Of a stretch of DNA of 64,000 nt, positions 1 through 64,000 are shown piece after piece. The stretch's first letter is position 1; every line of letters begins with the position of its first letter. Made by a program: the position numbers and the translations under genes. The stretch is from assembly GCA_002686085.1 (NCBI GenBank), contig NZAC01000034.1:1-64000 (forward strand), written 5' to 3'. This DNA comes from Roseibacillus sp. GTDB lineage: Bacteria; Verrucomicrobiota; Verrucomicrobiia; Verrucomicrobiales; Akkermansiaceae. The notes below the pieces were generated by a model. It had not been told where the DNA came from and searched no databases. It saw only the letters and a program-made list of their open reading frames with translations.

Positions 1-1
1 A

Positions 2-1093
2 ACCTTCACCCTCCAGCCAGGACCGATCGCGGTTGATAACCCTGCTCTTTCCCTGATCGCCATGGAAGACTTTGGCGCACCAGATGGTGACGGTGATGAT
101 ACCGGGGACAACGACGGCAATGACGCTGGTGACAACGACGGTGATGATGCCGGGGACAACGACGGCGATGACGCTGGCGACAACGACGGTGATGATGCCG
201 GGGATAACGACGGCGATGATGCTGGTGACAACGACGGTGATGACGCTGGCGACAACGACGGCGATGATGCCGGTGACAACGACGGCGATGATGCTGGTGA
301 CAACGACGGCGATAACGCTGGCGACAACGACGGTGATGATGCTGGCGACAACGACGGTGATGACACTGGCGACAACGACGGCGATGACGCTGGCGACAAC
401 GACGGTGATGATGCCGGCGACAACGACGGTGATGATGCTGGCGACAACGACGGTGATGATGCTGGCGACAACGACGGCGATGATGCTGGCGACAACGACG
501 GCGACGGCGATGACGCTGGTGACAACGACGACGAGGGCGATGACGAAGACGGTCGTGAGCGGTGCTTCGGCCACGGTAAATTGCCTGAAATTCTTCAGCA
601 GTTCGACCTCAATGAGGACGGCCGCATTGATGAAGAAGAGAGACAAGCCGCCAAAGAAGCGCGTCGCCAGGCTCGGGCAGAGCGTCGTGCGGCTTTGATT
701 GAAGAATGGGACACCGATGGAGACGGTGAGCTCTCCAGAGAAGAGCGTAATGCCGCCCGCGAGGCCGCACGGGAAGAGCGCCGGGCCGCCCTTCAGGAGC
801 GCAGAGAGCAAATGTTCGCAGACGTGGCCGGAGAAGATGAGTGCCTTGACTGGGACGAGTTCCGGGATCTCAAGCCCTTCCGCAGGAAGCCAAGATGGTA
901 TGTGGCCGCGATCTTCAGACGCGTTGACACCAATGATGACGACTGCATCAGTTTTGAGGAATTCACCTCCCGGCTAACCCGCCAAGGCCACGGCCATCGG
1001 GGTCACCGGAGATGGAGCGCAGACCGAGACCGCCATCACGATGACGCCTCCCGCTCGCGGCGCCGCCGGTGGTGGAGTCGACGGGGTCGCTAA
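2..1093 (+). CDS. Acidic DNDGDDAG-repeat, EF-hand calcium-binding protein (5' end outside window)
   Basis: The frame is open from the left edge: it reads TFTLQPGPIAVDNPALSLIA before the first ATG at 62, so the ATG is probably internal and the true start lies upstream. The visible part has about 16 tandem 8-residue units (DNDGDDAG) plus one 10-residue variant, then an E/R-rich helical stretch carrying four EF-hand-like loops: DLNEDGRIDEEE, DTDGDGELSREE, a degenerate DVAGEDECLDWD, and DTNDDDCISFEE. Positions 1, 3, 5 and 12 of three loops carry the expected acidic or Asn ligands. The C-terminus is basic (RSRRRRWWSRRGR). The family is not recognised beyond this. A secreted or surface calcium-binding protein is inferred from composition; no signal peptide can be seen because the start is missing. 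A strong terminator follows. Confidence 0.8.
   Translation, partial: TFTLQPGPIAVDNPALSLIAMEDFGAPDGDGDDTGDNDGNDAGDNDGDDAGDNDGDDAGDNDGDDAGDNDGDDAGDNDGDDAGDNDGDDAGDNDGDDAGDNDGDNAGDNDGDDAGDNDGDDTGDNDGDDAGDNDGDDAGDNDGDDAGDNDGDDAGDNDGDDAGDNDGDGDDAGDNDDEGDDEDGRERCFGHGKLPEILQQFDLNEDGRIDEEERQAAKEARRQARAERRAALIEEWDTDGDGELSREERNAAREAAREERRAALQERREQMFADVAGEDECLDWDEFRDLKPFRRKPRWYVAAIFRRVDTNDDDCISFEEFTSRLTRQGHGHRGHRRWSADRDRHHDDASRSRRRRWWSRRGR
107..520 (+). repeat. 24-bp tandem coding repeats (DNDGDDAG)
   Basis: Sixteen in-frame 24-bp units run from 107 to 490, followed by one 30-bp unit (491-520). Units differ mostly at wobble positions (gat/gac, ggt/ggc, gct/gcc), while the protein unit is kept except for NDAG, DNAG and DDTG variants. 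The consensus codes for Asp, Asn and Gly as in calcium-binding loops. Confidence 0.95.
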
Positions 1094-1124
1094 TTTGTCC
1101 TCCGTGACGGTTCAATTTTGACAA

Positions 1125-1155
1125 AAGGGCAGCTCTACGGAGCTGCCCTTTTTTT
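1125..1155 (+). terminator. Intrinsic terminator after the EF-hand gene
   Basis: A perfect 9-bp stem GGGCAGCTC (1127-1135) and GAGCTGCCC (1140-1148) with a TACG loop is followed by seven T residues. It ends the EF-hand transcript and separates it from truA. Confidence 0.9.
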
Positions 1156-1252
1156 GAGGAATGCAAGGTTTCTGGATCCCGCTTTTCCCGGAAGGCTCCC
1201 TGAGAGAAAGTGTGTCCTTTTCAACAGGCCGGAATTCAGAGAGGAAGTGGCT

Positions 1253-2008
1253 GTGCGTATCAAAGTGACAGTCGCCTATGACGGAAGCCGCTTCGCGGGC
1301 TGGCAGATCCAGCCCAACGCAGACACCATCCAAGCCCGCATAGAGGAGGCTCTTGCGCTTATCGCAAAAGTTCCCGTGCGTGTTCATGGTTCTGGTCGCA
1401 CCGATGCCGGTGTTCACTCCCAGGGGCAGGTCGCTCATTTCGACGCTCCAGCGGAACTCACCATGAATCCAGTCAATTGGTTGGCAGCCTTGAACACCAA
1501 GTTACCTGCAACCATCAGGGTGCTGGAATGCGATGAGGTTAACCCCGATTTTCATGCCAGGTTTTCAGCCTCCTCAAAGACATATACCTACGAGCTCTCT
1601 ACCTCTCCGGTCCTCTCTCCCTTCCAAGCCAGCCGGGCGTGGCACCTCCCTCGGCAGCTTGACCCTGTCACCTTGGAACAGGCACTGGCGCTATTCGAGG
1701 GCAGACACGATTTCAAGGCATTCTCCGCCGTCCGGGGAAACGAAGATGAAGAAACAGACTATCGGAGAACTTTGAGCGAGTCCTCTCTGCGCCGTCTCCC
1801 GGAGGGCTATCTTCTCACCTTCACCGGGGAGGGATTCCTCTACAAAATGGTCCGGCTGCTCACCGGGGCTGCCGTCCAAACGGCTCAGGGATATTTTCGA
1901 CTCGATGATCTGGCGAGCCTCCTCGACCAAGAGCCGGAGCTTCCACGAGGCAAATCGCCTCTTTGCGCACCCCCTGACGGACTCTCTTTGGTCGAGGTTC
2001 GCTACTGA
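1253..2008 (+). CDS. truA: tRNA pseudouridine(38-40) synthase TruA
   Basis: This 251-residue protein makes pseudouridine at positions 38-40 of the tRNA anticodon stem-loop. The motif GSGRTDAGVH holds the catalytic Asp51, and the N-terminal VAYDGSRFAGWQIQPN block is typical of TruA. The start is taken at GTG 1253: a purine-rich GAGAGGAAG lies just upstream, the length fits the family (about 250-270 residues), and the longer open frame runs back into the terminator hairpin. It stands alone between two hairpins. Assignment is firm; only the start codon is a choice. Confidence 0.93.
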   Translation: MRIKVTVAYDGSRFAGWQIQPNADTIQARIEEALALIAKVPVRVHGSGRTDAGVHSQGQVAHFDAPAELTMNPVNWLAALNTKLPATIRVLECDEVNPDFHARFSASSKTYTYELSTSPVLSPFQASRAWHLPRQLDPVTLEQALALFEGRHDFKAFSAVRGNEDEETDYRRTLSESSLRRLPEGYLLTFTGEGFLYKMVRLLTGAAVQTAQGYFRLDDLASLLDQEPELPRGKSPLCAPPDGLSLVEVRY

Positions 2009-2014
2009 GACAGC

Positions 2015-2036
2015 CGGCCCCTCCAAGGAGGGGCCG
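2015..2036. terminator. GC-rich hairpin between convergent truA and porin genes
   Basis: CGGCCCCTCC (2015-2024) and GGAGGGGCCG (2027-2036) form a perfect 10-bp stem. Neither side has a T-run, so it may be a weak bidirectional terminator or a 3' stabilising hairpin. Confidence 0.5.
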
Positions 2037-2079
2037 CTTACTCGTCTGAGAAACAACTACATAAGAAAGTAGGCAGGAC

Positions 2080-3276
2080 CTAGAAGTAGGTCCGAAGAGC
2101 CAGCCACAAGGTAAGCGCGTCCACGTCCCCACCAGCCGTATCGAGGGTTTCCAACTCGATTCCAGTCATGATCTTGGCGTTGTGGCCACAGGCATAGTAA
2201 TTCAGTCCAGCATAAATACTGTGATGCTGATCGCCACGGCCGCCGCCGACATCCGCGTCATGGTTCCTTCTCAGATAGCGGGAATTGGTCGCAATTCCCT
2301 CTGCCTCATCTGCTCCCTGATAGGAGTAACGCACAACGGCCTCGATTTTATCGGTGAGGTCCCGGGATGCCATTGCCACGAAGCCCCAGAAATTCCCGCC
2401 TCGCTCGCCTGCTCCGTCATCACCATTATCTCCGAGGGTTCCCTGCAGAAGAATATCCCATCCGTTTTTCTCGGTGAGGTAGGCTAACGCGACAGCCCAC
2501 TCATAAAGGCCAACTTCGTTATCAGGAGTTCCGTGCGCGTCATTGTAGAGAAAGTCTGCAATAAGACTATCTCCGCTCTGAAGCTCCCAGCTGCCGTTTG
2601 CATATAAGGCGAGACCATCTGTTTCGCCGGATAGCTCCGGGGTATCCTCGGTGCTGAAGATTCCGAGCGTTCCTGAGAAATTATCTTTGGATTTCTCGAG
2701 AGTGATCCCGGAGAGCCGCGCTGGATAGACCTTGTTGGCTACCGCGGATCTCTCAACGGTCTTGATCTTCTTAGACGAAGTATGGACTTCATTGCTCATG
2801 GTCACCTTATGGCGTCCCACGCTGACGTTCACTCCATCAAGTGCTCCACCGCCGAGAAGAGCCCCTGCATCAAAAGAGATAAGCGCAACATCGAGGCTCT
2901 GGTATCCAAAATCACGGGACCCTCCCTTTGGCTTCCCGTCGCTCACGAAGTTGGCATTCGCCTTAAGCTTGAAGTGCTTAAGAATCTGGACCTGCGTTCC
3001 GAGTCGGAACCTGCGGAACTCATCAAAGGTCTCGGAGTCATCTACCCCGTTGACTCCATCGATGTCAGTCGATGCGAACTGCACCTGAGCGCGCCCGAAA
3101 AACTTGACGGCCTGAATCAGCATGGCGTCATCATTGGAATAAATCGGAGATCCAAGATCTTCGGTAAGAAGGCGGCACCAATCTCCTCCATTAGACCCGT
3201 CCGCCGCGAGGGCTGGGAGAGCGGAGGTAGTAAGGGCCGCAAGAATTGAAGTCGTCAACTGCTTGGGTTTGTTCAT
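2080..3276 (-). CDS. Phosphate-selective porin O/P-like outer-membrane porin
   Basis: The 398-residue protein has a signal peptide (MNKPKQLTTSILAALTTSALPALA) and then a barrel-like sequence of alternating polar and hydrophobic strands. It ends in LALRTYF; a C-terminal Phe is the usual signal for outer-membrane barrel insertion. Blocks such as AVKFFGRAQVQFAS, FRRFRLGTQVQILKHFKLKANANF and GRHKVTMSNEVHTS resemble the OprO/OprP porin superfamily. Substrate specificity cannot be read from sequence. The gene is monocistronic, with a leader of more than 200 nt that contains a terminator-like hairpin, so its expression may be attenuated (see separate entries). Confidence 0.78.
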   Translation of the reverse strand: MNKPKQLTTSILAALTTSALPALAADGSNGGDWCRLLTEDLGSPIYSNDDAMLIQAVKFFGRAQVQFASTDIDGVNGVDDSETFDEFRRFRLGTQVQILKHFKLKANANFVSDGKPKGGSRDFGYQSLDVALISFDAGALLGGGALDGVNVSVGRHKVTMSNEVHTSSKKIKTVERSAVANKVYPARLSGITLEKSKDNFSGTLGIFSTEDTPELSGETDGLALYANGSWELQSGDSLIADFLYNDAHGTPDNEVGLYEWAVALAYLTEKNGWDILLQGTLGDNGDDGAGERGGNFWGFVAMASRDLTDKIEAVVRYSYQGADEAEGIATNSRYLRRNHDADVGGGRGDQHHSIYAGLNYYACGHNAKIMTGIELETLDTAGGDVDALTLWLALRTYF

Positions 3277-3316
3277 CTGGTATATATGGAATGGTTATCT
3301 GTGATTAGCATTATTC

Positions 3317-3331
3317 GAGTGCCAGGCACTC
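3317..3331. promoter_or_regulatory. 7-bp dyad in the porin leader
   Basis: GAGTGCC-A-GGCACTC is a perfect inverted repeat 41 nt upstream of the porin start codon. It could be an operator or a small RNA hairpin; nothing decides between them. Confidence 0.4.
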
Positions 3332-3340
3332 CCTAGAAAC

Positions 3341-3391
3341 AAAAAACCGCAGGCCCACTAGAGATAAGCGAGACCCTGCGGCTGGATGCCG
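3341..3391 (-). promoter_or_regulatory. Candidate transcription attenuator in the porin leader
   Basis: On the minus strand CCGCAGG (3381-3375) and CCTGCGG (3353-3347) form a stem followed directly by six T residues, an intrinsic terminator located 65 nt before the porin ATG. A competing hairpin CGGC-ATCCA-GCCG (3391-3379) uses three bases of the terminator's 5' arm, so the two cannot form together. This is the layout of a riboswitch or attenuator. I compared it by eye with several known classes and found no match. Alternatively it terminates a separate small RNA. Confidence 0.5.
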
Positions 3392-3513
3392 TTTCGCTGA
3401 ACGCCGACCGACGTTCGGTTCTCAATTCTCGCTTTCGCCTCATGGATACGCAGTGTTCTGCTGGAAGTAAGGCCACGGGATACCCATCCGGAAAGGAGAA
3501 GGGAAGTCATATT

Positions 3514-3539
3514 CTTACTCACTTCTGCAGCTTACTCAC
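3514..3539 (-). promoter_or_regulatory. Pair of 9-bp direct repeats upstream of the porin
   Basis: GTGAGTAAG (minus strand) occurs twice, at 3531-3539 and 3514-3522, with a 17-bp period. Such spacing is compatible with a dimeric activator binding one DNA face. It lies about 240 bp upstream of the porin start, before the candidate attenuator. The rest of the 3277-3672 gap shows no gene. Confidence 0.35.
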
Positions 3540-3672
3540 AACCGGGCAATTTATGGCCCTTTTTGTGTGTCTTATTCGTCACAGGGAAGAAGGGTGTCCC
3601 ACCTCACCGAAAGAGTAAGGCCTCTGTCCACACCAAGGGCACCCTTGCCATGTAGTCGTGGACGAGGACCAC

Positions 3673-6519
3673 CTACTTCACTTCGATCCGGTAAGTCCCG
3701 GATTGGATCACATTTAAGGTGATCTTCTCTTTCTTGTCCGTCTGTAGGAATCCACCGGGAAACCGGTTATCCGCCCCAAGCGCCTTTCCGTCAACGAGGA
3801 GCTTGGACGCAGGGCCCATCGGTAACCGCACGGTCGCGGTCGTCTGAACCGGTATCGTAAAGACGTAGAGAAGTCCCCCGCCCTCCAAGCGGTTCCATTG
3901 CACCTGAATGCGGCCCCGCACGGAGTCATAATGAGCTTTGACCCAGCTTATAGACGTGCCTTCGCTCCCTTCCGGCTGGCTTTGTGGAATCCACGGCTCC
4001 AAGCGGATCCGCTGGAAGCCAGGGATCGTCGTGTCAATGCCCGCCAACTTGGCCATCAGCCAACCACTGACCGCGGAAAAGCTCTGGTTAAGCCCTGCGG
4101 CTCCTGGCGCTCGGTTCTTTCCGGCGGGCCCCCATCCCCTCTGCAGCGTCGTGTCGCCCAGCTTTACTCCATATCCCCACGACGGGAATTTTGAGGTCTG
4201 GAGAATCTTGAGTGCCGTATCATGATTCCCAGTCCAGGTCAGCACGGGGAGAAGGGACTTTGTCCCAAGCGCTCCACTCGTCACTCCGCTCGTTTCCGCG
4301 GTCTCCTTTGCTGCAAGGAGCGCGAGGAGGTCGCTGGTCACCTTGGTTTTTGAGGAATCGGTCAGAAGACCATACCGAAGGGCGAGCACGTGGGCCGTCT
4401 GGGACCTTACCTTCAGACTCCCATCTTCCTTGACGAACAATTTTCGGAAATCCGCCTGAAGCTCCCCGAAGGTCCTGTTGTAAGAGAGGTGGTTGATGGG
4501 GTTTCCTGCCACTCGTGACATCTCCGCCATGAGCCGAAAGTTCAAGGCGAGCATCGCGAGATCGATAAACCTCGTCGATGTTGGATCGTTGTAGTGCATC
4601 ACGTCTCCCTCACTGATTCCAAAGGCTCTCCCCCGTAAGGCCCGGTAGGCATCATAACGAGCTTGCAGGTATTTCTTCATCGCACTCCAGTTCTCCTTCA
4701 CCACCTCGCCATCTCCATACATCCACCAGTGATCAAACACAGCGTGAATGCCCGCATCGGAGAATCCCGCACCGTGAGAGACTCTCCCTGAGGCAAAGGG
4801 AAAAGGAGCATATCTACGATAGTAGCCCTGCTTGTCCCGGGCACCCCGCATGGTGGTAAACCACTGGCGCAGGAACCCCGCGTTATCGGCATGATAGCAG
4901 GCGGATCTCGCGGAGAGTTGAACGGGGCCAAGAGCGCCCATACGTTCATTCACCTTCTCAGAGGTGGAAGGCAGGCCAATCCAGTTCGCTCGCTGGGTCC
5001 AGAGACAGCTCTGGTAGATTTTGTTGACCTGCTCATCACTGCATTCGAAACCACTTGTTAGCGGAGTATCGCTGTGAGTCACCAGTCCGGTAAGAAATCC
5101 GGCTTCCGGCGTTTCCAGTAATCCTTCTACTTCCGCGAAGCGAAAGGTGTGCAGAGTAAACTTCGGCGCCCATTCTTCCACTCCCTCTCCCTTGCACACA
5201 TAGGTGTCTGTCGCTCTTTCACTCCTCCCAAGATCACCATCAAAGTCACCCTCCGTAACTCCGTATCGAATGATGAGCTTTTGTCCCTTCTTCATTCCCT
5301 CTCCCTCTAAGCGCACGTTCCCGGTAAAGTTCTGGCCGAAATCAAAACGGTAGCACTGAGGACGAGGCTCGCTGACTTCAACCGCCTTCCTTTCTTCGAT
5401 GATCCGAATGGGGGGGGCAGCATAACTCTGCAAGACCTTTGGCCTGACAAACCCGACCTCCGCAACCCGGCGGCCTTTACCGTCATTGAATGGTGCCTTC
5501 ACAGATTGATTGGAGGACGCTTCCACGCTCTGACCCCATTCCTTGTCATCGTAGGCGGGCTGCGACCAATTCGTGAGTTCCCGGGTGGCGTCATAGCCCT
5601 CACCCATCAGCGGGTCAGCCTCGAACTCTGGCCCGGTAGTCACTTTCCACGTGGGATCACTGGTGACAATCCGCGATGTTCCGTCCTCGTAGTGGAGATG
5701 CAGTTGCACGAGCAGCGCCGGAGTCTTGCCATAGAGGTTTCGACCTGTCCCAAAGGGCCCGAACCTTTTCCTTTTCGCCGAGCCTAAATAGCCGCAATAC
5801 CACCCGTCTGCCACAATTGCACCGAGGCAGTTGGAACCCGCAACGACCTTGGAACTCACATCGTGACTCACGTAGTTGGCCCTCGCCTGATAGTCACTCC
5901 ATCCCGGGGCCAGAAGGGAATCCCCTATTCGTTCCCCATTCAGGTAGAGCTCCAGCGCCCCCAGTGAACTTGCATACAATTGCGCTCTCGCCACTTTCTT
6001 GCCTGCGTCAAACGCCTTCCGGTAATACCGAGGGGCGGGAAGGGACAGCTCACCGGGGTTCCGGTGCAGAGGGGTCTCATCGTTATGGGAAATCCAGTCA
6101 GCCTTCCAGTCAGCCTGTCCAAGCATTCCAACGGTGAAGTGAGCGACGCTGCTCCAGGGAGAAGGCTCATCGTTCTCATCCCACACTCGGACCTTCCAGA
6201 AAACCCGCTGCCGGGAAACGAGTTTCTCAGCACCTTTGTAAAAGATCAGATGGTTTTCGAGGCTAGCTTGCTTCCCGGTATCCCAAAGGTCTCCTTCCTC
6301 CCGATCAAGGGCATCCGGAGAACTGGACGCAATGATCCTGTAGGCTCGTTGCGTCTTTCCCTTCTTGGTGGATTTAAGGTGCCAACTCAGGCGGGGAAGC
6401 TCGGCATGTAGAGCACTGGGATTGATCTGGTGCTCGCAGGCCAGTTTCGAGACCTCCAAGTCTGCACCGAACAGCAGGGAAGGAGTAAGGGCGGTGATAA
6501 ATACGATCAGGTTTCTCAT
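3673..6519 (-). CDS. Secreted alpha-L-rhamnosidase, GH78 family
   Basis: The 948-residue enzyme is predicted to remove terminal alpha-L-rhamnose from plant or algal glycans. The start at 6519 gives a clear signal peptide (MRNLIVFITALTPSLLFGA); the frame extends 24 codons upstream without a signal-like start. After an N-terminal fibronectin-like part (LSWHLKSTKKGKTQRAYRI), a lectin-like domain follows (LNGERIGDSLLAPGWSDY, VADGWYCGYLG). The (alpha/alpha)6 catalytic barrel contains NERMGALGPVQL near residues 523-534, matching the acidic catalytic loop of GH78. The C-terminal beta domain ends in IRLEPWIP and TATVRLPMG. It is a single gene. Family assignment is firm; the exact substrate is not known. 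Confidence 0.9.
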   Translation of the reverse strand: MRNLIVFITALTPSLLFGADLEVSKLACEHQINPSALHAELPRLSWHLKSTKKGKTQRAYRIIASSSPDALDREEGDLWDTGKQASLENHLIFYKGAEKLVSRQRVFWKVRVWDENDEPSPWSSVAHFTVGMLGQADWKADWISHNDETPLHRNPGELSLPAPRYYRKAFDAGKKVARAQLYASSLGALELYLNGERIGDSLLAPGWSDYQARANYVSHDVSSKVVAGSNCLGAIVADGWYCGYLGSAKRKRFGPFGTGRNLYGKTPALLVQLHLHYEDGTSRIVTSDPTWKVTTGPEFEADPLMGEGYDATRELTNWSQPAYDDKEWGQSVEASSNQSVKAPFNDGKGRRVAEVGFVRPKVLQSYAAPPIRIIEERKAVEVSEPRPQCYRFDFGQNFTGNVRLEGEGMKKGQKLIIRYGVTEGDFDGDLGRSERATDTYVCKGEGVEEWAPKFTLHTFRFAEVEGLLETPEAGFLTGLVTHSDTPLTSGFECSDEQVNKIYQSCLWTQRANWIGLPSTSEKVNERMGALGPVQLSARSACYHADNAGFLRQWFTTMRGARDKQGYYRRYAPFPFASGRVSHGAGFSDAGIHAVFDHWWMYGDGEVVKENWSAMKKYLQARYDAYRALRGRAFGISEGDVMHYNDPTSTRFIDLAMLALNFRLMAEMSRVAGNPINHLSYNRTFGELQADFRKLFVKEDGSLKVRSQTAHVLALRYGLLTDSSKTKVTSDLLALLAAKETAETSGVTSGALGTKSLLPVLTWTGNHDTALKILQTSKFPSWGYGVKLGDTTLQRGWGPAGKNRAPGAAGLNQSFSAVSGWLMAKLAGIDTTIPGFQRIRLEPWIPQSQPEGSEGTSISWVKAHYDSVRGRIQVQWNRLEGGGLLYVFTIPVQTTATVRLPMGPASKLLVDGKALGADNRFPGGFLQTDKKEKITLNVIQSGTYRIEVK

Positions 6520-6644
6520 GGCGCGATCAGGAGAGGGGTGTATCTCGCTGCGATCGCAAGAGAACAGCAGGTCACGTGGTTCGGCAAGCACCTCCTACGA
6601 CACATTGGGCATCTCAGGAGGCCCCCCAGTCCCGGAGACTTGTC

Positions 6645-6678
6645 CAAAAAAATACCTGCCGGTCTTTCGACCGGCAGG
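6645..6678 (-). terminator. Intrinsic terminator after the PEP-CTERM gene
   Basis: CCTGCCGGTC (6655-6664) and GACCGGCAGG (6669-6678) form a perfect 10-bp stem with a TTTC loop. On the minus strand it is followed by a run of T (A residues 6645-6652 on plus). It sits downstream of the gene at 6720-7328. Confidence 0.9.
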
Positions 6679-6719
6679 CACTAAAAAAACGACCTAGGTT
6701 CTGAGAACCTGGTTCACCC

Positions 6720-7328
6720 TTACCGCCTGCGGCGGATCAGGAGCGACAGACCGGCGAGGCCAATAAGAAGGCTGCTGGAAGGCTCCGGAATGGCAGCGAG
6801 CCTGAGCGCCGGGTTTTGACGCGGGATAGTCGCTGGCTGGAATGTGAAGGTGTCGAAATCCCCAAGGAATGGAGTTGCTGTAGCGTTGTTCACGAAAATC
6901 GTTGAAACTGCAGGCTCTGAAGTTGGGAAAGACCCAATCTCAAGAATTGCTGCTTCAGTCGAACTCGCAAGATCAGCTCCGTTACCGATCACAAGGTGAA
7001 TTGGTCCCGAGAACCCAGTGGTGGTGATATCTGCTCCGTTGTTGGAGAAGTTATATACCCCGCTGAAGATCGTCTGGGTGCCAACTGTGCCAGTTGCTCC
7101 ATCGAACACGCTAAAAGCTGCGTCAAGGTCTGCCCCTGAGGACAGCGTTGCGAGCTGGGCAACATCGAAGGTGCCGATGGCAGCAAATCCGCCTTCAACC
7201 GCTGCTCCGCTGTTGTCCACTACAGACTGGGTGTTAACCGGTCCCTGGTTGTTAGTCACCGTGATGCTGGCTCCAAAAGCGGAGACCGACATGGCGGCGA
7301 GGGTAGCTACTACGTGCTTCAATTTCAT
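6720..7328 (-). CDS. PEP-CTERM sorting-domain protein
   Basis: The 202-residue protein has an N-terminal signal peptide (MKLKHVVATLAAMSVSAFGA) and ends with the PEP-CTERM tripartite signal: IPEPSSS, a hydrophobic stretch (LLIGLAGLSLLI), and RRRR. Such proteins are processed by exosortase and exported to the surface or matrix. The middle part is low in charged residues and rich in Thr, Asn, Gly and Ala, with no recognised domain. No exosortase gene lies in this window. It has its own strong terminator. Confidence 0.88.
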   Translation of the reverse strand: MKLKHVVATLAAMSVSAFGASITVTNNQGPVNTQSVVDNSGAAVEGGFAAIGTFDVAQLATLSSGADLDAAFSVFDGATGTVGTQTIFSGVYNFSNNGADITTTGFSGPIHLVIGNGADLASSTEAAILEIGSFPTSEPAVSTIFVNNATATPFLGDFDTFTFQPATIPRQNPALRLAAIPEPSSSLLIGLAGLSLLIRRRR

Positions 7329-7412
7329 GTGGGTAGTAATAATGAGTTTATTATGGAGAGAGAATCACAGGAGCAGGGAGGCTTGGCCTCGACTGCTCCC
7401 GCAGAAGATTTC

Positions 7413-8408
7413 CTAGAGGTCAGCGTAGAAGGCTGGAGGAGTGACAGTCGCATTGAACGCGGCGCCAGTTCCGTTCTGGCTGATGATGATCCCGGAGGTC
7501 AGCTCAACATCGCCTGCAGCTGCGAAGGTCGCGGAGTTCAGCCATCCGTCAAACCCTGCGAGGGTTGAGAAGAAGTACTGGTCGTAGCCACTTGCGTCAG
7601 CCTTGGGAAGATACACGGTATCAGCCTCAGACGGGTCAGCATTGGCGGAAGCACTCACACTGTCGGCCAGTCCGCTGTTGCCGAGAGTGGCTCCAACAGG
7701 GTAAGCGGTACCGAGGTAAGTGAACGCGTCACTCACTGGAAGGTTCGTGCTGGTGGTCTTCACCATGCCGGTCACAACGAGCGAAATGTCGTCGGCGCCC
7801 TTCTCGTTGACGATCAGACCGTCGACGTAGTTCAGAGGCAGGTCGGTGGCATCGGCAAATGTTCCTGCGTCAAGCCAGCCGCTGAATCCAGCGAGGGTGG
7901 AGTAGAACACCTGAGTGAATCCGCTCCCGTTAGGGACGTAGATGACACTAGCCTCGGAGGGGTCTGCGTTCGCAGAGGAGGTAAGCCCAGCGGAGTTGTC
8001 TGCACCAAACACGTCACCAATTGTCTTGGCGGCACGGATGGTGTAGTCGGATGCGTCAGCTGCTTCGACACCAGCAAGACCGGTGAGGTCGCTTCCGCTC
8101 CAAGCGTCAACCTCGATAACGGTTCCGGAGTCGGCGATCTCAACGAGGTAGCGCTTACCTGCAGTGAGAACGTCCGTAAAGTTTACGTCGTTGTCTGTGA
8201 GACTGTCGCCGGTGTTGGCGTCAAATGTTCCAGATACTACCTGTGGCTCGTGAAGACGAAGGCCAAGGACGTTGAATTTGCCCGCGTTGATGGTGAGCGT
8301 CTCGTAACCGCCTGCGCCTGATACCGCCGACTGTGAGAAGGCTGAACCAGCGAGGAAGCTAAGTGAACCGGCAACCAGTGCCGCTTTTTTTAGTGTCGTT
8401 GCTTTCAT
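7413..8408 (-). CDS. Secreted Verrucomicrobia paralogous-family protein (TIGR02597-like) with internal duplication
   Basis: The 331-residue protein starts with a signal peptide (MKATTLKKAALVAGSLSFLAGSAFS). Its second half contains two related units. Each has SANADPSEA, then a (V)Y(V/L)P segment, Q(V/Y)F(Y/F)STLAGF, GWL and TFA. The block LPVSDAFTYLGTAYPVGATL lies between them. I recall this pattern from a paralogous family of secreted Verrucomicrobia proteins (TIGR02597), whose function is not known. There is no PEP-CTERM tail. It is monocistronic, with a long upstream region holding nested inverted repeats. Confidence 0.75.
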   Translation of the reverse strand: MKATTLKKAALVAGSLSFLAGSAFSQSAVSGAGGYETLTINAGKFNVLGLRLHEPQVVSGTFDANTGDSLTDNDVNFTDVLTAGKRYLVEIADSGTVIEVDAWSGSDLTGLAGVEAADASDYTIRAAKTIGDVFGADNSAGLTSSANADPSEASVIYVPNGSGFTQVFYSTLAGFSGWLDAGTFADATDLPLNYVDGLIVNEKGADDISLVVTGMVKTTSTNLPVSDAFTYLGTAYPVGATLGNSGLADSVSASANADPSEADTVYLPKADASGYDQYFFSTLAGFDGWLNSATFAAAGDVELTSGIIISQNGTGAAFNATVTPPAFYADL

Positions 8409-8750
8409 GACTAATAGGTGACTCTATTGTAGAGGTCGTTTTTGTTTTTTAGGGTGTTGTTCTCAGTTTCCGCAGGCAATCCACCTGCAAACTACCTACC
8501 GGAAGCCCCTCTGGTCAATTTTTTTCTAAGTTTGTCCTGAAAAAACAACTTAAGGAAAACGAAGGAGCGGCGGAGGCGGTAAACACCTATAATTTAGGGG
8601 TTTACAGGACAAAGTATACGCCAAAAAAAAAGAAATCAAATGCCCCAGACGTCGCTATGGCAAATGTGTCACCCCCTGAGGGCCGGGCGCGGCCCCAATT
8701 TGGAGGATTTGGAGCCATCTGGGCCGCTCTGTTGCCCATTTTCGCGATGG
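8409..8750. other. Intergenic region with nested inverted repeats, no gene
   Basis: No convincing gene is present. TTTGTCCTG (8531-8539) and CAGGACAAA (8605-8613) form a 9-bp inverted repeat. Inside it GTAAAC (8579-8584) and GTTTAC (8600-8605) form a second dyad around TATAAT (8588-8593). A smaller hairpin, GCAGG/CCTGC, is read on the minus strand near 8470-8490. The promoter of the gene at 7413-8408 is expected here, but I cannot place it with confidence. Confidence 0.5.
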
Positions 8751-9686
8751 CTACCAGCAGCTGATATCCGTGAAGGTTTGAAGACGCTCCTCAATTTCAA
8801 GGGAGGAAAGGTCCTCGATCCTCCGGGTCGAAAAGGCCTCGCAAGTGAATGATGCCATTACGGTCCCACGGACGATCGCATTGCGAATATCCTCGAACTG
8901 GTAATCGGTGTTGCCGAGAGAAGCGAGGTATCCCGCCATGGCTCCCAGGAAGGTGTCTCCTGCCCCCGTTGGGTCTGCAACCTCACGTAGGGGAAATGCG
9001 CCGCATCGGAAGATGCCATGATTGATCTCGGGAGGTCCGAAGAGAATCGCTCCAAACTCTCCCAGCTTAATGATCACATAACCTGGTCCCTTCCTCCGAA
9101 GCAGTGCCCCTGCTTCTACGAGGTTTGACGTCCCTGCATATTCACGAGCCTCAGTTTCATTGATGACGAGGAGGTCGATCCTCCCGAGGACTTTCTCCAG
9201 CTCTTCCCGTGCGATTCCGATCCAGAGATCCATCGTGTCAGCTAGAACGAAACGGTCCTCACCGACGCACTGGTCGAGCATCTCCAGTTGGTTCTTCGGA
9301 GCCATGTTGGCAAGAACGACGACGGGAGAAGCTGCGACTGCGACCGGCAGATTGACCTCCCAGCTCTCGAGAACATTGACCGCCACGTTGTGCGTGGTCC
9401 GGTCGTTCATGTTCTGATGATACTCCCCGCTCCAGCTAAAGGACGCTCCCTCGGAGCGCTCTACCCCGCCAAGAGTTACTCCGTGCCGCTCAAGCATGGC
9501 GAGATGCTCGGGGGGATAATCGTTTCCGATCACACCTACAAGGTGAACGGGTTTCGTAAAATAAGTGGCCGCCAACGACGCATAGGAAGCCGACCCGCCC
9601 AGAAGGTTAGTCGCTTCATCAGAGGGTGTCTTGACGTTATCGATCGCAATGGAGCCACCAACGAGTAGAGGGAGGGGATGAGACAT
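8751..9686 (-). CDS. PfkB-family carbohydrate/nucleoside kinase
   Basis: The 311-residue protein belongs to the ribokinase/PfkB superfamily, which phosphorylates sugars or nucleosides with ATP. The C-terminal signature ADPTGAGDTFLGAMAGYLA carries the catalytic Asp and the anion hole. The N-terminal GGSASYASLAAT is the substrate-side Gly-rich motif. The start at 9686 (MSHPLPLLVGG) is preferred over ATG 9716. It is the last gene of a minus-strand set accB-accC-thiE-pfkB, 33 nt after thiE. The substrate is not evident; the position next to thiE does not prove a role in thiamine metabolism. Confidence 0.85.
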   Translation of the reverse strand: MSHPLPLLVGGSIAIDNVKTPSDEATNLLGGSASYASLAATYFTKPVHLVGVIGNDYPPEHLAMLERHGVTLGGVERSEGASFSWSGEYHQNMNDRTTHNVAVNVLESWEVNLPVAVAASPVVVLANMAPKNQLEMLDQCVGEDRFVLADTMDLWIGIAREELEKVLGRIDLLVINETEAREYAGTSNLVEAGALLRRKGPGYVIIKLGEFGAILFGPPEINHGIFRCGAFPLREVADPTGAGDTFLGAMAGYLASLGNTDYQFEDIRNAIVRGTVMASFTCEAFSTRRIEDLSSLEIEERLQTFTDISCW

Positions 9687-9719
9687 CTCCGCGAAGTTCG
9701 GCCCCTTTCGGATCAAGAT

Positions 9720-10400
9720 TCAAGCCCGATGTTTGGCACTTTGTCCAATCACCTGCCCGCCAAGGAGTTCACGGACTTGCCGACAGGCTCCTTGAATGTC
9801 TTCTGCCTGCAGAAGACCGGAAACAATCACAACCCGGCTTGCCCCGGCGCCCAGCACCTGATTCAGGTTTTCTGCCTTAATGCCTCCGATACAGAACACA
9901 GGTATCTCTGCTCCAACAGCTCTCTCAACCTCTTCGAGATCGCCGAGACCAATTCCAGGGCGCCCTTCCTTGGTCGGTGTGGGGAAGAGAGGGCCAAACC
10001 CAATGTAAGAAGCGCCCTCTTCGAGGGCCGCGCGCGCCTGCGCCGGGGTATGGGTAGACCGCCCCACCAGTGAACCAGCCGGCAAGACCGCACGGGCGTC
10101 ACCGATCTCTCCGTCGTCCTGCCCTAGGTGAACACCGTCTGCTCCAACCTCCCGTGCGATCTCAACAAAGTCATTCACAATGAATGGAACATTCCCAGCC
10201 CGGCACAATGGAGCGAGCTCGTATGCGATCTGGGTAATCTCTCTCCTCTCGTGCCCCTTGGCTCGGAGCTGGAGGACATCCACTCCGCCTTCAAGCAGCG
10301 ACAGACTTGCTCGAACGCAATCATCCGCCGTTAGGTAGCCAAGGTCCACGATGCCATAGAGCCGCGCGGCATCTAAGCTCAGTTGACGAGCGGGGGTCAT
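9720..10400 (-). CDS. thiE: Thiamine-phosphate synthase
   Basis: This 226-residue TIM-barrel enzyme joins the HMP pyrophosphate and thiazole phosphate moieties to form thiamine phosphate. Key blocks are [56 protein letters not shown] and PVFCIGGI, all in family order. Its ATG overlaps the accC stop by four bases (ATGA), so translation is likely coupled to accC. No other thi gene and no visible TPP riboswitch are nearby. Confidence 0.93.
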
Positions 10401-11767
10401 TCCGCTGAGGCCACGGCCTCACGCTCCTTCAGGTAGCGCTCGACCCAGCCAATGTCGTAACGCCCCTCAATAAAGTCAGGATGGTCCACGATCACCTGCT
10501 GGAAGGGAATCGTGGTTTTTATACCACGAATCATGAACTCTGAGAGAGCACGACGCATTCTTGCAATGGCGACATCTCGTCGAGCCCCCGTCACAATAAG
10601 CTTCGCAATCATGGAGTCATAATGGGGAGGAACCGTGTATCCTGCATACACGTGGGTGTCGACTCGCACACCTTTACCGCCGGGGGCATACCACATGGAA
10701 ATGTGTCCCGGGCTCGGCGCAAAATTGTTGTAGGGATCCTCCGCGTTAATCCGGCACTCAATACTGTGCCCGCGCGGCATTCCTTCGCATACGTGAGAGG
10801 AGAGAGGCTCTCCTGCTGCTACCCGGATCTGCTCCTTGATGAGCTCACACCCCATGACCTCCTCAGTGATCGGGTGCTCTACCTGGATCCGGGTGTTCAT
10901 TTCCATGAAGTAGAAATTCTCCCCGCTCTCATCGACAAGATATTCGATCGTCCCAGCATTCTCGTAGCCAATATTTTCTGCCAGATCGACCGAGGCCTGC
11001 CCCATCCTTTCCCGAAGCTCCGGGGTAAGTAGGGGACTAGGGCACTCCTCTATGATCTTCTGATTACGGCGCTGCATGGAGCAGTCACGCTCTCCAAGGT
11101 GCACCACCTTGCCATGCGAGTCTGCCATGATCTGGAACTCAATATGGTGCGGATTGAGCACGAGCTTCTCGAGGTAACAATCTCCATTCCCGAATACCGC
11201 GTTCGCCTCGTTACTGGCCGCCCTGAACTGATCCAGAAACTCCTCTTCGTTAGTAGCGGCACGCATCCCCTTGCCCCCGCCACCCGCTGTCGCCTTGATC
11301 ATGACCGGAAATCCGATCTGACGGGCCGCCTCCAGCGCCTCCTCTTCACTCTCCATTACCCCGTCGGTTCCGGGGGTAACCGGCACCCCGTACTTCGTGG
11401 CGGTGGCACGAGCAGTGTTCTTATCGCCCATCGCACGGATCAAGTCCGCTGAGGGCCCGATAAACTTGATTTTACAGCTATCGCAGATTTCCGCGAACCG
11501 GGGATTCTCCGAGAGAAACCCATATCCAGGGTGAATGGCTTCTGCTTCCGTGACCTCCGCCGCAGCGATAATACGATCCGGCTTCAAGTAGCTGTCCTTA
11601 CTCGGACTGGGGCCAATACAGACCGCCTCGTCTGCCAATTGCACGTGGAGCGAATCCACATCGGCTTCGGAGTAGACCGCTACCGAAGCGACATCAAGCT
11701 CACGGCATGCCCTGATGATCCGCAAGGCGATCTCACCACGGTTAGCTACGAGGACTTTGGAAAACAT
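10397..11767 (-). CDS. accC: Biotin carboxylase subunit of acetyl-CoA carboxylase
   Basis: The 456-residue ATP-grasp enzyme carboxylates biotin on BCCP using ATP and bicarbonate, the first half-reaction of malonyl-CoA synthesis. It begins [20 protein letters not shown]. It has the Gly-rich ATP loop [11 protein letters not shown], the [16 protein letters not shown] block and the C-terminal [13 protein letters not shown]. The frame is open 12 codons further upstream, but ATG 11767 gives the universal N-terminus. accB lies 51 nt upstream and thiE overlaps downstream. Confidence 0.96.
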
Positions 11768-11818
11768 CGCGGGGGAATGGGAAGAAAGAGAAAATCTGCA
11801 CACATGGTGCAGGTCAGA

Positions 11819-12361
11819 TCAGGTCACGCGGAAAAGCGTATCTCCGTACTGAACCGAGCTACTATCGTCGACACAGATCTCTGATACCGTGCCGCTAACC
11901 TCCGCCTTGATCTCGTTCATGACTTTCATAGCCTCGATGATGCAGACCGTCTGTCCCTCACTGATACGGTCTCCCACTTGGACGAAGTCATCCGCGTCCG
12001 GGGCAGGCTTCCGATAGAAGGTTCCCACCATCGGTGACTCAACGACCTTTCCGGGTAGAGCGGCTGCTTCCTCCTCGCTGGCCGCCGCCGGGGCCACTGC
12101 TGCCGGAGCCGCGGCCGGAGCCGCCATCTGGACTCCGGGGCTCAGGGCTAATCCTCCCAGCGCTTCACGAAGAGCCTCGGGATCAGGAGATTTTTTCAAC
12201 TTCACGTTGACGCCTTCCTGCTCCAGATGGAACAGACTGAGTCCGTGCTCTTCCATGAGCTCGACGATTTTTCGGATTTCCTCCAGGTCCACAGGGTAAG
12301 CAGGTGAGTTGGATGTAGAGTCGGGGTCAGGGCTGGACTGGTCAAGCGCCAAGGAAGCCAC
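11819..12361 (-). CDS. accB: Biotin carboxyl carrier protein of acetyl-CoA carboxylase
   Basis: BCCP carries biotin between the carboxylase and transferase subunits. The C-terminal domain holds ESPMVGTFYRKPAPDA and the biotinylation motif EAMKVMNEI (Lys about 146). An Ala/Pro-rich linker precedes it, and the N-terminal VDLEEIRKIVELMEEHGLS block is typical. The start is uncertain. The frame is open to ATG 12478, but that would overlap divergent trmB and its first residues do not look like BCCP. GTG 12361 gives 180 residues and leaves 44 bp between the two divergent starts. Confidence 0.9.
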   Translation of the reverse strand: MASLALDQSSPDPDSTSNSPAYPVDLEEIRKIVELMEEHGLSLFHLEQEGVNVKLKKSPDPEALREALGGLALSPGVQMAAPAAAPAAVAPAAASEEEAAALPGKVVESPMVGTFYRKPAPDADDFVQVGDRISEGQTVCIIEAMKVMNEIKAEVSGTVSEICVDDSSSVQYGDTLFRVT

Positions 12362-12405
12362 GATTCGGGATTGGGTCCGGGGCTTCCAGGCCTTATTTTT
12401 CCCTT

Positions 12406-13029
12406 GTGAAGCCGATCCCACGCCCTGCGGAGCCCGGAGAGTTCCTCCCGGAGAATTATTTCTGCCGCCTCTCCTCAAGCGAGTTGTTCACACGAGAAGC
12501 GCCCCTCGAGGTGGATCTCGGCTCCGGTGACGGAAGTTTTGCCCTCGCGATGGCTCGCCAATTTCCAGACCGCAACTTTCTCGCGGTGGAGCGCCTTCTC
12601 GGACGAGTGCGCAAAACCTGCAAACGCGCGACCCAGGCGCAACTCCCGAACCTCCGGGTGTTACGGCTTGAGGCACGCTACACGGTGGAGTGGCTTCTCC
12701 CGCACGCATCGGTAAGCAGACTCCACCTCCTCTTTCCCGACCCCTGGCCCAAAGCCAGACACCACCGCCGCCGACTCATCAACGCTGAGTTCCTTGGTGC
12801 TCTCTCCAAAGTGCTCGTCCCGGGAGGAGACTTTCTCTTCAAAACCGATCATGAAGGCTACTTCGAGTGGGCAACCGACGCGCTCTCTCTCTCTAAACAC
12901 TTCCACTCCATTCCGTGGGACGATCAATCTGGTGAGCTCTCAGGATATCCGCAAACCGATTTCGAGGCCCATTGGCTGGCAGAGGGGCGTTCGGTTCATA
13001 AGCTTCGAGCACGGAACCTGAGCCACTGA
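12406..13029 (+). CDS. trmB: tRNA (guanine-N7-)-methyltransferase
   Basis: The 207-residue SAM-dependent enzyme makes m7G46 in the tRNA variable loop. The SAM-binding loop is VDLGSGDGSFALAMA (residues 36-50), and the family signature LLFPDPWPKARHHRRRL follows in the middle. A GGDFLFKTDHEGYFEW block completes the fold. The start is GTG 12406. It is transcribed divergently from accB and converges with comEC, four bases apart. Confidence 0.94.
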   Translation: MKPIPRPAEPGEFLPENYFCRLSSSELFTREAPLEVDLGSGDGSFALAMARQFPDRNFLAVERLLGRVRKTCKRATQAQLPNLRVLRLEARYTVEWLLPHASVSRLHLLFPDPWPKARHHRRRLINAEFLGALSKVLVPGGDFLFKTDHEGYFEWATDALSLSKHFHSIPWDDQSGELSGYPQTDFEAHWLAEGRSVHKLRARNLSH

Positions 13030-13033
13030 TTCC

Positions 13034-15301
13034 CTACTTGCGAAGAACCAGCTTCTTCTTCGGGTTACGAACGCTCTGCAACTCCAGTTCCTGCTCAGTG
13101 AGCTTGATTGTTACCGCTCCGGTTTCTCCCTGGCGCCAAAGTTCAATACCGGACTGCCGTACCGTCTCGGCCCAGCGCTCAGGCACTCTCTCTGCTACGG
13201 GATATCGGTCCTCCTCCGCGATGATCACCCTCGGGCCAACCGCCTTCAGGAACCCCATCGTCCCGGTATGGTCGGAGCGGTGACGCCCCATCACCCACAG
13301 ATCACACTCTGGATCGCTACCACTTCTCAGAATCTCCTGCTCGGTATCAAATCCCGCGTCCCCCGTAATCAGAATTCGCCAGCCTCTCCAATGCAGGCGC
13401 ATCACCATGCAGCGGTCGTCGGCACGGCTCCCGGTTTCCTCGTTCGCGACCCGTAAAATCTCAATTTCCGCTCCATCCCCTAGTTGGTGGCGAGCACCAT
13501 CCTCCCCGAAGTAAAGCTTACTCCCTATCTTTTCAGCACTACGAACTAACTGTTTGAAGGCCGGGCTATTGGCGCTCCTGACGGGCAGGAGAATCTGCCG
13601 GGGAGCATAGTGTTCAAGGGCAGAGACCAGCCCACCTGCATGACCTTTTTCCGGGTGGGTCAGAATCATCGAATGGGGGGCTGCTCCAGACCTTTCCAGC
13701 GCGGGTTTTACCGATCTCCCAAACTGATCCGGTGCTCCACCATCAATGAGAACTCCGTCACCTGCCCCAAGATAGATCGCTGCGTCGCCATCCCAGAGAT
13801 CGAAAATGAGCATATCCCCTGACCATCCCCCAGCCCTTTCCAGCTCAAAGTGGCTGCCAGGAATTGAAGCCACCTTTTCCGCTATCGAGTAGGTTGTCTC
13901 AGCGAGAAACGCATTCATCTGATTCGAGCCCACTTGCAGCGGTTCCCAGGCCACTCCCAACAAGGATCCGACGAAGGCGATCGAAAGTATCACGAATACC
14001 AATGGCACCAGAATCACACTCGCCACAACAGAAGCGGGCGTGATGATCCCAAAGTGATGCCAGATCAGAGGCATCGAGCCGATCCAAGCTGATATCGAAA
14101 CCACAAAAAGGCCCACGATATATCTCCGTATTGTGAGACTCCCCCTTTGCCAAGGGGTGTGCAGGCGAGGCGGCACAAATGGATCTCCCTCGCCCAGAGG
14201 TTGAAGCAGCCGGGCAAGAGGGGGCGCAATCAGGATGATCATTCCGACCACGACGTAGGACAACTGAAACCCCACCTGCCCAAGCTGGTAAGAGTCAAGG
14301 AGGAGCACCACGGGAAGGCTGGCAAGCAAGCTGTTGGCCAGGGAGGGTTTCCGCTTGATGAAGAACCCCGCAAGTAAAACCGAGGCCATGAACGCGGCCC
14401 GTAGGGCAGGGGGATTGAGGCCCGTCACAAGAGCATAGGTCCAGATGATACACACAACCACCAACAGCCCCCATCGGCGAGAGGCTCGGCTTATGCGAAT
14501 GAGAACCCATGCCAGCGCCCCTACCAGTCCTACATGAAGGCCACTCACCGCGAAAATATGCATCGTCCCACTTTTGCGAAAAGCGCCGTAGTAATCGCTA
14601 CCCTCCGAGCGCTCACCAAGAACGAGCCCCTTGATCAGAGTAGCTCCAGCGCTCCCTTCTTCCAGCCCTGCAACAATCCGCGAACGTAATTCCATTCGAA
14701 GTAGCCACGCCATCCTTTGAAGGCTCAGCGAAACTCTCCAACCCCTCAGCACTCGATACGATTCTAACCGAATCTCCCCGCTCAATCCGTGACTCCGAAG
14801 CCACCTCCCACGATCAAACTCAGCCGGGTTGCGTGGAGTCGCAGGAAAAAAAGTCCTGCCCTTAAGCAAGAGCTGGTCACCCGGGATCGCGCCATCCGGC
14901 AATTTATCAACCGCTATAAGACAGCCGCGCAGAGGCTTGGGGTTGCCCTTGCTCTTAGTGACACGCAACACTCCCCGGGGAAAAAACACACTCCGATCAC
15001 GCATTCTGACGACCGCCGCCTCTATTTCGACCTCGGTTCGTCCGTTGGCATGAAACCAGACCTCACCTCCAGTCTGCCTTCCGAGCCGTTCTTCATGGAC
15101 TCCCCATAAGAGGACCCCACAGCCTATTCCAGCTGCCAGCATCCACTTCCTTTTCAGCAAAAACAAGAGAGCAGCCAGAACCCCAAGGACTCCCCACTGG
15201 AAATTCCATCCCCAAACCGCACCCAGAACTCCCAGACAACTCCCGAGGGCCGAAGGCGCAAGGGGTATGAGCGCCAAACAGCGAGCCGCCCCCTCTTTCA
15301 C
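13034..15301 (-). CDS. comEC: ComEC/Rec2 DNA-uptake channel protein with degenerate metallo-beta-lactamase domain
   Basis: The 755-residue inner-membrane protein transports single-stranded DNA into the cytoplasm during transformation. It has N-terminal hydrophobic helices, a soluble OB-like part, and the competence domain with GTMHIFAVSGLHVGL and several more helices. A C-terminal metallo-beta-lactamase-like domain follows (DGGAPDQFG, LITGDAGFDTE). The metal motif HxHxDH reads HPEKGH, and the usual later HHG reads RHR, so this domain may not bind metal. It is followed after 12 nt by the upstream-transcribed TPR gene partner at 15314. No other com gene is visible. Confidence 0.9.
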   Translation of the reverse strand: MKEGAARCLALIPLAPSALGSCLGVLGAVWGWNFQWGVLGVLAALLFLLKRKWMLAAGIGCGVLLWGVHEERLGRQTGGEVWFHANGRTEVEIEAAVVRMRDRSVFFPRGVLRVTKSKGNPKPLRGCLIAVDKLPDGAIPGDQLLLKGRTFFPATPRNPAEFDRGRWLRSHGLSGEIRLESYRVLRGWRVSLSLQRMAWLLRMELRSRIVAGLEEGSAGATLIKGLVLGERSEGSDYYGAFRKSGTMHIFAVSGLHVGLVGALAWVLIRISRASRRWGLLVVVCIIWTYALVTGLNPPALRAAFMASVLLAGFFIKRKPSLANSLLASLPVVLLLDSYQLGQVGFQLSYVVVGMIILIAPPLARLLQPLGEGDPFVPPRLHTPWQRGSLTIRRYIVGLFVVSISAWIGSMPLIWHHFGIITPASVVASVILVPLVFVILSIAFVGSLLGVAWEPLQVGSNQMNAFLAETTYSIAEKVASIPGSHFELERAGGWSGDMLIFDLWDGDAAIYLGAGDGVLIDGGAPDQFGRSVKPALERSGAAPHSMILTHPEKGHAGGLVSALEHYAPRQILLPVRSANSPAFKQLVRSAEKIGSKLYFGEDGARHQLGDGAEIEILRVANEETGSRADDRCMVMRLHWRGWRILITGDAGFDTEQEILRSGSDPECDLWVMGRHRSDHTGTMGFLKAVGPRVIIAEEDRYPVAERVPERWAETVRQSGIELWRQGETGAVTIKLTEQELELQSVRNPKKKLVLRK

Positions 15302-15313
15302 GCAAAAAATCCC

Positions 15314-16030
15314 TTAAATCGCGCCCAATTCCCGAAGGCGGTGGGTCGCGTTGGCGGAGTGTCGGGTCTCCGGAAAAAGCTCCACCACCTGTTGCAGGAT
15401 ACTTACCGTTTGCGGCGTATCGTCCTTCACCTCATGGAAGAGCTCTGACAGCCTGAACATGAAAAACGCCTTGTCGTTCACCGCCCAATCACGACTTTCC
15501 ATGGCAGTGCGAAGGGTCTCAATAGAGGCATCGGGGTCGCCGAGATTATCCTGTTGGATCTTGGCAATCTCCACCCAGGGAAGCCGGTTCTCCGGTTGTG
15601 CGATTGCCACCGCACGATAGGCAGCTATCGCGCCGTCATATTCTCCCTGCGCGTAAAACGCGCGCGCGTCATGCATGGGATCCTCTTCCACCTCCTCTGC
15701 AGACCCGTAAAACATATGGGTGAAGCGGTGAACAATATTGGGCAGAACGAAAACTCCAAAAACTACCGCAGCATAGGCCGAGATCCCAAGGATGACCACG
15801 ATACCCACAAGGATTTTTGCTCCCATGGAGGCTCCCTTGGGCTTCCAGTCCGCAATGGCTTCTTCTCCCGTCAACTCATTGACTACGATCCGATCTTCGA
15901 CCCGGGCCAGCTCCATTTCCTCCTCGGTCGGAACCGCTTGTTTGAGCGGTCCCATTCCAATCATAACCAAACCCCCCACACAGATGAGGGCGATGAGAAC
16001 ACAAAGATTTATTACAAGCTTACGGTCCAT
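15314..16030 (-). CDS. Membrane-anchored TPR protein
   Basis: The 238-residue protein has two membrane segments (LVINLCVLIALICVGGLVMI and ILVGIVVILGISAYAAVVFG) flanking a short loop. A C-terminal TPR-type region follows (ARAFYAQGEYDGAIAAYRAV, ETLRTAMES, VSILQQVVELFPETRHSANA). It probably acts as a scaffold on the cytoplasmic side. It lies 12 nt ahead of comEC on the same strand, so the two are likely co-transcribed, but a role in DNA uptake is only a guess. Function unknown. Confidence 0.8.
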   Translation of the reverse strand: MDRKLVINLCVLIALICVGGLVMIGMGPLKQAVPTEEEMELARVEDRIVVNELTGEEAIADWKPKGASMGAKILVGIVVILGISAYAAVVFGVFVLPNIVHRFTHMFYGSAEEVEEDPMHDARAFYAQGEYDGAIAAYRAVAIAQPENRLPWVEIAKIQQDNLGDPDASIETLRTAMESRDWAVNDKAFFMFRLSELFHEVKDDTPQTVSILQQVVELFPETRHSANATHRLRELGAI

Positions 16031-16129
16031 AAGTAGCGGTGCACTACGGGAAGACGATAAAACAAAAAGAACTGCTTACCTAAGAGTAGAAGCTCTCGAA
16101 GTTCTGATGAGCTGAGGTCTAAACGGACG

Positions 16130-16151
16130 AAAAGCCACGGCCTTCACCGTG
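16130..16151 (-). terminator. Possible terminator after the first small lipoprotein gene
   Basis: CACGG (16136-16140) and CCGTG (16147-16151) form a short stem followed on the minus strand by GC and four T residues. The stem is only 5 bp, so this is weak. The rest of 16031-16217 shows no gene. Confidence 0.4.
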
Positions 16152-16217
16152 ACTTCGCCTCGGAGAAGGGCAGTGGTTCTAAGAGAAGGACTCTCTTCCG
16201 CCGCTACCCGACTACGC

Positions 16218-16379
16218 TTACTTCTCGTTCGCGTAGTCTATGGTTGGGAGCTCCTTGAAATCTGGAAGCTTCCGCAGAGGCGGAGCAGTCGCTTCACCCG
16301 AGGAGCACCCACAGGAGCTCAAAGCGAGGGCAGTTGCGGCTACGCCGGCGAGGGCAAAAGTCTGGATGAGTTTTTTCAT
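16218..16379 (-). CDS. Small lipoprotein (53 residues)
   Basis: MKKLIQTFALAGVAATALAL is a signal peptide ending in a lipobox (LALSSC), with Cys at residue 23 as the predicted lipidation site. The mature part is only about 31 residues (GCSSGEATAPP...). The start is taken at 16379 because the 11 upstream codons are not signal-like. It is the third of three tiny lipoprotein genes in tandem on the minus strand. Function unknown; size recalls entericidins, but the sequence does not match them. Confidence 0.7.
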   Translation of the reverse strand: MKKLIQTFALAGVAATALALSSCGCSSGEATAPPLRKLPDFKELPTIDYANEK

Positions 16380-16440
16380 AGTGATTGTCTGTAGGCTGCG
16401 CTGGCGGAACACTCGGGTGAGGCTCCCCTCTTCTCAAGGT

Positions 16441-16484
16441 AAAAATCAAGCCCGGGACCACAAAACCGCAGTCCCGGGCTTGAT
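16441..16484 (-). terminator. Strong terminator after the 41-residue lipoprotein gene
   Basis: ATCAAGCCCGGGAC (16445-16458) and GTCCCGGGCTTGAT (16471-16484) form a perfect 14-bp stem. On the minus strand it is followed by five T residues. It separates two of the small lipoprotein genes, so each probably has its own transcript. Confidence 0.9.
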
Positions 16485-16497
16485 GGAAATGATCTGG

Positions 16498-16623
16498 CTA
16501 CTTGCCGGGGACCACCATGGTGGGCGGTGGAGTTGGGGCAGGAGCGTGCTGGTGCGAAGCGCATGAGGCGAGGGCCAAACCGGCCAAAGCCGTTAGGGAA
16601 GCAATAATTCTGGTGAGTTTCAT
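16498..16623 (-). CDS. Very small lipoprotein (41 residues)
   Basis: The protein starts MKLTRIIASLTALAGLALAS followed by Cys21, a standard signal peptide with lipobox (LALASC). The mature part is about 21 residues, rich in His, Ala and Pro (SHQHAPAPTPPPTMVVPGK). A perfect 14-bp stem terminator follows directly. Its tail resembles that of the neighbour at 16699-16818 (PPMV...P.K). A small surface lipopeptide is likely; function unknown. Confidence 0.65.
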   Translation of the reverse strand: MKLTRIIASLTALAGLALASCASHQHAPAPTPPPTMVVPGK

Positions 16624-16636
16624 GGTTAATGAGGGG

Positions 16637-16661
16637 TGGCTCCCCAGAGTGTTCTGGGAGT
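16637..16661 (-). other. Hairpin between two small lipoprotein genes
   Basis: On the minus strand CTCCCAGA and TCTGGGGAG can pair with one bulged base around an ACAC loop. There is no T-run. The same strand carries GGGGAGCC-ACCC here and GGGGAGCCTCACCC before the 53-residue gene, so part of the leader is shared. Confidence 0.35.
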
Positions 16662-16698
16662 CGGCTCAAGCTGCCCGATTATCAGCTACTCTTAAAGA

Positions 16699-16818
16699 TT
16701 ATTTTGCCGGAGCGACGTAACTTGGTGGGTCGACCATTGGCGGGCCTTGGGAACAGGAGGAGAAAAGGGCGGCTCCCATAACGGCTGATATGCTGGCGAT
16801 TACCTTAAGGAATTTCAT
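16699..16818 (-). CDS. Very small lipoprotein (39 residues)
   Basis: MKFLKVIASISAVMGAALFS leads to a lipobox (LFSSC) with the predicted lipidated Cys at residue 22. Only about 18 residues remain in the mature form (SQGPPMVDPPSYVAPAK). The start at 16818 is preferred over the longer open frame to 16953, since the upstream 45 residues are unrelated to a signal peptide. It is the first of three adjacent tiny lipoprotein genes. Function unknown. Confidence 0.65.
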   Translation of the reverse strand: MKFLKVIASISAVMGAALFSSCSQGPPMVDPPSYVAPAK

Positions 16819-17041
16819 TATCTCGCTGGTTTCAGTTACAATTTTTTGAGCGGCTGCAGTGCCGAGATCCTTGGAGCATAGGACCCGTCGCAGCGACCGC
16901 AAGAGTGAAAGCCTGCCCTCCCGCCCTGACACCGCAGATCCACTCCCCTCCATAAACGCGCCTTGCAGGAGAAGTATTTTGATCCGAATGGCACGTTTGA
17001 GACTAGACTAACTGTTGCTTTCCCATCACACCCAGCCCGCT

Positions 17042-18046
17042 ATGTCCTATTCCCCTCATGTTGCCATCGCTGGTGCCACGGGCGCCGTAGGAGAGGAAAT
17101 GCTCAAGTGCCTCGAACAGCGCAATTTTCCTGTCGGTAAAATTTCCCTTCTGGCCTCCGCCCGCTCGGCTGGCAGAAAAATTCTTTTCCGCGGAGAGGAG
17201 CACGTCGTTCAGGAGCTAGGCCATGATTCCTTCAAGGGTGTGGACATCGCCCTCTTCAGCGCGGGGGGAGCTCTCTCTCTGGAATATGGCCCTTCCGCGG
17301 CAAAGGTGGGCGCAGTAGTCATCGATAACTCTTCCGCCTTCCGAATGGATCCAGAAGTGCCTCTGGTCCTTCCCGAGGTCAATCCCGCTGCAGCCCAGAC
17401 CCGCCCGAAGGGCATTATCGCCAATCCGAATTGCACCACCATTATTACGATGATGGGTCTGAATCCATTGCACCAGAAATTCGGGTTACGCTCCATTATT
17501 GCCTCCAGCTATCAGGCCGTTTCGGGAAGCGGCCAAGCCGGCATCGAGGAGCTGGATGGCCAAGTTCAGGCACTCACCGAGGGCAAGGCTGAGATCCCAC
17601 AAGAGGTCTACCCACAACAAATCGCCTTTAACGTCATCCCCCATGTCGACCAGTTTGTCGAAGGCGGCTACACGAGGGAAGAGCTGAAGATGGTCAATGA
17701 AAGCCGCAAAATTCTCGGGCTGCCTGACCTGAAGGTCACTTGCACCTGCGTGCGTGTCCCGGTCTACCGGTCCCATGCAGTATCGGTGACTGCCCAGTTC
17801 GCAACGGCCCCCAGCGTAGAGGAAGCGCGCCTCGCCTACCAAGGATGCCCCGGGATCCGGGTAGTAGATAATCCATCCGAGGCTCTTTACCCTACCCCGT
17901 TGGACACAACAGAAAAGGACGACTGCCTCGTAGGAAGAATCCGCGAAGATCTGGTGATGGAAAACGCCCTTGCCCTCTGGGTCGTTGGAGACCAGGTGAG
18001 AAAAGGGGCGGCCTTAAATGCGGTTCAAATTGCAGAATTAATCTGA
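17042..18046 (+). CDS. asd: Aspartate-semialdehyde dehydrogenase
   Basis: The 334-residue enzyme reduces aspartyl phosphate to aspartate semialdehyde for lysine, threonine, methionine and peptidoglycan diaminopimelate synthesis. The NADP-binding GATGAVG (11-17) and the active-site NPNCTT (Cys131) are present, as are SAFRMDPEVPLVLPEVN and SYQAVSGSGQAG. ATG 17042 is chosen since the nine upstream in-frame codons are not conserved-looking. The polyprenyl synthase gene follows on the same strand after 83 nt. Confidence 0.95.
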   Translation: MSYSPHVAIAGATGAVGEEMLKCLEQRNFPVGKISLLASARSAGRKILFRGEEHVVQELGHDSFKGVDIALFSAGGALSLEYGPSAAKVGAVVIDNSSAFRMDPEVPLVLPEVNPAAAQTRPKGIIANPNCTTIITMMGLNPLHQKFGLRSIIASSYQAVSGSGQAGIEELDGQVQALTEGKAEIPQEVYPQQIAFNVIPHVDQFVEGGYTREELKMVNESRKILGLPDLKVTCTCVRVPVYRSHAVSVTAQFATAPSVEEARLAYQGCPGIRVVDNPSEALYPTPLDTTEKDDCLVGRIREDLVMENALALWVVGDQVRKGAALNAVQIAELI

Positions 18047-18129
18047 ACGGAACCTAAACATGAGGCCAGAGACTTCCTCGGATAGGATTGGAAGCTTGGG
18101 GAAAGCCCCTTTTTAGGTATTTTTATATA

Positions 18130-19014
18130 GTGTCTGACCTTAAGGCCTACCTCCGGAAGCAACAGCGCATCGTTGATACCGCGCTGCGCAGCTTTCTGCC
18201 CAAGCCGAGCGTCCGCCCTGCCACCGTTCACCGTGCCATGCGCCATCCCGTCTTTGCCGGTGGCAAACGGCTGAGACCCGTCCTTTGTCTCGCCGCAGCA
18301 GAAGCCTGCGGTGGCGCCAGCGAGGAGGCGCTTGCTCCAGCCTGCGCGGTGGAACTAATCCATACTTACTCTCTGGTTCATGATGATCTTCCTTGCATGG
18401 ACAACGACGACCTGCGCCGGGGCAAGCCCACGACTCACGTCGCTTTCGGTGAGGGGGTCGCGGTCCTCGCGGGCGATGCGATCCTGACCGAAGCCTTCGC
18501 CATCATTGCCCAGACTCCAGAATGCAAAAGATACCGGACCCGCAACTACGTCACTGAGCTTGCGTTTTGCGCGGACTCCCGGCGCCTGATCGGAGGACAG
18601 ATCATGGACTTGGAGGCCGAAGGCCAGAACCTCTCCAAGGCGCAGCTCGCCAAAATTCATGAAGCCAAGACCGCGGCTCTGTTAACCTCCTCGCTACGGC
18701 TCGGTGCAATGAGCGCCAACGCGACACCTAGGCGGTTGAAAGCCTTAACAGAATTCGGAAAGTCCCTCGGCCTCGCCTTTCAGGTGATCGACGATATTCT
18801 CGATGTCACTCAGTCGACCGCGACTCTTGGGAAAACTGCAGGAAAGGATGCTCAGGTAGACAAAGCGACCTACCCGGGAATCCTGGGTCTTGAAAAGAGC
18901 AGGCAGGAAGCGCAGAGGCTCACAGGAAAAGCCCTGAGCGCACTCGAGGCGCTGGGCCCTAATGCTACCCGCCTCGACGAGATCGCCCACTACCTTCTGG
19001 ACCGCGATTTCTGA
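18130..19014 (+). CDS. ispA: Farnesyl/geranylgeranyl diphosphate synthase (polyprenyl synthetase)
   Basis: The 294-residue short-chain prenyl transferase condenses isopentenyl diphosphate with allylic diphosphates. The first Asp-rich motif, VHDDLPCMDNDDLRRGKPT (from residue 84), has the IspA-type DDx4D spacing. The second, QVIDDILDVTQ, lies near residue 224. GGKRLRP is also present. GTG 18130 is taken as the start; the frame continues 14 codons upstream to 18088 through sequence that is not family-like. Product chain length (C15 or C20) cannot be settled by eye. Confidence 0.9.
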   Translation: MSDLKAYLRKQQRIVDTALRSFLPKPSVRPATVHRAMRHPVFAGGKRLRPVLCLAAAEACGGASEEALAPACAVELIHTYSLVHDDLPCMDNDDLRRGKPTTHVAFGEGVAVLAGDAILTEAFAIIAQTPECKRYRTRNYVTELAFCADSRRLIGGQIMDLEAEGQNLSKAQLAKIHEAKTAALLTSSLRLGAMSANATPRRLKALTEFGKSLGLAFQVIDDILDVTQSTATLGKTAGKDAQVDKATYPGILGLEKSRQEAQRLTGKALSALEALGPNATRLDEIAHYLLDRDF

Positions 19015-19032
19015 TTACGATTTTCAGGCGGC

Positions 19033-21204
19033 TTAGAATCTGAAGGTCGCGTCCGCCTTGAGCGTCAGATCCGACCGCTCCAGCCCCAGTCCGCGGTCCT
19101 CCGCAAGGAGAGATTGATTGAGGACGAGAAAGATCGTCGACCCCGGGCGATATTCCCATCGGATTCTTGAGTTAAACCCAACCTCCCGGGAGAGGCTGTC
19201 ATATTGTACAAGACTGGACCATCCAAGGTCCGGAGTGAGATTCCAGTTAACGCCAAGGCTCCCTACATGGGCATCGAATTCGCCTCCCCCGAGATCCACC
19301 CGATTATATTGGTACGTTCCCTTCATCCGAAAATGTCGATTCGGATTCCACTCCAGCTCTGCCGACGCCTTTGCCCGCCAACCATCGTAGAACTGCCCCG
19401 CTTCCACCGAGAACTCTCCCCAAACTGGGCGTGAACTTGTCGTCTCATACTCCAAACGTGCCTTCGTCCATGAATAATTTGCTGCGGGCACCGTGACGTT
19501 CCCGATATCAAAGTCCTCCAGAGGGCGGTCCACATCATGAGAAATCCGGAGGAACAATTCATCGGTACTGGCAAAGTCGATATTAAAGGGCACCACCCCG
19601 AATCGGACCGAATCCAACCCTCCCGAAGTGAGGGACGTAACTTGAAAATCCGCCCCCCTCGCGAGTTGCCGATACCACCCTGATCCTCCGGGCCGATCCT
19701 TTCGGCGCAGCAGGCCCGAGACGGTGCGAACACCAGTGCGCTGAACATACCCCATGGCCGGATTGAAATTGGCTCCGATCTCCATGTAACTCAAGGTCCC
19801 GTCCCAGCGATCGTTAGGATACGACACCTGAGCACCAAAGGCATAATCCGTTCCATGGCCGCCCCCGGTCGCCTCCGCGTAGTTTCCCAGAGCATAGAAA
19901 TTCGCCTCGAGAATTTTGTTTTGAAGAAACTCGTTCGTCCGGTAAGTGAAGTCTAGCCCTCCAACATAATTATCCAGGCTGGAGGCGGGATTGCCTCCAG
20001 TGGCGATCACTCCCACCCGGGATTGTGCAAACACCTGCTTCGTCACCCGGGCCGCAAACACATCCTGCCCGTCCAGCCCGGACGAACCAGCCAACCGGGC
20101 ATGCGTCAATCCAACATCATAATCCCCAAGTCTTCCTGCGAGCTTGCTCGCCAGTTGGATCGGGATGATCTCCCCATCGGCCAATCCAATCCTTCTCGTA
20201 AAATAAGGCAGGAAAGTTGGGCCTCGACTCTTCCTCTCCATTCCCGGGCCAAAATCATAGATTCCGCTATCCTCGAGGAAGAAATCCCTCTTCTCAGGAA
20301 AGAACAGAGGGAAGCGACTGAAATTGACAACCCGCTGATCAACCTCGGTTTCCGCAAAATCCGTATTGTAACTGAGGGTTGCAGAAAAACTCGGGGTCAC
20401 CCGGTAGCGTATATTTGCCCCTACGTCTCCTCCGAGGCTATCTCCCTCACTCCCTCCACTGCCATACCGGCCCACAGCGTAGGGCGAAAGCTCCAATCCA
20501 AGACCCTGCCGCATGCCTCCTAGTCCCGTGATATCTCCCGCCTCAACTGCATTGTGAGATTTGATTTCGTCTTTCCATCCCGTCCAACGAACAGATTCGT
20601 TTTTCCTTCTAATTCTCCGGGACATGTTGAAGCCCCAGACTGTCCCCTCGGGATCAAAGCTCAGGGTTTTGAAGGGAACTGCCATTTCCACGAACCATCC
20701 TTCCTCCGTAATCGCCGCCTTCGACGTCCAGATCCCGTCCCAAGAAAAGTTTCTTCCCGTGTTATTGGTAATCAGGGCGTCACTCTGTGCCCCGGTGGGG
20801 TTCACAGCAAAGACGTAGCCGTTGCGCTGGTCATGGTAAGTATCAAAGAAGAGGTAAACGAAATCTGAGCCTGTATACATCCGGTCCCTGACCATCGAGC
20901 GAGCCATTACGCCACCGGGTTCAGAATCATAGCACCAAACCGCTACATAAAGATGGTCAAGATCATAGGCGATTGCGAACTCCGTCCGCTCCGTGGCTGG
21001 AGTTCCCCGGCCCGGGTCATATTGCCGGAATCCCCCGCCTTTTGGTGCTCGCTGCCAGGCCTCCTCATCCAAGAGGCCGTCCACTTTCAGGCGCTCTCCG
21101 GGCTCGAGTTTCAAGGCCGCTATTCTAGGCTTCTGTTCGGCATGACCCCCGGCCAGTGATCCCAGCCAGAAGACGGCTGCCAGGTAGTAAAAACCGCTCC
21201 TCAT
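19033..21204 (-). CDS. DUF5916/CBM9-like outer-membrane protein
   Basis: The 723-residue protein has a signal peptide (MRSGFYYLAAVFWLGSLAGGHA). A CBM9/DOMON-like domain follows (LKVDGLLDEEAWQRAP, YVAVWCYDSEP, VYLFFDTYHDQRNGYVFAVNPTGAQ). The C-terminal half alternates as a membrane barrel (FSATLSYNTDFAETEVD, NFSRFPLFFPEKRDFFLE) and ends in LKADATFRF. FPEKRDFFLE is typical of the DUF5916 family, often found beside carbohydrate-use genes. The function of the family is not established. It is monocistronic and convergent with ispA. Confidence 0.85.
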   Translation of the reverse strand: MRSGFYYLAAVFWLGSLAGGHAEQKPRIAALKLEPGERLKVDGLLDEEAWQRAPKGGGFRQYDPGRGTPATERTEFAIAYDLDHLYVAVWCYDSEPGGVMARSMVRDRMYTGSDFVYLFFDTYHDQRNGYVFAVNPTGAQSDALITNNTGRNFSWDGIWTSKAAITEEGWFVEMAVPFKTLSFDPEGTVWGFNMSRRIRRKNESVRWTGWKDEIKSHNAVEAGDITGLGGMRQGLGLELSPYAVGRYGSGGSEGDSLGGDVGANIRYRVTPSFSATLSYNTDFAETEVDQRVVNFSRFPLFFPEKRDFFLEDSGIYDFGPGMERKSRGPTFLPYFTRRIGLADGEIIPIQLASKLAGRLGDYDVGLTHARLAGSSGLDGQDVFAARVTKQVFAQSRVGVIATGGNPASSLDNYVGGLDFTYRTNEFLQNKILEANFYALGNYAEATGGGHGTDYAFGAQVSYPNDRWDGTLSYMEIGANFNPAMGYVQRTGVRTVSGLLRRKDRPGGSGWYRQLARGADFQVTSLTSGGLDSVRFGVVPFNIDFASTDELFLRISHDVDRPLEDFDIGNVTVPAANYSWTKARLEYETTSSRPVWGEFSVEAGQFYDGWRAKASAELEWNPNRHFRMKGTYQYNRVDLGGGEFDAHVGSLGVNWNLTPDLGWSSLVQYDSLSREVGFNSRIRWEYRPGSTIFLVLNQSLLAEDRGLGLERSDLTLKADATFRF

Positions 21205-21360
21205 TCCTTTGCCCGCAAGATCGGATCCCTGCGGCGAGTGAAGACAACCCAGACCAGGCGAATGGTCAAGGCCGGGCGCTCAAACGGGGCAATTCCAGCA
21301 CCAAGGAGGCAACATTCGTGCTTTCCCCACACCCCGGTCCCGGTTCAAGCTCTCTCCACC

Positions 21361-21951
21361 ATGAAGCCTGTCTACGCTCTGTTCACTGCCCTCGTCTGTA
21401 TCACCATTATTCCCGCTACAGCCGAGAAGGAGAAGGCCCCGGCTAAAAAAGCCCCGGCCAAGAACCAGCAAGCAGCGGAATCTTCGGCCAAATCCCCAGC
21501 AGTAAAGCCAGTAGATGGCGGTGCCGTAGAGAAAAAGTTCATTGGAAAATGGGCCCCTGATCCCAAAGCCATGATGAACGAGCTTCAAAAAGGACTTGGG
21601 GACGACCCTGCCGCCGCCGCAGCTCTACCTCTCATTGAAGCCATGATGCAGAATATGGCCGTGAGCGTAGACAAGGGAACGGTGACCATTCACGCCATGG
21701 GGGAAAAGCAGACCGCGACCTATACGATTACAAAGGTCGATAAAGCTGCAAACAAGCTCACCATGCAGATCACAGATGACGAAGGAGAGGGCGAAGGATC
21801 AGCCACCATCGAGGAGAAAAAGGATGGCAGCAAAACCCTCACCCTGGAAAAAGATGGGGAAAAGTTCATTCTGAACAGCATCACGGACTCAGAGTTCGAA
21901 AAGCGTCAGAATGCAGCGGCACAAGCGCCCCTGTTTCCTGGGCTCGAGTAA
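21361..21951 (+). CDS. Small secreted Lys/Ala-rich protein of unknown function
   Basis: The 196-residue product begins with a signal peptide (MKPVYALFTALVCITIIPATA). A low-complexity Lys/Ala/Pro segment follows (EKEKAPAKKAPAKN). The C-terminal domain of about 130 residues has the beat of short beta strands (VSVDKGTVTIHAMG, TATYTITKVDKAANKLTMQI, SKTLTLEKDGEKFIL). A lipocalin-like or meander fold is possible but not shown. It is convergent with the PQQ-like gene, seven bases apart. The ATG at 21361 is chosen from the signal peptide. Confidence 0.75.
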   Translation: MKPVYALFTALVCITIIPATAEKEKAPAKKAPAKNQQAAESSAKSPAVKPVDGGAVEKKFIGKWAPDPKAMMNELQKGLGDDPAAAAALPLIEAMMQNMAVSVDKGTVTIHAMGEKQTATYTITKVDKAANKLTMQITDDEGEGEGSATIEEKKDGSKTLTLEKDGEKFILNSITDSEFEKRQNAAAQAPLFPGLE

Positions 21952-21958
21952 CTACTCC

Positions 21959-23227
21959 CTAGTTCTTCGGGCGATTCCCGAGACAGAGAAGTTTCTCTCT
22001 CCTTTGATCGCCCTCAAATACTGCGACCCGGGCGTAGATCCGACCCCCGCAAAACACGGGTGTCGCAAAAACCTGCTCCCCAATCTGCGCCTTGTGGGTA
22101 ATCTTGAATTTTTCGGGGTCCGCATTGAACTTAAAATACTCCCCGTTCTCGTTGATGACATGTATGTCGCTCCCTACGAGAACAGGCGAGCTGGAAAAAG
22201 TACCGCCTAAAATACCTTTCCACTTTCGTTGACCCGTCTGGCAATCCCAGCACATCGCTGCGCCACCATCCATCACAGCGTAGAGGTGCCCTTTGGTCAC
22301 CAGCATGGAAGGGACATAGACCCTGCTGATATTGCGCCAGACGACCTTCCCGGAGCCATTCCCTTCCACCGCGTGAACATGGTTCTTCGGCCATCCCCCG
22401 CTGATGAAGACGCGCTTCCCATCCGTCACCGGAGAAGTCACGGTTTCCTGAGTCGAGCCTTTGGCTTGCCAGAGCAACTTGCCCGTCATTGGGTCCAGGC
22501 TGATGACCTTCTCGCATCCGGAAATCACAAGCTGGTCCCGGCCATCGATCTTTTGCACGATGGGGGGCGTGTAATTCGGAATTTGCGGACGATCTACCTT
22601 CCATACGACCTCTCCGGTTCTGCGATTGAGGCCGAAGATTGCGCCGGCCTTTTTGTTATCTGCACACACCAGAAGCAGGGAGCGGTAGACCATGGGAGAC
22701 GCTCCGTATCCCTGATGAACCGTGTAATCGGTAAGGCGGGTCGTCCAGACCTTCTCTCCCTTGAGATTCAGAGCGGTCGCGCAGGCAGCTCCATCATTCA
22801 CAAAAGTGACGTAAAGCTTCTCCCCGTCATGAGCGGGCGAGTTATTCGCATGGGTCGCCTTACGATTGATCCGCTCTGGAAAATTTCCTGAGTGAATCAC
22901 TGTCGTCCACGCCGGATTACCCGTATCCCGATCATACGCCAAAAGGGACTGTGTCTGTTTATCTTCGTCCGCGGTAACGAGATAAATATGCTCCCCCACA
23001 ACAATAGGGGATCCATGACCCCTCCCCGGGATCCCCACGTCCCAGAGTGTATGCTTCGCAGGGTCAAGGGAGGCAGGAAGCTCCTGTGACGGTGCCGCAT
23101 GCCCATTCCGATTGGGGCCTCTCCATGAAGGCCAGTCATCCTTCCCGGGAATATCAGGGCTCCCATAGCAAGAGAGAATTGGCCCCGCCATCAAAGCCAC
23201 GGCACAGAAAAGGTTAGAAAACTTCAT
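21959..23227 (-). CDS. Exported PQQ-like beta-propeller protein
   Basis: The 422-residue protein has a signal peptide (MKFSNLFCAVALMAGPILSC) and then DDWPSWRGPNRNG, a typical opening of secreted PQQ-like WD40 proteins in Planctomycetes and Verrucomicrobia. Repeated blades contain GSPIVVGEHIYLVTAD, LYVTFVNDGAACATALNLKGEKVW, RTGEVVWKV, DPMTGKLLWQAKG and GQRKWKGILGG. No quinoprotein dehydrogenase catalytic residues are apparent, so a binding or structural role is more likely than alcohol dehydrogenase activity. The protein might be a lipoprotein (ILSC), but the lipobox is imperfect. Confidence 0.85.
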   Translation of the reverse strand: MKFSNLFCAVALMAGPILSCYGSPDIPGKDDWPSWRGPNRNGHAAPSQELPASLDPAKHTLWDVGIPGRGHGSPIVVGEHIYLVTADEDKQTQSLLAYDRDTGNPAWTTVIHSGNFPERINRKATHANNSPAHDGEKLYVTFVNDGAACATALNLKGEKVWTTRLTDYTVHQGYGASPMVYRSLLLVCADNKKAGAIFGLNRRTGEVVWKVDRPQIPNYTPPIVQKIDGRDQLVISGCEKVISLDPMTGKLLWQAKGSTQETVTSPVTDGKRVFISGGWPKNHVHAVEGNGSGKVVWRNISRVYVPSMLVTKGHLYAVMDGGAAMCWDCQTGQRKWKGILGGTFSSSPVLVGSDIHVINENGEYFKFNADPEKFKITHKAQIGEQVFATPVFCGGRIYARVAVFEGDQRREKLLCLGNRPKN

Positions 23228-23311
23228 AGTCATGGATTCTGGGCGACACACAGGGAGATGCCAGCAAAAGCAAACAGAATCCCCGCAGGGTAATTCACCC
23301 AATGAGTATCA

Positions 23312-23415
23312 TTAGGTGCACGATCGCTTTATGTCGGGCATCAATATGCTTCCAGAGAATCTGGTCCAGGACTCCCAAGACGATTTTTGTTTCTCCCCTC
23401 CCTCGTTAGGTGCAC
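23312..23415. promoter_or_regulatory. Two TTAGGTGCAC direct repeats before the DUF502 gene
   Basis: TTAGGTGCAC occurs at 23312-23321 and 23406-23415, 94 bp apart, in the divergent region between the PQQ-like gene and the DUF502 gene. The second copy lies 10 bp before the DUF502 ATG. They could be operator sites; no further support is visible. Confidence 0.35.
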
Positions 23416-23425
23416 CGTCTAGCTC

Positions 23426-24076
23426 ATGACCAAGCTAAGGCGCTATATCCTCGCCGGCCTGCTGACTATTATCCCACTGTGGATTACATGGCTGGTGCTA
23501 CGCTTCCTCTTTCAGCTTCTGGCTCAGGCAGGAGAACCCTCCATAAGATGGATTGCCGCGAAATTGCCCGATTCGCTCCAGCTACTCATCGAGAGCCCGC
23601 TCTTCACGAATCTCTTTTCCATTTTGCTGGTTGTGTTGGCACTCTACGGGATCGGACGCCTGACGACCGTCGTGGTCGGACGCCGGGTTCTGGGATTCTT
23701 CGAAGCCGTCCTTGCCAAGATTCCTCTGGTTAACGTGATTTATGGGGCGGTAAAAAAGCTAGTAACGGTCCTGCAGGAAAAACCGGGTGGGGGTTTACAG
23801 CGGGTTGTTCTCATCGACTTTCCCTCCCCGGAAATGAAAACCGTGGGATTGGTAACACGTGTTCTGAAAGATACCAACACCGGGCGAGACCTGGCGGCGG
23901 TATATGTTCCAACAACCCCAAATCCTACCTCCGGCTATCTTGAGATTGTCCCCTTGGAGCGAGTCACGTCTACCGAGTGGACTATCGATGAAGCAATGGC
24001 ATTTATCATGTCAGGAGGAGCGGTTGCACCGGATACCATGAACTACGACGAGCCGCCCGAAATCGCGGCCGAATAA
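23426..24076 (+). CDS. DUF502 family membrane protein
   Basis: The 216-residue protein has two membrane segments (ILAGLLTIIPLWITWLVLRF and LFSILLVVLALYGIGRLTTVVVG). A conserved cytoplasmic domain follows (AKIPLVNVIYGAVKKLV, GLQRVVLIDFPSPEMKTVGLVT, VYVPTTPNPTSGYLEIVP). VPTTPNPTSG is the hallmark of the DUF502 family, also present in plants as COV-like proteins. Molecular function is unknown. It stands alone on the plus strand. Confidence 0.9.
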   Translation: MTKLRRYILAGLLTIIPLWITWLVLRFLFQLLAQAGEPSIRWIAAKLPDSLQLLIESPLFTNLFSILLVVLALYGIGRLTTVVVGRRVLGFFEAVLAKIPLVNVIYGAVKKLVTVLQEKPGGGLQRVVLIDFPSPEMKTVGLVTRVLKDTNTGRDLAAVYVPTTPNPTSGYLEIVPLERVTSTEWTIDEAMAFIMSGGAVAPDTMNYDEPPEIAAE

Positions 24077-24284
24077 GAACATCCGTCTGAGAGGTCGTCT
24101 CTCGAACCAAAGTCCCACGAGGCAATCTTTTCCCCCTGCTCTTGCAGGGAGTAAGCCGTTTTGCTTAAATAGCAATAGGTCTTAAGTAATCCCTCCCTGT
24201 TGCGTTACCCATGATCTATCCCCTCCAGCCGCCAGAAAGCCAAGGCCATTGAGTCAGGATACGAACTTCGATCTTTCCCACGCT

Positions 24285-24950
24285 ATGACGCCTAGCCCTT
24301 CTGATCCCTCCCGAGCCTCAGTAACGCTCTCCAAGGGACTGGCCATCGGGTATCACTCCATCCTCGCTACAGTCACCGAAGATATTCCTCTGAAGAATGG
24401 CACGCATTATCTTCTCGCTCGGAATGGGCGCGGCAAAACCACCCTTTTGAAAACTCTGGCGGGCCTTCTCCGCCAGCGGTCTGGTCAATACACAACTCAT
24501 GGCCACTGTCAGTTCATCGGTGACGAGTTTTATTTCGATCGCGAGTTGAAATCCAAAGCCATTTTCAAGGCCCTCATCCATGAACCACACCGTGAAGGCG
24601 CACTCCAACTGGCCGAACAACTCGAGCTCGATATCGATAAAGAGTTCGGCAAACTTTCCTTCGGCAACCGGAAAAAGGTCGGGCTGGTCATTGCGGAATT
24701 TCGAATCCTAAAAGACCGCTCCAATCTCGTATTCTACGATGAGCCCTTCACAGGTCTTGATAGCCCGGCCCGGGAAGCCATCACCGCCCAGTGGCTCTCA
24801 ACCAGCGGCCATACTCTGCGTATCGTATCATGCCACCCTGACTTTGACTCCATGGCGATGCCGAGTGCGCTTCTTATCAGCGATGGCGAAATTTTCCGCG
24901 GAAGCGATGGCAACCTTACATGGGCCGATTTCAAAAAGCGTCTTCGCTGA
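24285..24950 (+). CDS. ABC transporter ATP-binding protein with atypical motifs
   Basis: The 221-residue ATPase is of the CcmA/export type. The Walker A motif reads ARNGRGKT (45-52), with Ala in place of the usual first Gly. The signature is LSFGNRKK (124-131) instead of LSGGQ. Walker B is LVFYDEPFTGLD. ATG 24285 is chosen; a TTG 36 bases upstream is possible. The permease gene follows after 21 nt and the histidine-rich gene after that, so this is probably the motor of an exporter. The substrate is not known. Confidence 0.85.
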   Translation: MTPSPSDPSRASVTLSKGLAIGYHSILATVTEDIPLKNGTHYLLARNGRGKTTLLKTLAGLLRQRSGQYTTHGHCQFIGDEFYFDRELKSKAIFKALIHEPHREGALQLAEQLELDIDKEFGKLSFGNRKKVGLVIAEFRILKDRSNLVFYDEPFTGLDSPAREAITAQWLSTSGHTLRIVSCHPDFDSMAMPSALLISDGEIFRGSDGNLTWADFKKRLR

Positions 24951-24971
24951 TATCTTCTACTCCCGTTACCA

Positions 24972-25748
24972 ATGAGTTCCCTGTTTCGACTGACGATCGC
25001 CACCATGCTTGCCCGGAAGATGTGGGTAGTAGTCCTCCTTGCATCCATTCTTACGCCCATCATCTTTCCTCTTCTTACGCCCTACGAAACCAATATCACA
25101 CTCCTCGAACCTGCCCGGGCTCAAACCGCCTGGACCTGCACATGGATCGTCGCGATTCTTTGGACCCTTTCCCAAGCTGCTCGTTTCGGAGAGAGCAACT
25201 CTAACAGCGGGATGGGGTCCTATTTTCGCTCCCAAGGTGTCGGGGCCCTGCGCCAGATCTTTGCGCTCTGGGGCGCCGTAATGCTCTCCCTCCTTCCGGT
25301 CGTCCTTATCTCCGTAGGAGTATGTCTGATATTCGCGATGCCCGCCGACCCCAAGGAAGCTTCCATGTGGGTGTGGACCAACCTGCAATTCGCGACTCTT
25401 CTGCTACTCGCAATCGGACCCCTCGCCCTCCTCGGCGTCGGGGCCTCCAGCAGGTTCGGAGCTCTGATTGGCTACGTTGTTCCAACCGGGCTCTGCCTGT
25501 ATGGGCTCTACGGGGTAACCTATCTCGGCATGACAATCCGTCTGAGAGACGACAACAAGATCCTTGAATGGCTCTACGCTCTCTCTCCCCAATATCACCT
25601 AGCAGATCTGACCCCCCGCCTGATCTTCAAGATGGGACACCTCCCTTGGCCTGAATTTTCCGGATTTCTGCTCTACTTTCTCGCTATAACCGTCGTGGCA
25701 AGCTCCCTCGCAACGCTACTGTTCCGCACCGACCCACTGGGGAATTGA
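24972..25748 (+). CDS. ABC transporter permease, about six membrane segments
   Basis: The 258-residue hydrophobic protein has segments such as MWVVVLLASILTPIIFPLL, LWGAVMLSLLPVVLISVGVC, FATLLLLAIGPLALLGVGAS and GFLLYFLAITVVASSLATLL. The YALSPQYHLADLT loop lies before the last helix. It resembles CcmB-like or ABC-2 permeases in size, though it is not clearly a member of either. It sits between the ATPase gene and the histidine-rich gene and overlaps a possible TTG start of the latter (TTGA). Confidence 0.82.
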   Translation: MSSLFRLTIATMLARKMWVVVLLASILTPIIFPLLTPYETNITLLEPARAQTAWTCTWIVAILWTLSQAARFGESNSNSGMGSYFRSQGVGALRQIFALWGAVMLSLLPVVLISVGVCLIFAMPADPKEASMWVWTNLQFATLLLLAIGPLALLGVGASSRFGALIGYVVPTGLCLYGLYGVTYLGMTIRLRDDNKILEWLYALSPQYHLADLTPRLIFKMGHLPWPEFSGFLLYFLAITVVASSLATLLFRTDPLGN

Positions 25749-25768
25749 ATCCAATTGGCTCGTTAGCA

Positions 25769-26827
25769 ATGGCCCGCTCCACTCTCTTCTTTCTTCAGGT
25801 AGCCCTCCTGACCATCGGGCTTACCGCGTGGGGGCTTCAGGCCAGGAAGCTCCATAAGCGTGGGCAATTCACAAAGACACACAATCCGCTTCACCTGAAA
25901 GAGACACACAATCCGCTTCATCTGAAAGAAAGTCCTTTCGGGCGTACCCTTTCGCTCGCCATGCGCGGCCCGGTTGACGTCTACTGGCACCGGGGAGAAC
26001 CTCATGAGCATCCCCCTGGAGAAGAGCACTCCCACAGTCACCCTCACAGTCACCCTCACAGTCACTCTCACGACCATGGTCATGGTCACTCTCACGACCA
26101 TGATGACGACGCCGGGATACCAGCCGGGCAAGACGAGGACCTCGACTATCTTGCTAAACTACTAGAAGACGAAGACCACGATCATGCGAACGATTCAGAT
26201 GTCGTAAATGCCGCTGAAACATCCAAAGGTCTCCGGCCCCTCCTCCTCGACAGGATTGAGACCATGCGTACGGCCTACAATTCGAGAACGAATCGTACGG
26301 CCGAATCACGTCGCCACAAAGCCTACATCATGGGCGAGACAGAGAAGAGACTTAAGGTTGGCTACGAGATGGATCCGCGGAACCCTTCCGCATACGGTGC
26401 CTATTTTCTCTTCAAAAGCGAAGCTCTGGCAAGAGTGGAAGGACAGGCCGGAGAGGGGCTGGTCATCCGGAACCGCCGGGACGAAGCCCGCCGCCTGGCC
26501 CATCGCACTCAGCACTACTGCTGGAACTTTCCCACCGAGGCGCCAGCAATGATTACCGGGGCCTCTGCCGCCCACGATTGCCTGCAGCTGCTGTCGGAAG
26601 ATCCGGATCCAGATCTGAACTCCGTCCGCTTCTACCTTAGTCGTCTGAATCTCATGCTGGAAAATTATGAAGCCATCAGGGACGCAATGCTGGAAGATAA
26701 TAGCTGGAAACTCTTTCCCGCTCCTAGAAGGTCTGAAATGGAAAAGACCCACTCTCTGATAAGAGCTCTACGGCAGGCAGATATTCAATATTGGGGTAAG
26801 CGCCTCAGTCAAACGGCCCAGCCGTAA
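25769..26827 (+). CDS. Membrane-anchored histidine-rich protein linked to the ABC transporter
   Basis: The 352-residue protein has one N-terminal membrane helix (LFFLQVALLTIGLTAWGLQA). A duplicated 9-residue unit (THNPLHLKE twice) follows, then a His/Asp-rich block from about residue 80 (HSHPHSHPHSHSHDHGHG), and then an acidic stretch. The C-terminal 200 residues look helical, TPR-like in rhythm (MDPRNPSAYGAYFLFKSEALA, DLNSVRFYLSRLNLMLENYEAI). His clusters like this bind Zn, Ni or Cu in known metal chaperones. Together with the ABC genes this suggests a metal-handling exporter, which is inference. TTG 25745, overlapping the permease stop, is an alternative start. Confidence 0.78.
   Translation: MARSTLFFLQVALLTIGLTAWGLQARKLHKRGQFTKTHNPLHLKETHNPLHLKESPFGRTLSLAMRGPVDVYWHRGEPHEHPPGEEHSHSHPHSHPHSHSHDHGHGHSHDHDDDAGIPAGQDEDLDYLAKLLEDEDHDHANDSDVVNAAETSKGLRPLLLDRIETMRTAYNSRTNRTAESRRHKAYIMGETEKRLKVGYEMDPRNPSAYGAYFLFKSEALARVEGQAGEGLVIRNRRDEARRLAHRTQHYCWNFPTEAPAMITGASAAHDCLQLLSEDPDPDLNSVRFYLSRLNLMLENYEAIRDAMLEDNSWKLFPAPRRSEMEKTHSLIRALRQADIQYWGKRLSQTAQP
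25876..25929 (+). repeat. 27-bp tandem duplication in the histidine-rich gene
   Basis: Two adjacent 27-bp copies (25876-25902 and 25903-25929) differ by one wobble base (cac/cat) within the copies and encode THNPLHLKE twice. The high identity points to a recent in-frame duplication. Confidence 0.9.
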
Positions 26828-26851
26828 CCCAGAAGAACCTCACGCCGAGCA

Positions 26852-27877
26852 CTACTTGACTAGCCGGCTGGCTTCAGGCCTGTTTCTTTTGCGCCATCTG
26901 GGCCAATCCTCATCAAGGAGAACCCGCGCATAGGGGCCCAGCCATGAATATCCATTCCGCCTCTCATGCGGAATCTCCGCCAAGCTCGCTCTTGGAACAC
27001 CATCGCGACCCGAAAAGATGGGCTTGTTCGTATGCAAATCATAGAACCGGGCCCAAAGTGGGGGGGCGCCCAGATCCCTTACAACGACGGTATCGAAACC
27101 TCCCGGTTGACTCTCCTCGACCTTTCGCTCCACGCGAATGCCTGTGAGTTCTACGCGCTTGAACCAAGCAACCGCGCCCTCTATGGACTGCTTCACGGCG
27201 AGATCCGGCTTTTCGACCCGCATGAGGAAGCGGACGATACCAACAGATTCACTGCCACTGAGTGAAGGGAGCTCATAGGATCTGCCGCGACAGGGCGCAA
27301 GAGTATGACGGTCATGCTGGGCACACCAACTGGCGGGAGCCCCATCGACCAGAATCTGGCTCTTTAAGACACAGGAGATTCCCCGCTTTACTGCGCTTGC
27401 TGACCGTCCCCGCACAGAAGAGGGAACAAAGTCGAAGGGCACATTGTTATCAGCGATGTCCTTGAGCAGGTTCATCACCCCAACCATCGCATTGTCATTG
27501 AAGGTCACCTCCCGGGCATAGCCCCGACCCCCAGGAAATTTCTGGGGCCACCCCCCGTTGTCCAGCTGACCCTTTAGCAGGTAGTCAATACCCCTTAACG
27601 CTGCAAATTTAAGCTTGGGCTCTCCTGATGCGTCGAAGGCTGCAGCGAGCAGACGAATTTCGGTATAGGTTGCCCCGTTATCGATGGTTGTGTCTGCTTC
27701 CGCGCGTTGTTTCTGGAGTTGCCGGTGCTCGTTCGTGGTCAGAATTCTCTTCCGGTCATAGTTTTTCGGCCAACCCCCGGAATGACGCTGATACGCGAGA
27801 ACCGTTTCCAAGACCGGCGCATCTTCTGCACATGCACATGACCAGAGTCCGACGATTATTAGAAGAGTCCGTTTCAC
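26852..27877 (-). CDS. Secreted pectate lyase, PL10 family
   Basis: The 341-residue enzyme is predicted to cleave polygalacturonate by beta-elimination. Its motifs are RHSGGWPKNYDR, TTIDNGATYTEIRLLA, NGGWPQKFPGG, EVTFNDNAMVGVMNLL, ASWCAQHDRHTLAP and YELPSLSGSESVGIV, all in PL10 order. GTG 27877 gives a signal peptide (VKRTLLIIVGLWSCACA) and follows the acetylesterase stop by 13 nt. An ATG at 27919 would overlap that gene. The two are probably one operon. Confidence 0.88.
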   Translation of the reverse strand: MKRTLLIIVGLWSCACAEDAPVLETVLAYQRHSGGWPKNYDRKRILTTNEHRQLQKQRAEADTTIDNGATYTEIRLLAAAFDASGEPKLKFAALRGIDYLLKGQLDNGGWPQKFPGGRGYAREVTFNDNAMVGVMNLLKDIADNNVPFDFVPSSVRGRSASAVKRGISCVLKSQILVDGAPASWCAQHDRHTLAPCRGRSYELPSLSGSESVGIVRFLMRVEKPDLAVKQSIEGAVAWFKRVELTGIRVERKVEESQPGGFDTVVVRDLGAPPLWARFYDLHTNKPIFSGRDGVPRASLAEIPHERRNGYSWLGPYARVLLDEDWPRWRKRNRPEASRLVK

Positions 27878-27890
27878 GCCTGATCTGCTT

Positions 27891-29621
27891 TCAATCTTTG
27901 CCTCCCGGAGACACCTCATAAAGCGCCTCCCCGTAATGAGGCTTCAGGGGCCACTTATCCGTGCGGAAGGGGTAGGCGGGAAGCTCCTTTCCATTCATCA
28001 GGGACCCCAGAGGTAGATTCGACCAAGCGTATCTTACGGCAACAGGGGAGGGAACATCATCAGACCAGACCTCTACCACCGAAGGAACATCTCTGCCACC
28101 AAGCACCCTAGCGTCAGCGTGGTGAAAAATCCGGTCCTCCCCTGCAATGTAGAATCCCCGGGCATCAGCGCGCTCAAGTCGGAGGCCCTGATCGCTGCCC
28201 TCCTCAAAGGTGATGCGGATCCTGTTCTTTTCCTTTTCCATCGATTGGTAGACCGGCCCCTGCCACTGCAACGGTTTTCCTCGAGTAGCATCCATCGCTC
28301 CATGAACCTCTGAGAGAGCCCAGCGAGCCGCCCGATCGCCCACCGGAGACTTTCTGCCCGGGTGAATACTACTGTTACTATTTGCATCAAAACTGACAAT
28401 TAAACCTGCATTCGAAGTAGCACGCCATGTGTTGAACTGTACCTCCCGAACGATATTGGTATGATGGTTCATATCGTAGGTCATGGAGCGCCGGGTGCTC
28501 CACCCGGCAATCTGAATGATGCCGAAAGGGAGCTCATCGTTACGAAACAGCCTCCGCCAGTCGGAGATCACCGCAGGAAAGGTTTCACGAAAAGGAATCC
28601 AAGTATCCCCAAAGGAGTTGTTTTCTCCCTGATAGAAAAGAACCCCCCGAAGGCTGAGCCCCGCCATTGGCATAATCATCGCATTGAGCGGACCAGCCGG
28701 AATACGACCCTCCGCCGGATTCTGGTAATTCCTTCGGTTTGGCCTGTCGGGTGGATCCTTCTCGCCCCGATCCCGCGCCTCCTTGGCCAGAGCCTCCCAT
28801 TGCTTTTGGGCTAGAGCAAAGCGCTCGGAAGCTCCCTGCTCCCCACCTTCTGCCACCCATTGCCGGCACTTCTCATCATAGGCCTCCAGATAGGATTTTA
28901 CGGTAGGCAAGGTCTCCAGAGTCTTCCGGGTTACCCAGTGCTGAGCCATCGTACCTCCCCAAGCCGCGTTAATAAGCCCAATCGGAACGTCCAGGTGACG
29001 ATGCAAACGCTGCCCGAAGAAATAGGCGACCCCGGAACAATCTCCCGCCGTCTCCGGATTACACTGCAGCCAGACTCCATCCCCCTTCTCCCTTGGGAAA
29101 TTCTCCCGTGGTTCGGGCGAACCCTCAGGCCGAATCCGGAGATAACGGAGACCCGGAGAGTTCGAGGAGGGAATTTCCAAGTCCGCATCACGAGAGCTCC
29201 GCAACCTCCACTCCATGTTGCTCTGCCCACCACAGAGCCAAACATCTCCCACAAGGACATCCTCGAAGACGAGAGTCTCCTCTGCACTTTTCACAGTGAG
29301 GGCCTGACCGGAAGACTGGGCCGGCATAGGTGCTAACGCGACCTCCCACTTTCCCTCACTATCGGCGATAGCTGCGCGGCTATTCCCAGCAAAAGAAACC
29401 GTGATGGTATTGTCTGCCTCCGCCCGGCCCCAGATCTGGATAGGCTTATCTCTTTGAAGAACCATTTGGTCTCCAAATATATTTGGCATTTGTAATTGCT
29501 GACCAGCATCAGCTCTGGAGCTGACCAGCATCAAGGCTGCGCAGAGGCTGAATTTTGTTGAAGAACAGAGAAATTGGAAAATGCACATCGCGGAGAAGAG
29601 GTTGGGGGTCTTGGCTTTCAA
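27891..29621 (-). CDS. Sialate O-acetylesterase-like SGNH esterase
   Basis: The 576-residue exported protein removes acetyl groups from sugars. After a hydrophobic leader comes an N-terminal beta domain (MPNIFGDQMVLQRDKPIQIWGRA). The SGNH catalytic block is VWLCGGQSNMEW, with Ser134 as nucleophile, followed by GLINAAWGGTMAQHW and GVLFYQGENNSF. A C-terminal DVPSVVEVWSDDV block ends the fold. It lies directly upstream of the PL10 gene on the same strand. Co-occurrence suggests removal of acetyl groups from pectin before lysis, although the family name comes from sialic acid. Confidence 0.88.
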   Translation of the reverse strand: MKAKTPNLFSAMCIFQFLCSSTKFSLCAALMLVSSRADAGQQLQMPNIFGDQMVLQRDKPIQIWGRAEADNTITVSFAGNSRAAIADSEGKWEVALAPMPAQSSGQALTVKSAEETLVFEDVLVGDVWLCGGQSNMEWRLRSSRDADLEIPSSNSPGLRYLRIRPEGSPEPRENFPREKGDGVWLQCNPETAGDCSGVAYFFGQRLHRHLDVPIGLINAAWGGTMAQHWVTRKTLETLPTVKSYLEAYDEKCRQWVAEGGEQGASERFALAQKQWEALAKEARDRGEKDPPDRPNRRNYQNPAEGRIPAGPLNAMIMPMAGLSLRGVLFYQGENNSFGDTWIPFRETFPAVISDWRRLFRNDELPFGIIQIAGWSTRRSMTYDMNHHTNIVREVQFNTWRATSNAGLIVSFDANSNSSIHPGRKSPVGDRAARWALSEVHGAMDATRGKPLQWQGPVYQSMEKEKNRIRITFEEGSDQGLRLERADARGFYIAGEDRIFHHADARVLGGRDVPSVVEVWSDDVPSPVAVRYAWSNLPLGSLMNGKELPAYPFRTDKWPLKPHYGEALYEVSPGGKD

Positions 29622-29845
29622 AACGGTTTTATACGAGACTGGGCCTCATTCGAAGGCAGCCCCATCAGACTAGAGCAGATTACCCGGCACTCATGGTTGT
29701 AACCGATACAATTACGCTATCATGCACCAGTATCTGATCACAAGGAGCCTCCGCTTTCTTACTCCAGTATGCGCCCTCAAAATGCTGGCCGCTGAACATC
29801 GTATCTTCTCTCGACTTCTTCCGGGGACCCCCCAATCTCAACCTT

Positions 29846-30562
29846 GTGTCACCCCTCATCCATGCTGCTGACCAGCTCCGCGCGGCCCTGCGACCCCTCA
29901 CATTTTCCGACCCTGTTACACATACCTACAACCCCCTTGAATACGCCTGGGAGCGGCATTGCGATTATCTTGAGCGGTTCGGCCAAGGCCAAAAAAGCGT
30001 GCTTCTCCTGGGAATGAACCCAGGGCCCTTTGGTATGGCGCAGACGGGCGTGCCCTTTGGTGAGATCCCTGCGGTCCGGGACTGGATGGGCATCTCTGGA
30101 TACGTTGGAAAGCCAGACCCTGAACACCCCAAGCGTCCGATCACTGGATTTTCGTGTGAGCGGTCAGAGGTGAGTGGGCGCCGTCTTTGGGGGCTTTTCG
30201 CAGAACGTTTTCCGGATCCGGATAAATTCTTTGAAACCCACTTCGTAGCCAATTACTGCCCACTTGTCTGGATGAAGGAAACTGGGGCCAATCTCACTCC
30301 TGACAAGATCCCGGTGGAGGCAATGAAACCCGTCGACAAGGCCTGCCTGGAACATCTCGAAACTGTCATCGACCTGCTCAAGCCTGAATATCTGGTCGGA
30401 GTTGGCGCCTACGCTCAGAAGCAATTGGCTGGAATCGCAGAGAGGATTGATCCCGTGCCAACCGTAGGAAGAATTCTGCACCCAAGCCCTGCCTCCCCGG
30501 CCGCGAACAGGGACTGGGCTGGCACAGCAAAGAGCCAGCTCCAGGAGCTGGGAATCTGGTAA
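29846..30562 (+). CDS. SMUG1-type uracil-DNA glycosylase
   Basis: The 238-residue enzyme excises uracil from DNA. It matches SMUG1: GMNPGPFGMAQTGVPFGEI (56-74), WMGISGYVGKPDPEHPKRP, GFSCERSEVSGRRLWG, and the C-terminal HPSPASPAANRDW with the catalytic-loop His. SMUG1 is common in animals but patchy in bacteria. The start is GTG 29846. It is monocistronic; leuA converges 18 nt downstream. A second uracil-DNA glycosylase of another family lies at 43797. Confidence 0.9.
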   Translation: MSPLIHAADQLRAALRPLTFSDPVTHTYNPLEYAWERHCDYLERFGQGQKSVLLLGMNPGPFGMAQTGVPFGEIPAVRDWMGISGYVGKPDPEHPKRPITGFSCERSEVSGRRLWGLFAERFPDPDKFFETHFVANYCPLVWMKETGANLTPDKIPVEAMKPVDKACLEHLETVIDLLKPEYLVGVGAYAQKQLAGIAERIDPVPTVGRILHPSPASPAANRDWAGTAKSQLQELGIW

Positions 30563-30580
30563 ACAGGCCTCACAGGCCCC

Positions 30581-32269
30581 TCACCGGAGAAGGTTCCAAG
30601 CGCTGACCAGAGCCTGAAGACCTGCCATTTCAATCGACGGGTCAATCCCTGCACCCCAGATCAGGCGGCCATCATCATGTTTCAGTTGCACGTAGGCTGC
30701 AGCGTCAGAGCTGGACCCATCCCGAAGAGAATGAGATCGGTAGTCGGTGAGAACGAAGTCCTTCTTCCCGTCTTCCTCAAGAGCATGGACGAGGGCATTA
30801 ATCGGGCCATTCCCATTTCCGGCGATGATTCTCGACTCATCATCAAGAAGGACCTCAGCACGACAACTGACCGTGCCCCGCTGACCAGGCTCCTGTTCGA
30901 GCTCGTAACTGACGACCTGAAGGGGCTTGGCCACATTGGCAAAATACCGGAAGAACGCGTCCTTCACCTCCGCAGGATTCAGCTCTCTGCCAAGCTGGTC
31001 CGCTAAATCATAGACTTGCTTGCCGACTTGCGGATGCATCGTTTTGGGAAGTTCAAACCCGTATTCGCGATCGAGAATATAAGCCACTCCTCCCTTCCCT
31101 GACTGCGAATTGATTCGAATGATCGCCTCATAACTCCGGCCAATGTCTTCAGGGTCGATCGTCAGGTAGGGGACTCCCCATTTTATGGCTTCTTCACTCG
31201 CCTCCGCAATATCACTCTTGCGCCTATCGAGGCCCTTCTTGATCGCATCCTGATGACTACCAGAAAAGGCGGTAAAAACGAGCTCTCCCGCATAGGGCTG
31301 ACGATCAGGAACCTCCATTCGCGTGGTGCGCTCATAAACTTCCCTGATTCTCGGCAAATCAGTAAAATCAAGGCCAGTTTCGATCCCATGACTGTTCATG
31401 TTCAGTGCCGCGACCACGATATCTAGATTCCCGGTTCGCTCCCCGTTACCGAACAGGGTGCCCTCAACCCGGTCTGCTCCCGCCAAAAGGCCGAGCTCAG
31501 TAGCTGCGATTCCAGTTCCTCTGTCGTTGTGCGTATGAAGAGAAATCTGGACACTTTCCCTCTCCTTCACGTTCCGACAAAACCACTCGATCTGATCTGC
31601 ATGAACGTTTGGGGTGGTCCACTCAACCGTTGCAGGGAGATTCAGAATGACCGGCTTAACAGGTGTCGGCTGCCATACGTCCATCACCGCCTCACACACC
31701 TCGAGCGCAAACCCAAGCTCCGTATCTGAAAACGATTCCGGGGAATATTCGAGGTCTACATTGGTGCCCGGCACAGTTGGGATCAACTCCCTGACCATCA
31801 TGGCTCCGTCAACGGCCATTTGCCTGATATCCTCACGGCTGGCATCCCCGAATGTGATCCGCCTTTGCAAGGGAGATGTCGAGTTGTACATGTGGACAAT
31901 CGTATTCTTTACCCCATCAATCGCTTCAAATGTTCGCCGAATCAGATGTTCTCGAGCCTGTACGAGAACCTGAACCTTGACCCCCTCCGGAATCAGGTCT
32001 TCGTCGATAAGCCGCCGAAGGAAAGTGAATTCGGTCTCCGAGGCCGAGGGAAACCCTACTTCTATCTGGGTAAATCCGACTTCTACCAACAGATCAAACA
32101 TCTCGAGCTTTTCCTCCACGCTCATCGGCACCGGGAGGGACTGGTTGCCGTCCCTCAGATCCACGGAACACCAGACTGGAGCCGCAGTAATTGTCTGGTC
32201 GGGCCATTGGCGGTCCGCTAGCCCAACTTCAGGAAAGGGCTGGTACTTACGGATCTTTTGTTTCTTCAT
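30581..32269 (-). CDS. leuA: 2-isopropylmalate synthase
   Basis: The 562-residue enzyme condenses 2-oxoisovalerate with acetyl-CoA in leucine synthesis. It has VDLRDGNQSLPVPM and VDLEYSPESFSDTEL near the N-terminus, the metal-binding ISLHTHNDRGTG, and EGTLFGNGERTGNLD. A C-terminal leucine-sensing domain of the long LeuA type follows. The start is ATG 32269 (MKKQKIRKYQPFPEVGLADR). No other leu genes are adjacent, and no leucine-codon leader peptide was found in the upstream 350 bases. Confidence 0.95.
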   Translation of the reverse strand: MKKQKIRKYQPFPEVGLADRQWPDQTITAAPVWCSVDLRDGNQSLPVPMSVEEKLEMFDLLVEVGFTQIEVGFPSASETEFTFLRRLIDEDLIPEGVKVQVLVQAREHLIRRTFEAIDGVKNTIVHMYNSTSPLQRRITFGDASREDIRQMAVDGAMMVRELIPTVPGTNVDLEYSPESFSDTELGFALEVCEAVMDVWQPTPVKPVILNLPATVEWTTPNVHADQIEWFCRNVKERESVQISLHTHNDRGTGIAATELGLLAGADRVEGTLFGNGERTGNLDIVVAALNMNSHGIETGLDFTDLPRIREVYERTTRMEVPDRQPYAGELVFTAFSGSHQDAIKKGLDRRKSDIAEASEEAIKWGVPYLTIDPEDIGRSYEAIIRINSQSGKGGVAYILDREYGFELPKTMHPQVGKQVYDLADQLGRELNPAEVKDAFFRYFANVAKPLQVVSYELEQEPGQRGTVSCRAEVLLDDESRIIAGNGNGPINALVHALEEDGKKDFVLTDYRSHSLRDGSSSDAAAYVQLKHDDGRLIWGAGIDPSIEMAGLQALVSAWNLLR

Positions 32270-32622
32270 GATCAGATTGGATTGGCTGATAATTATCTTT
32301 TGGCACGGTCTTGGCAAACGTATCGGAAACGGTTCGCCCCGTTATGCAGGAGAAATTTCCTGGGCCAGGAGAGACGGGCAAGGACTAGCGTCCAAGCGAC
32401 GACACAAGAAGAAGAGGTGCTAGGGTCCAACTGTTCACGGCCGGCAGGATTTGCACGGGGTGCTGGCCCTGTCGAGGGAAAAGGGTTGTGCCGTGCCTCT
32501 CTTCCTCAATTCATCGCTGCATCTTTCGGACCTAGGAATAGAAAAACCCCTCTTTGCTTACCTGCCGCCTTGCCGAATCGCTCTGCATACCTTTGCGTAA
32601 GGGCAGACCATATGGTCTGCGC
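32270..32622. other. Divergent leuA-larE intergenic region
   Basis: About 350 bases without a gene. It holds the upstream regions of both divergent genes. Apart from the palindrome at 32603-32620, I see no terminator, leader peptide or RNA element that I can support. Confidence 0.5.
32603..32620. promoter_or_regulatory. 18-bp perfect palindrome before larE
   Basis: GCAGACCATATGGTCTGC is a perfect inverted repeat ending two bases before the larE ATG. It could be an operator for a dimeric regulator, or an RNA hairpin that limits access to the start codon. No clear Shine-Dalgarno sequence lies at the normal distance. Confidence 0.65.
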
Positions 32623-33426
32623 ATGAAAGATTCTCCCCGGCTTCTAGCCTCAAAAATCATCCACGATTTCGAGCGTGTCCTCGTCGCCTTCTCCGGAGGG
32701 ATCGATAGCACTCTGGTTCTGAGAGTCGCTCGCGAACAACTCGGAGACAATGCGGTAGCCATTACCGCCGTATCCCCAAGTCTCGCTCAAAGCGATTTAG
32801 AAGCCTCCCGGAGGCTCGCCGCTGAGATCGGAGTCGCTCATGAGGTGGTCCAGAGCCGAGAAACTGAAGACCCTCGCTACCAGCGTAACGACTCCCAGCG
32901 CTGCTATTTTTGTAAGACCAATGTCTATCAGTGCCTGATCGACTACGCAAAGGCGGAAGGCTTCAAGTGGATTCTCGATGGCACTAACGCCGATGATCTC
33001 GGAGACCACCGTCCGGGTCTGCGAGCTGCAAGAGAGCACGGGGTCCGCAGCCCGCTTCAAGAGGCCGGAATCGGCAAGGGGGAGATCCGCGAATGGGCAC
33101 GCCAGCTGGGCCTCTCAAACTGGAATCGACCAGCCAACGCCTGCCTCTCTTCCAGAGTGCCCTACGGCTCGGAGGTCACTCCGGAAAAACTCGCACAGGT
33201 CGAACAAGCTGAAGCCTCACTCCGGTCGCTGGGATTTCACGAGCTTCGAGTACGGCATCATGACCAAATAGCTCGTATCGAGGTGAGCCAGAATGAGCTC
33301 GCTCGTGCCGTGGAACAAGGCGATCAAATTACAAAGGCGATGAAGGAGGCGGGATTTTCCTATGCCGCTCTCGACCTCGCAGGGTTCCGGTCGGGGAGTA
33401 TGAATGATGTCCTCAGGAAAAAATGA
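32623..33426 (+). CDS. larE: LarE, ATP-dependent sacrificial sulfur transferase
   Basis: LarE activates P2CMN with ATP and inserts sulfur in synthesis of the nickel-pincer nucleotide. The PP-loop is SGGIDS (24-29). Cys174 in ACLSSR corresponds to the sacrificial Cys of Lactobacillus LarE. A further RCYFCKTN pair (Cys94, Cys97) lies mid-protein. The start ATG 32623 gives 267 residues, normal for the family. It heads larE-larB-larC; its stop overlaps larB by four bases. Confidence 0.92.
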   Translation: MKDSPRLLASKIIHDFERVLVAFSGGIDSTLVLRVAREQLGDNAVAITAVSPSLAQSDLEASRRLAAEIGVAHEVVQSRETEDPRYQRNDSQRCYFCKTNVYQCLIDYAKAEGFKWILDGTNADDLGDHRPGLRAAREHGVRSPLQEAGIGKGEIREWARQLGLSNWNRPANACLSSRVPYGSEVTPEKLAQVEQAEASLRSLGFHELRVRHHDQIARIEVSQNELARAVEQGDQITKAMKEAGFSYAALDLAGFRSGSMNDVLRKK

Positions 33427-34187
33427 AACCCGAACGCATCGAACAACTACTCAATCAGGTCGCAACCGGAGAGGTAACCGCCGCCAAAGCGCTGGAAGAG
33501 CTCCGGGACCTCCCGTTTCAAGATCTTGAGCACACAACCATCGACACCCACCGGGAGCTCCGGCAAGGAGCGCCCGAGGTCGTCTTCGGTGCAGGAAAAA
33601 GTGGGGAGCAGTTGGTTGAAATCCTCGACCGAATTTACCAGAGCCATCAAAGAGCCCTTGCGACCAGAGTCTCCCGTCGCAAGGCCCGCATTGTGGAAGA
33701 AGCACTACCTGAAGCCCGCTACGACAGGCTTTCGCGCCTTCTCGCTCTGGGACAACGCCCAGAAGCAAAAGCTCATCCCTACGCGGTTGTCGCCTGCGCA
33801 GGCACCTCCGATTTGTCTATTGCGGAGGAAGCATCCCAGACCCTCGAGTTCCTCGGTCACCGGGTGGAGCGCCTCACGGATGTGGGAGTTGCCGGTTTGC
33901 ACCGGCTTCTGGATAAGCTAGAGCCTCTTCGAGAAGCGGGAGTAGTGATTAGTGTTGCCGGTATGGAAGGGGCCCTCACCAGTGTCATTGGAGGATTGGT
34001 CGCCTGTCCTGTCATTGGCGTTCCCACCAGCGTGGGATACGGGATCTCGAGAGGGGGTGAAGCTGCCCTGCACGCGATGCTCTCCTCGTGTGCTTCTGGT
34101 GTCTCAGTAGTCAACATTGATAACGGATTTGGCGCCGCAATGGTCGCCAGTTCAATCATGCGATCTGGCGGGAAACACGCCGGTTGA
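33423..34187 (+). CDS. larB: LarB, pyridinium-3,5-biscarboxylic acid mononucleotide synthase
   Basis: LarB carboxylates and hydrolyses nicotinic acid adenine dinucleotide, the first step of the nickel-pincer cofactor pathway. The 254-residue protein has a PurE-like C-terminal domain (SVAGMEGALTSVIGGLVACP, IGVPTSVGYGISRGGEAAL, NIDNGFGAAMVASSI). The N-terminal region contains EVVFGAGKSGEQLVEI. The ATGA overlap with larE and the short gap to larC indicate one operon. Confidence 0.92.
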   Translation: MKPERIEQLLNQVATGEVTAAKALEELRDLPFQDLEHTTIDTHRELRQGAPEVVFGAGKSGEQLVEILDRIYQSHQRALATRVSRRKARIVEEALPEARYDRLSRLLALGQRPEAKAHPYAVVACAGTSDLSIAEEASQTLEFLGHRVERLTDVGVAGLHRLLDKLEPLREAGVVISVAGMEGALTSVIGGLVACPVIGVPTSVGYGISRGGEAALHAMLSSCASGVSVVNIDNGFGAAMVASSIMRSGGKHAG

Positions 34188-34225
34188 GGCTTTCCTTCAG
34201 CCCCAATACCCTTTCCAATCTTCAC

Positions 34226-35431
34226 ATGCGCACGGCTTACTTTGACTGTATTGCAGGAGCAAGTGGGGACATGATGCTTGGAGCGCTGGTAGATGCGGGC
34301 CTACCTGCTGACAAACTGGAGGCCGAGCTCTCCAAGCTTCACCTGAAAGACTTTCACCTGCATATCAATCGCGTCTCCAAGAATGCCTTCAGCGCAGTCA
34401 AAGTCGACGTCCATGTGCATGACGATGCCCCCGAGCGTCACCTCGCCGATATTGTAAAGGTCGTTGAGGACAGCTCCCTGTCCGCGCAGGTCAAGAAAAC
34501 CGCTACTCGTATCTTTACCCGGATCTGCGAGGCAGAAGCTGCAATTCACGATTCTACCGTCGATAAGGTCCACCTTCACGAGGTAGGTGGGGTCGATGCC
34601 ATTGTCGACGTTTGCGGCACCCTCGCCGGACTTGAGGCTTTGGGTATCGAACAGGTTTGCGTTTCTCCATTTCCTCTTGGCCGCGGCTTTGTCACTGGTG
34701 CCCATGGACAGATCCCCCTCCCTGCTCCTGCAGCTCTGGCGTTAATGAAAGGCTGCCCTGTCGCTGGCAGCACCATCGATGCTGAACTCGTCACTCCGAC
34801 TGGTGCCGCAGTTCTCTCGGAGGTGGCCGATGGATTTGGTCCTATCCCTCCAATGGCCCTTAACTCAATCGGTTACGGGGCCGGATCCAACGACCTCGAG
34901 ATTCCGAACGTCCTCCGCCTTCTTCTGGGCGATGCCAGAAGCGGGTCCCACCTTCTCACTGAAACCCTGATACAACTCGAAACGAATCTCGATGATGAGT
35001 CTCCCGAGCTGGTGGGCCATCTCTCCCATCTCCTGATGGAGGCAGGAGCTCTCGATGTCTCAGTGCTTCCTGCCCAGATGAAGAAAGGCCGGCCCGGAAT
35101 ACTCCTTCAAGTTCTTGCTAAACCACAGCAGGCCGACTCTCTGGAACACCTCCTCTTTCATGAGAGCTCTACTCTCGGGGTCCGCCGCCGAGAAGTACAA
35201 CGCAATTCACTGCCCCGTCGCAGCGAGGTAGTTAAGACCAAGTTTGGTGAGATTCGGGTTAAGATAGCGACGCTACCAGGCGGGCAATCCCGAGTGACCC
35301 CGGAATATGAAGACTGCCGGGAAGCGGCCTCCAAAAGCGGAACTCCAATCCGGGAAGTATACCACCAGGCGGAGCACGAAGCTGCCCACGCCCTGAACCT
35401 TCCCCATTCTCACGAAGGGCATGCTCATTGA
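34226..35431 (+). CDS. larC: LarC, nickel-inserting cofactor synthase
   Basis: LarC inserts nickel into the pincer nucleotide, consuming CTP. The 401-residue product begins MRTAYFDCIAGASGDMMLGAL, followed by DKVHLHEVGGVDAIVDV and ETNLDDESPELVGHL. Both regions, which are separate LarC1/LarC2 frames in Lactobacillus plantarum, are here one uninterrupted frame. The protein ends in a His-rich tail (HSHEGHAH) that could bind nickel. ATG 34226 is chosen from the family N-terminus; the frame runs 14 codons further back. No larA lies in the window. Confidence 0.93.
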   Translation: MRTAYFDCIAGASGDMMLGALVDAGLPADKLEAELSKLHLKDFHLHINRVSKNAFSAVKVDVHVHDDAPERHLADIVKVVEDSSLSAQVKKTATRIFTRICEAEAAIHDSTVDKVHLHEVGGVDAIVDVCGTLAGLEALGIEQVCVSPFPLGRGFVTGAHGQIPLPAPAALALMKGCPVAGSTIDAELVTPTGAAVLSEVADGFGPIPPMALNSIGYGAGSNDLEIPNVLRLLLGDARSGSHLLTETLIQLETNLDDESPELVGHLSHLLMEAGALDVSVLPAQMKKGRPGILLQVLAKPQQADSLEHLLFHESSTLGVRRREVQRNSLPRRSEVVKTKFGEIRVKIATLPGGQSRVTPEYEDCREAASKSGTPIREVYHQAEHEAAHALNLPHSHEGHAH

Positions 35432-35506
35432 AGGAAAAGGCTCCAAAGCAATGAGCCACTTGCTCTTTTCCGTTCCCTCTTCCATCTCGGGGTGTAGGGT
35501 CAGGCC

Positions 35507-35872
35507 GTGCTTCAGATAGTCTTCAACGTGATTAGCGCTGCCGAGATCTCCCAACTCGACACGCTGGAACAACTCGAGCTACTTGACGAATTCAAGGTCA
35601 AGGAGGAGGACCTTGAAAACCTGGAGGATGATCGGTTTGGAAGAATCGAGAGAGACAACAGGGTGCTCTTTCGCTTTCGCGCGAAGGAGTGGAGGCTCTA
35701 TTTCGAAGTCCTCGATGATCACGTCAAGGTGCACCGCGTCCTTCACAAGAATACCTTTCAGGACTTCCTCTTCCGCTCGAAACTACCTTTTGGCGCAGAA
35801 GACGAGGAGCTCGCACAATCCAAACAATTCTGGCACCTGATCGAAGAAGGCCGCAACGCGGATCCAAGCTAG
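35507..35872 (+). CDS. RelE/ParE-toxin-like small protein
   Basis: The 121-residue product has a helical N-terminus (LDTLEQLELLDEFKVKEEDLEN). A beta-rich part follows (RIERDNRVLFRFRAKEWRLY, DDHVKVHRVLHKNTF) with the order and basic residues seen in RelE/ParE-type proteins. Start is GTG 35507. No antitoxin-sized gene lies on either side, so an active toxin is not supported; a housekeeping RNA-binding role is equally possible. It sits between larC and the ExbB/ExbD cluster. Confidence 0.6.
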   Translation: MLQIVFNVISAAEISQLDTLEQLELLDEFKVKEEDLENLEDDRFGRIERDNRVLFRFRAKEWRLYFEVLDDHVKVHRVLHKNTFQDFLFRSKLPFGAEDEELAQSKQFWHLIEEGRNADPS

Positions 35873-35946
35873 TTGACGGGGACTGCACGCAAGGCTTGGA
35901 GAGGCGGAAAGCTACCTATCCAAATATTTTTTGGAACCAGAGCAGC

Positions 35947-36915
35947 TCAGGCTCCTTCTTCGTCCGCCTTCTCCTTCACCTCTGGCTTAGGCTTGTTGTC
36001 CTCGCGGTAACGAAGGAAAGAAGCGAACTCCGCAGGCAGGGGCTTCCCCCCACCGAGGGACTTCTTCCATAGATCGCAAAGGGCAACCCCTTCCTGAAGG
36101 AGAAAATATCCCGGAGAATTGGGATCTTCATCCTCAGTTCCCCATAGTTGAATGGCCAGACGGACTTCATCATTGCCCTTGATGACTCTAAGACAAGCGA
36201 GCGCGGCCTTCTGAGTCAGCTCCTCCGAGGCCGTATAGTCCGCAGTAAAGGCGCCGTTAAATGCAATCAGCGCATCCGTATCCCGGCCCAGCCCCTCGAG
36301 AGCAAGTCCATGACAATACTTCAGCTGCGCCAAGTGCTCCCCAATCCACTTCTTCTCCGCGAGAACCTCTCTTACAAGCGCATCAAGACGGGGCCAGCTC
36401 TTTGTCCGCACCGCGTCCCACACAGCGTAAACTTCCAGCTGATTACGCTGGTGTTCACGCTCTAGGGTATCAGCCTGATATACGTCCAGCAGCTTTTTGA
36501 GCCCTTCGAGATCTTCCAGCTTCCGGCAGGTCTCTAGCTCATAGAACCCAGCTAACGTACTATAATTTCCCCTGATTTCGTCGAGTGTCTCAAAAGCTTT
36601 CTTACATGCGGCAAACTTCTCCCGTGCTCCTGCATAGTCCCGGCTCTCGTAGAGGTCCATTGCTTCCTTGAAGACAGGAGGCTCGAAGAAGTAGACCGAT
36701 TTTACTGCTGATCGCTTGATCCGGCTCCTGTTCAGGCTCTGAGGGGTAGTCTTGTATTCGATCTGAGTTGTACTTGCCGCAGTCATCCAGACCTTGAGAA
36801 CGTCTTCCTGCTTACTTACCGGTTCAGTGTATATGATGACTCCCATCGCGTCTTCTGCGACAACCTTTGCCCCGGGGGCAAAGAGGAGAATGAAGCTTAA
36901 AACCAACTTGTTCAT
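35947..36915 (-). CDS. Exported TPR-like protein, last gene of the ExbB/ExbD cluster
   Basis: The 322-residue protein has a signal peptide (MNKLVLSFILLFAPGAKVVA), a short beta segment (VIIYTEPVSKQEDVLKVWM), then helical repeats of TPR type (MDLYESRDYAGAREKFAACKKAF, CHGLALEGLGRDTDALIAFNGA). The C-terminus is charged (KPKPEVKEKADEEGA). It follows the 999-residue TPR gene by 36 nt on the same strand. Function unknown; a periplasmic scaffold role is inferred. Confidence 0.75.
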   Translation of the reverse strand: MNKLVLSFILLFAPGAKVVAEDAMGVIIYTEPVSKQEDVLKVWMTAASTTQIEYKTTPQSLNRSRIKRSAVKSVYFFEPPVFKEAMDLYESRDYAGAREKFAACKKAFETLDEIRGNYSTLAGFYELETCRKLEDLEGLKKLLDVYQADTLEREHQRNQLEVYAVWDAVRTKSWPRLDALVREVLAEKKWIGEHLAQLKYCHGLALEGLGRDTDALIAFNGAFTADYTASEELTQKAALACLRVIKGNDEVRLAIQLWGTEDEDPNSPGYFLLQEGVALCDLWKKSLGGGKPLPAEFASFLRYREDNKPKPEVKEKADEEGA

Positions 36916-36951
36916 ATCGTGATTCTGTTAGGGGTTGGAAGAGCGTTCTTG

Positions 36952-39951
36952 TTACTTCGGCTTCTCCTCTACGATCTTGGTTACCGAGCTGTGGCCCTCA
37001 TAGCGCTCTACGAGATCACGCACAGACTCCCAGAGCTCTCTTTCCTCATCCTTCATCTGCTCGAGAAGATGCTCTGTAGATTTCCGGAACTTGTATCCGA
37101 TCTCGTAAGCTTGCTGATGATCGTCACCATTGTTGCGCTCCCATACCAATTCCATCACTCTCTTCATTGAGGGTGCTGATATCCGGATAAGTCCCGTATA
37201 GCTGGCCCAGGTGTTGTTGTAGGCAACGATGGCATCCTCCCGCATGTTGCGCTTGTCGTAAGACTGAGAGAGGAAGAAGGAAGTCTCCGCGGCGTATCGC
37301 CGGAATCCCTCCGTAGTCAGATACTCCTTGGCTCGGGTGGTCACAAAATCCCAGTCACCCTTAGCCGCCAGAATACTCACGATTCGATAAAGAGCTCTTT
37401 CCTTCTGTTTCTTCTGAGGAGCGTTTTTGAAAATGTTTTCCAGACTGTTGATCGCTTTCTGCTTCTCGGTCGGGCTTTGTGATTCTCCGAGAATATCGGC
37501 CAATCCAAAGTTCGCATTGAAGCGGTATGACTGGTCCTCCCGCCTGACCACCTCGCTGTAGTAGGCGAGCGCATTCCTCGGAGTGCTGGTCATTTCGCGA
37601 AGGTAATCCCCGACACGAACCAGCACATAATTCGTCAACTGAGCAGGTTCGAACTCACCTTTGAGGTCCCGGAAAAGGACACCCACCATGGCTTCCGCTG
37701 CGCGTTTATCATTCGCATTTTCTTCCTTGTCGGCCTTCTTCCCTTTCTCCTCAAAGACGGTGATAAGGGCTATCCGAAGCAGGGCCTGAGCTTCCTTGTT
37801 TCCCGAGTCGATCCCGGGGAAATTGTAATAATGCTCTTTGAGGTCATCCTCACTGTGGCTCTCGAGGTAGGCCCGCGTGTAGGAGTTAATGGCCTCTTCC
37901 AATCCAAATGCTCCAGCAACAGAGGCGAGCTCTGCGATGACTCCCTGTAATCGTTCCAAGGCCTCTTCCTCGCGCCCTACAACTGTTAATGGGTGAACAC
38001 CCGCAACCGCCGTCTGGGCCTTGTAAGGAGAAGCGGACCCGTGGTCCTTCCAGAACTCGTCATAGTAGGGGACCGCATCCTTTACTCGTGGATTCTCTTT
38101 TTTCCCTCGTTTCTCCGAACCTAGAAGCCCTACCAGGTAAAAGAGAGATTCACCGACAACAATGGTATTTTCGCGCCTCTTGGCGAGTTCCATTGCCTTC
38201 TTGTAATAAACTTCCGCAGGGTCCCACTCCTCTTGAGTCTGGAGAACATTGCCTTTGAGATTGAACGCCATGTCCATGATGTCGCTATTGGGAAACTCAC
38301 TTTCGAGCCGGTTCAATTTCACCAACGCCGGGTCGAGCTCATCTTCAGCAAAATGACAGTTCGCCCGGTCGTAGAGGGCGAATGGAAGGTAGATATTCTT
38401 CCCGGGGTCAGGATATTTGGAAAGGAACACGTCGAGAAGCTCGGCCGCTTTTCCCCAGTATTGCAGTCGAGATAGGTTTGAACCCTGAAAGTAGAGAGCC
38501 GCCATCCGGAACTGGCTCTTCTCATACATTTCTACGTGTTCATCGAGAAACTTGCGCGCCACATCATACTTAGCCGTATAGTAATAGCTCCCCCCGAGAA
38601 CATGGAGGCAGATATCGTGCTGCTTGGAAGGGGAAGCCAGCTTGGGCAACATCACGGTCGCAACTTCGATGCACTTCTCATACTCCCCCTCCATAAAGAG
38701 GCTGGTCAGCATCATACTCCGGACAGACTCCACATGCTTGCTGTCAGGGAACGTTTTAAGGAAAAGGCTGCCGTATTTCTCCGTCACAAGAACTTCACCA
38801 ATAATCGCGGAGGTCCTGACCAGATTATAGAGATTCTCTTCACGCTTCTTTGCCTTGCTGTGATAAAGTTCAAGCTGCTCGTAGGCGGCAAAAGCTCCAC
38901 GGACGTTGCCATACTGCTCGTGGATGTATGCGGTAGCAGCAGTCGCAAAAACCTCATAGGGATTCCCTGATGCCCATTGCTTCTTCAGCTCGTCAAGGTC
39001 TGCTTCGAGCACCTTCTTCTCGATCTGCCGGTTGCTCCGAGGAGGGTCCTGGAATGGATTTTCGAATGTGCCAACCTGGGCAAGACGAGCCTTGATGTCA
39101 TCTATGGATGCCTTTGTGCTCGGCACCAGAGCATATAGCTCAAAGGCCGACCGTTCCATTTCGGCAGCAAGGGCATCTGCCGCAAGCTTCATCAAAACCG
39201 GGGCAAAGCGATGCATCTTGAATGGCTCGAGGCGAATATCCGAACGGTGTTTCCCAAGGAAGTCCATCAGTGCCTGCTCATTCTGCTTTTCGATGACTGC
39301 CTCGACGAGGTCCTGAAACCCGACCATGATCCCCTCATCCGGCGTGGGAAAGGTCTCCTTGTTATCAATAGCGATTTCTAAATTTTCGATGCCACCTGGA
39401 ACCTGGAAGAGTTTGAAGTGCGCCTTGGACATGTTGACGTAGAACGCTCCCCGCGGGTAAGCGTCCTTCTTCGGGTCCCGCTCCTGCAGAAATTTTTTGT
39501 ACATCTTGATGGCTACTTCCCAGTCCTGAGCCCCGATAGCCGCATCTCCCCATTTGAGGAGCGCCTTCTTGTGGTAGAAATTGAAGCTGCCCTGTGTTGC
39601 CGCATCCAATCCAGCTCCCCCAGCATTCTTGTTCGGATACTTCGTGTAGCAGGCCTTGAACGACTCCATCGCTTCTTCCCACTGCCGCAGTTTGAGTTCG
39701 CAGTATCCCTTGTGATACCAGAACCAGCCAAACCGAGGTCCAAACAGGGTTTTAGCCCTGCCATCATACTGGGCAACTGCCTTGGCCAGAATCGCGTGCG
39801 CTTTCGCCCACTCTTTCGCCTTCATTGCGGTCAGTGAATTTGCCCAAGCCGTTTCCACTCCTCCCTGCGCAAGAGATTTTTCAGGGAGACATAGGGATAC
39901 GCAGAGGGCCATTAGGCCACAAAGGATCCGGTTCTTTGGGGATTGAATCAT
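36952..39951 (-). CDS. Large exported TPR-repeat protein
   Basis: The 999-residue protein starts with a signal peptide (MIQSPKNRILCGLMALCVSLCLPEKSLA) and then consists almost fully of TPR-type helix pairs. Examples are YHKGYCELKLRQWEEAMESF, DWEVAIKMYKKFLQERDPKK, YTAKYDVARKFLDEHVEMYE and WDPAEVYYKKAMELAKRREN. It lies downstream of two ExbD genes and one ExbB gene in one orientation. A periplasmic scaffold driven by or holding the ExbB/ExbD motor is a reasonable inference; nothing in the sequence shows enzymatic activity. Confidence 0.82.
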   Translation of the reverse strand: MIQSPKNRILCGLMALCVSLCLPEKSLAQGGVETAWANSLTAMKAKEWAKAHAILAKAVAQYDGRAKTLFGPRFGWFWYHKGYCELKLRQWEEAMESFKACYTKYPNKNAGGAGLDAATQGSFNFYHKKALLKWGDAAIGAQDWEVAIKMYKKFLQERDPKKDAYPRGAFYVNMSKAHFKLFQVPGGIENLEIAIDNKETFPTPDEGIMVGFQDLVEAVIEKQNEQALMDFLGKHRSDIRLEPFKMHRFAPVLMKLAADALAAEMERSAFELYALVPSTKASIDDIKARLAQVGTFENPFQDPPRSNRQIEKKVLEADLDELKKQWASGNPYEVFATAATAYIHEQYGNVRGAFAAYEQLELYHSKAKKREENLYNLVRTSAIIGEVLVTEKYGSLFLKTFPDSKHVESVRSMMLTSLFMEGEYEKCIEVATVMLPKLASPSKQHDICLHVLGGSYYYTAKYDVARKFLDEHVEMYEKSQFRMAALYFQGSNLSRLQYWGKAAELLDVFLSKYPDPGKNIYLPFALYDRANCHFAEDELDPALVKLNRLESEFPNSDIMDMAFNLKGNVLQTQEEWDPAEVYYKKAMELAKRRENTIVVGESLFYLVGLLGSEKRGKKENPRVKDAVPYYDEFWKDHGSASPYKAQTAVAGVHPLTVVGREEEALERLQGVIAELASVAGAFGLEEAINSYTRAYLESHSEDDLKEHYYNFPGIDSGNKEAQALLRIALITVFEEKGKKADKEENANDKRAAEAMVGVLFRDLKGEFEPAQLTNYVLVRVGDYLREMTSTPRNALAYYSEVVRREDQSYRFNANFGLADILGESQSPTEKQKAINSLENIFKNAPQKKQKERALYRIVSILAAKGDWDFVTTRAKEYLTTEGFRRYAAETSFFLSQSYDKRNMREDAIVAYNNTWASYTGLIRISAPSMKRVMELVWERNNGDDHQQAYEIGYKFRKSTEHLLEQMKDEERELWESVRDLVERYEGHSSVTKIVEEKPK

Positions 39952-40105
39952 GTCGAATGGGGTTTGTCGTTTGGGTAGATTTTTTCTCAGAATCCGGGCT
40001 GCCCGGCAAGAACACCAACGTTTAGGAGAAGATTTTCTTAGATCCTCTCTGGAGCCTCCAGCAAAAAATTGCTACTCGGAGGAGCTGGAAGGCGGCAATA
40101 ATACC

Positions 40106-40591
40106 CTATTTGAGCTGCTCGTCCTGGGCCACAAGATCGGTAAAGGTGACCGTACTAATGTCGTGCTTGGCGAGATGGTTGAGAACATCCGAGACCACTT
40201 GCTGCTCTGCCTCCCCCTCAACATAAATCTGAACGAGAGGCTTGTTGTTGCCTGCTTTTGCAGCAGCGGCATATATTTCCAGTCGCTGATCGAGCACCGG
40301 AAGAATCCGTTCAGCGCCCTGCGCCTCGGTATCGAGAAGCTCCTCGGCGGCCCCGACGTTGGCATAAACATGGCCATCGTTGCTGACCTTGATGAAGAAT
40401 GGCTGGATATCTGGCTGAGCCTCGGAAGGCGCAGCCGAGGGAAGCGCCATGCTATTGTCCCTCTCTTTCTGCTTAATGGTAGTAGTAACCAGAAAGTAAA
40501 TCAGAAGAAGGAAACAGATATCAATGAGCGGGGAAATACTAAGCTCAGGCTTATCTTCCTCAAGTGCGGTAGCTCTACGATGTCTGGCCAT
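40106..40591 (-). CDS. exbD: ExbD/TolR biopolymer transport protein (second copy)
   Basis: The 161-residue protein has a cytoplasmic N-terminus and one membrane helix (ISPLIDICFLLLIYFLVTTT). The Asp within PLID is the proton-conducting residue of ExbD/TolR. A periplasmic domain follows (GNNKPLVQIYVEGEAEQQVVS, ISTVTFTDLVAQDE). It is paired with another exbD 23 nt upstream; two ExbD paralogs beside one ExbB suggest a hetero-oligomeric stator. It precedes the large TPR gene by 154 nt. Confidence 0.9.
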   Translation of the reverse strand: MARHRRATALEEDKPELSISPLIDICFLLLIYFLVTTTIKQKERDNSMALPSAAPSEAQPDIQPFFIKVSNDGHVYANVGAAEELLDTEAQGAERILPVLDQRLEIYAAAAKAGNNKPLVQIYVEGEAEQQVVSDVLNHLAKHDISTVTFTDLVAQDEQLK

Positions 40592-40614
40592 GGGATCAGT
40601 TCTCCTTGCTTATG

Positions 40615-41085
40615 CTAGCTACTACGGGACCAGAGGCTCACAAAGATGACCTCGTTGACTCCTGCTGCCGCCGCTGCGCGAATGACACGACGGACATAGG
40701 TAAAGTGTACTTTGCCATCGGCGCGAAGATGAAGTCTGGGTTTCTGCCCCTTGAGGTCCCAGTTCTCCTTTTCTTTCTTGATGAAGTCGACCAGGTCCTC
40801 GTCGTCCGCAAAAACCTCTTTACCATCTGCCATCCGGAAGCGGCCCTCACCCGCAAATTCATCGCTGTAGACGTTAACCACGATGCGGCCCATCTTATCG
40901 TTTTGCTTCTCAGAGTAGCGCGCAATAGGCACCTGCACACGCTTATCCATCTCCACGATGATAAGGGTGGCATTGACGATAAAGAAAATCAGCAGCAGGA
41001 AGACCATGTCGATCATAGGCGACATGTCGACCTGGGTATCGTCCTCCTGCTCTTGCTGGGTAGCGCGCAGTTTACTGGAAGCCAT
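40615..41085 (-). CDS. exbD: ExbD/TolR biopolymer transport protein (first copy)
   Basis: The 156-residue protein has the motif VDMSPMIDMVFLLLIFFIV with the conserved membrane Asp. Its periplasmic part includes KPRLHLRADGKVHFTYVRRV and GVNEVIFVSLW. It lies 48 nt after the exbB gene. The sequence differs from the second copy outside the helix, so the two are not a recent duplication. Confidence 0.9.
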   Translation of the reverse strand: MASSKLRATQQEQEDDTQVDMSPMIDMVFLLLIFFIVNATLIIVEMDKRVQVPIARYSEKQNDKMGRIVVNVYSDEFAGEGRFRMADGKEVFADDEDLVDFIKKEKENWDLKGQKPRLHLRADGKVHFTYVRRVIRAAAAAGVNEVIFVSLWSRSS

Positions 41086-41133
41086 AGGTCATGCTGATTG
41101 AGAAGCCGAATACAGAACCGGCGCAGCCCTTAC

Positions 41134-41922
41134 TTAGACTGCGATTCCTTCCGGGATCTTGGCCAGATACGCATCCTGATTCACGGTCTGAATAGAAGCA
41201 TTGATCAACTCCTCGGAGGTGTGATGAGCCTCCGCTACCAAGTTGTTCAACCTATTCTTGAAGAAGAAGTAGGAAATCAGGGAGGGGATGGCAGTCAACA
41301 ATCCCCAGAAGGTAGTCAGAAGCGCAATCTGGATATCTCCCGCAAGCTGAGCGGGCTCAGCTGCACCGGTCGAACTGAGAACCCCGAACGCGTTGACCAT
41401 TCCATACACCGTTCCAAACAGACCGAGCATGGGAGCTGCCTGAGCAATGAGCGCAATGTAGTTAATCCAGACCATGTTCTTCCGGCTTTCGTTAATGGTA
41501 AAGTCTGCCACAGCATCCTCCACTCCGTCTCTTCCAAGGTCCTCAGGCTTGGTGGCATCAATATTGGGCAAGGAGTAAGCCAGCATGCGGCCCAGGTAGC
41601 TTGGATGGGAGGCCGCGAGCTCAATCGCGGAGCGAACCCGGCAGTTCATCATATGGTCGAGCAGGGCGGCCTTGAGATCATCGGGACAGAATTTCGGCTT
41701 GGTGAGATTGATAAAGTTGAAAACGCTGAGGGCGAGCAGGGCGATAATAGCGAGAGCGATGAGCCCCATCGGCCAGCCCCCATCGAGAACCCACTTCTGG
41801 AGAGCATTCTTATCACCCGTTGGCGCTTCACCCTGCGCCATGAGGCCAGGAGCCGAGACAAGGAGAGTGGTGAGCACTAGCGAAAAAGCGCTGAAGAGAC
41901 CTTTCTTGGTTTTATAGATCAT
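41134..41922 (-). CDS. exbB: MotA/TolQ/ExbB proton-channel family protein
   Basis: The 262-residue protein has a signal-like N-terminal helix and three further membrane segments (MGLIALAIIALLALSVFNFI, APMLGLFGTVYGMVNAFGVL, QIALLTTFWGLLTAIPSLIS). GLFGTVYGM and TTFWGLLTAIP are the family hallmarks. With ExbD it forms a proton-driven motor in the inner membrane. It heads a minus-strand set of five genes, and no TonB or Pal gene is nearby. Confidence 0.92.
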   Translation of the reverse strand: MIYKTKKGLFSAFSLVLTTLLVSAPGLMAQGEAPTGDKNALQKWVLDGGWPMGLIALAIIALLALSVFNFINLTKPKFCPDDLKAALLDHMMNCRVRSAIELAASHPSYLGRMLAYSLPNIDATKPEDLGRDGVEDAVADFTINESRKNMVWINYIALIAQAAPMLGLFGTVYGMVNAFGVLSSTGAAEPAQLAGDIQIALLTTFWGLLTAIPSLISYFFFKNRLNNLVAEAHHTSEELINASIQTVNQDAYLAKIPEGIAV

Positions 41923-42166
41923 GGTTGATTCCGGGTTCTTGACGCGCGTCTGTGATGCAAGTGGCGCGGCGTGGCATTCTCCAAGGAGATGGGGGCGAGT
42001 AAAGGCTGGTTTTGAAAAATCTGCTGCCCCATAAGGGGGGGGCTGCTACCTGAGAGCGCGAAGATCTGGTTAACCCTTGAAGAAAAGGGCCTAAGAGGGA
42101 GAGCCCAACGGCGGCGGGAGCCCACTACCGCAGTCTATTTTACCGCATCGAATCGTTCATCGGCCT

Positions 42167-42820
42167 TCAAGCCTTCTTAGTTTTGACGGGAGAGCGGCGC
42201 TTGGGGAACAAAGCGCGGCAGATTTCGCACACCCGCCCGTCACATCCTCGAGCACTACAAAACTCCCTCCCATAGAAGATGATTTGCAGGTGCAGCTGGT
42301 TCCAGCTTTCTCGCGGGAACAACTGTTTGAGAGCCTTTTCTGTGTCCGCGACGTTTTTCCCACTCGCCAAACCCCAGCGTTGTGCAAGTCGGTGGATGTG
42401 AGTGTCTACCGGGAAAGCGGGAACCCCAAAAGCCTGTGAGATGACTACCGAGGCCGTTTTATGGCCAACACCCGGTAGCGCTTCGAGGGCATCCAGGGAA
42501 TTGGGCACTTCTCCCCCATGATTCTCCACGAGCATTCTCGACAGGCCCGAAATCGCCTTGGCCTTCCGGGGAGCGAGACCACAAGACCTGATTGCGGTCT
42601 TAATTTCCTCTTCCGGGACTTCCTGCATGAGCTCCGGCGTATCCGCGAGGGCAAATAGCCCCGGGGTAACCTCGTTTACCCGCGCATCCGTGCACTGTGC
42701 AGATAGCAGAACTGCAATCAGGAGAGTAAAAGCGTCATTGTGGTCCAGAGGAACGGGTGTCTCTGGATAGAGCTCGGCGAGACGCCGGCGAACAAATTCT
42801 GCCCTCTCTGCTCTCGTCAT
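42167..42820 (-). CDS. nth: Endonuclease III with unusual iron-sulfur cysteine spacing
   Basis: The 217-residue base-excision glycosylase removes oxidised pyrimidines. The helix-hairpin-helix is LPGVGHKTA with catalytic Lys121, and VDTHIHR has catalytic Asp139. The C-terminal cysteines lie at 188, 193, 198 and 201 (CSARGCDGRVCEIC), spaced x4-x4-x2. The usual spacing is x6-x2-x5. A cluster may still form, but the loop is different. The gene begins 21 nt after the stop of the 3D lipoprotein gene. Confidence 0.92.
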   Translation of the reverse strand: MTRAERAEFVRRRLAELYPETPVPLDHNDAFTLLIAVLLSAQCTDARVNEVTPGLFALADTPELMQEVPEEEIKTAIRSCGLAPRKAKAISGLSRMLVENHGGEVPNSLDALEALPGVGHKTASVVISQAFGVPAFPVDTHIHRLAQRWGLASGKNVADTEKALKQLFPRESWNQLHLQIIFYGREFCSARGCDGRVCEICRALFPKRRSPVKTKKA

Positions 42821-42841
42821 ATCATCGAGAGAGAGCCGGCC

Positions 42842-43579
42842 TTATAGAGATGGATTGCCTGCTTCTCCCTCTGCGGCTTGGGCGACCCTTTGCCGGCGAA
42901 TCTTCGCGAGAGTCGCATAATACATCATTGCACAATGCGCATACTTGGTCCGTCCGCGGAGAAGATTCGCCGATTGCTCCCATGAGCCCCATCGGATCAC
43001 GTTGATCTCAACATCCCGGGTGGCCCACTTTCTCATCAGCTTCAACGTTGGGTGGTAGATATCGATCGTGTTCGTTCCTGCTAAGGAGCGCCCATAGTCA
43101 TCGACGACGTAGACATGCGGAAGTCCCTTGATCCTGAATGCAGTTCCCACGGGATATCGGGACCAATCAGCTGCCGCGCTCCTGACCCGGCCATACTTGA
43201 GGATTGTGCCCATCGCGTTGAGGCGGCCTTCTGCGCCAACCTCGTTCTCCTGATGGGAGTAGGACGTTGTGCGCACGTAACGATGCCGCACGGATTCACT
43301 GTGGTAGGTAGGCCGGCCGTATCTATCGACTGGCAAGGTCGAGGCCGAAGCCTTCACCGCGAGATCGACCTGAGCCGGCAGAAACCCGTCGCCTTGCCGA
43401 CCGCTTCCCGCGGAGGACCAGAGAGAGCCAATCCATGCAGCTTGGGCAGACTTCACCTTTTCCAGCTTGCTCTGCGAAGTCGCCCCGGGCAGAGGGGTCG
43501 CCGGCTGGAAGAAGCTGCAGCTGGGCAAGACGCTTGCGGCAGAAATGATCAACGCCACTTTGAGGAGCAGGACTTTCAT
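42842..43579 (-). CDS. 3D-domain lipoprotein
   Basis: The 245-residue protein has a lipoprotein signal (LIISAASVLPSC, Cys21). The C-terminal half holds the 3D domain: SRYPVGTAFRIKGLPHVYVV, then DDYGRSLAGTNTIDIY and WATRDVEINVIRWGS. The three conserved Asp of the domain are recognisable. 3D domains occur in MltA-like lytic transglycosylases and resuscitation factors, so action on peptidoglycan is inferred. It is followed by nth on the same strand. Confidence 0.85.
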   Translation of the reverse strand: MKVLLLKVALIISAASVLPSCSFFQPATPLPGATSQSKLEKVKSAQAAWIGSLWSSAGSGRQGDGFLPAQVDLAVKASASTLPVDRYGRPTYHSESVRHRYVRTTSYSHQENEVGAEGRLNAMGTILKYGRVRSAAADWSRYPVGTAFRIKGLPHVYVVDDYGRSLAGTNTIDIYHPTLKLMRKWATRDVEINVIRWGSWEQSANLLRGRTKYAHCAMMYYATLAKIRRQRVAQAAEGEAGNPSL

Positions 43580-43796
43580 GAAGACAGGCAGGGAGGCTTG
43601 ATTGTCAATAAGGCCAAGGAAGTGCTCGGCCGCATTTTTTAGTCTAAAGGGCCCACTCCGACAATACTTTATTCACAAAACTATTCGCGCACAGGGCGAA
43701 CCTCGAGCGACGCACGCACTTAAACTTGCCATCCGCAACACCGGGAGCCCTGAGTTGGGGCTTGGTCCCCGCGACTCTTCCTGCTTCCTTGGGTCG

Positions 43797-44657
43797 GTGT
43801 CCCCGGTTCACTCGCTCATCGAGTATCTTCAGCAGCTCGCACGCAGTGGCGAACGTTACATTCGCCTCGACGAAGAAGCTAAAGAGATCCTCCGCGAGAG
43901 AATCCGCAAAGGGAAGCGCTCGGTAAAGGCTGGCCCCCGACATCCCCCAGTCCCCAAGGCGGTGGATATTGACCCCGGCAACAGCCAGCAGACCGAAGCC
44001 CCCCCTCCGAAGCTGAAAGCAGAGGGCGAAAGCGCAATCGAGAAACTCGCTTCCCTCAGGAAGCAGGCCGAAACATGGGAACCAGCCCTCGCGCTGTCAT
44101 CACTACGCGACACGATGGTATTTGCTACGGGCAACCCTGAAGCAGAGCTCATGCTGGTTGGAGAAGCCCCGGGTTACGAGGAAGAGCGGCGAGGCCAGCC
44201 CTTTGTTGGAAAAGCCGGGCAAAAACTGGATCAGATTCTGATGGCGATGGGGTTTTCCCGGGAGAACGTCTACATTTCCAACATCTGTAAATTTCGGCCC
44301 GCGCTGAAAAACCAGACCACCAACAATCGAAAACCAACTCCCCTGGAGATGCAGGCCTGCCTTCCCTTCGTGAGGGCAGAAATCGAAATTGTGCGACCCA
44401 AGTGCATTGTCGCCCTCGGAGGAACGGCGGCAGAGGGGCTCTTGAACTATGAAAACCAACCCGTCGGCCGCATGCGAGAGCAGTGGCATGAGTTTGAGGG
44501 TATTCCACTGAGGGTGACCTACCATCCGTCCTACCTCCTTCACAACGATTCGGCAGTCACCGAGAAACGCAAAGTGTGGGAAGACATGTTAAGCGTTATG
44601 GAGTTTCTTGAGATGCCGATATCTCAGAAGCAGCGTGCATTTTTCGCTGAAAAATAG
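43797..44657 (+). CDS. Family 4-like uracil-DNA glycosylase lacking the N-terminal CxxC
   Basis: The 286-residue enzyme has GEAPGYEEERRGQPFVGKAG (122-141), NVYISNICKFRP, LEMQACLPFVRAEIE and the C-terminal VTYHPSYLLHN of family 4 uracil-DNA glycosylases. Those carry a 4Fe-4S cluster on CxxC plus two later Cys. Here Cys164 and Cys188 remain, but the segment before GEAPG has no CxxC. An N-terminal 80-residue charged extension is present. GTG 43797 is chosen; the frame continues upstream to 43602 through non-conserved sequence. Confidence 0.85.
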   Translation: MSPVHSLIEYLQQLARSGERYIRLDEEAKEILRERIRKGKRSVKAGPRHPPVPKAVDIDPGNSQQTEAPPPKLKAEGESAIEKLASLRKQAETWEPALALSSLRDTMVFATGNPEAELMLVGEAPGYEEERRGQPFVGKAGQKLDQILMAMGFSRENVYISNICKFRPALKNQTTNNRKPTPLEMQACLPFVRAEIEIVRPKCIVALGGTAAEGLLNYENQPVGRMREQWHEFEGIPLRVTYHPSYLLHNDSAVTEKRKVWEDMLSVMEFLEMPISQKQRAFFAEK

Positions 44658-44945
44658 GCCGCAGGAAGTTTCTCGGCCCAGCAACGAAATTTCTTGTACG
44701 AATCAACGTTAATCCGTCGTTTCATGTCTGAGGTGACCGGCACACTGTGACGGCCCCGGACCCTTTCTACTCTTCTTTGCAGTCTATAGAAACGGTCTAG
44801 CCCCGTCGGATTGGTCTCCGGCGGGGCTTTTTTGCGTATCTCGGGATGACTGATGGCTTACCTAGTGGTCTGGGAAATCCATTAAGCCTGTTCTCTCCGG
44901 TGCTGTTCTTTGACATTCGGCTCTTTGAATTCCAAGCTACTGCCC
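44658..44945 (+). other. Intergenic region with terminator, possible small RNA
   Basis: No protein gene of convincing length is present between the glycosylase stop and the M3 peptidase start. A strong terminator lies at 44799-44833, about 140 bases after the stop codon. The stretch before it could be a long 3' UTR or a small RNA gene; I found no tRNA or known RNA fold. Confidence 0.4.
44799..44833 (+). terminator. Intrinsic terminator
   Basis: AGCCCCGTCGG (44799-44809) and CCGGCGGGGCT (44818-44828) pair with one mismatch and are followed by a run of T. It ends the transcript of the glycosylase gene or of a small RNA and precedes the M3 peptidase gene. Confidence 0.85.
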
Positions 44946-47045
44946 ATGGCCGATCATCCCTTCCTCGCTGAGGACTTCCACATTCCCTGGTCTCAATTGA
45001 TCCCTGAAAAGGTAGAGGTCGACATAGAAGCGGGTATCCTTGAGGCCCAGCAGCGCATTGATGCAATCTGCTCCGTGCCTCACGAGCAGTTGACCTACGA
45101 CAATACATTTGCCGCTCTAGAAGCTGCCACCGAATCTCTCTCCCGTGGCTGGGGCAGACTCAACCATCTCTCGTCTGTCCGAGACAACGACACCCAGCGA
45201 AGCGCGCTGAACAAGATGCTTCCCAAGGTGACAGCCTTTCACGCCTCCATTCCCCTCAACGCGAAATTGTGGGCAAACTTGAAGTCGTTTGCGGAGTCCG
45301 ATTCCGTAAAGAAACTTGATCCCGTATCGGGGCGTTTCGTTGAAGAAACCTGTGCGGAATTCCGCGACGCCGGAGCGGATTTACCCCCGGATAAAAAAGC
45401 GCGAATGGCCCAGTTGCAGAGTGAGTTGGCCAAGGCCACCAAGAAGTTCGGAGAAAACGTCCTGGACTCCGTAAAAGAGTGGGAACTCGTTGTGGAAGAC
45501 GAGGCCTTGCTGGCAGGACTTCCGGAGAGCAGCCGGGCCTCTGCACGTGCAGATGCAGAAGCCAAGGGGCTCGGTTCGCCAGAGGCTCCCTGCTGGCGTT
45601 TCAATATGCAATTTCCTTCCTTCTATCCAGTCCTGCAATATGCAGACAGCGAAGAGCTCCGCAAGATGGTCTTTGAGGGCCGAGGCTCCATTGGGCGCAG
45701 CGGCAAGTTCGATAATTCAACTCTCGTCTGGGAAATCGTCCGACTCCGGCAGGAAAAAGCAGAATTGCTGGGCTTCAAAAATTTCGCCGACCTCAACTTA
45801 CAGCGGAGCATGGTCGGTAACGGGAACAGGGCACTTGGATTTGTTGAAGACCTCCATGAGCGCATCGTCGATGCGTTCCGTAACGAATGCCTTCAGATCG
45901 AAAACTACAAAGCCCGCAAAACCGGCCAAGAAGTCAACCGCTTGGAGCCATGGGAAGTGTCCTACTGGGCAGAGAAGCAGCGAAAGGAAAAGTATGATTT
46001 TGATGACGAAGACCTGCGCCCCTACTTTCAGGTCGACAACGTAATGGAAGGCCTGTTCGGCCTGACTAGCCGACTCTTCGGGGTAACGATCACGCCACGC
46101 CAAGGAATCTTCGTCGAATCAGGGTCTTCTCACTCCGGGGAAGAAGTTGAGGTGTGGCACCCAGAGGTCAGCTTTTACGACCTGCATGATTCGGAGTCAG
46201 GGGAGCTCCTTGGCTCTTTCTACGCTGACTGGCACCCCCGGGAATCAAAGCGTAGCGGGGCATGGATGAATTACCTTGAAACAGGGTTACCCGGAAGTGG
46301 AGACAGCGAGCGCAAGCCGCATCTTGGGCTGATCACCGGTAATCTCACCAAGCCCATCGGCGACCAACCTGCTCTGCTCACACACAGTGAAGTGGAAACG
46401 ATTTTCCATGAATTTGGCCACCTTCTTCACCAACTCCTCAGCGACGTCCCGGTAAAAAGTCTTTCAGGGGTGAATGTGCCACGCGACTGGGTCGAGCTGC
46501 CTTCGCAGATCATGGAGAACTTCTGCTGGGACCGGGACTCACTAAACTTTTTTGCCCGACACCATGAAACTGGCGAGCCCATTCCGGAAGAGTTGTTTGA
46601 AAAAATGATCGCCGCCCGAAACTATCTGAGTGCCTCTGCCACTATGCGTCAGCTTGCACTAGGGAAGCTTGACCTCGAACTTCACACTCAGCCCGCAGCG
46701 TATCTCGATCGAGACCTCGATGAGGTAGACCAAGAAATACTGGAGGACTATAAGGCCGTTCTGGCCTCACCTACCCCAACCATTGCTCGCCAGTTTAACC
46801 ATCTATTCGACAGCCCCGGAGGATACGCCGCAGGCTACTACTCTTATAAGTGGTCAGAAGTTCTCGACGCTGACGCATTCACTCGCTTCAGAACCGAGGG
46901 TGTGCTCAACCCTGAAACGGGGCGTGCGTTTCGAGATCACATCCTGAGTAAGGGCAACTCACGCCCAGTGGACGAGCTCTATCGTGACTTCATGGGCCGG
47001 GACCCGGAATTGCAACCACTGCTCGAGCGCAACGGATTGGCTTAA
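44946..47045 (+). CDS. M3 family oligopeptidase (oligopeptidase A/PrlC-like)
   Basis: The 699-residue cytoplasmic zinc peptidase degrades short peptides, including cleaved signal peptides. The zinc motif HEFGH lies at 488-492 (ETIFHEFGHLLHQLL), with the third ligand region LPSQIMENFCWD downstream. FYDLHDSESGELLGSFYADW and the C-terminal SPGGYAAGYYSYKWSEVLDAD are typical of this family. The start is ATG 44946. It is preceded by a terminator and convergent with the zinc-ribbon gene. Confidence 0.93.
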   Translation: MADHPFLAEDFHIPWSQLIPEKVEVDIEAGILEAQQRIDAICSVPHEQLTYDNTFAALEAATESLSRGWGRLNHLSSVRDNDTQRSALNKMLPKVTAFHASIPLNAKLWANLKSFAESDSVKKLDPVSGRFVEETCAEFRDAGADLPPDKKARMAQLQSELAKATKKFGENVLDSVKEWELVVEDEALLAGLPESSRASARADAEAKGLGSPEAPCWRFNMQFPSFYPVLQYADSEELRKMVFEGRGSIGRSGKFDNSTLVWEIVRLRQEKAELLGFKNFADLNLQRSMVGNGNRALGFVEDLHERIVDAFRNECLQIENYKARKTGQEVNRLEPWEVSYWAEKQRKEKYDFDDEDLRPYFQVDNVMEGLFGLTSRLFGVTITPRQGIFVESGSSHSGEEVEVWHPEVSFYDLHDSESGELLGSFYADWHPRESKRSGAWMNYLETGLPGSGDSERKPHLGLITGNLTKPIGDQPALLTHSEVETIFHEFGHLLHQLLSDVPVKSLSGVNVPRDWVELPSQIMENFCWDRDSLNFFARHHETGEPIPEELFEKMIAARNYLSASATMRQLALGKLDLELHTQPAAYLDRDLDEVDQEILEDYKAVLASPTPTIARQFNHLFDSPGGYAAGYYSYKWSEVLDADAFTRFRTEGVLNPETGRAFRDHILSKGNSRPVDELYRDFMGRDPELQPLLERNGLA

Positions 47046-47060
47046 CGCTCAGGCCGTCGG

Positions 47061-48572
47061 TCAATTCTTGGCAGCCCGGAAGCGATCGGGGAGCCAGGAC
47101 GTTGAAACAACGTCCTCGATCTCCACTATCGCGCCTGAGAACCCCTGCGTATCAACCTCCCTTTTATGCCGCAGGAGAAGCAGAGCCATCACCGCCTCGT
47201 GGCGCTTGAAGGTGACAGGCCGGTTTCGCAACGCATCCTCGATCTTCCAGTCATCACCAAGATCTCTGGGCGCATACGCCAGAATCCTGTGCTGCTCCGC
47301 ACGGTCATGGAGGATATAACTCTGCCACTTCTCGCTATCGTATCCACTGATGTAAAGGTCCGTCAGATGGAGCCAAACCCGCATCTCAACTGGAGCCTCT
47401 GGCTGACTGGAAAGAAAGTCTGACCAAGGCATGTCTCCCACTTCCGCGAAAAATTCCCAGAAGACTTTCGGCATGGATCCCTCAGGGAGCAGTAAAAGCC
47501 TTCTCCCCTTCTCTCCCGGAGAATCGACTCTATAGAGAAACTGTGGCCTGCCACCCTTTCCAGTTGCGCGATCCTGAAGAGTAAGTTCGTAAGCGTCAGG
47601 CTTTGAGAGAGGTTTAAAATAGCGCTCAAACTTATTGCGGATGATTTCTGATTGCCACACGAATGGCAGAGCTGCTTGCGCGCTGGTCGCATTCAGGTAA
47701 CCCCGGGCAACAGTCTCGGCCATCGCCGCTTCCGGGTCGTCTTCCATCAGCTGACTCAAGCCTGTCGTCTGGGGACTTGCGAGCGTTAGCTCTTCTCCCA
47801 CTTTCTCTCCACGAGCAAGAAAAGTCCCAGTCCATAGAATCATAGCCACACTCAGCAGGGCGACCCCGATCACGGCGACAAGGACAGTGGTTTTTGGAAA
47901 GCTACGAATGAGCCCCGAACCCCCTGTGCCATGACGCAAAGAGCTTGCCTCCTCTGTCCAGTCCTTCTGTCCGTTTCTTTCCCGCTGAAAGTTATGTGCT
48001 ATTTGAGCAGCTTCGCGCCGGACCAATACCCGGGCTTCAACGGGGTTTGCCTTGGTATCTTCTTTGCTCCCTTCCGTTTCTTGAGGATCCAGATGGATGA
48101 CTCCCGAGATGCTCTCCCGGTTACTCCTCGCGTCCCCGTCTACCCGTTCCTCGCTGGTTGAAACTTCAACGGATTCCTCCCATTTCTTTCTATGATCTGT
48201 GCTTTTTTCTTCAGGCGGTAAAGACGCCTTCCCCTCATGCCGATTTAGCCTTTCGTCCAAAACTCCCACACTGTCAGCAAGAGCCTTCAGTGCTCTGGCA
48301 AGAGTGACATCCGTGGTGTCACTCTCGGCGGATTCGGCGGCGGGTTTCTTGTAGCGCTCCACCAGGAGGGCCGATTTGTCTGCGACCGAACTTAAGTCAA
48401 TGGGCGCAAATTCTTCCGGGAGGGTCATACTCACAGGAATTGCCATTTGCTCATCGCATTCCCGGTAGCGAACTTTCACCTGGCACCCGGGGCACGTTTT
48501 TTCCGCTTTTGAGTTTAGCTCCTCAAAAACGACTTCGGCGCCACAAGCAGCACATTTAAGAGTTACAGCCAT
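47061..48572 (-). CDS. Zinc-ribbon membrane protein of unknown function
   Basis: The 503-residue protein begins MAVTLKCAACGAEVVFEE, and CPGC follows after about 20 residues, giving a CxxC-CxxC zinc ribbon. A long charged linker comes next, then one membrane helix (TVLVAVIGVALLSVAMILW). The C-terminal domain of about 230 residues contains ARGYLNATSAQAALPFVW, AYELTLQDR and HEAVMALLLLRHKR, for which I know no family. Start at 48572 is placed on the zinc ribbon. A sensor-like arrangement is possible but unproven. Confidence 0.75.
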   Translation of the reverse strand: MAVTLKCAACGAEVVFEELNSKAEKTCPGCQVKVRYRECDEQMAIPVSMTLPEEFAPIDLSSVADKSALLVERYKKPAAESAESDTTDVTLARALKALADSVGVLDERLNRHEGKASLPPEEKSTDHRKKWEESVEVSTSEERVDGDARSNRESISGVIHLDPQETEGSKEDTKANPVEARVLVRREAAQIAHNFQRERNGQKDWTEEASSLRHGTGGSGLIRSFPKTTVLVAVIGVALLSVAMILWTGTFLARGEKVGEELTLASPQTTGLSQLMEDDPEAAMAETVARGYLNATSAQAALPFVWQSEIIRNKFERYFKPLSKPDAYELTLQDRATGKGGRPQFLYRVDSPGEKGRRLLLLPEGSMPKVFWEFFAEVGDMPWSDFLSSQPEAPVEMRVWLHLTDLYISGYDSEKWQSYILHDRAEQHRILAYAPRDLGDDWKIEDALRNRPVTFKRHEAVMALLLLRHKREVDTQGFSGAIVEIEDVVSTSWLPDRFRAAKN

Positions 48573-48771
48573 CGTCCGGGGTGCAACAGGGACTGTGTGC
48601 TCCCTGCCGGGAAGAGATCTTGCCTGCGGCATCCCGTAGGAAACAAGGAAGAAGATGGCCCCTTCCAAAAACTATATCCAGACAGGGGACCTAGGGTCTG
48701 ACGGTCTCCCGGGCCATTCCCTTGGAGCTCAAATAAATGCTCCCCTCCGCTGACAGCTCTCCCATCGTTAT

Positions 48772-48978
48772 TTATTTACCTGCAATATCCCCATGTGCGG
48801 CCACTTGATCAGGGTCCTTCTCTCCGGTGATGCTATCCTGCGATTCTTCCTCGGTGGAGATCGTACTTGAAGGAGAGGGGCGAAGGTAGCTCTCCATTGG
48901 CACTTCCCGAAAAAAGGTTAGTGCCAACCATGCCAAAATCAGGGCTCCTACTGAGGTGACAAAGAAGCGGAGGTTCAT
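48772..48978 (-). CDS. Small single-helix membrane protein (68 residues)
   Basis: The product starts MNLRFFVTSVGALILAWLALTFF, one membrane helix or uncleaved signal. A hydrophilic tail rich in Ser, Glu and Asp follows (STISTEEESQDSITGEKDPD). It is transcribed toward the zinc-ribbon gene and lies in an otherwise empty stretch. Coding status rests on size and sensible composition only. Confidence 0.5.
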   Translation of the reverse strand: MNLRFFVTSVGALILAWLALTFFREVPMESYLRPSPSSTISTEEESQDSITGEKDPDQVAAHGDIAGK

Positions 48979-49098
48979 TAGAGGGGACTTTGCTGAGCGA
49001 AGCCTAATTTCTCTTAAATTTTAATGTTAAGCAATCTATTTCCCCGCCGCGAATAGAGGAAGGGCCAACCCTCTGGAGCCAATACATCCTTTCATTCT

Positions 49099-50532
49099 CT
49101 ATCGCCGCCCCAGAACGTTCGGATCCGAAGCGATCCCGTAGCGATCCACACTGCTAACCGCAATAGCGTCTGGAGAGCCCCTAAGGCTCACATTCAGACG
49201 GGACCCATGTGTCACGGCGTATGTGTTCCAACTGGAGCCATAACGGGCTTGGACAACATACTTGGTGGCAGCCGGAACCTTGGACCATTGCAGAAGGGTC
49301 AACCCTTTACTCGCACTTGCACGCAAGCGCGGCGCCTGAGGCCTCGTCTTGCTCAACCACGGCATGGGTGGCACGAGGGCAGGATGAGTGTAGATACTCT
49401 TGCTTAATGCCGTAGTGATCCCCCCTCGGTTTTCCATCAGGGACTTCGCGCTCCAATGAACATGCCCAGCGTAATTTCGGCCTACACTACGTGAGAGACG
49501 TAACTGGTTCACCATTTCGCTGGCAGGTCGACCTGGATCCTCGGTGGACTTGATACGAGCTGTCGCAAGTCCGGGCCACACCGGACGGACGCCCTGGGCT
49601 CGCCACCATTCAAGGAGCAGAGGAAAACTCTGAGGACCTTTGATCCGCCAGTAGAGCTGGGGGGAAAGGTAATCACACCACCCTGAAGCAAGCCACTTCC
49701 GGGAGTCCGCAGCCAGATGTTCATAGGCGTTGATGTGAGCCATAGTTCCCCGGGGGACTCCTGGCTTCCAGATTCCAAAAGGACTGATCCCAACGCGCAC
49801 CCATGGCTTGATCCCCTTTACCTTCGAGTACATGCCCCGCACGAAGGAGTCCACATAGGCCCTACGCTGCGAAGGAGTTTTGCCATCTGGAAAGTCAGGG
49901 GTTGCCCGTCCTTTGACGAGATCGGGATAAGGGTAGAAATAATCGTCAATATGGACTCCGTCTACGTCGTAACGTCTCACTACATCGGCTATAACGTCCA
50001 AAGCCCGGCGCCTCGTAAAGCTGCTCGCCGGGTCCATCCACCGGTGGAGCTTGAAGTCGCGTATAATTGAGGGGTGGGTCCGGGAAACGTGATCTGGAGA
50101 AACCCGGTGGTCCCTGTGAGGCGTTGCCCGAAATGGATTAAACCATGCATGAACCTCGATATTGCGAGCGTGGGCCTGCTTAATACAGTAAGCGAGCGGA
50201 TCGTAGCCCGGATCTCTTCCCATAGTACCCGTGAGCCACGGGGACCAAGGCTCAATCCGCGATCGATATAGGGCGTCCGCTTGGGGGCGTACCTGGAAAA
50301 TTACTGCGTTCATCCGCAATGACGCCATCCGATCGAGAATCCGGGTTAGCTCGGCCTGCTGCCGCTGGGCGCTCAGTCCCTTTCTCGAAGGCCAATCAAT
50401 GTTGTAGACGCAGGCGATCCACGCCGCCCGAAATTCTCGGTCGGGAGCCGGCACTTTCTCCCTGCTTCCAACATAACTCTGGGCCAATGAACTGCAGACA
50501 AGGAACGCCCATACAACTACCGGTCGAAGCAT
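49099..50532 (-). CDS. GHL10 (DUF187) glycoside hydrolase-like protein
   Basis: The 477-residue exported protein (signal MLRPVVVWAFLVCSSLA) is a TIM-barrel of the GHL10 type. Motifs are EFRAAWIACVYNIDWPS, AVIFQVRPQADALY, EVHAWFNPFRAT, DVDGVHIDDYFYPYPDL, VRVGISPFGIWKPG and CDYLSPQLYWRI. Escherichia coli DigH of this family cuts denuded peptidoglycan glycan strands, so a cell-wall role is likely. A short C-terminal fibronectin-like segment follows. The gene is monocistronic. Confidence 0.88.
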   Translation of the reverse strand: MLRPVVVWAFLVCSSLAQSYVGSREKVPAPDREFRAAWIACVYNIDWPSRKGLSAQRQQAELTRILDRMASLRMNAVIFQVRPQADALYRSRIEPWSPWLTGTMGRDPGYDPLAYCIKQAHARNIEVHAWFNPFRATPHRDHRVSPDHVSRTHPSIIRDFKLHRWMDPASSFTRRRALDVIADVVRRYDVDGVHIDDYFYPYPDLVKGRATPDFPDGKTPSQRRAYVDSFVRGMYSKVKGIKPWVRVGISPFGIWKPGVPRGTMAHINAYEHLAADSRKWLASGWCDYLSPQLYWRIKGPQSFPLLLEWWRAQGVRPVWPGLATARIKSTEDPGRPASEMVNQLRLSRSVGRNYAGHVHWSAKSLMENRGGITTALSKSIYTHPALVPPMPWLSKTRPQAPRLRASASKGLTLLQWSKVPAATKYVVQARYGSSWNTYAVTHGSRLNVSLRGSPDAIAVSSVDRYGIASDPNVLGRR

Positions 50533-50631
50533 CAGACCTGAACGTTTCAGGTTTCCTTACTATTTCCAAGGCGATTCGACGGGCCTTCTTCCCCTATCCG
50601 ACTGACCGCTTGTTCCCCCAAGATCCACCTC

Positions 50632-51732
50632 CTACCAATTCAGACCATGGAGGGACTTCGGCAGAAACTTTCCATCTTTTCGGACCAACTTACCATCAAA
50701 CCAGATCTCGCCACCTCCATGATCGCTGCGCTGGATACTCACCATGTCCCAGTGCACCTTTGACTTGTTGCCATTGCTGGCCTCGTCATAAGCCTGCCCG
50801 GGGGTGAAATGGAAGGACCCGGCAATTTTTTCATCAAACAGTATATCACGCATGGGCTCACGGATTTCCGGATTAAAGCCCAAGGCGAATTCCCCGATAT
50901 AGCGCGCGCCTTCATCTGCATCGAGTATCTTGTTAATCTCCCGGTTTTTGCCTTCTGCCTGTGCGTTTACGATCCTGCCGTTCTCAAATTCTAATCTGAT
51001 CCCATCAAATGGGATCCCGTTATAAATCGTCGCGGCATTGTGCGTGATGACCCCGTTCACCGAGTTCTTGACCGGAGCGGTAAAACACTCTCCATCAGGA
51101 ATGTTACATTCGCCGCCACAGGGAATAGCGGGAATATCCTTGATCGAGAATTCCAGATCGGTTCCTGGTCCCTTGATATGAACATGCTCGGTTTTTGTCA
51201 TCAGACGACCCAGAGCGTTCATCGCAGGCTTCATGGCCTTGTAGTTCAGAAGACAAACCCGAAAGTAAAAATCCTCGAAGGCTTCCGTGCTCATTCCTGC
51301 CTGCTGGGCCATTGCCGCATGAGGCCAGCGCAATACGCACCACTTTGTTTTTTCCACCCGGTGACGCAGGACCCTGCGAGTATGCCCCTGAGCCAGATCC
51401 ATTCTCCCTGGGGGCACGTCACTCAATTCCGCGATATTGTGGCTCCCTCGCACAGCGATATAAGCATTCATATCCCGCATTTCGGCCATCCGATGCTTGG
51501 CCGTCAGCCGATACTGTTCATCCGTGGCGCCCACCAGGAGCTCCCGTGCAACCCGCATAGAATTCATCGTCACGAACGGAACTGCGCCACGCCGGCGCGC
51601 CTCGCGGACTAATGCAATTCCCACTTCTTCCGGGACATCATAAAGGTCAATGAGAACTTTTTCGCCCCTCTTGAGGTTAGTGGAGTGGCGAACTAGTTGC
51701 CCTGCGAGCTGATCAATACGGGGGTCGTGCAT
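50632..51732 (-). CDS. M29 family aminopeptidase
   Basis: The 366-residue metallo-aminopeptidase removes N-terminal residues. The metal ligands are visible in [35 protein letters not shown] and KVHWDMV, matching the AmpS/AmpT/PepS family. The N-terminal [20 protein letters not shown] block is also typical. A small 51-residue gene lies 24 nt upstream on the same strand and may be co-transcribed. Confidence 0.92.
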
Positions 51733-51756
51733 ACTTCCGGGAGTTTGGAGAAATTA

Positions 51757-51912
51757 TCATTTTAGTGCCAACAAAGTCAGAAACTGTTGCTCAAGGCCTT
51801 TTCGGGCGACATGAACCCTGAAGGTGCTGGAGAATTCCACCAAGTCGGGTGCTGTCTCCATGAAGCGGGGCGACAAGAAGCCGCCGAGATTCATGCCCAT
51901 GGATTTTACCAT
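51757..51912 (-). CDS. Putative small protein (51 residues) upstream of the aminopeptidase
   Basis: ATG 51912 has GGAGG eight bases before it, one of the better ribosome-binding sites in this window. The 51-residue product starts MVKSMGMNLGGFLSPRF and ends ARKGLEQQFLTLLALK, a mix that could form one or two helices. It has no recognised family. Its stop is 24 nt from the aminopeptidase start. The rest of the 51733-52065 gap shows nothing else. Confidence 0.45.
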   Translation of the reverse strand: MVKSMGMNLGGFLSPRFMETAPDLVEFSSTFRVHVARKGLEQQFLTLLALK

Positions 51913-52065
51913 AATCAAAGCCTCCGCACTATGCCGCCCTTCTTTAATGTGAGCAAGTGAAAGGAGAGCGCCGCCCAGCCCTCAAGCCTGATAAAATGGT
52001 CCCCCTGAACACTGGATTGACTCCCTACGCTTGTCTCACGGAGCATCCGCTTCTAGCCTTCAGGG

Positions 52066-52689
52066 GTGATTCGTCTCGGCATTCTGGGCTCCGGCTCTGG
52101 CTCCAATATGCAGGCCATCCTCGATGCTATCCAAAATGGTCAGTTGGAAGCTGAAATCGTCATGGTCCTCAGCGATATTCCGGATGCCTATATTCTTGAG
52201 AGAGCGGGACAGGCAGGATTACCCACGGGGCTGATCGACTGCAGAGGCCTCCGCTCCAAGTTTCCGGAGGACGCGCAGAGAGAAGCCGCGGACATTCTCA
52301 AACAGGCCGGGGCAGAATTGATTTGTCTCGCGGGGTTCATGCGACTCCTCCGGTCTCCTCTCCTCGATGCCTTTCCCGGGCGAATCATCAATATTCACCC
52401 TTCTCTTCTCCCCGATTTTCCCGGCCTCGACGCATGGACCCAGGCTGTAGAGGCAGGAGCTCGTGAGAGCGGGTGCACCGTCCATTATGTCGATAGAGGA
52501 ATGGACACCGGCCCCATTATCGCCCAAGCCAGAGTCCCTGTTCATCCCAATGACACCCCGGGCTCTCTCCACGCCAGGATTCAGGGCGAGGAACACAAGA
52601 TTTACCCGGCCGCCATTGCCACAGTTGCCGTAGAAATTGAACGGCAGTTGACCCCGGGGAACGATCGCCCCCAAAAAACAGTGCTTTAA
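52066..52689 (+). CDS. purN: Phosphoribosylglycinamide formyltransferase
   Basis: The 207-residue enzyme transfers formyl from 10-formyl-THF to GAR in purine synthesis. It has the N-terminal GILGSGSGSNMQAI, then LICLAGFMRLL and INIHPSLLPDFPGLDAW. HPSLLP contains the catalytic His, and DRGMDTGPIIAQ the catalytic Asp. Start is GTG 52066. No other purine gene is adjacent. Confidence 0.95.
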   Translation: MIRLGILGSGSGSNMQAILDAIQNGQLEAEIVMVLSDIPDAYILERAGQAGLPTGLIDCRGLRSKFPEDAQREAADILKQAGAELICLAGFMRLLRSPLLDAFPGRIINIHPSLLPDFPGLDAWTQAVEAGARESGCTVHYVDRGMDTGPIIAQARVPVHPNDTPGSLHARIQGEEHKIYPAAIATVAVEIERQLTPGNDRPQKTVL

Positions 52690-52760
52690 AGCCGCTTAGT
52701 TACCAGTCGCCCTCCGTAAGGCAGTGTCCATCCCGTAAGTTTCCGATTTTCCCCCGGGCT

Positions 52761-52773
52761 GTTACGAGGTAAC
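52761..52773. promoter_or_regulatory. GTTAC-GAG-GTAAC dyad overlapping the MoxR ribosome-binding site
   Basis: A 5-bp inverted repeat around GAG lies nine bases before the MoxR start codon and includes the GAGGT Shine-Dalgarno. It may be chance; if real it could control translation or repressor binding. Confidence 0.35.
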
Positions 52774-52781
52774 TCATCTAT

Positions 52782-53702
52782 GTGCTCCAAGTTTCTCTAC
52801 AGACCCTCCGGGCAACGCTCAATGAGACAATTTTAGGCTCGGAGCGGGCTGCGGACCTGCTCCTCACCGCCCTTCTCGCGCGCGGCCATGCGCTTGTGAC
52901 AGGTCCCCCGGGGATTGGAAAAACATCCCTTGCCTCAAGCCTTGCGATGTCTCTCGGCGGAATGTTCAAGCGGCTTCAATTTACGCCGGACCTGCTTCCT
53001 TCGGATATCATTGGCTACAATCTTTACCGGCAGCAAAGTGGTGACTTTGATTTTATCCCGGGGCCCGTGTTCTCCAACCTTCTTCTCGCCGACGAAATCA
53101 ATCGGGCTTCACCCCGGACACAGTCGGCTCTCCTTGAATCCATGAACGAGCGGCAAGTGTCCGTGGACGGAGAAACTAAAAAACTTCCCGACCCCTTCCT
53201 CGTGGTGGCAACCCAGAATGACACCTCCTCCACCGGGACATTCCCTCTTCCGGAGCCACAGCTGGACCGATTCCTTCTTTCGATTCCCATGGCACTGCCT
53301 TCCGAGGAGTGCCAGCTCGCCATTCTGAAACTTCATGGAAGTGGGCCTCCCTCCCCCTCAGGACAGGCCCCCCACCCCGTGATCTCTATTGAAGATCTCA
53401 CTACCCTTCAGGAAGAGGTCACGGAAGTTCCGATCTCAGACAACCTTCAGCGCTACCTTCTCGCCCTCTGCCAGACAGCGAGGTCTCTTACCGGTCAAGA
53501 CCATGCAATCTCCGTCCGAGGCACTCTGGCGCTCCAGTCTGCCGCTCGCGCGTTTGCACTTCTCGAGGGCCAGAACGCCGTTCACCCCGATCACGTGCAG
53601 GCGGTCTATCCCCACGTTCTCCGTCATCGACTTTTGACCGATGACACCCTGGACCCAGATCCCCTTCTCGACGCCGCCCTGGATCAGACCCCTGTCCCCT
53701 GA
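52782..53702 (+). CDS. MoxR-family AAA+ ATPase
   Basis: The 306-residue ATPase has Walker A GPPGIGKT (41-48), Walker B LLLADEINRA, and the MoxR signature SPRTQSALLESMNERQVSVD. VVATQNDTSSTGTFPLPEPQLDRF follows as sensor region. MoxR proteins act as chaperones for metal or co-factor insertion or for secreted-protein maturation. Start is GTG 52782. It forms a unit with the DUF58 and transglutaminase genes. Confidence 0.92.
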   Translation: MLQVSLQTLRATLNETILGSERAADLLLTALLARGHALVTGPPGIGKTSLASSLAMSLGGMFKRLQFTPDLLPSDIIGYNLYRQQSGDFDFIPGPVFSNLLLADEINRASPRTQSALLESMNERQVSVDGETKKLPDPFLVVATQNDTSSTGTFPLPEPQLDRFLLSIPMALPSEECQLAILKLHGSGPPSPSGQAPHPVISIEDLTTLQEEVTEVPISDNLQRYLLALCQTARSLTGQDHAISVRGTLALQSAARAFALLEGQNAVHPDHVQAVYPHVLRHRLLTDDTLDPDPLLDAALDQTPVP

Positions 53703-53791
53703 AGAACCCGTCTGATCCTCGTTAAGCAACACCCCGCTTCAACGCACCAAGATCTAAAACATCCTCGAACCCTCTCTCGAGCTTTCTACCC

Positions 53792-54907
53792 ATGCTGACC
53801 CGCCGCGGTGCCATCCTCCTCGGGGCTTCCCTCGCTCTGATTACCCTCGGGGGGTTTCGATCGGACGGCATTCTCATCACCCTCGGATTGAGTGGAGGCC
53901 TCCTGCTCGCAGGAGCCTGGTTCCTCGTCCGGAAAAACCTTACCTCCCTTTCGCTCAGTCTCCGGGCGCCGACAAGAGTCTATGCTGATCACCCTTTTGA
54001 TCTGAGGGTTCTCCTCCATAACGAGCGTAGTGTTCTGGACGCTTTCCAGATCAGGATCGCTCTCAGGCTTGCCGGACAGGTCGAAATCCGAAGCTTTGCC
54101 CCCTGGACTGCAGCGGGGTCCGCTTCAGAGGTCCATCTCCGGGGAACGATTCCCGGGCGCAGCGCCCTTTCTGAACACGAGTATTCTCTGAAAACGACCA
54201 TGCCCCTTGGCCTCTTTTCCCTGAAAGCCTCCGGGATGATCTCTCACGAGATTCTTGTATTTCCCCGGCCGCTTATTCCGCGAGAGCTTTCAACTCAGGG
54301 ATCCCTCCATGATGCCTCCCTGCTACCTGGCATTACCTCTGGCCAAGCCCCCGGGGAGCCGCGAGGAATCCGCCCTTGGCAGGCGGGAGACCCCGCCAAA
54401 CACATTCACTGGCCTGCCTCCGCACGCTCATTCACCCGGTGCAGGGGCCTGCGGGTTCGCGAGAATGACCCTCCGGGCTTCTACCCCAGACATTGCGTCG
54501 TGCTTTTCCACTCCTTTGGCATGTCGGGTCAATTAATCCGGGCAGACCGCTTCGAATGGGCCCTGTCACTCGCGTGCGGGACACTGCGTCATCTTCGTCA
54601 ACATGGCATCCCGACAACCTTTCTCGCTGATTTTAATCAATGGGATCCTCTTCCCGTGAGCTCGCGGAGTAGTTTCGGCAACCTGCTTGTCTCACTGACT
54701 CGAGCACAACGCCGACATGACACCGAAGCTCATGACCTAATTCCAATCATGGAGCGGATCGCGGATGAGGACTCCCTCATTATCATCTCCGATATGCCTA
54801 CGGAATCCTGGGCCGATACTCTCCCGAGGAGGCCTGCCATCAGCGTGGACATTCGCCAGCATAACTATGGGGCAAGAACTCTTAAGGTTCGCAGCCCCGC
54901 CCCATGA
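53792..54907 (+). CDS. DUF58 domain protein
   Basis: The 371-residue protein has two N-terminal membrane segments (GAILLGASLALITLGG and ILITLGLSGGLLLAGAWFLV), then a beta-rich part and the DUF58 core GIRPWQAGDPAKHIHWPASAR. The later SLIIISDMPTESW recalls the end of a von Willebrand factor A fold. DUF58 proteins are nearly always found with MoxR and a TgpA-like transglutaminase, as here. Function is not established. Confidence 0.88.
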   Translation: MLTRRGAILLGASLALITLGGFRSDGILITLGLSGGLLLAGAWFLVRKNLTSLSLSLRAPTRVYADHPFDLRVLLHNERSVLDAFQIRIALRLAGQVEIRSFAPWTAAGSASEVHLRGTIPGRSALSEHEYSLKTTMPLGLFSLKASGMISHEILVFPRPLIPRELSTQGSLHDASLLPGITSGQAPGEPRGIRPWQAGDPAKHIHWPASARSFTRCRGLRVRENDPPGFYPRHCVVLFHSFGMSGQLIRADRFEWALSLACGTLRHLRQHGIPTTFLADFNQWDPLPVSSRSSFGNLLVSLTRAQRRHDTEAHDLIPIMERIADEDSLIIISDMPTESWADTLPRRPAISVDIRQHNYGARTLKVRSPAP

Positions 54908-54947
54908 GCAAAACTCTTGTCCTGCCCGGCTGACCGGGAACACTCGA

Positions 54948-56702
54948 ATGCGCAGCATCTTCCTCGCTCTCACAGTCGTCGCCGCCTACGCCCTGCTTCG
55001 CGGCTTGCCGGAAGAACTGCATCCTGTCCTCCGCAACTGTCTGGCCGTCCTTGTCCTCGTCCTCGGAATTGGCCTTTGGCAACGTCGGGCACGACCGGCA
55101 GGCAGTGTTGCTCGATCTCTCCGGCGACCTTCGTGGTCCGATTACCTCGCTGTCGGCCTTGGTATCTTGAGCATTGAGTGCCTCTTCTTGTGCTTCCTTA
55201 CTGTGGTCCCATCCCACGCCGAATCCCTCTCGCGGCGTCTTTCAGAGTCGCTCTCCGGTCAAGGGCGCGAGGCCACTCAAAGTAGCTCCGACGAGGACCT
55301 TTCCTCGCACGGGAGCAGTATTTCCGGAAACTGGCTCTGGGATACGAAAGGGCGCCGTCCCCTTCCCCTCACCAGCAACGCCCGCCCCTCAAACAAACCC
55401 GAGATTTTTTTCCGCCCGCGGGACCCTTCAACAACCGGATTCCTTCTCCGCAGCAGAGCATACCTTCGAGCCTTCGCACTGGAGCGGTTTGATGCCGCGA
55501 CATGGACTCCCGTTGGAATGCCTCCCGCTTTGCTCACCCCTGACGAAGGCGGCAGGGTCAATCTGAGCCAACCGGAAACTCGTCCCGGCCCCTTGCTCAG
55601 GGGGGAAATTATCCAAGCCTCCCACCCCCGTGGAGAAGACCTCTTCACCGCCCCACAGGGAGCGACCCAAGGCTGGGTGCCGCAGCTCCGGCACGTGGAC
55701 CCGGGCATTTTTCGCCTCAACCCTGCGAAGGATCCCGAGCAGGGATACACTTACGAGGTAGCGGCAAAAACCGTCACCCTGACCGGTCTTCTAGAATCCG
55801 GCGAGCTCCCAAACCTCAGGTTTCCTGATCTTCCTGAGGACTCTCCTCGCTTACAACTTCCATCCAGCGAAGAGCTCCGCGATGAAATCATCAATCTTTC
55901 CAGTAAGACGCTCGGCGATGCCGCTTCGCGGCTGGTCGGCCTCCGGAACCTGCTCTGGCAGAATTTCCAGTATTCCCTCAAGATCGAAAACCCCAAGGGA
56001 ATCGATCCCGTCCTGAATTTCTTAAGGGACGAGAAACGAGGCCATTGCGAGTTCTTTGCTACCGCTGGCGCTCTCCTCTGCAGAGCCCTGAATATCCCTT
56101 CTCGCATTGCCTATGGTTGGAGCGGGGGCAAGTGGTATGAGGGGCCTGGATACCTTATGTTCCGCGCCAGTGAGGCCCACGCTTGGACCGAGATTTATCT
56201 CGAGGGCGTAGGCTGGGTTGTCTTCGACACCACGCCTCCCGGAGCAAGAACCCCACTTGATCTTGCCGACGCTAACGATCCTTTGCCCCTGATGGAAAAC
56301 AACCTCCTCGATTTGGATTCTTCCGCCGCCGCCCAAGACCGCGCCAGAAGCCTCTGGACCTATCTCGCCCTAAGCGCGGGGCTTGGCCTCCTTCCTGTGT
56401 GCCTCGTCCTGCTCCGCTTTCGGCGAAGGTCACCAAAAGGGGCGCAAATAGTATCCGCGGGCCTCCTTCCGAACGCACCGAGTTATCTCACCAGGTTCCG
56501 ACAAGCCTGCCAGGAGCACGGTTACCCCATGCCTCCCAGCCGCACGCTCCGGCAGCACTTGCACTCTCTTGCAGAACGCGACCAGGAGCCCGCCTTTGCA
56601 AAGGAACTCCTCCAATATCATTACTCGGTCACCTATGGGAACGGTGCTCCCTGCAGGGAGCAAGAGTCCCATCTCATGAAAGCCATCAAACTCTGGTCCT
56701 GA
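54948..56702 (+). CDS. TgpA-like membrane transglutaminase
   Basis: The 584-residue protein has N-terminal membrane segments, a periplasmic transglutaminase-like domain, and a C-terminal helix (LWTYLALSAGLGLLPVCLVLL) with a cytoplasmic tail. The catalytic triad is Cys367 in GHCEFFATAGALLCRALNIP, His411 in EAHAWTEIYLEGVGWVVFD, and Asp427 in the same block. The start is ATG 54948; the open frame runs further back but overlaps the DUF58 gene. It completes the MoxR-DUF58-transglutaminase unit. Confidence 0.9.
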   Translation: MRSIFLALTVVAAYALLRGLPEELHPVLRNCLAVLVLVLGIGLWQRRARPAGSVARSLRRPSWSDYLAVGLGILSIECLFLCFLTVVPSHAESLSRRLSESLSGQGREATQSSSDEDLSSHGSSISGNWLWDTKGRRPLPLTSNARPSNKPEIFFRPRDPSTTGFLLRSRAYLRAFALERFDAATWTPVGMPPALLTPDEGGRVNLSQPETRPGPLLRGEIIQASHPRGEDLFTAPQGATQGWVPQLRHVDPGIFRLNPAKDPEQGYTYEVAAKTVTLTGLLESGELPNLRFPDLPEDSPRLQLPSSEELRDEIINLSSKTLGDAASRLVGLRNLLWQNFQYSLKIENPKGIDPVLNFLRDEKRGHCEFFATAGALLCRALNIPSRIAYGWSGGKWYEGPGYLMFRASEAHAWTEIYLEGVGWVVFDTTPPGARTPLDLADANDPLPLMENNLLDLDSSAAAQDRARSLWTYLALSAGLGLLPVCLVLLRFRRRSPKGAQIVSAGLLPNAPSYLTRFRQACQEHGYPMPPSRTLRQHLHSLAERDQEPAFAKELLQYHYSVTYGNGAPCREQESHLMKAIKLWS

Positions 56703-56778
56703 GCTCTGGCTCAAGCGCTTGGCAACAGGCTGGCCTGCTCCGAAACACGAGCCGCCCGAATAGCCCCGGCACGATTCC

Positions 56779-57432
56779 TTACTCTACCCCCAAGTTTTCC
56801 TTCGGTTTCGTAATATGGGGGGGCCGCAGATAAAAAGGCTGGGGGGGAATACTAGCCAGTTCCTCCTGCTCTTCATCCGTCCGGCCCAGCCATGACTCAA
56901 GAAGGAACGCCGCTGAGGGGAGCTCCGGACGAATCTGATATTCGCTTAGCCCGAGGCGGCTCACCTCATCCAATGTCACCAAGATCTGCCCGTGCTCCGC
57001 TGCCACCCGGGCCCTCTCCTCGAACTGGAGGTGTTCAGAAAGAACCGGAGCAGCAGAGACCCTCCCCCTATTGAGATCGATAGTAGAAAATGTGCCCCTT
57101 CTGGCATCGCTCAGGGCAACACACCTCTCTCCGGTTCGGACAGTCGGCAGTCCCTCTAGGGAGCAAATTCCAACCGTAGGGCACCGATGGACAATCCCTA
57201 CACCCTGTCCTGCCGCAATTCCCACTCTTGCGCCATTGTAACTGCCTGGCCCAGTACCAACAACAACCAGCGCGATACTCCCCTTCCCAACGAGATCCAA
57301 AATCTCCCCAAGGGGCTCCATTAGAAGCTCTGAGGGCCGTCTCGAGGCCTCAAATTCCAAGGACCGGATGACCTCGCGCCCCCGAGCAAGAGCCACCGAT
57401 CCCCGGCTACTACTTGTCTCTATCGCAATCAT
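56779..57432 (-). CDS. tsaB: tRNA threonylcarbamoyladenosine synthesis protein TsaB
   Basis: TsaB is the partner of TsaD in t6A37 modification. The 217-residue form begins MIAIETSSSRGSVALARG; VGTGPGSYNGARVGIAAGQG is the family signature. The frame is open for 51 further codons to 57585, next to divergent gltA. The extra segment contains MDEDFESFLDWRLSGEVYHQ and is not part of known TsaB, so ATG 57432 is preferred. The C-terminus ends PQPFYLRPPHITKP, as in many TsaB proteins. Confidence 0.9.
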   Translation of the reverse strand: MIAIETSSSRGSVALARGREVIRSLEFEASRRPSELLMEPLGEILDLVGKGSIALVVVGTGPGSYNGARVGIAAGQGVGIVHRCPTVGICSLEGLPTVRTGERCVALSDARRGTFSTIDLNRGRVSAAPVLSEHLQFEERARVAAEHGQILVTLDEVSRLGLSEYQIRPELPSAAFLLESWLGRTDEEQEELASIPPQPFYLRPPHITKPKENLGVE

Positions 57433-57606
57433 GTAAGCCGCTCCCACACCCTGATGGTAGACTTCCCCGGAAAGTCTCCAATCAAGAAACGATTCGAAAT
57501 CTTCATCCATTACATCTTGCGCGTTACGGTCTGGACCGCTTTTTTCTCGGAGCGCATCGTCCCGTTCCGGGAGGCTGCCATACATTTTCTACCCCCAATT
57601 TGATCT

Positions 57607-58737
57607 GTGTCCGATTACGCCAAAGGCCTCGAAGGAGTTACCGCCAACGAATCTGTTCTCTCAAACGTCGAGGGCCTTGAGGGCCGCCTCTCCTACCTCG
57701 GCTATCATATCGATGACCTCGTAGAGCATTGCTGCTACGAGGAGGTGGTCTACCTTCTTTACCATAGGAAACTACCAACGCTCTCGGAACTGGAGGCATT
57801 CAAGCAGGATCTAGCCAGCAGGCGGGCGATTCCTCAGGGGGTCATTGACTACCTCAAGGCCGCTCCAAAAGGCGCCGGACCCATGGACGTTTTGCGAACC
57901 GCGGTCTCAATGCTTGGGCTTTATGACGATCGGGCAAATATCGGCGAGCCCGACCATGCGGCAAACCGGGAAGTCGCGATGTCCTTGTGCGCTCAGGTAG
58001 GAACCATTGTAGCCTATTTCCACCGCGCCAGGCAGGGGCTTGAGCTCCCTCCTATTCGCGAAGACCTCTCGGAAGCAGGTCATTTCATCTACCTCTACAC
58101 AGGAGAGGAACCCGGAGAGCAGGCCACCAAAACTCTCGACGTTGCATATATACTCCATGCTGATCACGGGATGAACGCTTCTACCTTCTCGGCTCGCGTT
58201 ACTGTTGCGACCCTTTCGGACTTTTATTCTGCTATCACATCCGCGATTGGCACTTTGAAGGGCCCTCTGCATGGAGGTGCGAATGAAGGCGTCATTAAAA
58301 TGCTCGAGGAAATTGGGTCTGTGGACAAGGTAGATGCCTACATTGAGGATGCCCTTGCAAACAAACGTAAGATCATGGGTATCGGGCACAGGATCTACAA
58401 AGTTCTCGATCCACGCGCTCCTCATTTGAAGCGTATGGCCCGCAAGTTGACCGAGGAGCTCGGAGAACCAAAGTGGGTGCAAATGTCAGAGCGCATCGCC
58501 CAGCTCATGGAGGAGCGGAAGGGATTGAATGCCAATGTCGATTTCTACTCTGCTACCGTCTACTATTCGCTGGGGCTTCCCACGGATCTTTTTACCCCCA
58601 TCTTCGCCATTGCCCGAACCAGCGGATGGACCGCACAAGTCATGGAGCAGCTGGAGGACAATCGCCTTTACCGTCCGCTTACCGAGTATGTCGGGCCTCA
58701 GGAGCTTTCCCCTGTTCCCCCAATCTCCGAGCGCTAG
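57607..58737 (+). CDS. gltA: Citrate synthase
   Basis: The 376-residue enzyme condenses oxaloacetate with acetyl-CoA. It has LKGPLHGGANEGVI (active-site His near 222), MGIGHRIYKVLDPRAPHLK (second His), and NANVDFYSATVYYSLGLP with the catalytic Asp. Size fits the short dimeric type. GTG 57607 is the start. It is divergent from tsaB and overlaps the TauE/SafE gene end by four bases in convergent orientation. Confidence 0.95.
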   Translation: MSDYAKGLEGVTANESVLSNVEGLEGRLSYLGYHIDDLVEHCCYEEVVYLLYHRKLPTLSELEAFKQDLASRRAIPQGVIDYLKAAPKGAGPMDVLRTAVSMLGLYDDRANIGEPDHAANREVAMSLCAQVGTIVAYFHRARQGLELPPIREDLSEAGHFIYLYTGEEPGEQATKTLDVAYILHADHGMNASTFSARVTVATLSDFYSAITSAIGTLKGPLHGGANEGVIKMLEEIGSVDKVDAYIEDALANKRKIMGIGHRIYKVLDPRAPHLKRMARKLTEELGEPKWVQMSERIAQLMEERKGLNANVDFYSATVYYSLGLPTDLFTPIFAIARTSGWTAQVMEQLEDNRLYRPLTEYVGPQELSPVPPISER

Positions 58738-59105
58738 GCCGTCTTAAGCATCAGCATTCGCGCTCCTACGAGAATTAGGAGGATCCCGAAGATCCGGGTG
58801 AGCTGCTGATTGCTCATATTTCTCATAAGCTCCGTTCCATACCACGCCGCTACTGCCGCACCCACGGCCGTGCAGGCGACGAGCCTCCAGTCAATCAGGT
58901 CACTTTTCCTGAGGACGTGATTGGCTGTCCCAGCCAATGCTGTCACCACCACGACTGCCAGCGATGTTGCAACTGCGTGCTTCTGGCCCATTCCGAGAGC
59001 GAGGACAAAAGCGGGAACCATGAGAATTCCTCCGCCCACTCCGCAAAGAGCTCCAGCCAATCCTGCGGCCAATCCTACGATAAGACCTGTTATGACGATT
59101 TTCAC
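58734..59105 (-). CDS. Half-size TauE/SafE-family membrane protein
   Basis: The 123-residue protein has about four membrane segments: GLIVGLAAGLAGALCGVGGG, ILMVPAFVLAL, VACTAVGAAVAAWYG and LTRIFGILLILVGARMLML. GALCGVGGGILMVPA is the TauE/SafE signature. Full-length relatives are about 250 residues with two such halves, so this would have to dimerise. A sulfite- or sulfonate-export role is known only for some family members. Confidence 0.85.
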   Translation of the reverse strand: MKIVITGLIVGLAAGLAGALCGVGGGILMVPAFVLALGMGQKHAVATSLAVVVVTALAGTANHVLRKSDLIDWRLVACTAVGAAVAAWYGTELMRNMSNQQLTRIFGILLILVGARMLMLKTA

Positions 59106-59167
59106 CCTCTCAGGGCATCACGACTGGACCGTTTATCAAGAACGCGTTTTCAAGAGGCGGTTCTTCA

Positions 59168-60301
59168 TCACGCGCTCTTCCTTGAATGTCTCTTCCCAAT
59201 CCCCATGGTAAGCTCAGCAACTAACCGATGAAGAACCATTCGGGGATCCAGCTGAGTTGTGACAAGAGACTTATCCGCATTGAGGGCTGATTCCAATGCT
59301 TGGCTCATCTCGCTGATAGTCACTTGTCCGGCTTTTCGGGCGGCAAAGAACAGCCCCCATGCGTTGACGCTTCCGCTCTTGGTCCGGGGTAGCCAGGCGA
59401 TATCGCCCTCCGGCAGCTGGTTCAGGGCCGAAGTGAAGGAGCGCCCGTTATGGGTAGGCAGCCTAGGATGAGAATCGAGGAGAACCCGCGCCATGAACAG
59501 ATTGCGGATGGTGGGTATGATTGCCGCGCGCATCAGCCCGATGGCGCTTTCGCCTTTCTCTAACTGGGCGTCAACCAGAGAGATCGCCCGCGCGGTATCC
59601 CGGCTCTCGAGAGCCCTCCCGATTTCCCAGACCACTCCTTTACGGCTGAGGGGAACAATCAGGCGGACATCCTCTAATTCGATAAGCCTCCGATCCCCGA
59701 GATAAAGACTAAGTTTCTCCAATTCATTGCCGATCTGGCGGGTCTCTTCACCAGCCATCTGGACAAACAAGTCCAATGCTTCATGCTCGAAGGCGAGTTC
59801 CAGCTCCTTGGCCCGGGTGGTCACCAGCAACGCTACTTCATCCTCCCAGCCGTCCTTGGAGACATCGATCTTGTCAAATGTCGCAACCTCGCCGTTTTTT
59901 TGCAGCCATTTGTAAAATCCGCGGCGCTTATCGATTGCAGCCGCACTGATAAGAAACGTCACCTCGTTACCAATGCCCGCCTTCAAGACCTCAAGCAGGT
60001 CCTCCACTCCCTCCTTGGCCCTTTCCGACCCACCAGTTCGGTCATCAGCCAGAAAATTTGCACCCTTGAGCCATACGATCTTATCGGATCCAAAGAACCC
60101 GACAGTTTGCAACGCTTCAATCGTCCTCGCACAGGCACGGTAGGCTTCCTCCGCATTCGCTGCGGTCCCCTCGATCACATCGTTCGTGAACTCTTCTGCC
60201 TCTCCGGTGGGCTTAAGCTCATTGAAAAGCGCAAGTGCCTCCTCTGACACCCTGCCCTCATCGGTGCCAATGACAGCATGAACCGGCCCTGACATGGGCA
60301 C
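59168..60301 (-). CDS. holA: DNA polymerase III delta subunit
   Basis: The 377-residue clamp-loader subunit opens the sliding clamp. The N-terminal VHAVIGTDEGRVSEEALALF and the middle FGSDKIVWLKGANFL and VTFLISAAAIDKRRGFYKWL match delta subunits. GEETRQIGNELEKLSLYLGD and GVVWEIGRALESRD follow. ATG 60301 or the next ATG two codons on are both possible starts. The gene stands alone. Confidence 0.88.
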   Translation of the reverse strand: MPMSGPVHAVIGTDEGRVSEEALALFNELKPTGEAEEFTNDVIEGTAANAEEAYRACARTIEALQTVGFFGSDKIVWLKGANFLADDRTGGSERAKEGVEDLLEVLKAGIGNEVTFLISAAAIDKRRGFYKWLQKNGEVATFDKIDVSKDGWEDEVALLVTTRAKELELAFEHEALDLFVQMAGEETRQIGNELEKLSLYLGDRRLIELEDVRLIVPLSRKGVVWEIGRALESRDTARAISLVDAQLEKGESAIGLMRAAIIPTIRNLFMARVLLDSHPRLPTHNGRSFTSALNQLPEGDIAWLPRTKSGSVNAWGLFFAARKAGQVTISEMSQALESALNADKSLVTTQLDPRMVLHRLVAELTMGIGKRHSRKSA

Positions 60302-60487
60302 AGCCTAGGCTGCCCGACGGCACCCCAGCAAGCACGCACGAGAATCAAGACGATCCGCCATAAAAATTTGGACAGCTTGAATGCGTATCAATGGGAACCA
60401 TATCTACTCTCCCTAATTGGAACATAATCTGCTCATATTCTGATTCACACCCTAACAAATTTGGGTTAAACCCCCGTAGTAATCCTT

Positions 60488-61186
60488 ATGAAGCCGCTAT
60501 CCCTACTAGCTCTCTGCGCCACCCTTGCCGTCCCCTCACATGGGGCGCTAATCATCACGGGAGTATTCGATGGGCCGCTACCAGGTGGAGATCCCAAAGG
60601 AGTTGAGCTGTTTGCCACATCGGCTGTACCCGACCTCTCAAACTTCGCCCTTGGTGTCGCGAACAATGGAGGAGGAACTGATGGCGTTGAGACCATTCTT
60701 CCAAGTCAACCCCTTGCGGCCGGAAGTTTTTTCTTCGTAGCTACTGAGGATACGGATTTTGCTTCATGGTTTGGCATTGCGCCAGATCATGTTGGAGGAA
60801 ATGGGATCAATCACAATGGCGACGACGCGATCGAGCTCTTCTTTGACGCGACCGGATCGTTCGCAGGGGATGAGGCCGTCATCGATGTCTTCGGCGACAT
60901 CAATACCGACGGAACCGGCACGGCATGGGACACTGTAGACGGATGGTCTTACAGGAATAATGGAGTTCTCGCCAATGGCGGAACGTTCGATGCCAGCAAT
61001 TGGACATTCTCTGGTCCCAACGCTTGGGATGGCGATGACAATTTTGACGGGGGGAGTGATAACGGGACCAACCTCACCGCTACGCCACCGTTTCCTACTG
61101 GAACCTTTCAGATCCCGGAGCCGACCTCAACCCTGCTCGGAGCCATTAGTCTCGGTCTTTTGTGTTTCCTCCGGAGGAGGCCCTGA
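60488..61186 (+). CDS. PEP-CTERM protein with lamin-tail-like domain
   Basis: The 232-residue protein has a signal peptide (MKPLSLLALCATLAVPSHG). The body starts LIITGVFDGPLPGGDPKGVELFA, similar to lamin-tail-like domains of secreted nucleases and matrix proteins. An Asp/Gly/Asn-rich part follows. It ends in the PEP-CTERM signal IPEPTST, a hydrophobic helix (LLGAISLGLLCFL) and RRRP. Export through exosortase is inferred; no exosortase gene lies in the window. Confidence 0.85.
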   Translation: MKPLSLLALCATLAVPSHGALIITGVFDGPLPGGDPKGVELFATSAVPDLSNFALGVANNGGGTDGVETILPSQPLAAGSFFFVATEDTDFASWFGIAPDHVGGNGINHNGDDAIELFFDATGSFAGDEAVIDVFGDINTDGTGTAWDTVDGWSYRNNGVLANGGTFDASNWTFSGPNAWDGDDNFDGGSDNGTNLTATPPFPTGTFQIPEPTSTLLGAISLGLLCFLRRRP

Positions 61187-61195
61187 TCGGCCACT

Positions 61196-61735
61196 TCACG
61201 GTGATTCCAACAAAGGGGCATCAGGCCCCGATTCTCGGTGTCTCCTGGCCACTGTTTTCGCTCTGGCCTCCCGGAAGAAGCGCTGAAGAAGCTCTACACA
61301 TTCATCTTCGAGTACCCCTCCGGTCGCTTCACAACGGTGATTCAGAGGAGGGTTGGACTCCAGAAGGTTGATCCAGCCCCCTGCAGCTCCCGCCTTCAGG
61401 TCAGGGCACCCGAACACCACCCGCTCCGGGCGACAGTGAACGATAGCTCCCGCACACATCGGACACGGCTCCTTGGTCACGTAGAGAATACACTTCTCCA
61501 AGCGCCAGTCTTCCAATCTGTTCTGAGCTGCCGTTAGCGCCAGCATTTCCGCGTGAGCTGTGGCGTCACGAAGGGTCTCAACCTGATTCCATCCCCGAGC
61601 GATTATCTCTCCCTCTCGCACCACCACGGCCCCAATGGGCACTTCTTCAGCCGCATAGGCCTTGTGGGCCTCTCGCAAGGCCTGCCCCATGAAATAGGCA
61701 TCACTGGCGAGGTCGATAATCAGGTCTTCACTCAC
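61196..61735 (-). CDS. tadA: tRNA adenosine(34) deaminase
   Basis: TadA converts the wobble adenosine of tRNA-Arg(ACG) to inosine. The 179-residue protein has the deaminase motif TAHAEMLAL (His61, Glu63) and KEPCPMCAGAIVHC (Cys91, Cys94), plus VPIGAVVVREGEIIARGWNQ. It converges with the PEP-CTERM gene nine bases away. The gene is monocistronic. Confidence 0.95.
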   Translation of the reverse strand: MSEDLIIDLASDAYFMGQALREAHKAYAAEEVPIGAVVVREGEIIARGWNQVETLRDATAHAEMLALTAAQNRLEDWRLEKCILYVTKEPCPMCAGAIVHCRPERVVFGCPDLKAGAAGGWINLLESNPPLNHRCEATGGVLEDECVELLQRFFREARAKTVARRHRESGPDAPLLESP

Positions 61736-61813
61736 TCACGAGAGGCAAGCACAATGACGGGAGTAGCCAAATCACGAAATGCTCCACTCCACAAATCTTA
61801 GGGCTCGCCAACT

Positions 61814-62539
61814 GTGAAAGACTGGGAAGTCTTGAAAAGTAGCGCTGGCCAGCTAAAAAAAGGCGTGAAGAAATGGAGCAACGCCGACCGGATCGTCGCG
61901 CCCTCCGTACTGGCAGCTGATTTTTCCCGTATCGCAGAAGAATGCTCGAGGGCGATTACCGCTGGGGCAGACTGGCTGCACCTCGATGTCATGGATGGGC
62001 ATTTCGTCGAGAACATCTCCTTCGGACCTGCAATGGTGGAAGCGATTCACGCAACCAATGACATTTTCCTCGATGTCCATCTGATGATCGAGAAGCCTGA
62101 CCATTACATCCCAAGGTTTCTCGAAGCGGGGGCGGACCTGATCTCCGTTCACGCTGAGCCGGAGGCTTGCCACGAGGTCGCTCGCACCTTGGAGATAATC
62201 AGCGATGGGGGGTGCAAAACCGGGATCGCTCTGAACCCGGCCACCCCTCTGGAAGCAGTGGAACCTTATCTTGATCAGGTCGACTTACTTCTGGTTATGA
62301 CTGTAGTCCCCGGGTTCGGGGGACAGGCATTCATGCCAGAAGTCCTGCCCAAGGTGGAAAAGGCGGTCCAGATCAGGGAGAAGCATTCCCTCTCTTTTCA
62401 TATTGAGGTCGATGGCGGGATCGATCCACAGACCGCCCCTGCGGCTACCGCTGCGGGAGCAAACGTCTTGGTAGCTGGCTCCTCGACATTCAAGGCTCCT
62501 GATATTGGCAACGCCATCCGTGCCATCCGGGAGGCCTGA
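61814..62539 (+). CDS. rpe: Ribulose-phosphate 3-epimerase
   Basis: The 241-residue TIM-barrel enzyme interconverts ribulose 5-phosphate and xylulose 5-phosphate. It has APSVLAADFSRIAEEC, WLHLDVMDGHFVENISFGP, DVHLMIEKPDHYI, LVMTVVPGFGGQAFMPEVL and IEVDGGIDPQTAPAA. GTG 61814 is taken as the start. It gives about 22 residues before the usual N-terminus, which may be a real extension. The sulfatase gene follows on the same strand. Confidence 0.94.
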   Translation: MKDWEVLKSSAGQLKKGVKKWSNADRIVAPSVLAADFSRIAEECSRAITAGADWLHLDVMDGHFVENISFGPAMVEAIHATNDIFLDVHLMIEKPDHYIPRFLEAGADLISVHAEPEACHEVARTLEIISDGGCKTGIALNPATPLEAVEPYLDQVDLLLVMTVVPGFGGQAFMPEVLPKVEKAVQIREKHSLSFHIEVDGGIDPQTAPAATAAGANVLVAGSSTFKAPDIGNAIRAIREA

Positions 62540-62652
62540 CGCTTTCTTTTCTCTCGAGGACAACCCTCCCCAAAAGACCACCACGAATCCGCCGTAGCGG
62601 CTGAAGTGACTTTTGCTGGTGGGAGCCTTGTACCCCCCGCTAAATTTAATCC

Positions 62653-64000
62653 ATGCTACCTCGTTTCCGAATTTCAATTGCTCTCGGCCTTGCACTACTG
62701 ATGCTGGACTCGGCAAGTGCCCGGGCGGACGACACCCCCACAGGCCATCCCAATATCCTCCTTCTTCTCGTTGATGATTTGAAGCCTGCCTTGGGCTGCT
62801 ACGGCGACCCGTACGCCAAGACCCCCCATCTAGATCAACTGGCCGCTCGAGGCCTTAGATTTGACCTCGCCTACTGCAATCAGGCGGTTTGCGCTCCATC
62901 ACGATTTACCCTGATGCTGGGAGCCCATTCCACCGCCACTGGACTCTACGGCCTCGGCCATAAGCTGCGACGTTCCATGCCAGAGGCCGTTACCATGCCC
63001 CAGTTCTTTGCCCAACATGGCTATCACACTGAATCGATGGGTAAAATTTTTCACATCGGCCACGGGAATGAAGGAGACCCGGAGTCCTTCAGTGTCCCGC
63101 ATTTCCACGACAAGGTGATCGAGTATCTAGACCCCGCCAGTACGGAAGGGGGAAAGCTCACCCGAGAAGAAGCCTACTTCACCAACCAGAAGCTCGACCA
63201 GATTCGCTCTCTTCCGCGAGGTGCCGCTTTTGAAGCTACCAATTCCCGTGATGAGGACTATGCCGACGGAAGAGTTGCGGCAGAGGCCATCAAGCGGCTT
63301 CGAGCTGCCAAGACCCGTAAGGGTCCATTTTTCATGGCCGTCGGTTTTGTCCGTCCCCACCTCCCCTTCAGTGCTCCCCAGAGATACTGGGACCTTCACG
63401 ATCCTTCGAAGCTTCCCCTCTCTCCCTTTCCGGACCATCCCAAGGGCTCCCCGGGAATCGCTCATAAACGCGCTGGAGAAATTGCCATGTATTCTCCAGT
63501 TCCTCCAAAAAATGAAGACTACACAGAAAAACTGAAACGCCAACTCGTTCACGGCTATTACGCGAGTGTCAGCTATATGGACGCACAAATCGGAAAAGTG
63601 ATGACGGAGCTCGATCGCCTTCGCCTAGACAGCAACACCATCGTCGTGCTCTGGGGAGACCATGGCTTCCACCTTGGGGATCTTGGCATCTGGACCAAGC
63701 ACACGAACTACGAGCAAGCCAACCGAATCCCGCTCGTTATTGTTGCACCAGGTGTGACGGCGAAAGGCGGCTCCACCAGACAATTGGCGGAAAGCGTGGA
63801 CCTGTTTCCGACCCTTGCTGAACTCAGTGGCCTGCCCCAGCCAGAAGTCCCCCAACCGATGAGCGGCAAAAGCCTCCTCCCGGTTCTCAAGGACCCCGAA
63901 TTACGAGTGCGGGACCATGCCTTCCACTGCTACCCACGAAGGGGGGGAGTCATAGGCAGGGCCATCAGGACGGAGCGATACCGAATGGTCGAATGGAAAA
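62653..64000 (+). CDS. Secreted sulfatase, iduronate-2-sulfatase-like (3' end outside window)
   Basis: The frame is open from ATG 62653 to the right edge, 449 codons without a stop. A signal peptide (RISIALGLALLMLDSASA) precedes PNILLLLVDDLKPALGCYGD with the metal-binding Asp pair. The formylglycine site is CAPSR (Cys80), after NQAV. MGKIFHIGHGN, FMAVGFVRPHLPFSAP, LWGDHGFHLGDLGIWTKHTN and ESVDLFPTLAELSGLP are typical of iduronate-2-sulfatase-like enzymes of Verrucomicrobia and Planctomycetes. Substrate is probably a sulfated polysaccharide. No anaerobic maturase gene is visible here. Confidence 0.93.
   Translation, partial: MLPRFRISIALGLALLMLDSASARADDTPTGHPNILLLLVDDLKPALGCYGDPYAKTPHLDQLAARGLRFDLAYCNQAVCAPSRFTLMLGAHSTATGLYGLGHKLRRSMPEAVTMPQFFAQHGYHTESMGKIFHIGHGNEGDPESFSVPHFHDKVIEYLDPASTEGGKLTREEAYFTNQKLDQIRSLPRGAAFEATNSRDEDYADGRVAAEAIKRLRAAKTRKGPFFMAVGFVRPHLPFSAPQRYWDLHDPSKLPLSPFPDHPKGSPGIAHKRAGEIAMYSPVPPKNEDYTEKLKRQLVHGYYASVSYMDAQIGKVMTELDRLRLDSNTIVVLWGDHGFHLGDLGIWTKHTNYEQANRIPLVIVAPGVTAKGGSTRQLAESVDLFPTLAELSGLPQPEVPQPMSGKSLLPVLKDPELRVRDHAFHCYPRRGGVIGRAIRTERYRMVEWK

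Follow-up and report, generated by a model that had tools for sequence, protein, structure and literature searches.

A Roseibacillus ExbB-ExbD-ExbD-TPR operon as a probable marine orthologue of the Akkermansia MUL1 machine

Introduction

What might a proton-driven ExbB-ExbD motor work on when it is encoded together with large exported TPR proteins? The question is raised by an operon of Roseibacillus sp. (Verrucomicrobiota; Akkermansiaceae), found in a stretch of 64,000 nucleotides that was analysed as a whole and is called the window here (GenBank assembly GCA_002686085.1, contig NZAC01000034.1, positions 1 to 64,000). In the gut relative Akkermansia muciniphila, MUL genes are needed to accumulate mucin in an internal compartment, according to reviews of transposon genetics, and pili are also listed among the MUL genes in a review. 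For aquatic Akkermansiaceae, a 2026 paper stated that synteny of mucin utilisation locus 1 (MUL1) is absent and presented MUL1 as a mucin-specific adaptation (PMC13174399). Furthermore, labelled fucoidan was shown to accumulate inside the cells of marine members of the family (PMC13174399).

The operon and its products

The operon runs from 41922 to 35947 as five co-directional open reading frames in the order ExbB-ExbD1-ExbD2-TPR (999 aa)-322-aa protein (Table 1), with short intergenic gaps except for the 154 bp before the 999-aa TPR gene. All five frames of the module named in a preliminary description were recovered, and its account of a motor with two distinct ExbDs linked to exported TPR proteins is borne out. 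Both the 999-aa and the 322-aa proteins begin with a Sec-type signal sequence, as read from the sequence, and have no obvious lipobox. TonB, TolA, TolB and Pal are all missing from the five-gene module, as the same description had said of TonB, TolB and Pal, and no TonB-like protein completes the system within it.

Table 1. Genes of the operon in the window
Feature	Position	Strand	Length	Match
exbB (ExbB/TolQ-type proton channel subunit)	41134-41922	-	262 aa	Pfam MotA_ExbB 7.8e-24
exbD1, first of two distinct ExbD/TolR proteins	40615-41085	-	156 aa	Pfam ExbD 2.2e-17
exbD2, second ExbD/TolR protein	40106-40591	-	161 aa	Pfam ExbD 2e-16
Large exported TPR scaffold protein	36952-39951	-	999 aa	many Pfam TPR models
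Mul1B-family exported protein	35947-36915	-	322 aa	NCBIfam Mul1B

The flanking genes are unrelated, with nth and a 3D-domain protein upstream and a ParE-like gene followed by larBCE downstream. The ParE-like gene (35507-35872; weak Pfam match) is convergent to the operon and is kept beside it in Roseibacillus genomes and also in L054/L136, and a larE-larB-larC-like series for nickel-pincer cofactor synthesis, named from sequence alone, occupies 32554-35431 on the plus strand. Neither carbohydrate-active enzymes nor sulfatases were found beside the locus, where the neighbours are housekeeping genes, and promoter and terminator scans gave nothing exceeding shuffled sequences.

The AlphaFold2 model of the 999-aa protein (pLDDT 87.4) is a single long continuous alpha-solenoid of about 46 helices. 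The 322-aa protein has no TPR match in Pfam, and its model (pLDDT 90.9) combines a small N-terminal beta-barrel (residues 23-76) with a TPR-like helical-repeat solenoid (80-303). Foldseek searches of both models against the PDB returned generic TPR solenoids alone and picked out no specific relative. Comparison with named genomes places the window in a marine, Roseibacillus-like member of Akkermansiaceae: UBA5689 and Roseibacillus sp. SP52 have large TPR proteins 97-98% identical to that of the window. Two other genomes carry, beside the module, additional copies of the large TPR gene or pieces of the TPR pair (L057:13053-15992; L086:7515-9122).

Relationship to Akkermansia MUL1

The identity of the operon is indicated by its last gene. 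The 322-aa protein scores 245.6 bits against NCBIfam NF052542 ('Mul1B family putative transporter subunit'), well past the cut-off of 75, and the same model is passed by a protein of the A. muciniphila type strain (ATCC BAA-835). The locus around that strain's mul1B reads nth-exbB-exbD-exbD-TPR-mul1B, equal in order to the window; as such, MUL1 of A. muciniphila shares with the Roseibacillus operon five proteins in the same order and the nth and 3D-domain genes upstream. Model match and gene order point firmly to an operon orthologous to the MUL1 machine, in which the large TPR protein would correspond to Mul1A. The preliminary description had suggested that the system might be undescribed, which no longer holds: transposon genetics in Akkermansia had already revealed this machine as MUL1, and NCBI has given it a name.

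The two loci nevertheless differ. Identity to the Akkermansia proteins is low, at 26-27% for the large TPR protein and 20-21% for Mul1B, and the spacing between exbD2 and the TPR gene is about 1.1 kb in the A. muciniphila type strain compared to 154 bp in the window. A 206-aa frame called in this interval in A. muciniphila has no Pfam match and looks spurious, and the adjacent NCBIfam accession NF052541 describes an unrelated nucleoid protein. The host of the window module is also marine, unlike gut Akkermansia, which makes mucin an unlikely substrate.

Conservation in Akkermansiaceae and a rotated version across the phylum

The full order ExbB-ExbD-ExbD-TPR-Mul1B was found in 75 of 95 Akkermansiaceae loci. 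The other 20 comprise 14 loci cut by contig ends, one with a split ExbD frame and five without exbBDD beside the TPR pair. Because it recurs in 75 of the 95 family loci, the gene order far exceeds chance, and the linkage of TPR genes to exbBD that the preliminary description anticipated in relatives is kept. Together with the full order in cultured aquatic strains, this count contradicts the published claim of no MUL1 synteny in aquatic members (PMC13174399), unless the definition of MUL1 used in that paper took in additional genes. Of 384 Verrucomicrobiota genomes sampled, 39 have a protein scoring above the Mul1B cut-off, and every one of them belongs to Akkermansiaceae. G030 (genus g2, rated 99% complete) is the one family genome out of 45 in which neither Mul1B nor the large TPR protein was detected.

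At a threshold of E <= 1e-25, the large TPR protein was detected by profile in 205 of the 384 sampled Verrucomicrobiota genomes and not in the other 179, some of which are complete. In regions taken from many of the matching genomes a second, rotated gene order was read, in which a TPR protein of about 1000 residues and a protein of about 300 aa precede ExbB, ExbD and ExbD; 10 Akkermansiaceae genomes have it, and it extends to other families, orders and classes. Directly upstream of 48 ExbB genes lies a large TPR gene, a count that takes in Akkermansiaceae copies and the C22 cluster of the window genome, where the middle protein is missing. Most loci of the rotated type have a single frame of 264-442 aa separating the TPR gene from exbB; in L061, L062 and L068 this frame, as predicted, runs into the adjacent genes, and here it was detected by profile. 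The five genes were not seen at every rotated locus, given that L190 has no detected ExbD after ExbB and that L156 and L186 run off contig ends. Where the middle protein is missed by the Mul1B profile, it is still linked to Mul1B by profile-profile comparison, at 97.7% directly and 99.9% via an intermediate group.

The modules in window order form one clade by ExbB (84/84, support 0.77), and they do so by the TPR protein as well, with support 1.0. Among 31 Akkermansiaceae genomes compared, 21, one of which is that of the window, carry the module in window order without a rotated copy, and the remaining 10 (G374, G299, G255, G269, G215, G178, G252, G305, G360 and G244) have no window-type exbBDD and all carry the rotated module; these genomes are related, so no probability is attached to the count. 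The mutual exclusion of the two versions within the family (21 versus 10) fits the idea that they are interchangeable forms of one machine. With rotated modules beyond Akkermansiaceae and the large TPR protein in more than half of the sampled genomes, the earlier suggestion of a general system of the phylum is supported as a hypothesis.

Motor residues

Proton-path residues are conserved in ExbB and in both ExbDs, which keep the proton-carrying Asp. The transmembrane Asp26 of ExbD1 and the ExbB pore threonines T171 and T204 are invariant in all 128 modules, and the transmembrane Asp24 of ExbD2 is present in 127 of the 128. In the tree the 124 ExbD1 and 124 ExbD2 proteins stay wholly apart, though the branch dividing them is weakly supported (0.158). 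ExbB of the window has Ile at residue 199, aligned with the conserved pore glutamate of E. coli ExbB, which is part of the proton path. Among the 84 modules in window order, 82 have Val or Ile at this position, compared to Glu in 32 of the 44 others, and the replacement would be a lineage-specific change in the proton path.

Comparison with known systems and alternative explanations

Several better-known machines combine an ExbBD-type motor with TPR proteins or serve a similar end. The nearest published architecture is the AglRQS-Glt/Nfs machine of Myxococcus xanthus, a proton-driven system that acts on surface glycan (PMC3169522, PMC3858216). In this organism AglR-AglQ-AglS comprise one ExbB and two ExbDs and are joined by the exported TPR proteins GltD (1191 aa) and GltE (471 aa; PMC3169522), and the machine carries strands of glycan across the surface of the spore (PMC3858216). 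The window operon matches this plan of one ExbB, two ExbDs and two exported TPR proteins of unequal size, one of them large, and it does so in architecture alone, since membership by sequence was not detected. An Agl-Glt/Nfs-like role, in which the motor would move outer-membrane or surface proteins such as adhesins, type IV-like pili or capsule via the TPR scaffold and glycan uptake would be an indirect consequence, gains some weight from this likeness and from the pili among the MUL genes, yet it is judged unlikely. In NCBIfam scans the Glt models matched neither the window nor the Akkermansia proteins, and within the genome the GltE model did not match the module. Moreover, the operon has no GltG-like FHA/TonB transducer, and the Agl/Glt genes of M. 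xanthus, unlike those of the window, are divided among separate clusters and have additional partners (GltG, GltJ, GltA-C). Type IX secretion, which pairs GldLM with SprE/PorW, is also a poor match (26.4 bits against the SprE/PorW equivalog cut-off of 250), and the locus has no SusC-like TonB-dependent receptor as in a Sus-type PUL, although plug domains lie elsewhere in the genome. In the Campylobacter flagellar motor, the periplasmic TPR solenoids PflA and PflB serve a MotAB-type motor. These proteins appear among the fold matches, but their likeness to the window proteins is that of generic TPR, and a flagellar stator has other biology.

Tol-Pal with CpoB likewise pairs an ExbBD-type motor with a periplasmic TPR protein, and the envelope constriction entertained in the preliminary description would assign the large TPR protein a CpoB-like role in envelope maintenance or division. 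Local likeness of this protein to CpoB/YbgF (PDB 6g5s for its Akkermansia counterpart) is consistent with such a role, as is the fact that TolR is the best of the equivalog models for the ExbDs. However, these scores fall far beneath the cut-offs (about 40 bits against 127 for tolR and, for ExbB, 63.5 against 221 for tolQ), the module has two ExbDs, no TolA and no other Tol-Pal partner, and the failure to find the large TPR protein, at the threshold used, in 179 of the 384 genomes, some of them complete, is unexpected for a division function. In addition, the genome has a separate cluster on C47 (L178:8899-11340) in which a 407-aa TolA/TonB-like protein directly precedes exbB-exbD and which constitutes its own transducer-type system. 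Constriction is therefore considered improbable and that part of the earlier proposal is not sustained.

The motor could instead be an ordinary TonB energiser, powering the lone TonB encoded on C11 and its TonB-dependent receptors with the TPR proteins as accessories. The genome does contain this one protein with a TonB C-terminal domain and without its own exbBD, together with four plug-domain receptors, none of them in the operon (two on C2, one at C34:97116 and one on C49). This explanation is very unlikely, as the linked partners of the motor across the phylum are TPR proteins and not TonB, ExbB scores only 54.6 bits against the exbB equivalog cut-off of 206, and three other exbBD clusters could serve TonB. 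Besides C47, these are an exbB-exbD-TPR-TPR cluster on C14 (L176) and a TPR-exbB-exbD cluster on C22 (L177), both with TPR proteins of 800-1100 aa, a single ExbD and arrangements differing from the window module. Transducer proteins thus exist in the organism, yet the window motor is tied to TPR proteins instead.

Proposed function and implications

The reading preferred here, with a probability of roughly two in three, is that marine Roseibacillus has in this operon an orthologue of MUL1, whose ExbBDD motor acts on a periplasmic TPR scaffold for the uptake of large glycans, a function suggested by Akkermansia genetics. ExbB with one ExbD1 and one ExbD2 would form a proton-driven motor in the inner membrane, by analogy with the ExbB5-ExbD2 stoichiometry. 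The periplasmic ends of the ExbDs could then work directly on a soluble scaffold, made of the 999-aa TPR solenoid and the 322-aa Mul1B, which would replace the TonB/TolA rod and may couple the motor to an outer-membrane entry route encoded elsewhere in the genome. Large glycans would be drawn into the periplasm and held there during digestion by sulfatases and glycosidases. Mucin is the cargo in gut Akkermansia, and sulfated or fucosylated algal polysaccharide would be the more likely one in the marine lineage. Many sulfatase candidates are present in the Roseibacillus genome; across the 384 genomes the sulfatase search scored only about five candidates per genome, too few for a correlation.

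We infer a role in uptake for this organism from the genetics of Akkermansia and the fucoidan uptake of marine Akkermansiaceae. Of the two roles suggested earlier, large-substrate uptake is the likely one and is well supported as a hypothesis. The machine is probably a general engine for drawing large polysaccharides into the cell envelope and not a gut-specific invention. A broader proposal is more tentative and falls a little short of even odds: the modules could represent a phylum-wide, TonB-independent class of outer-membrane import, in which ExbB and an obligate ExbD1/ExbD2 pair drive a periplasmic TPR scaffold that pulls whole polysaccharides into the periplasm, with mucin uptake by Akkermansia as one recent specialisation.

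Marine members of Verrucomicrobiota have been reported to accumulate labelled fucoidan and laminarin intracellularly, and the module bears on how large polysaccharides could be taken in without Sus-type loci. If true, a phylum-wide importer independent of TonB would supply the motor that is so far missing from the picture of 'selfish' polysaccharide uptake in this phylum. With the mucin machine of Akkermansia present in marine and freshwater relatives, and its rotated form phylum-wide, a supposed gut adaptation becomes a general candidate engine. Cultivable, named strains carry the machine as a single operon, and the full order was found in the cultured aquatic strains Roseibacillus persicicus KCTC 12988, Luteolibacter marinus NBU1238, Haloferula rosea KCTC 22201 and Persicirhabdus sediminis KCTC 22039.
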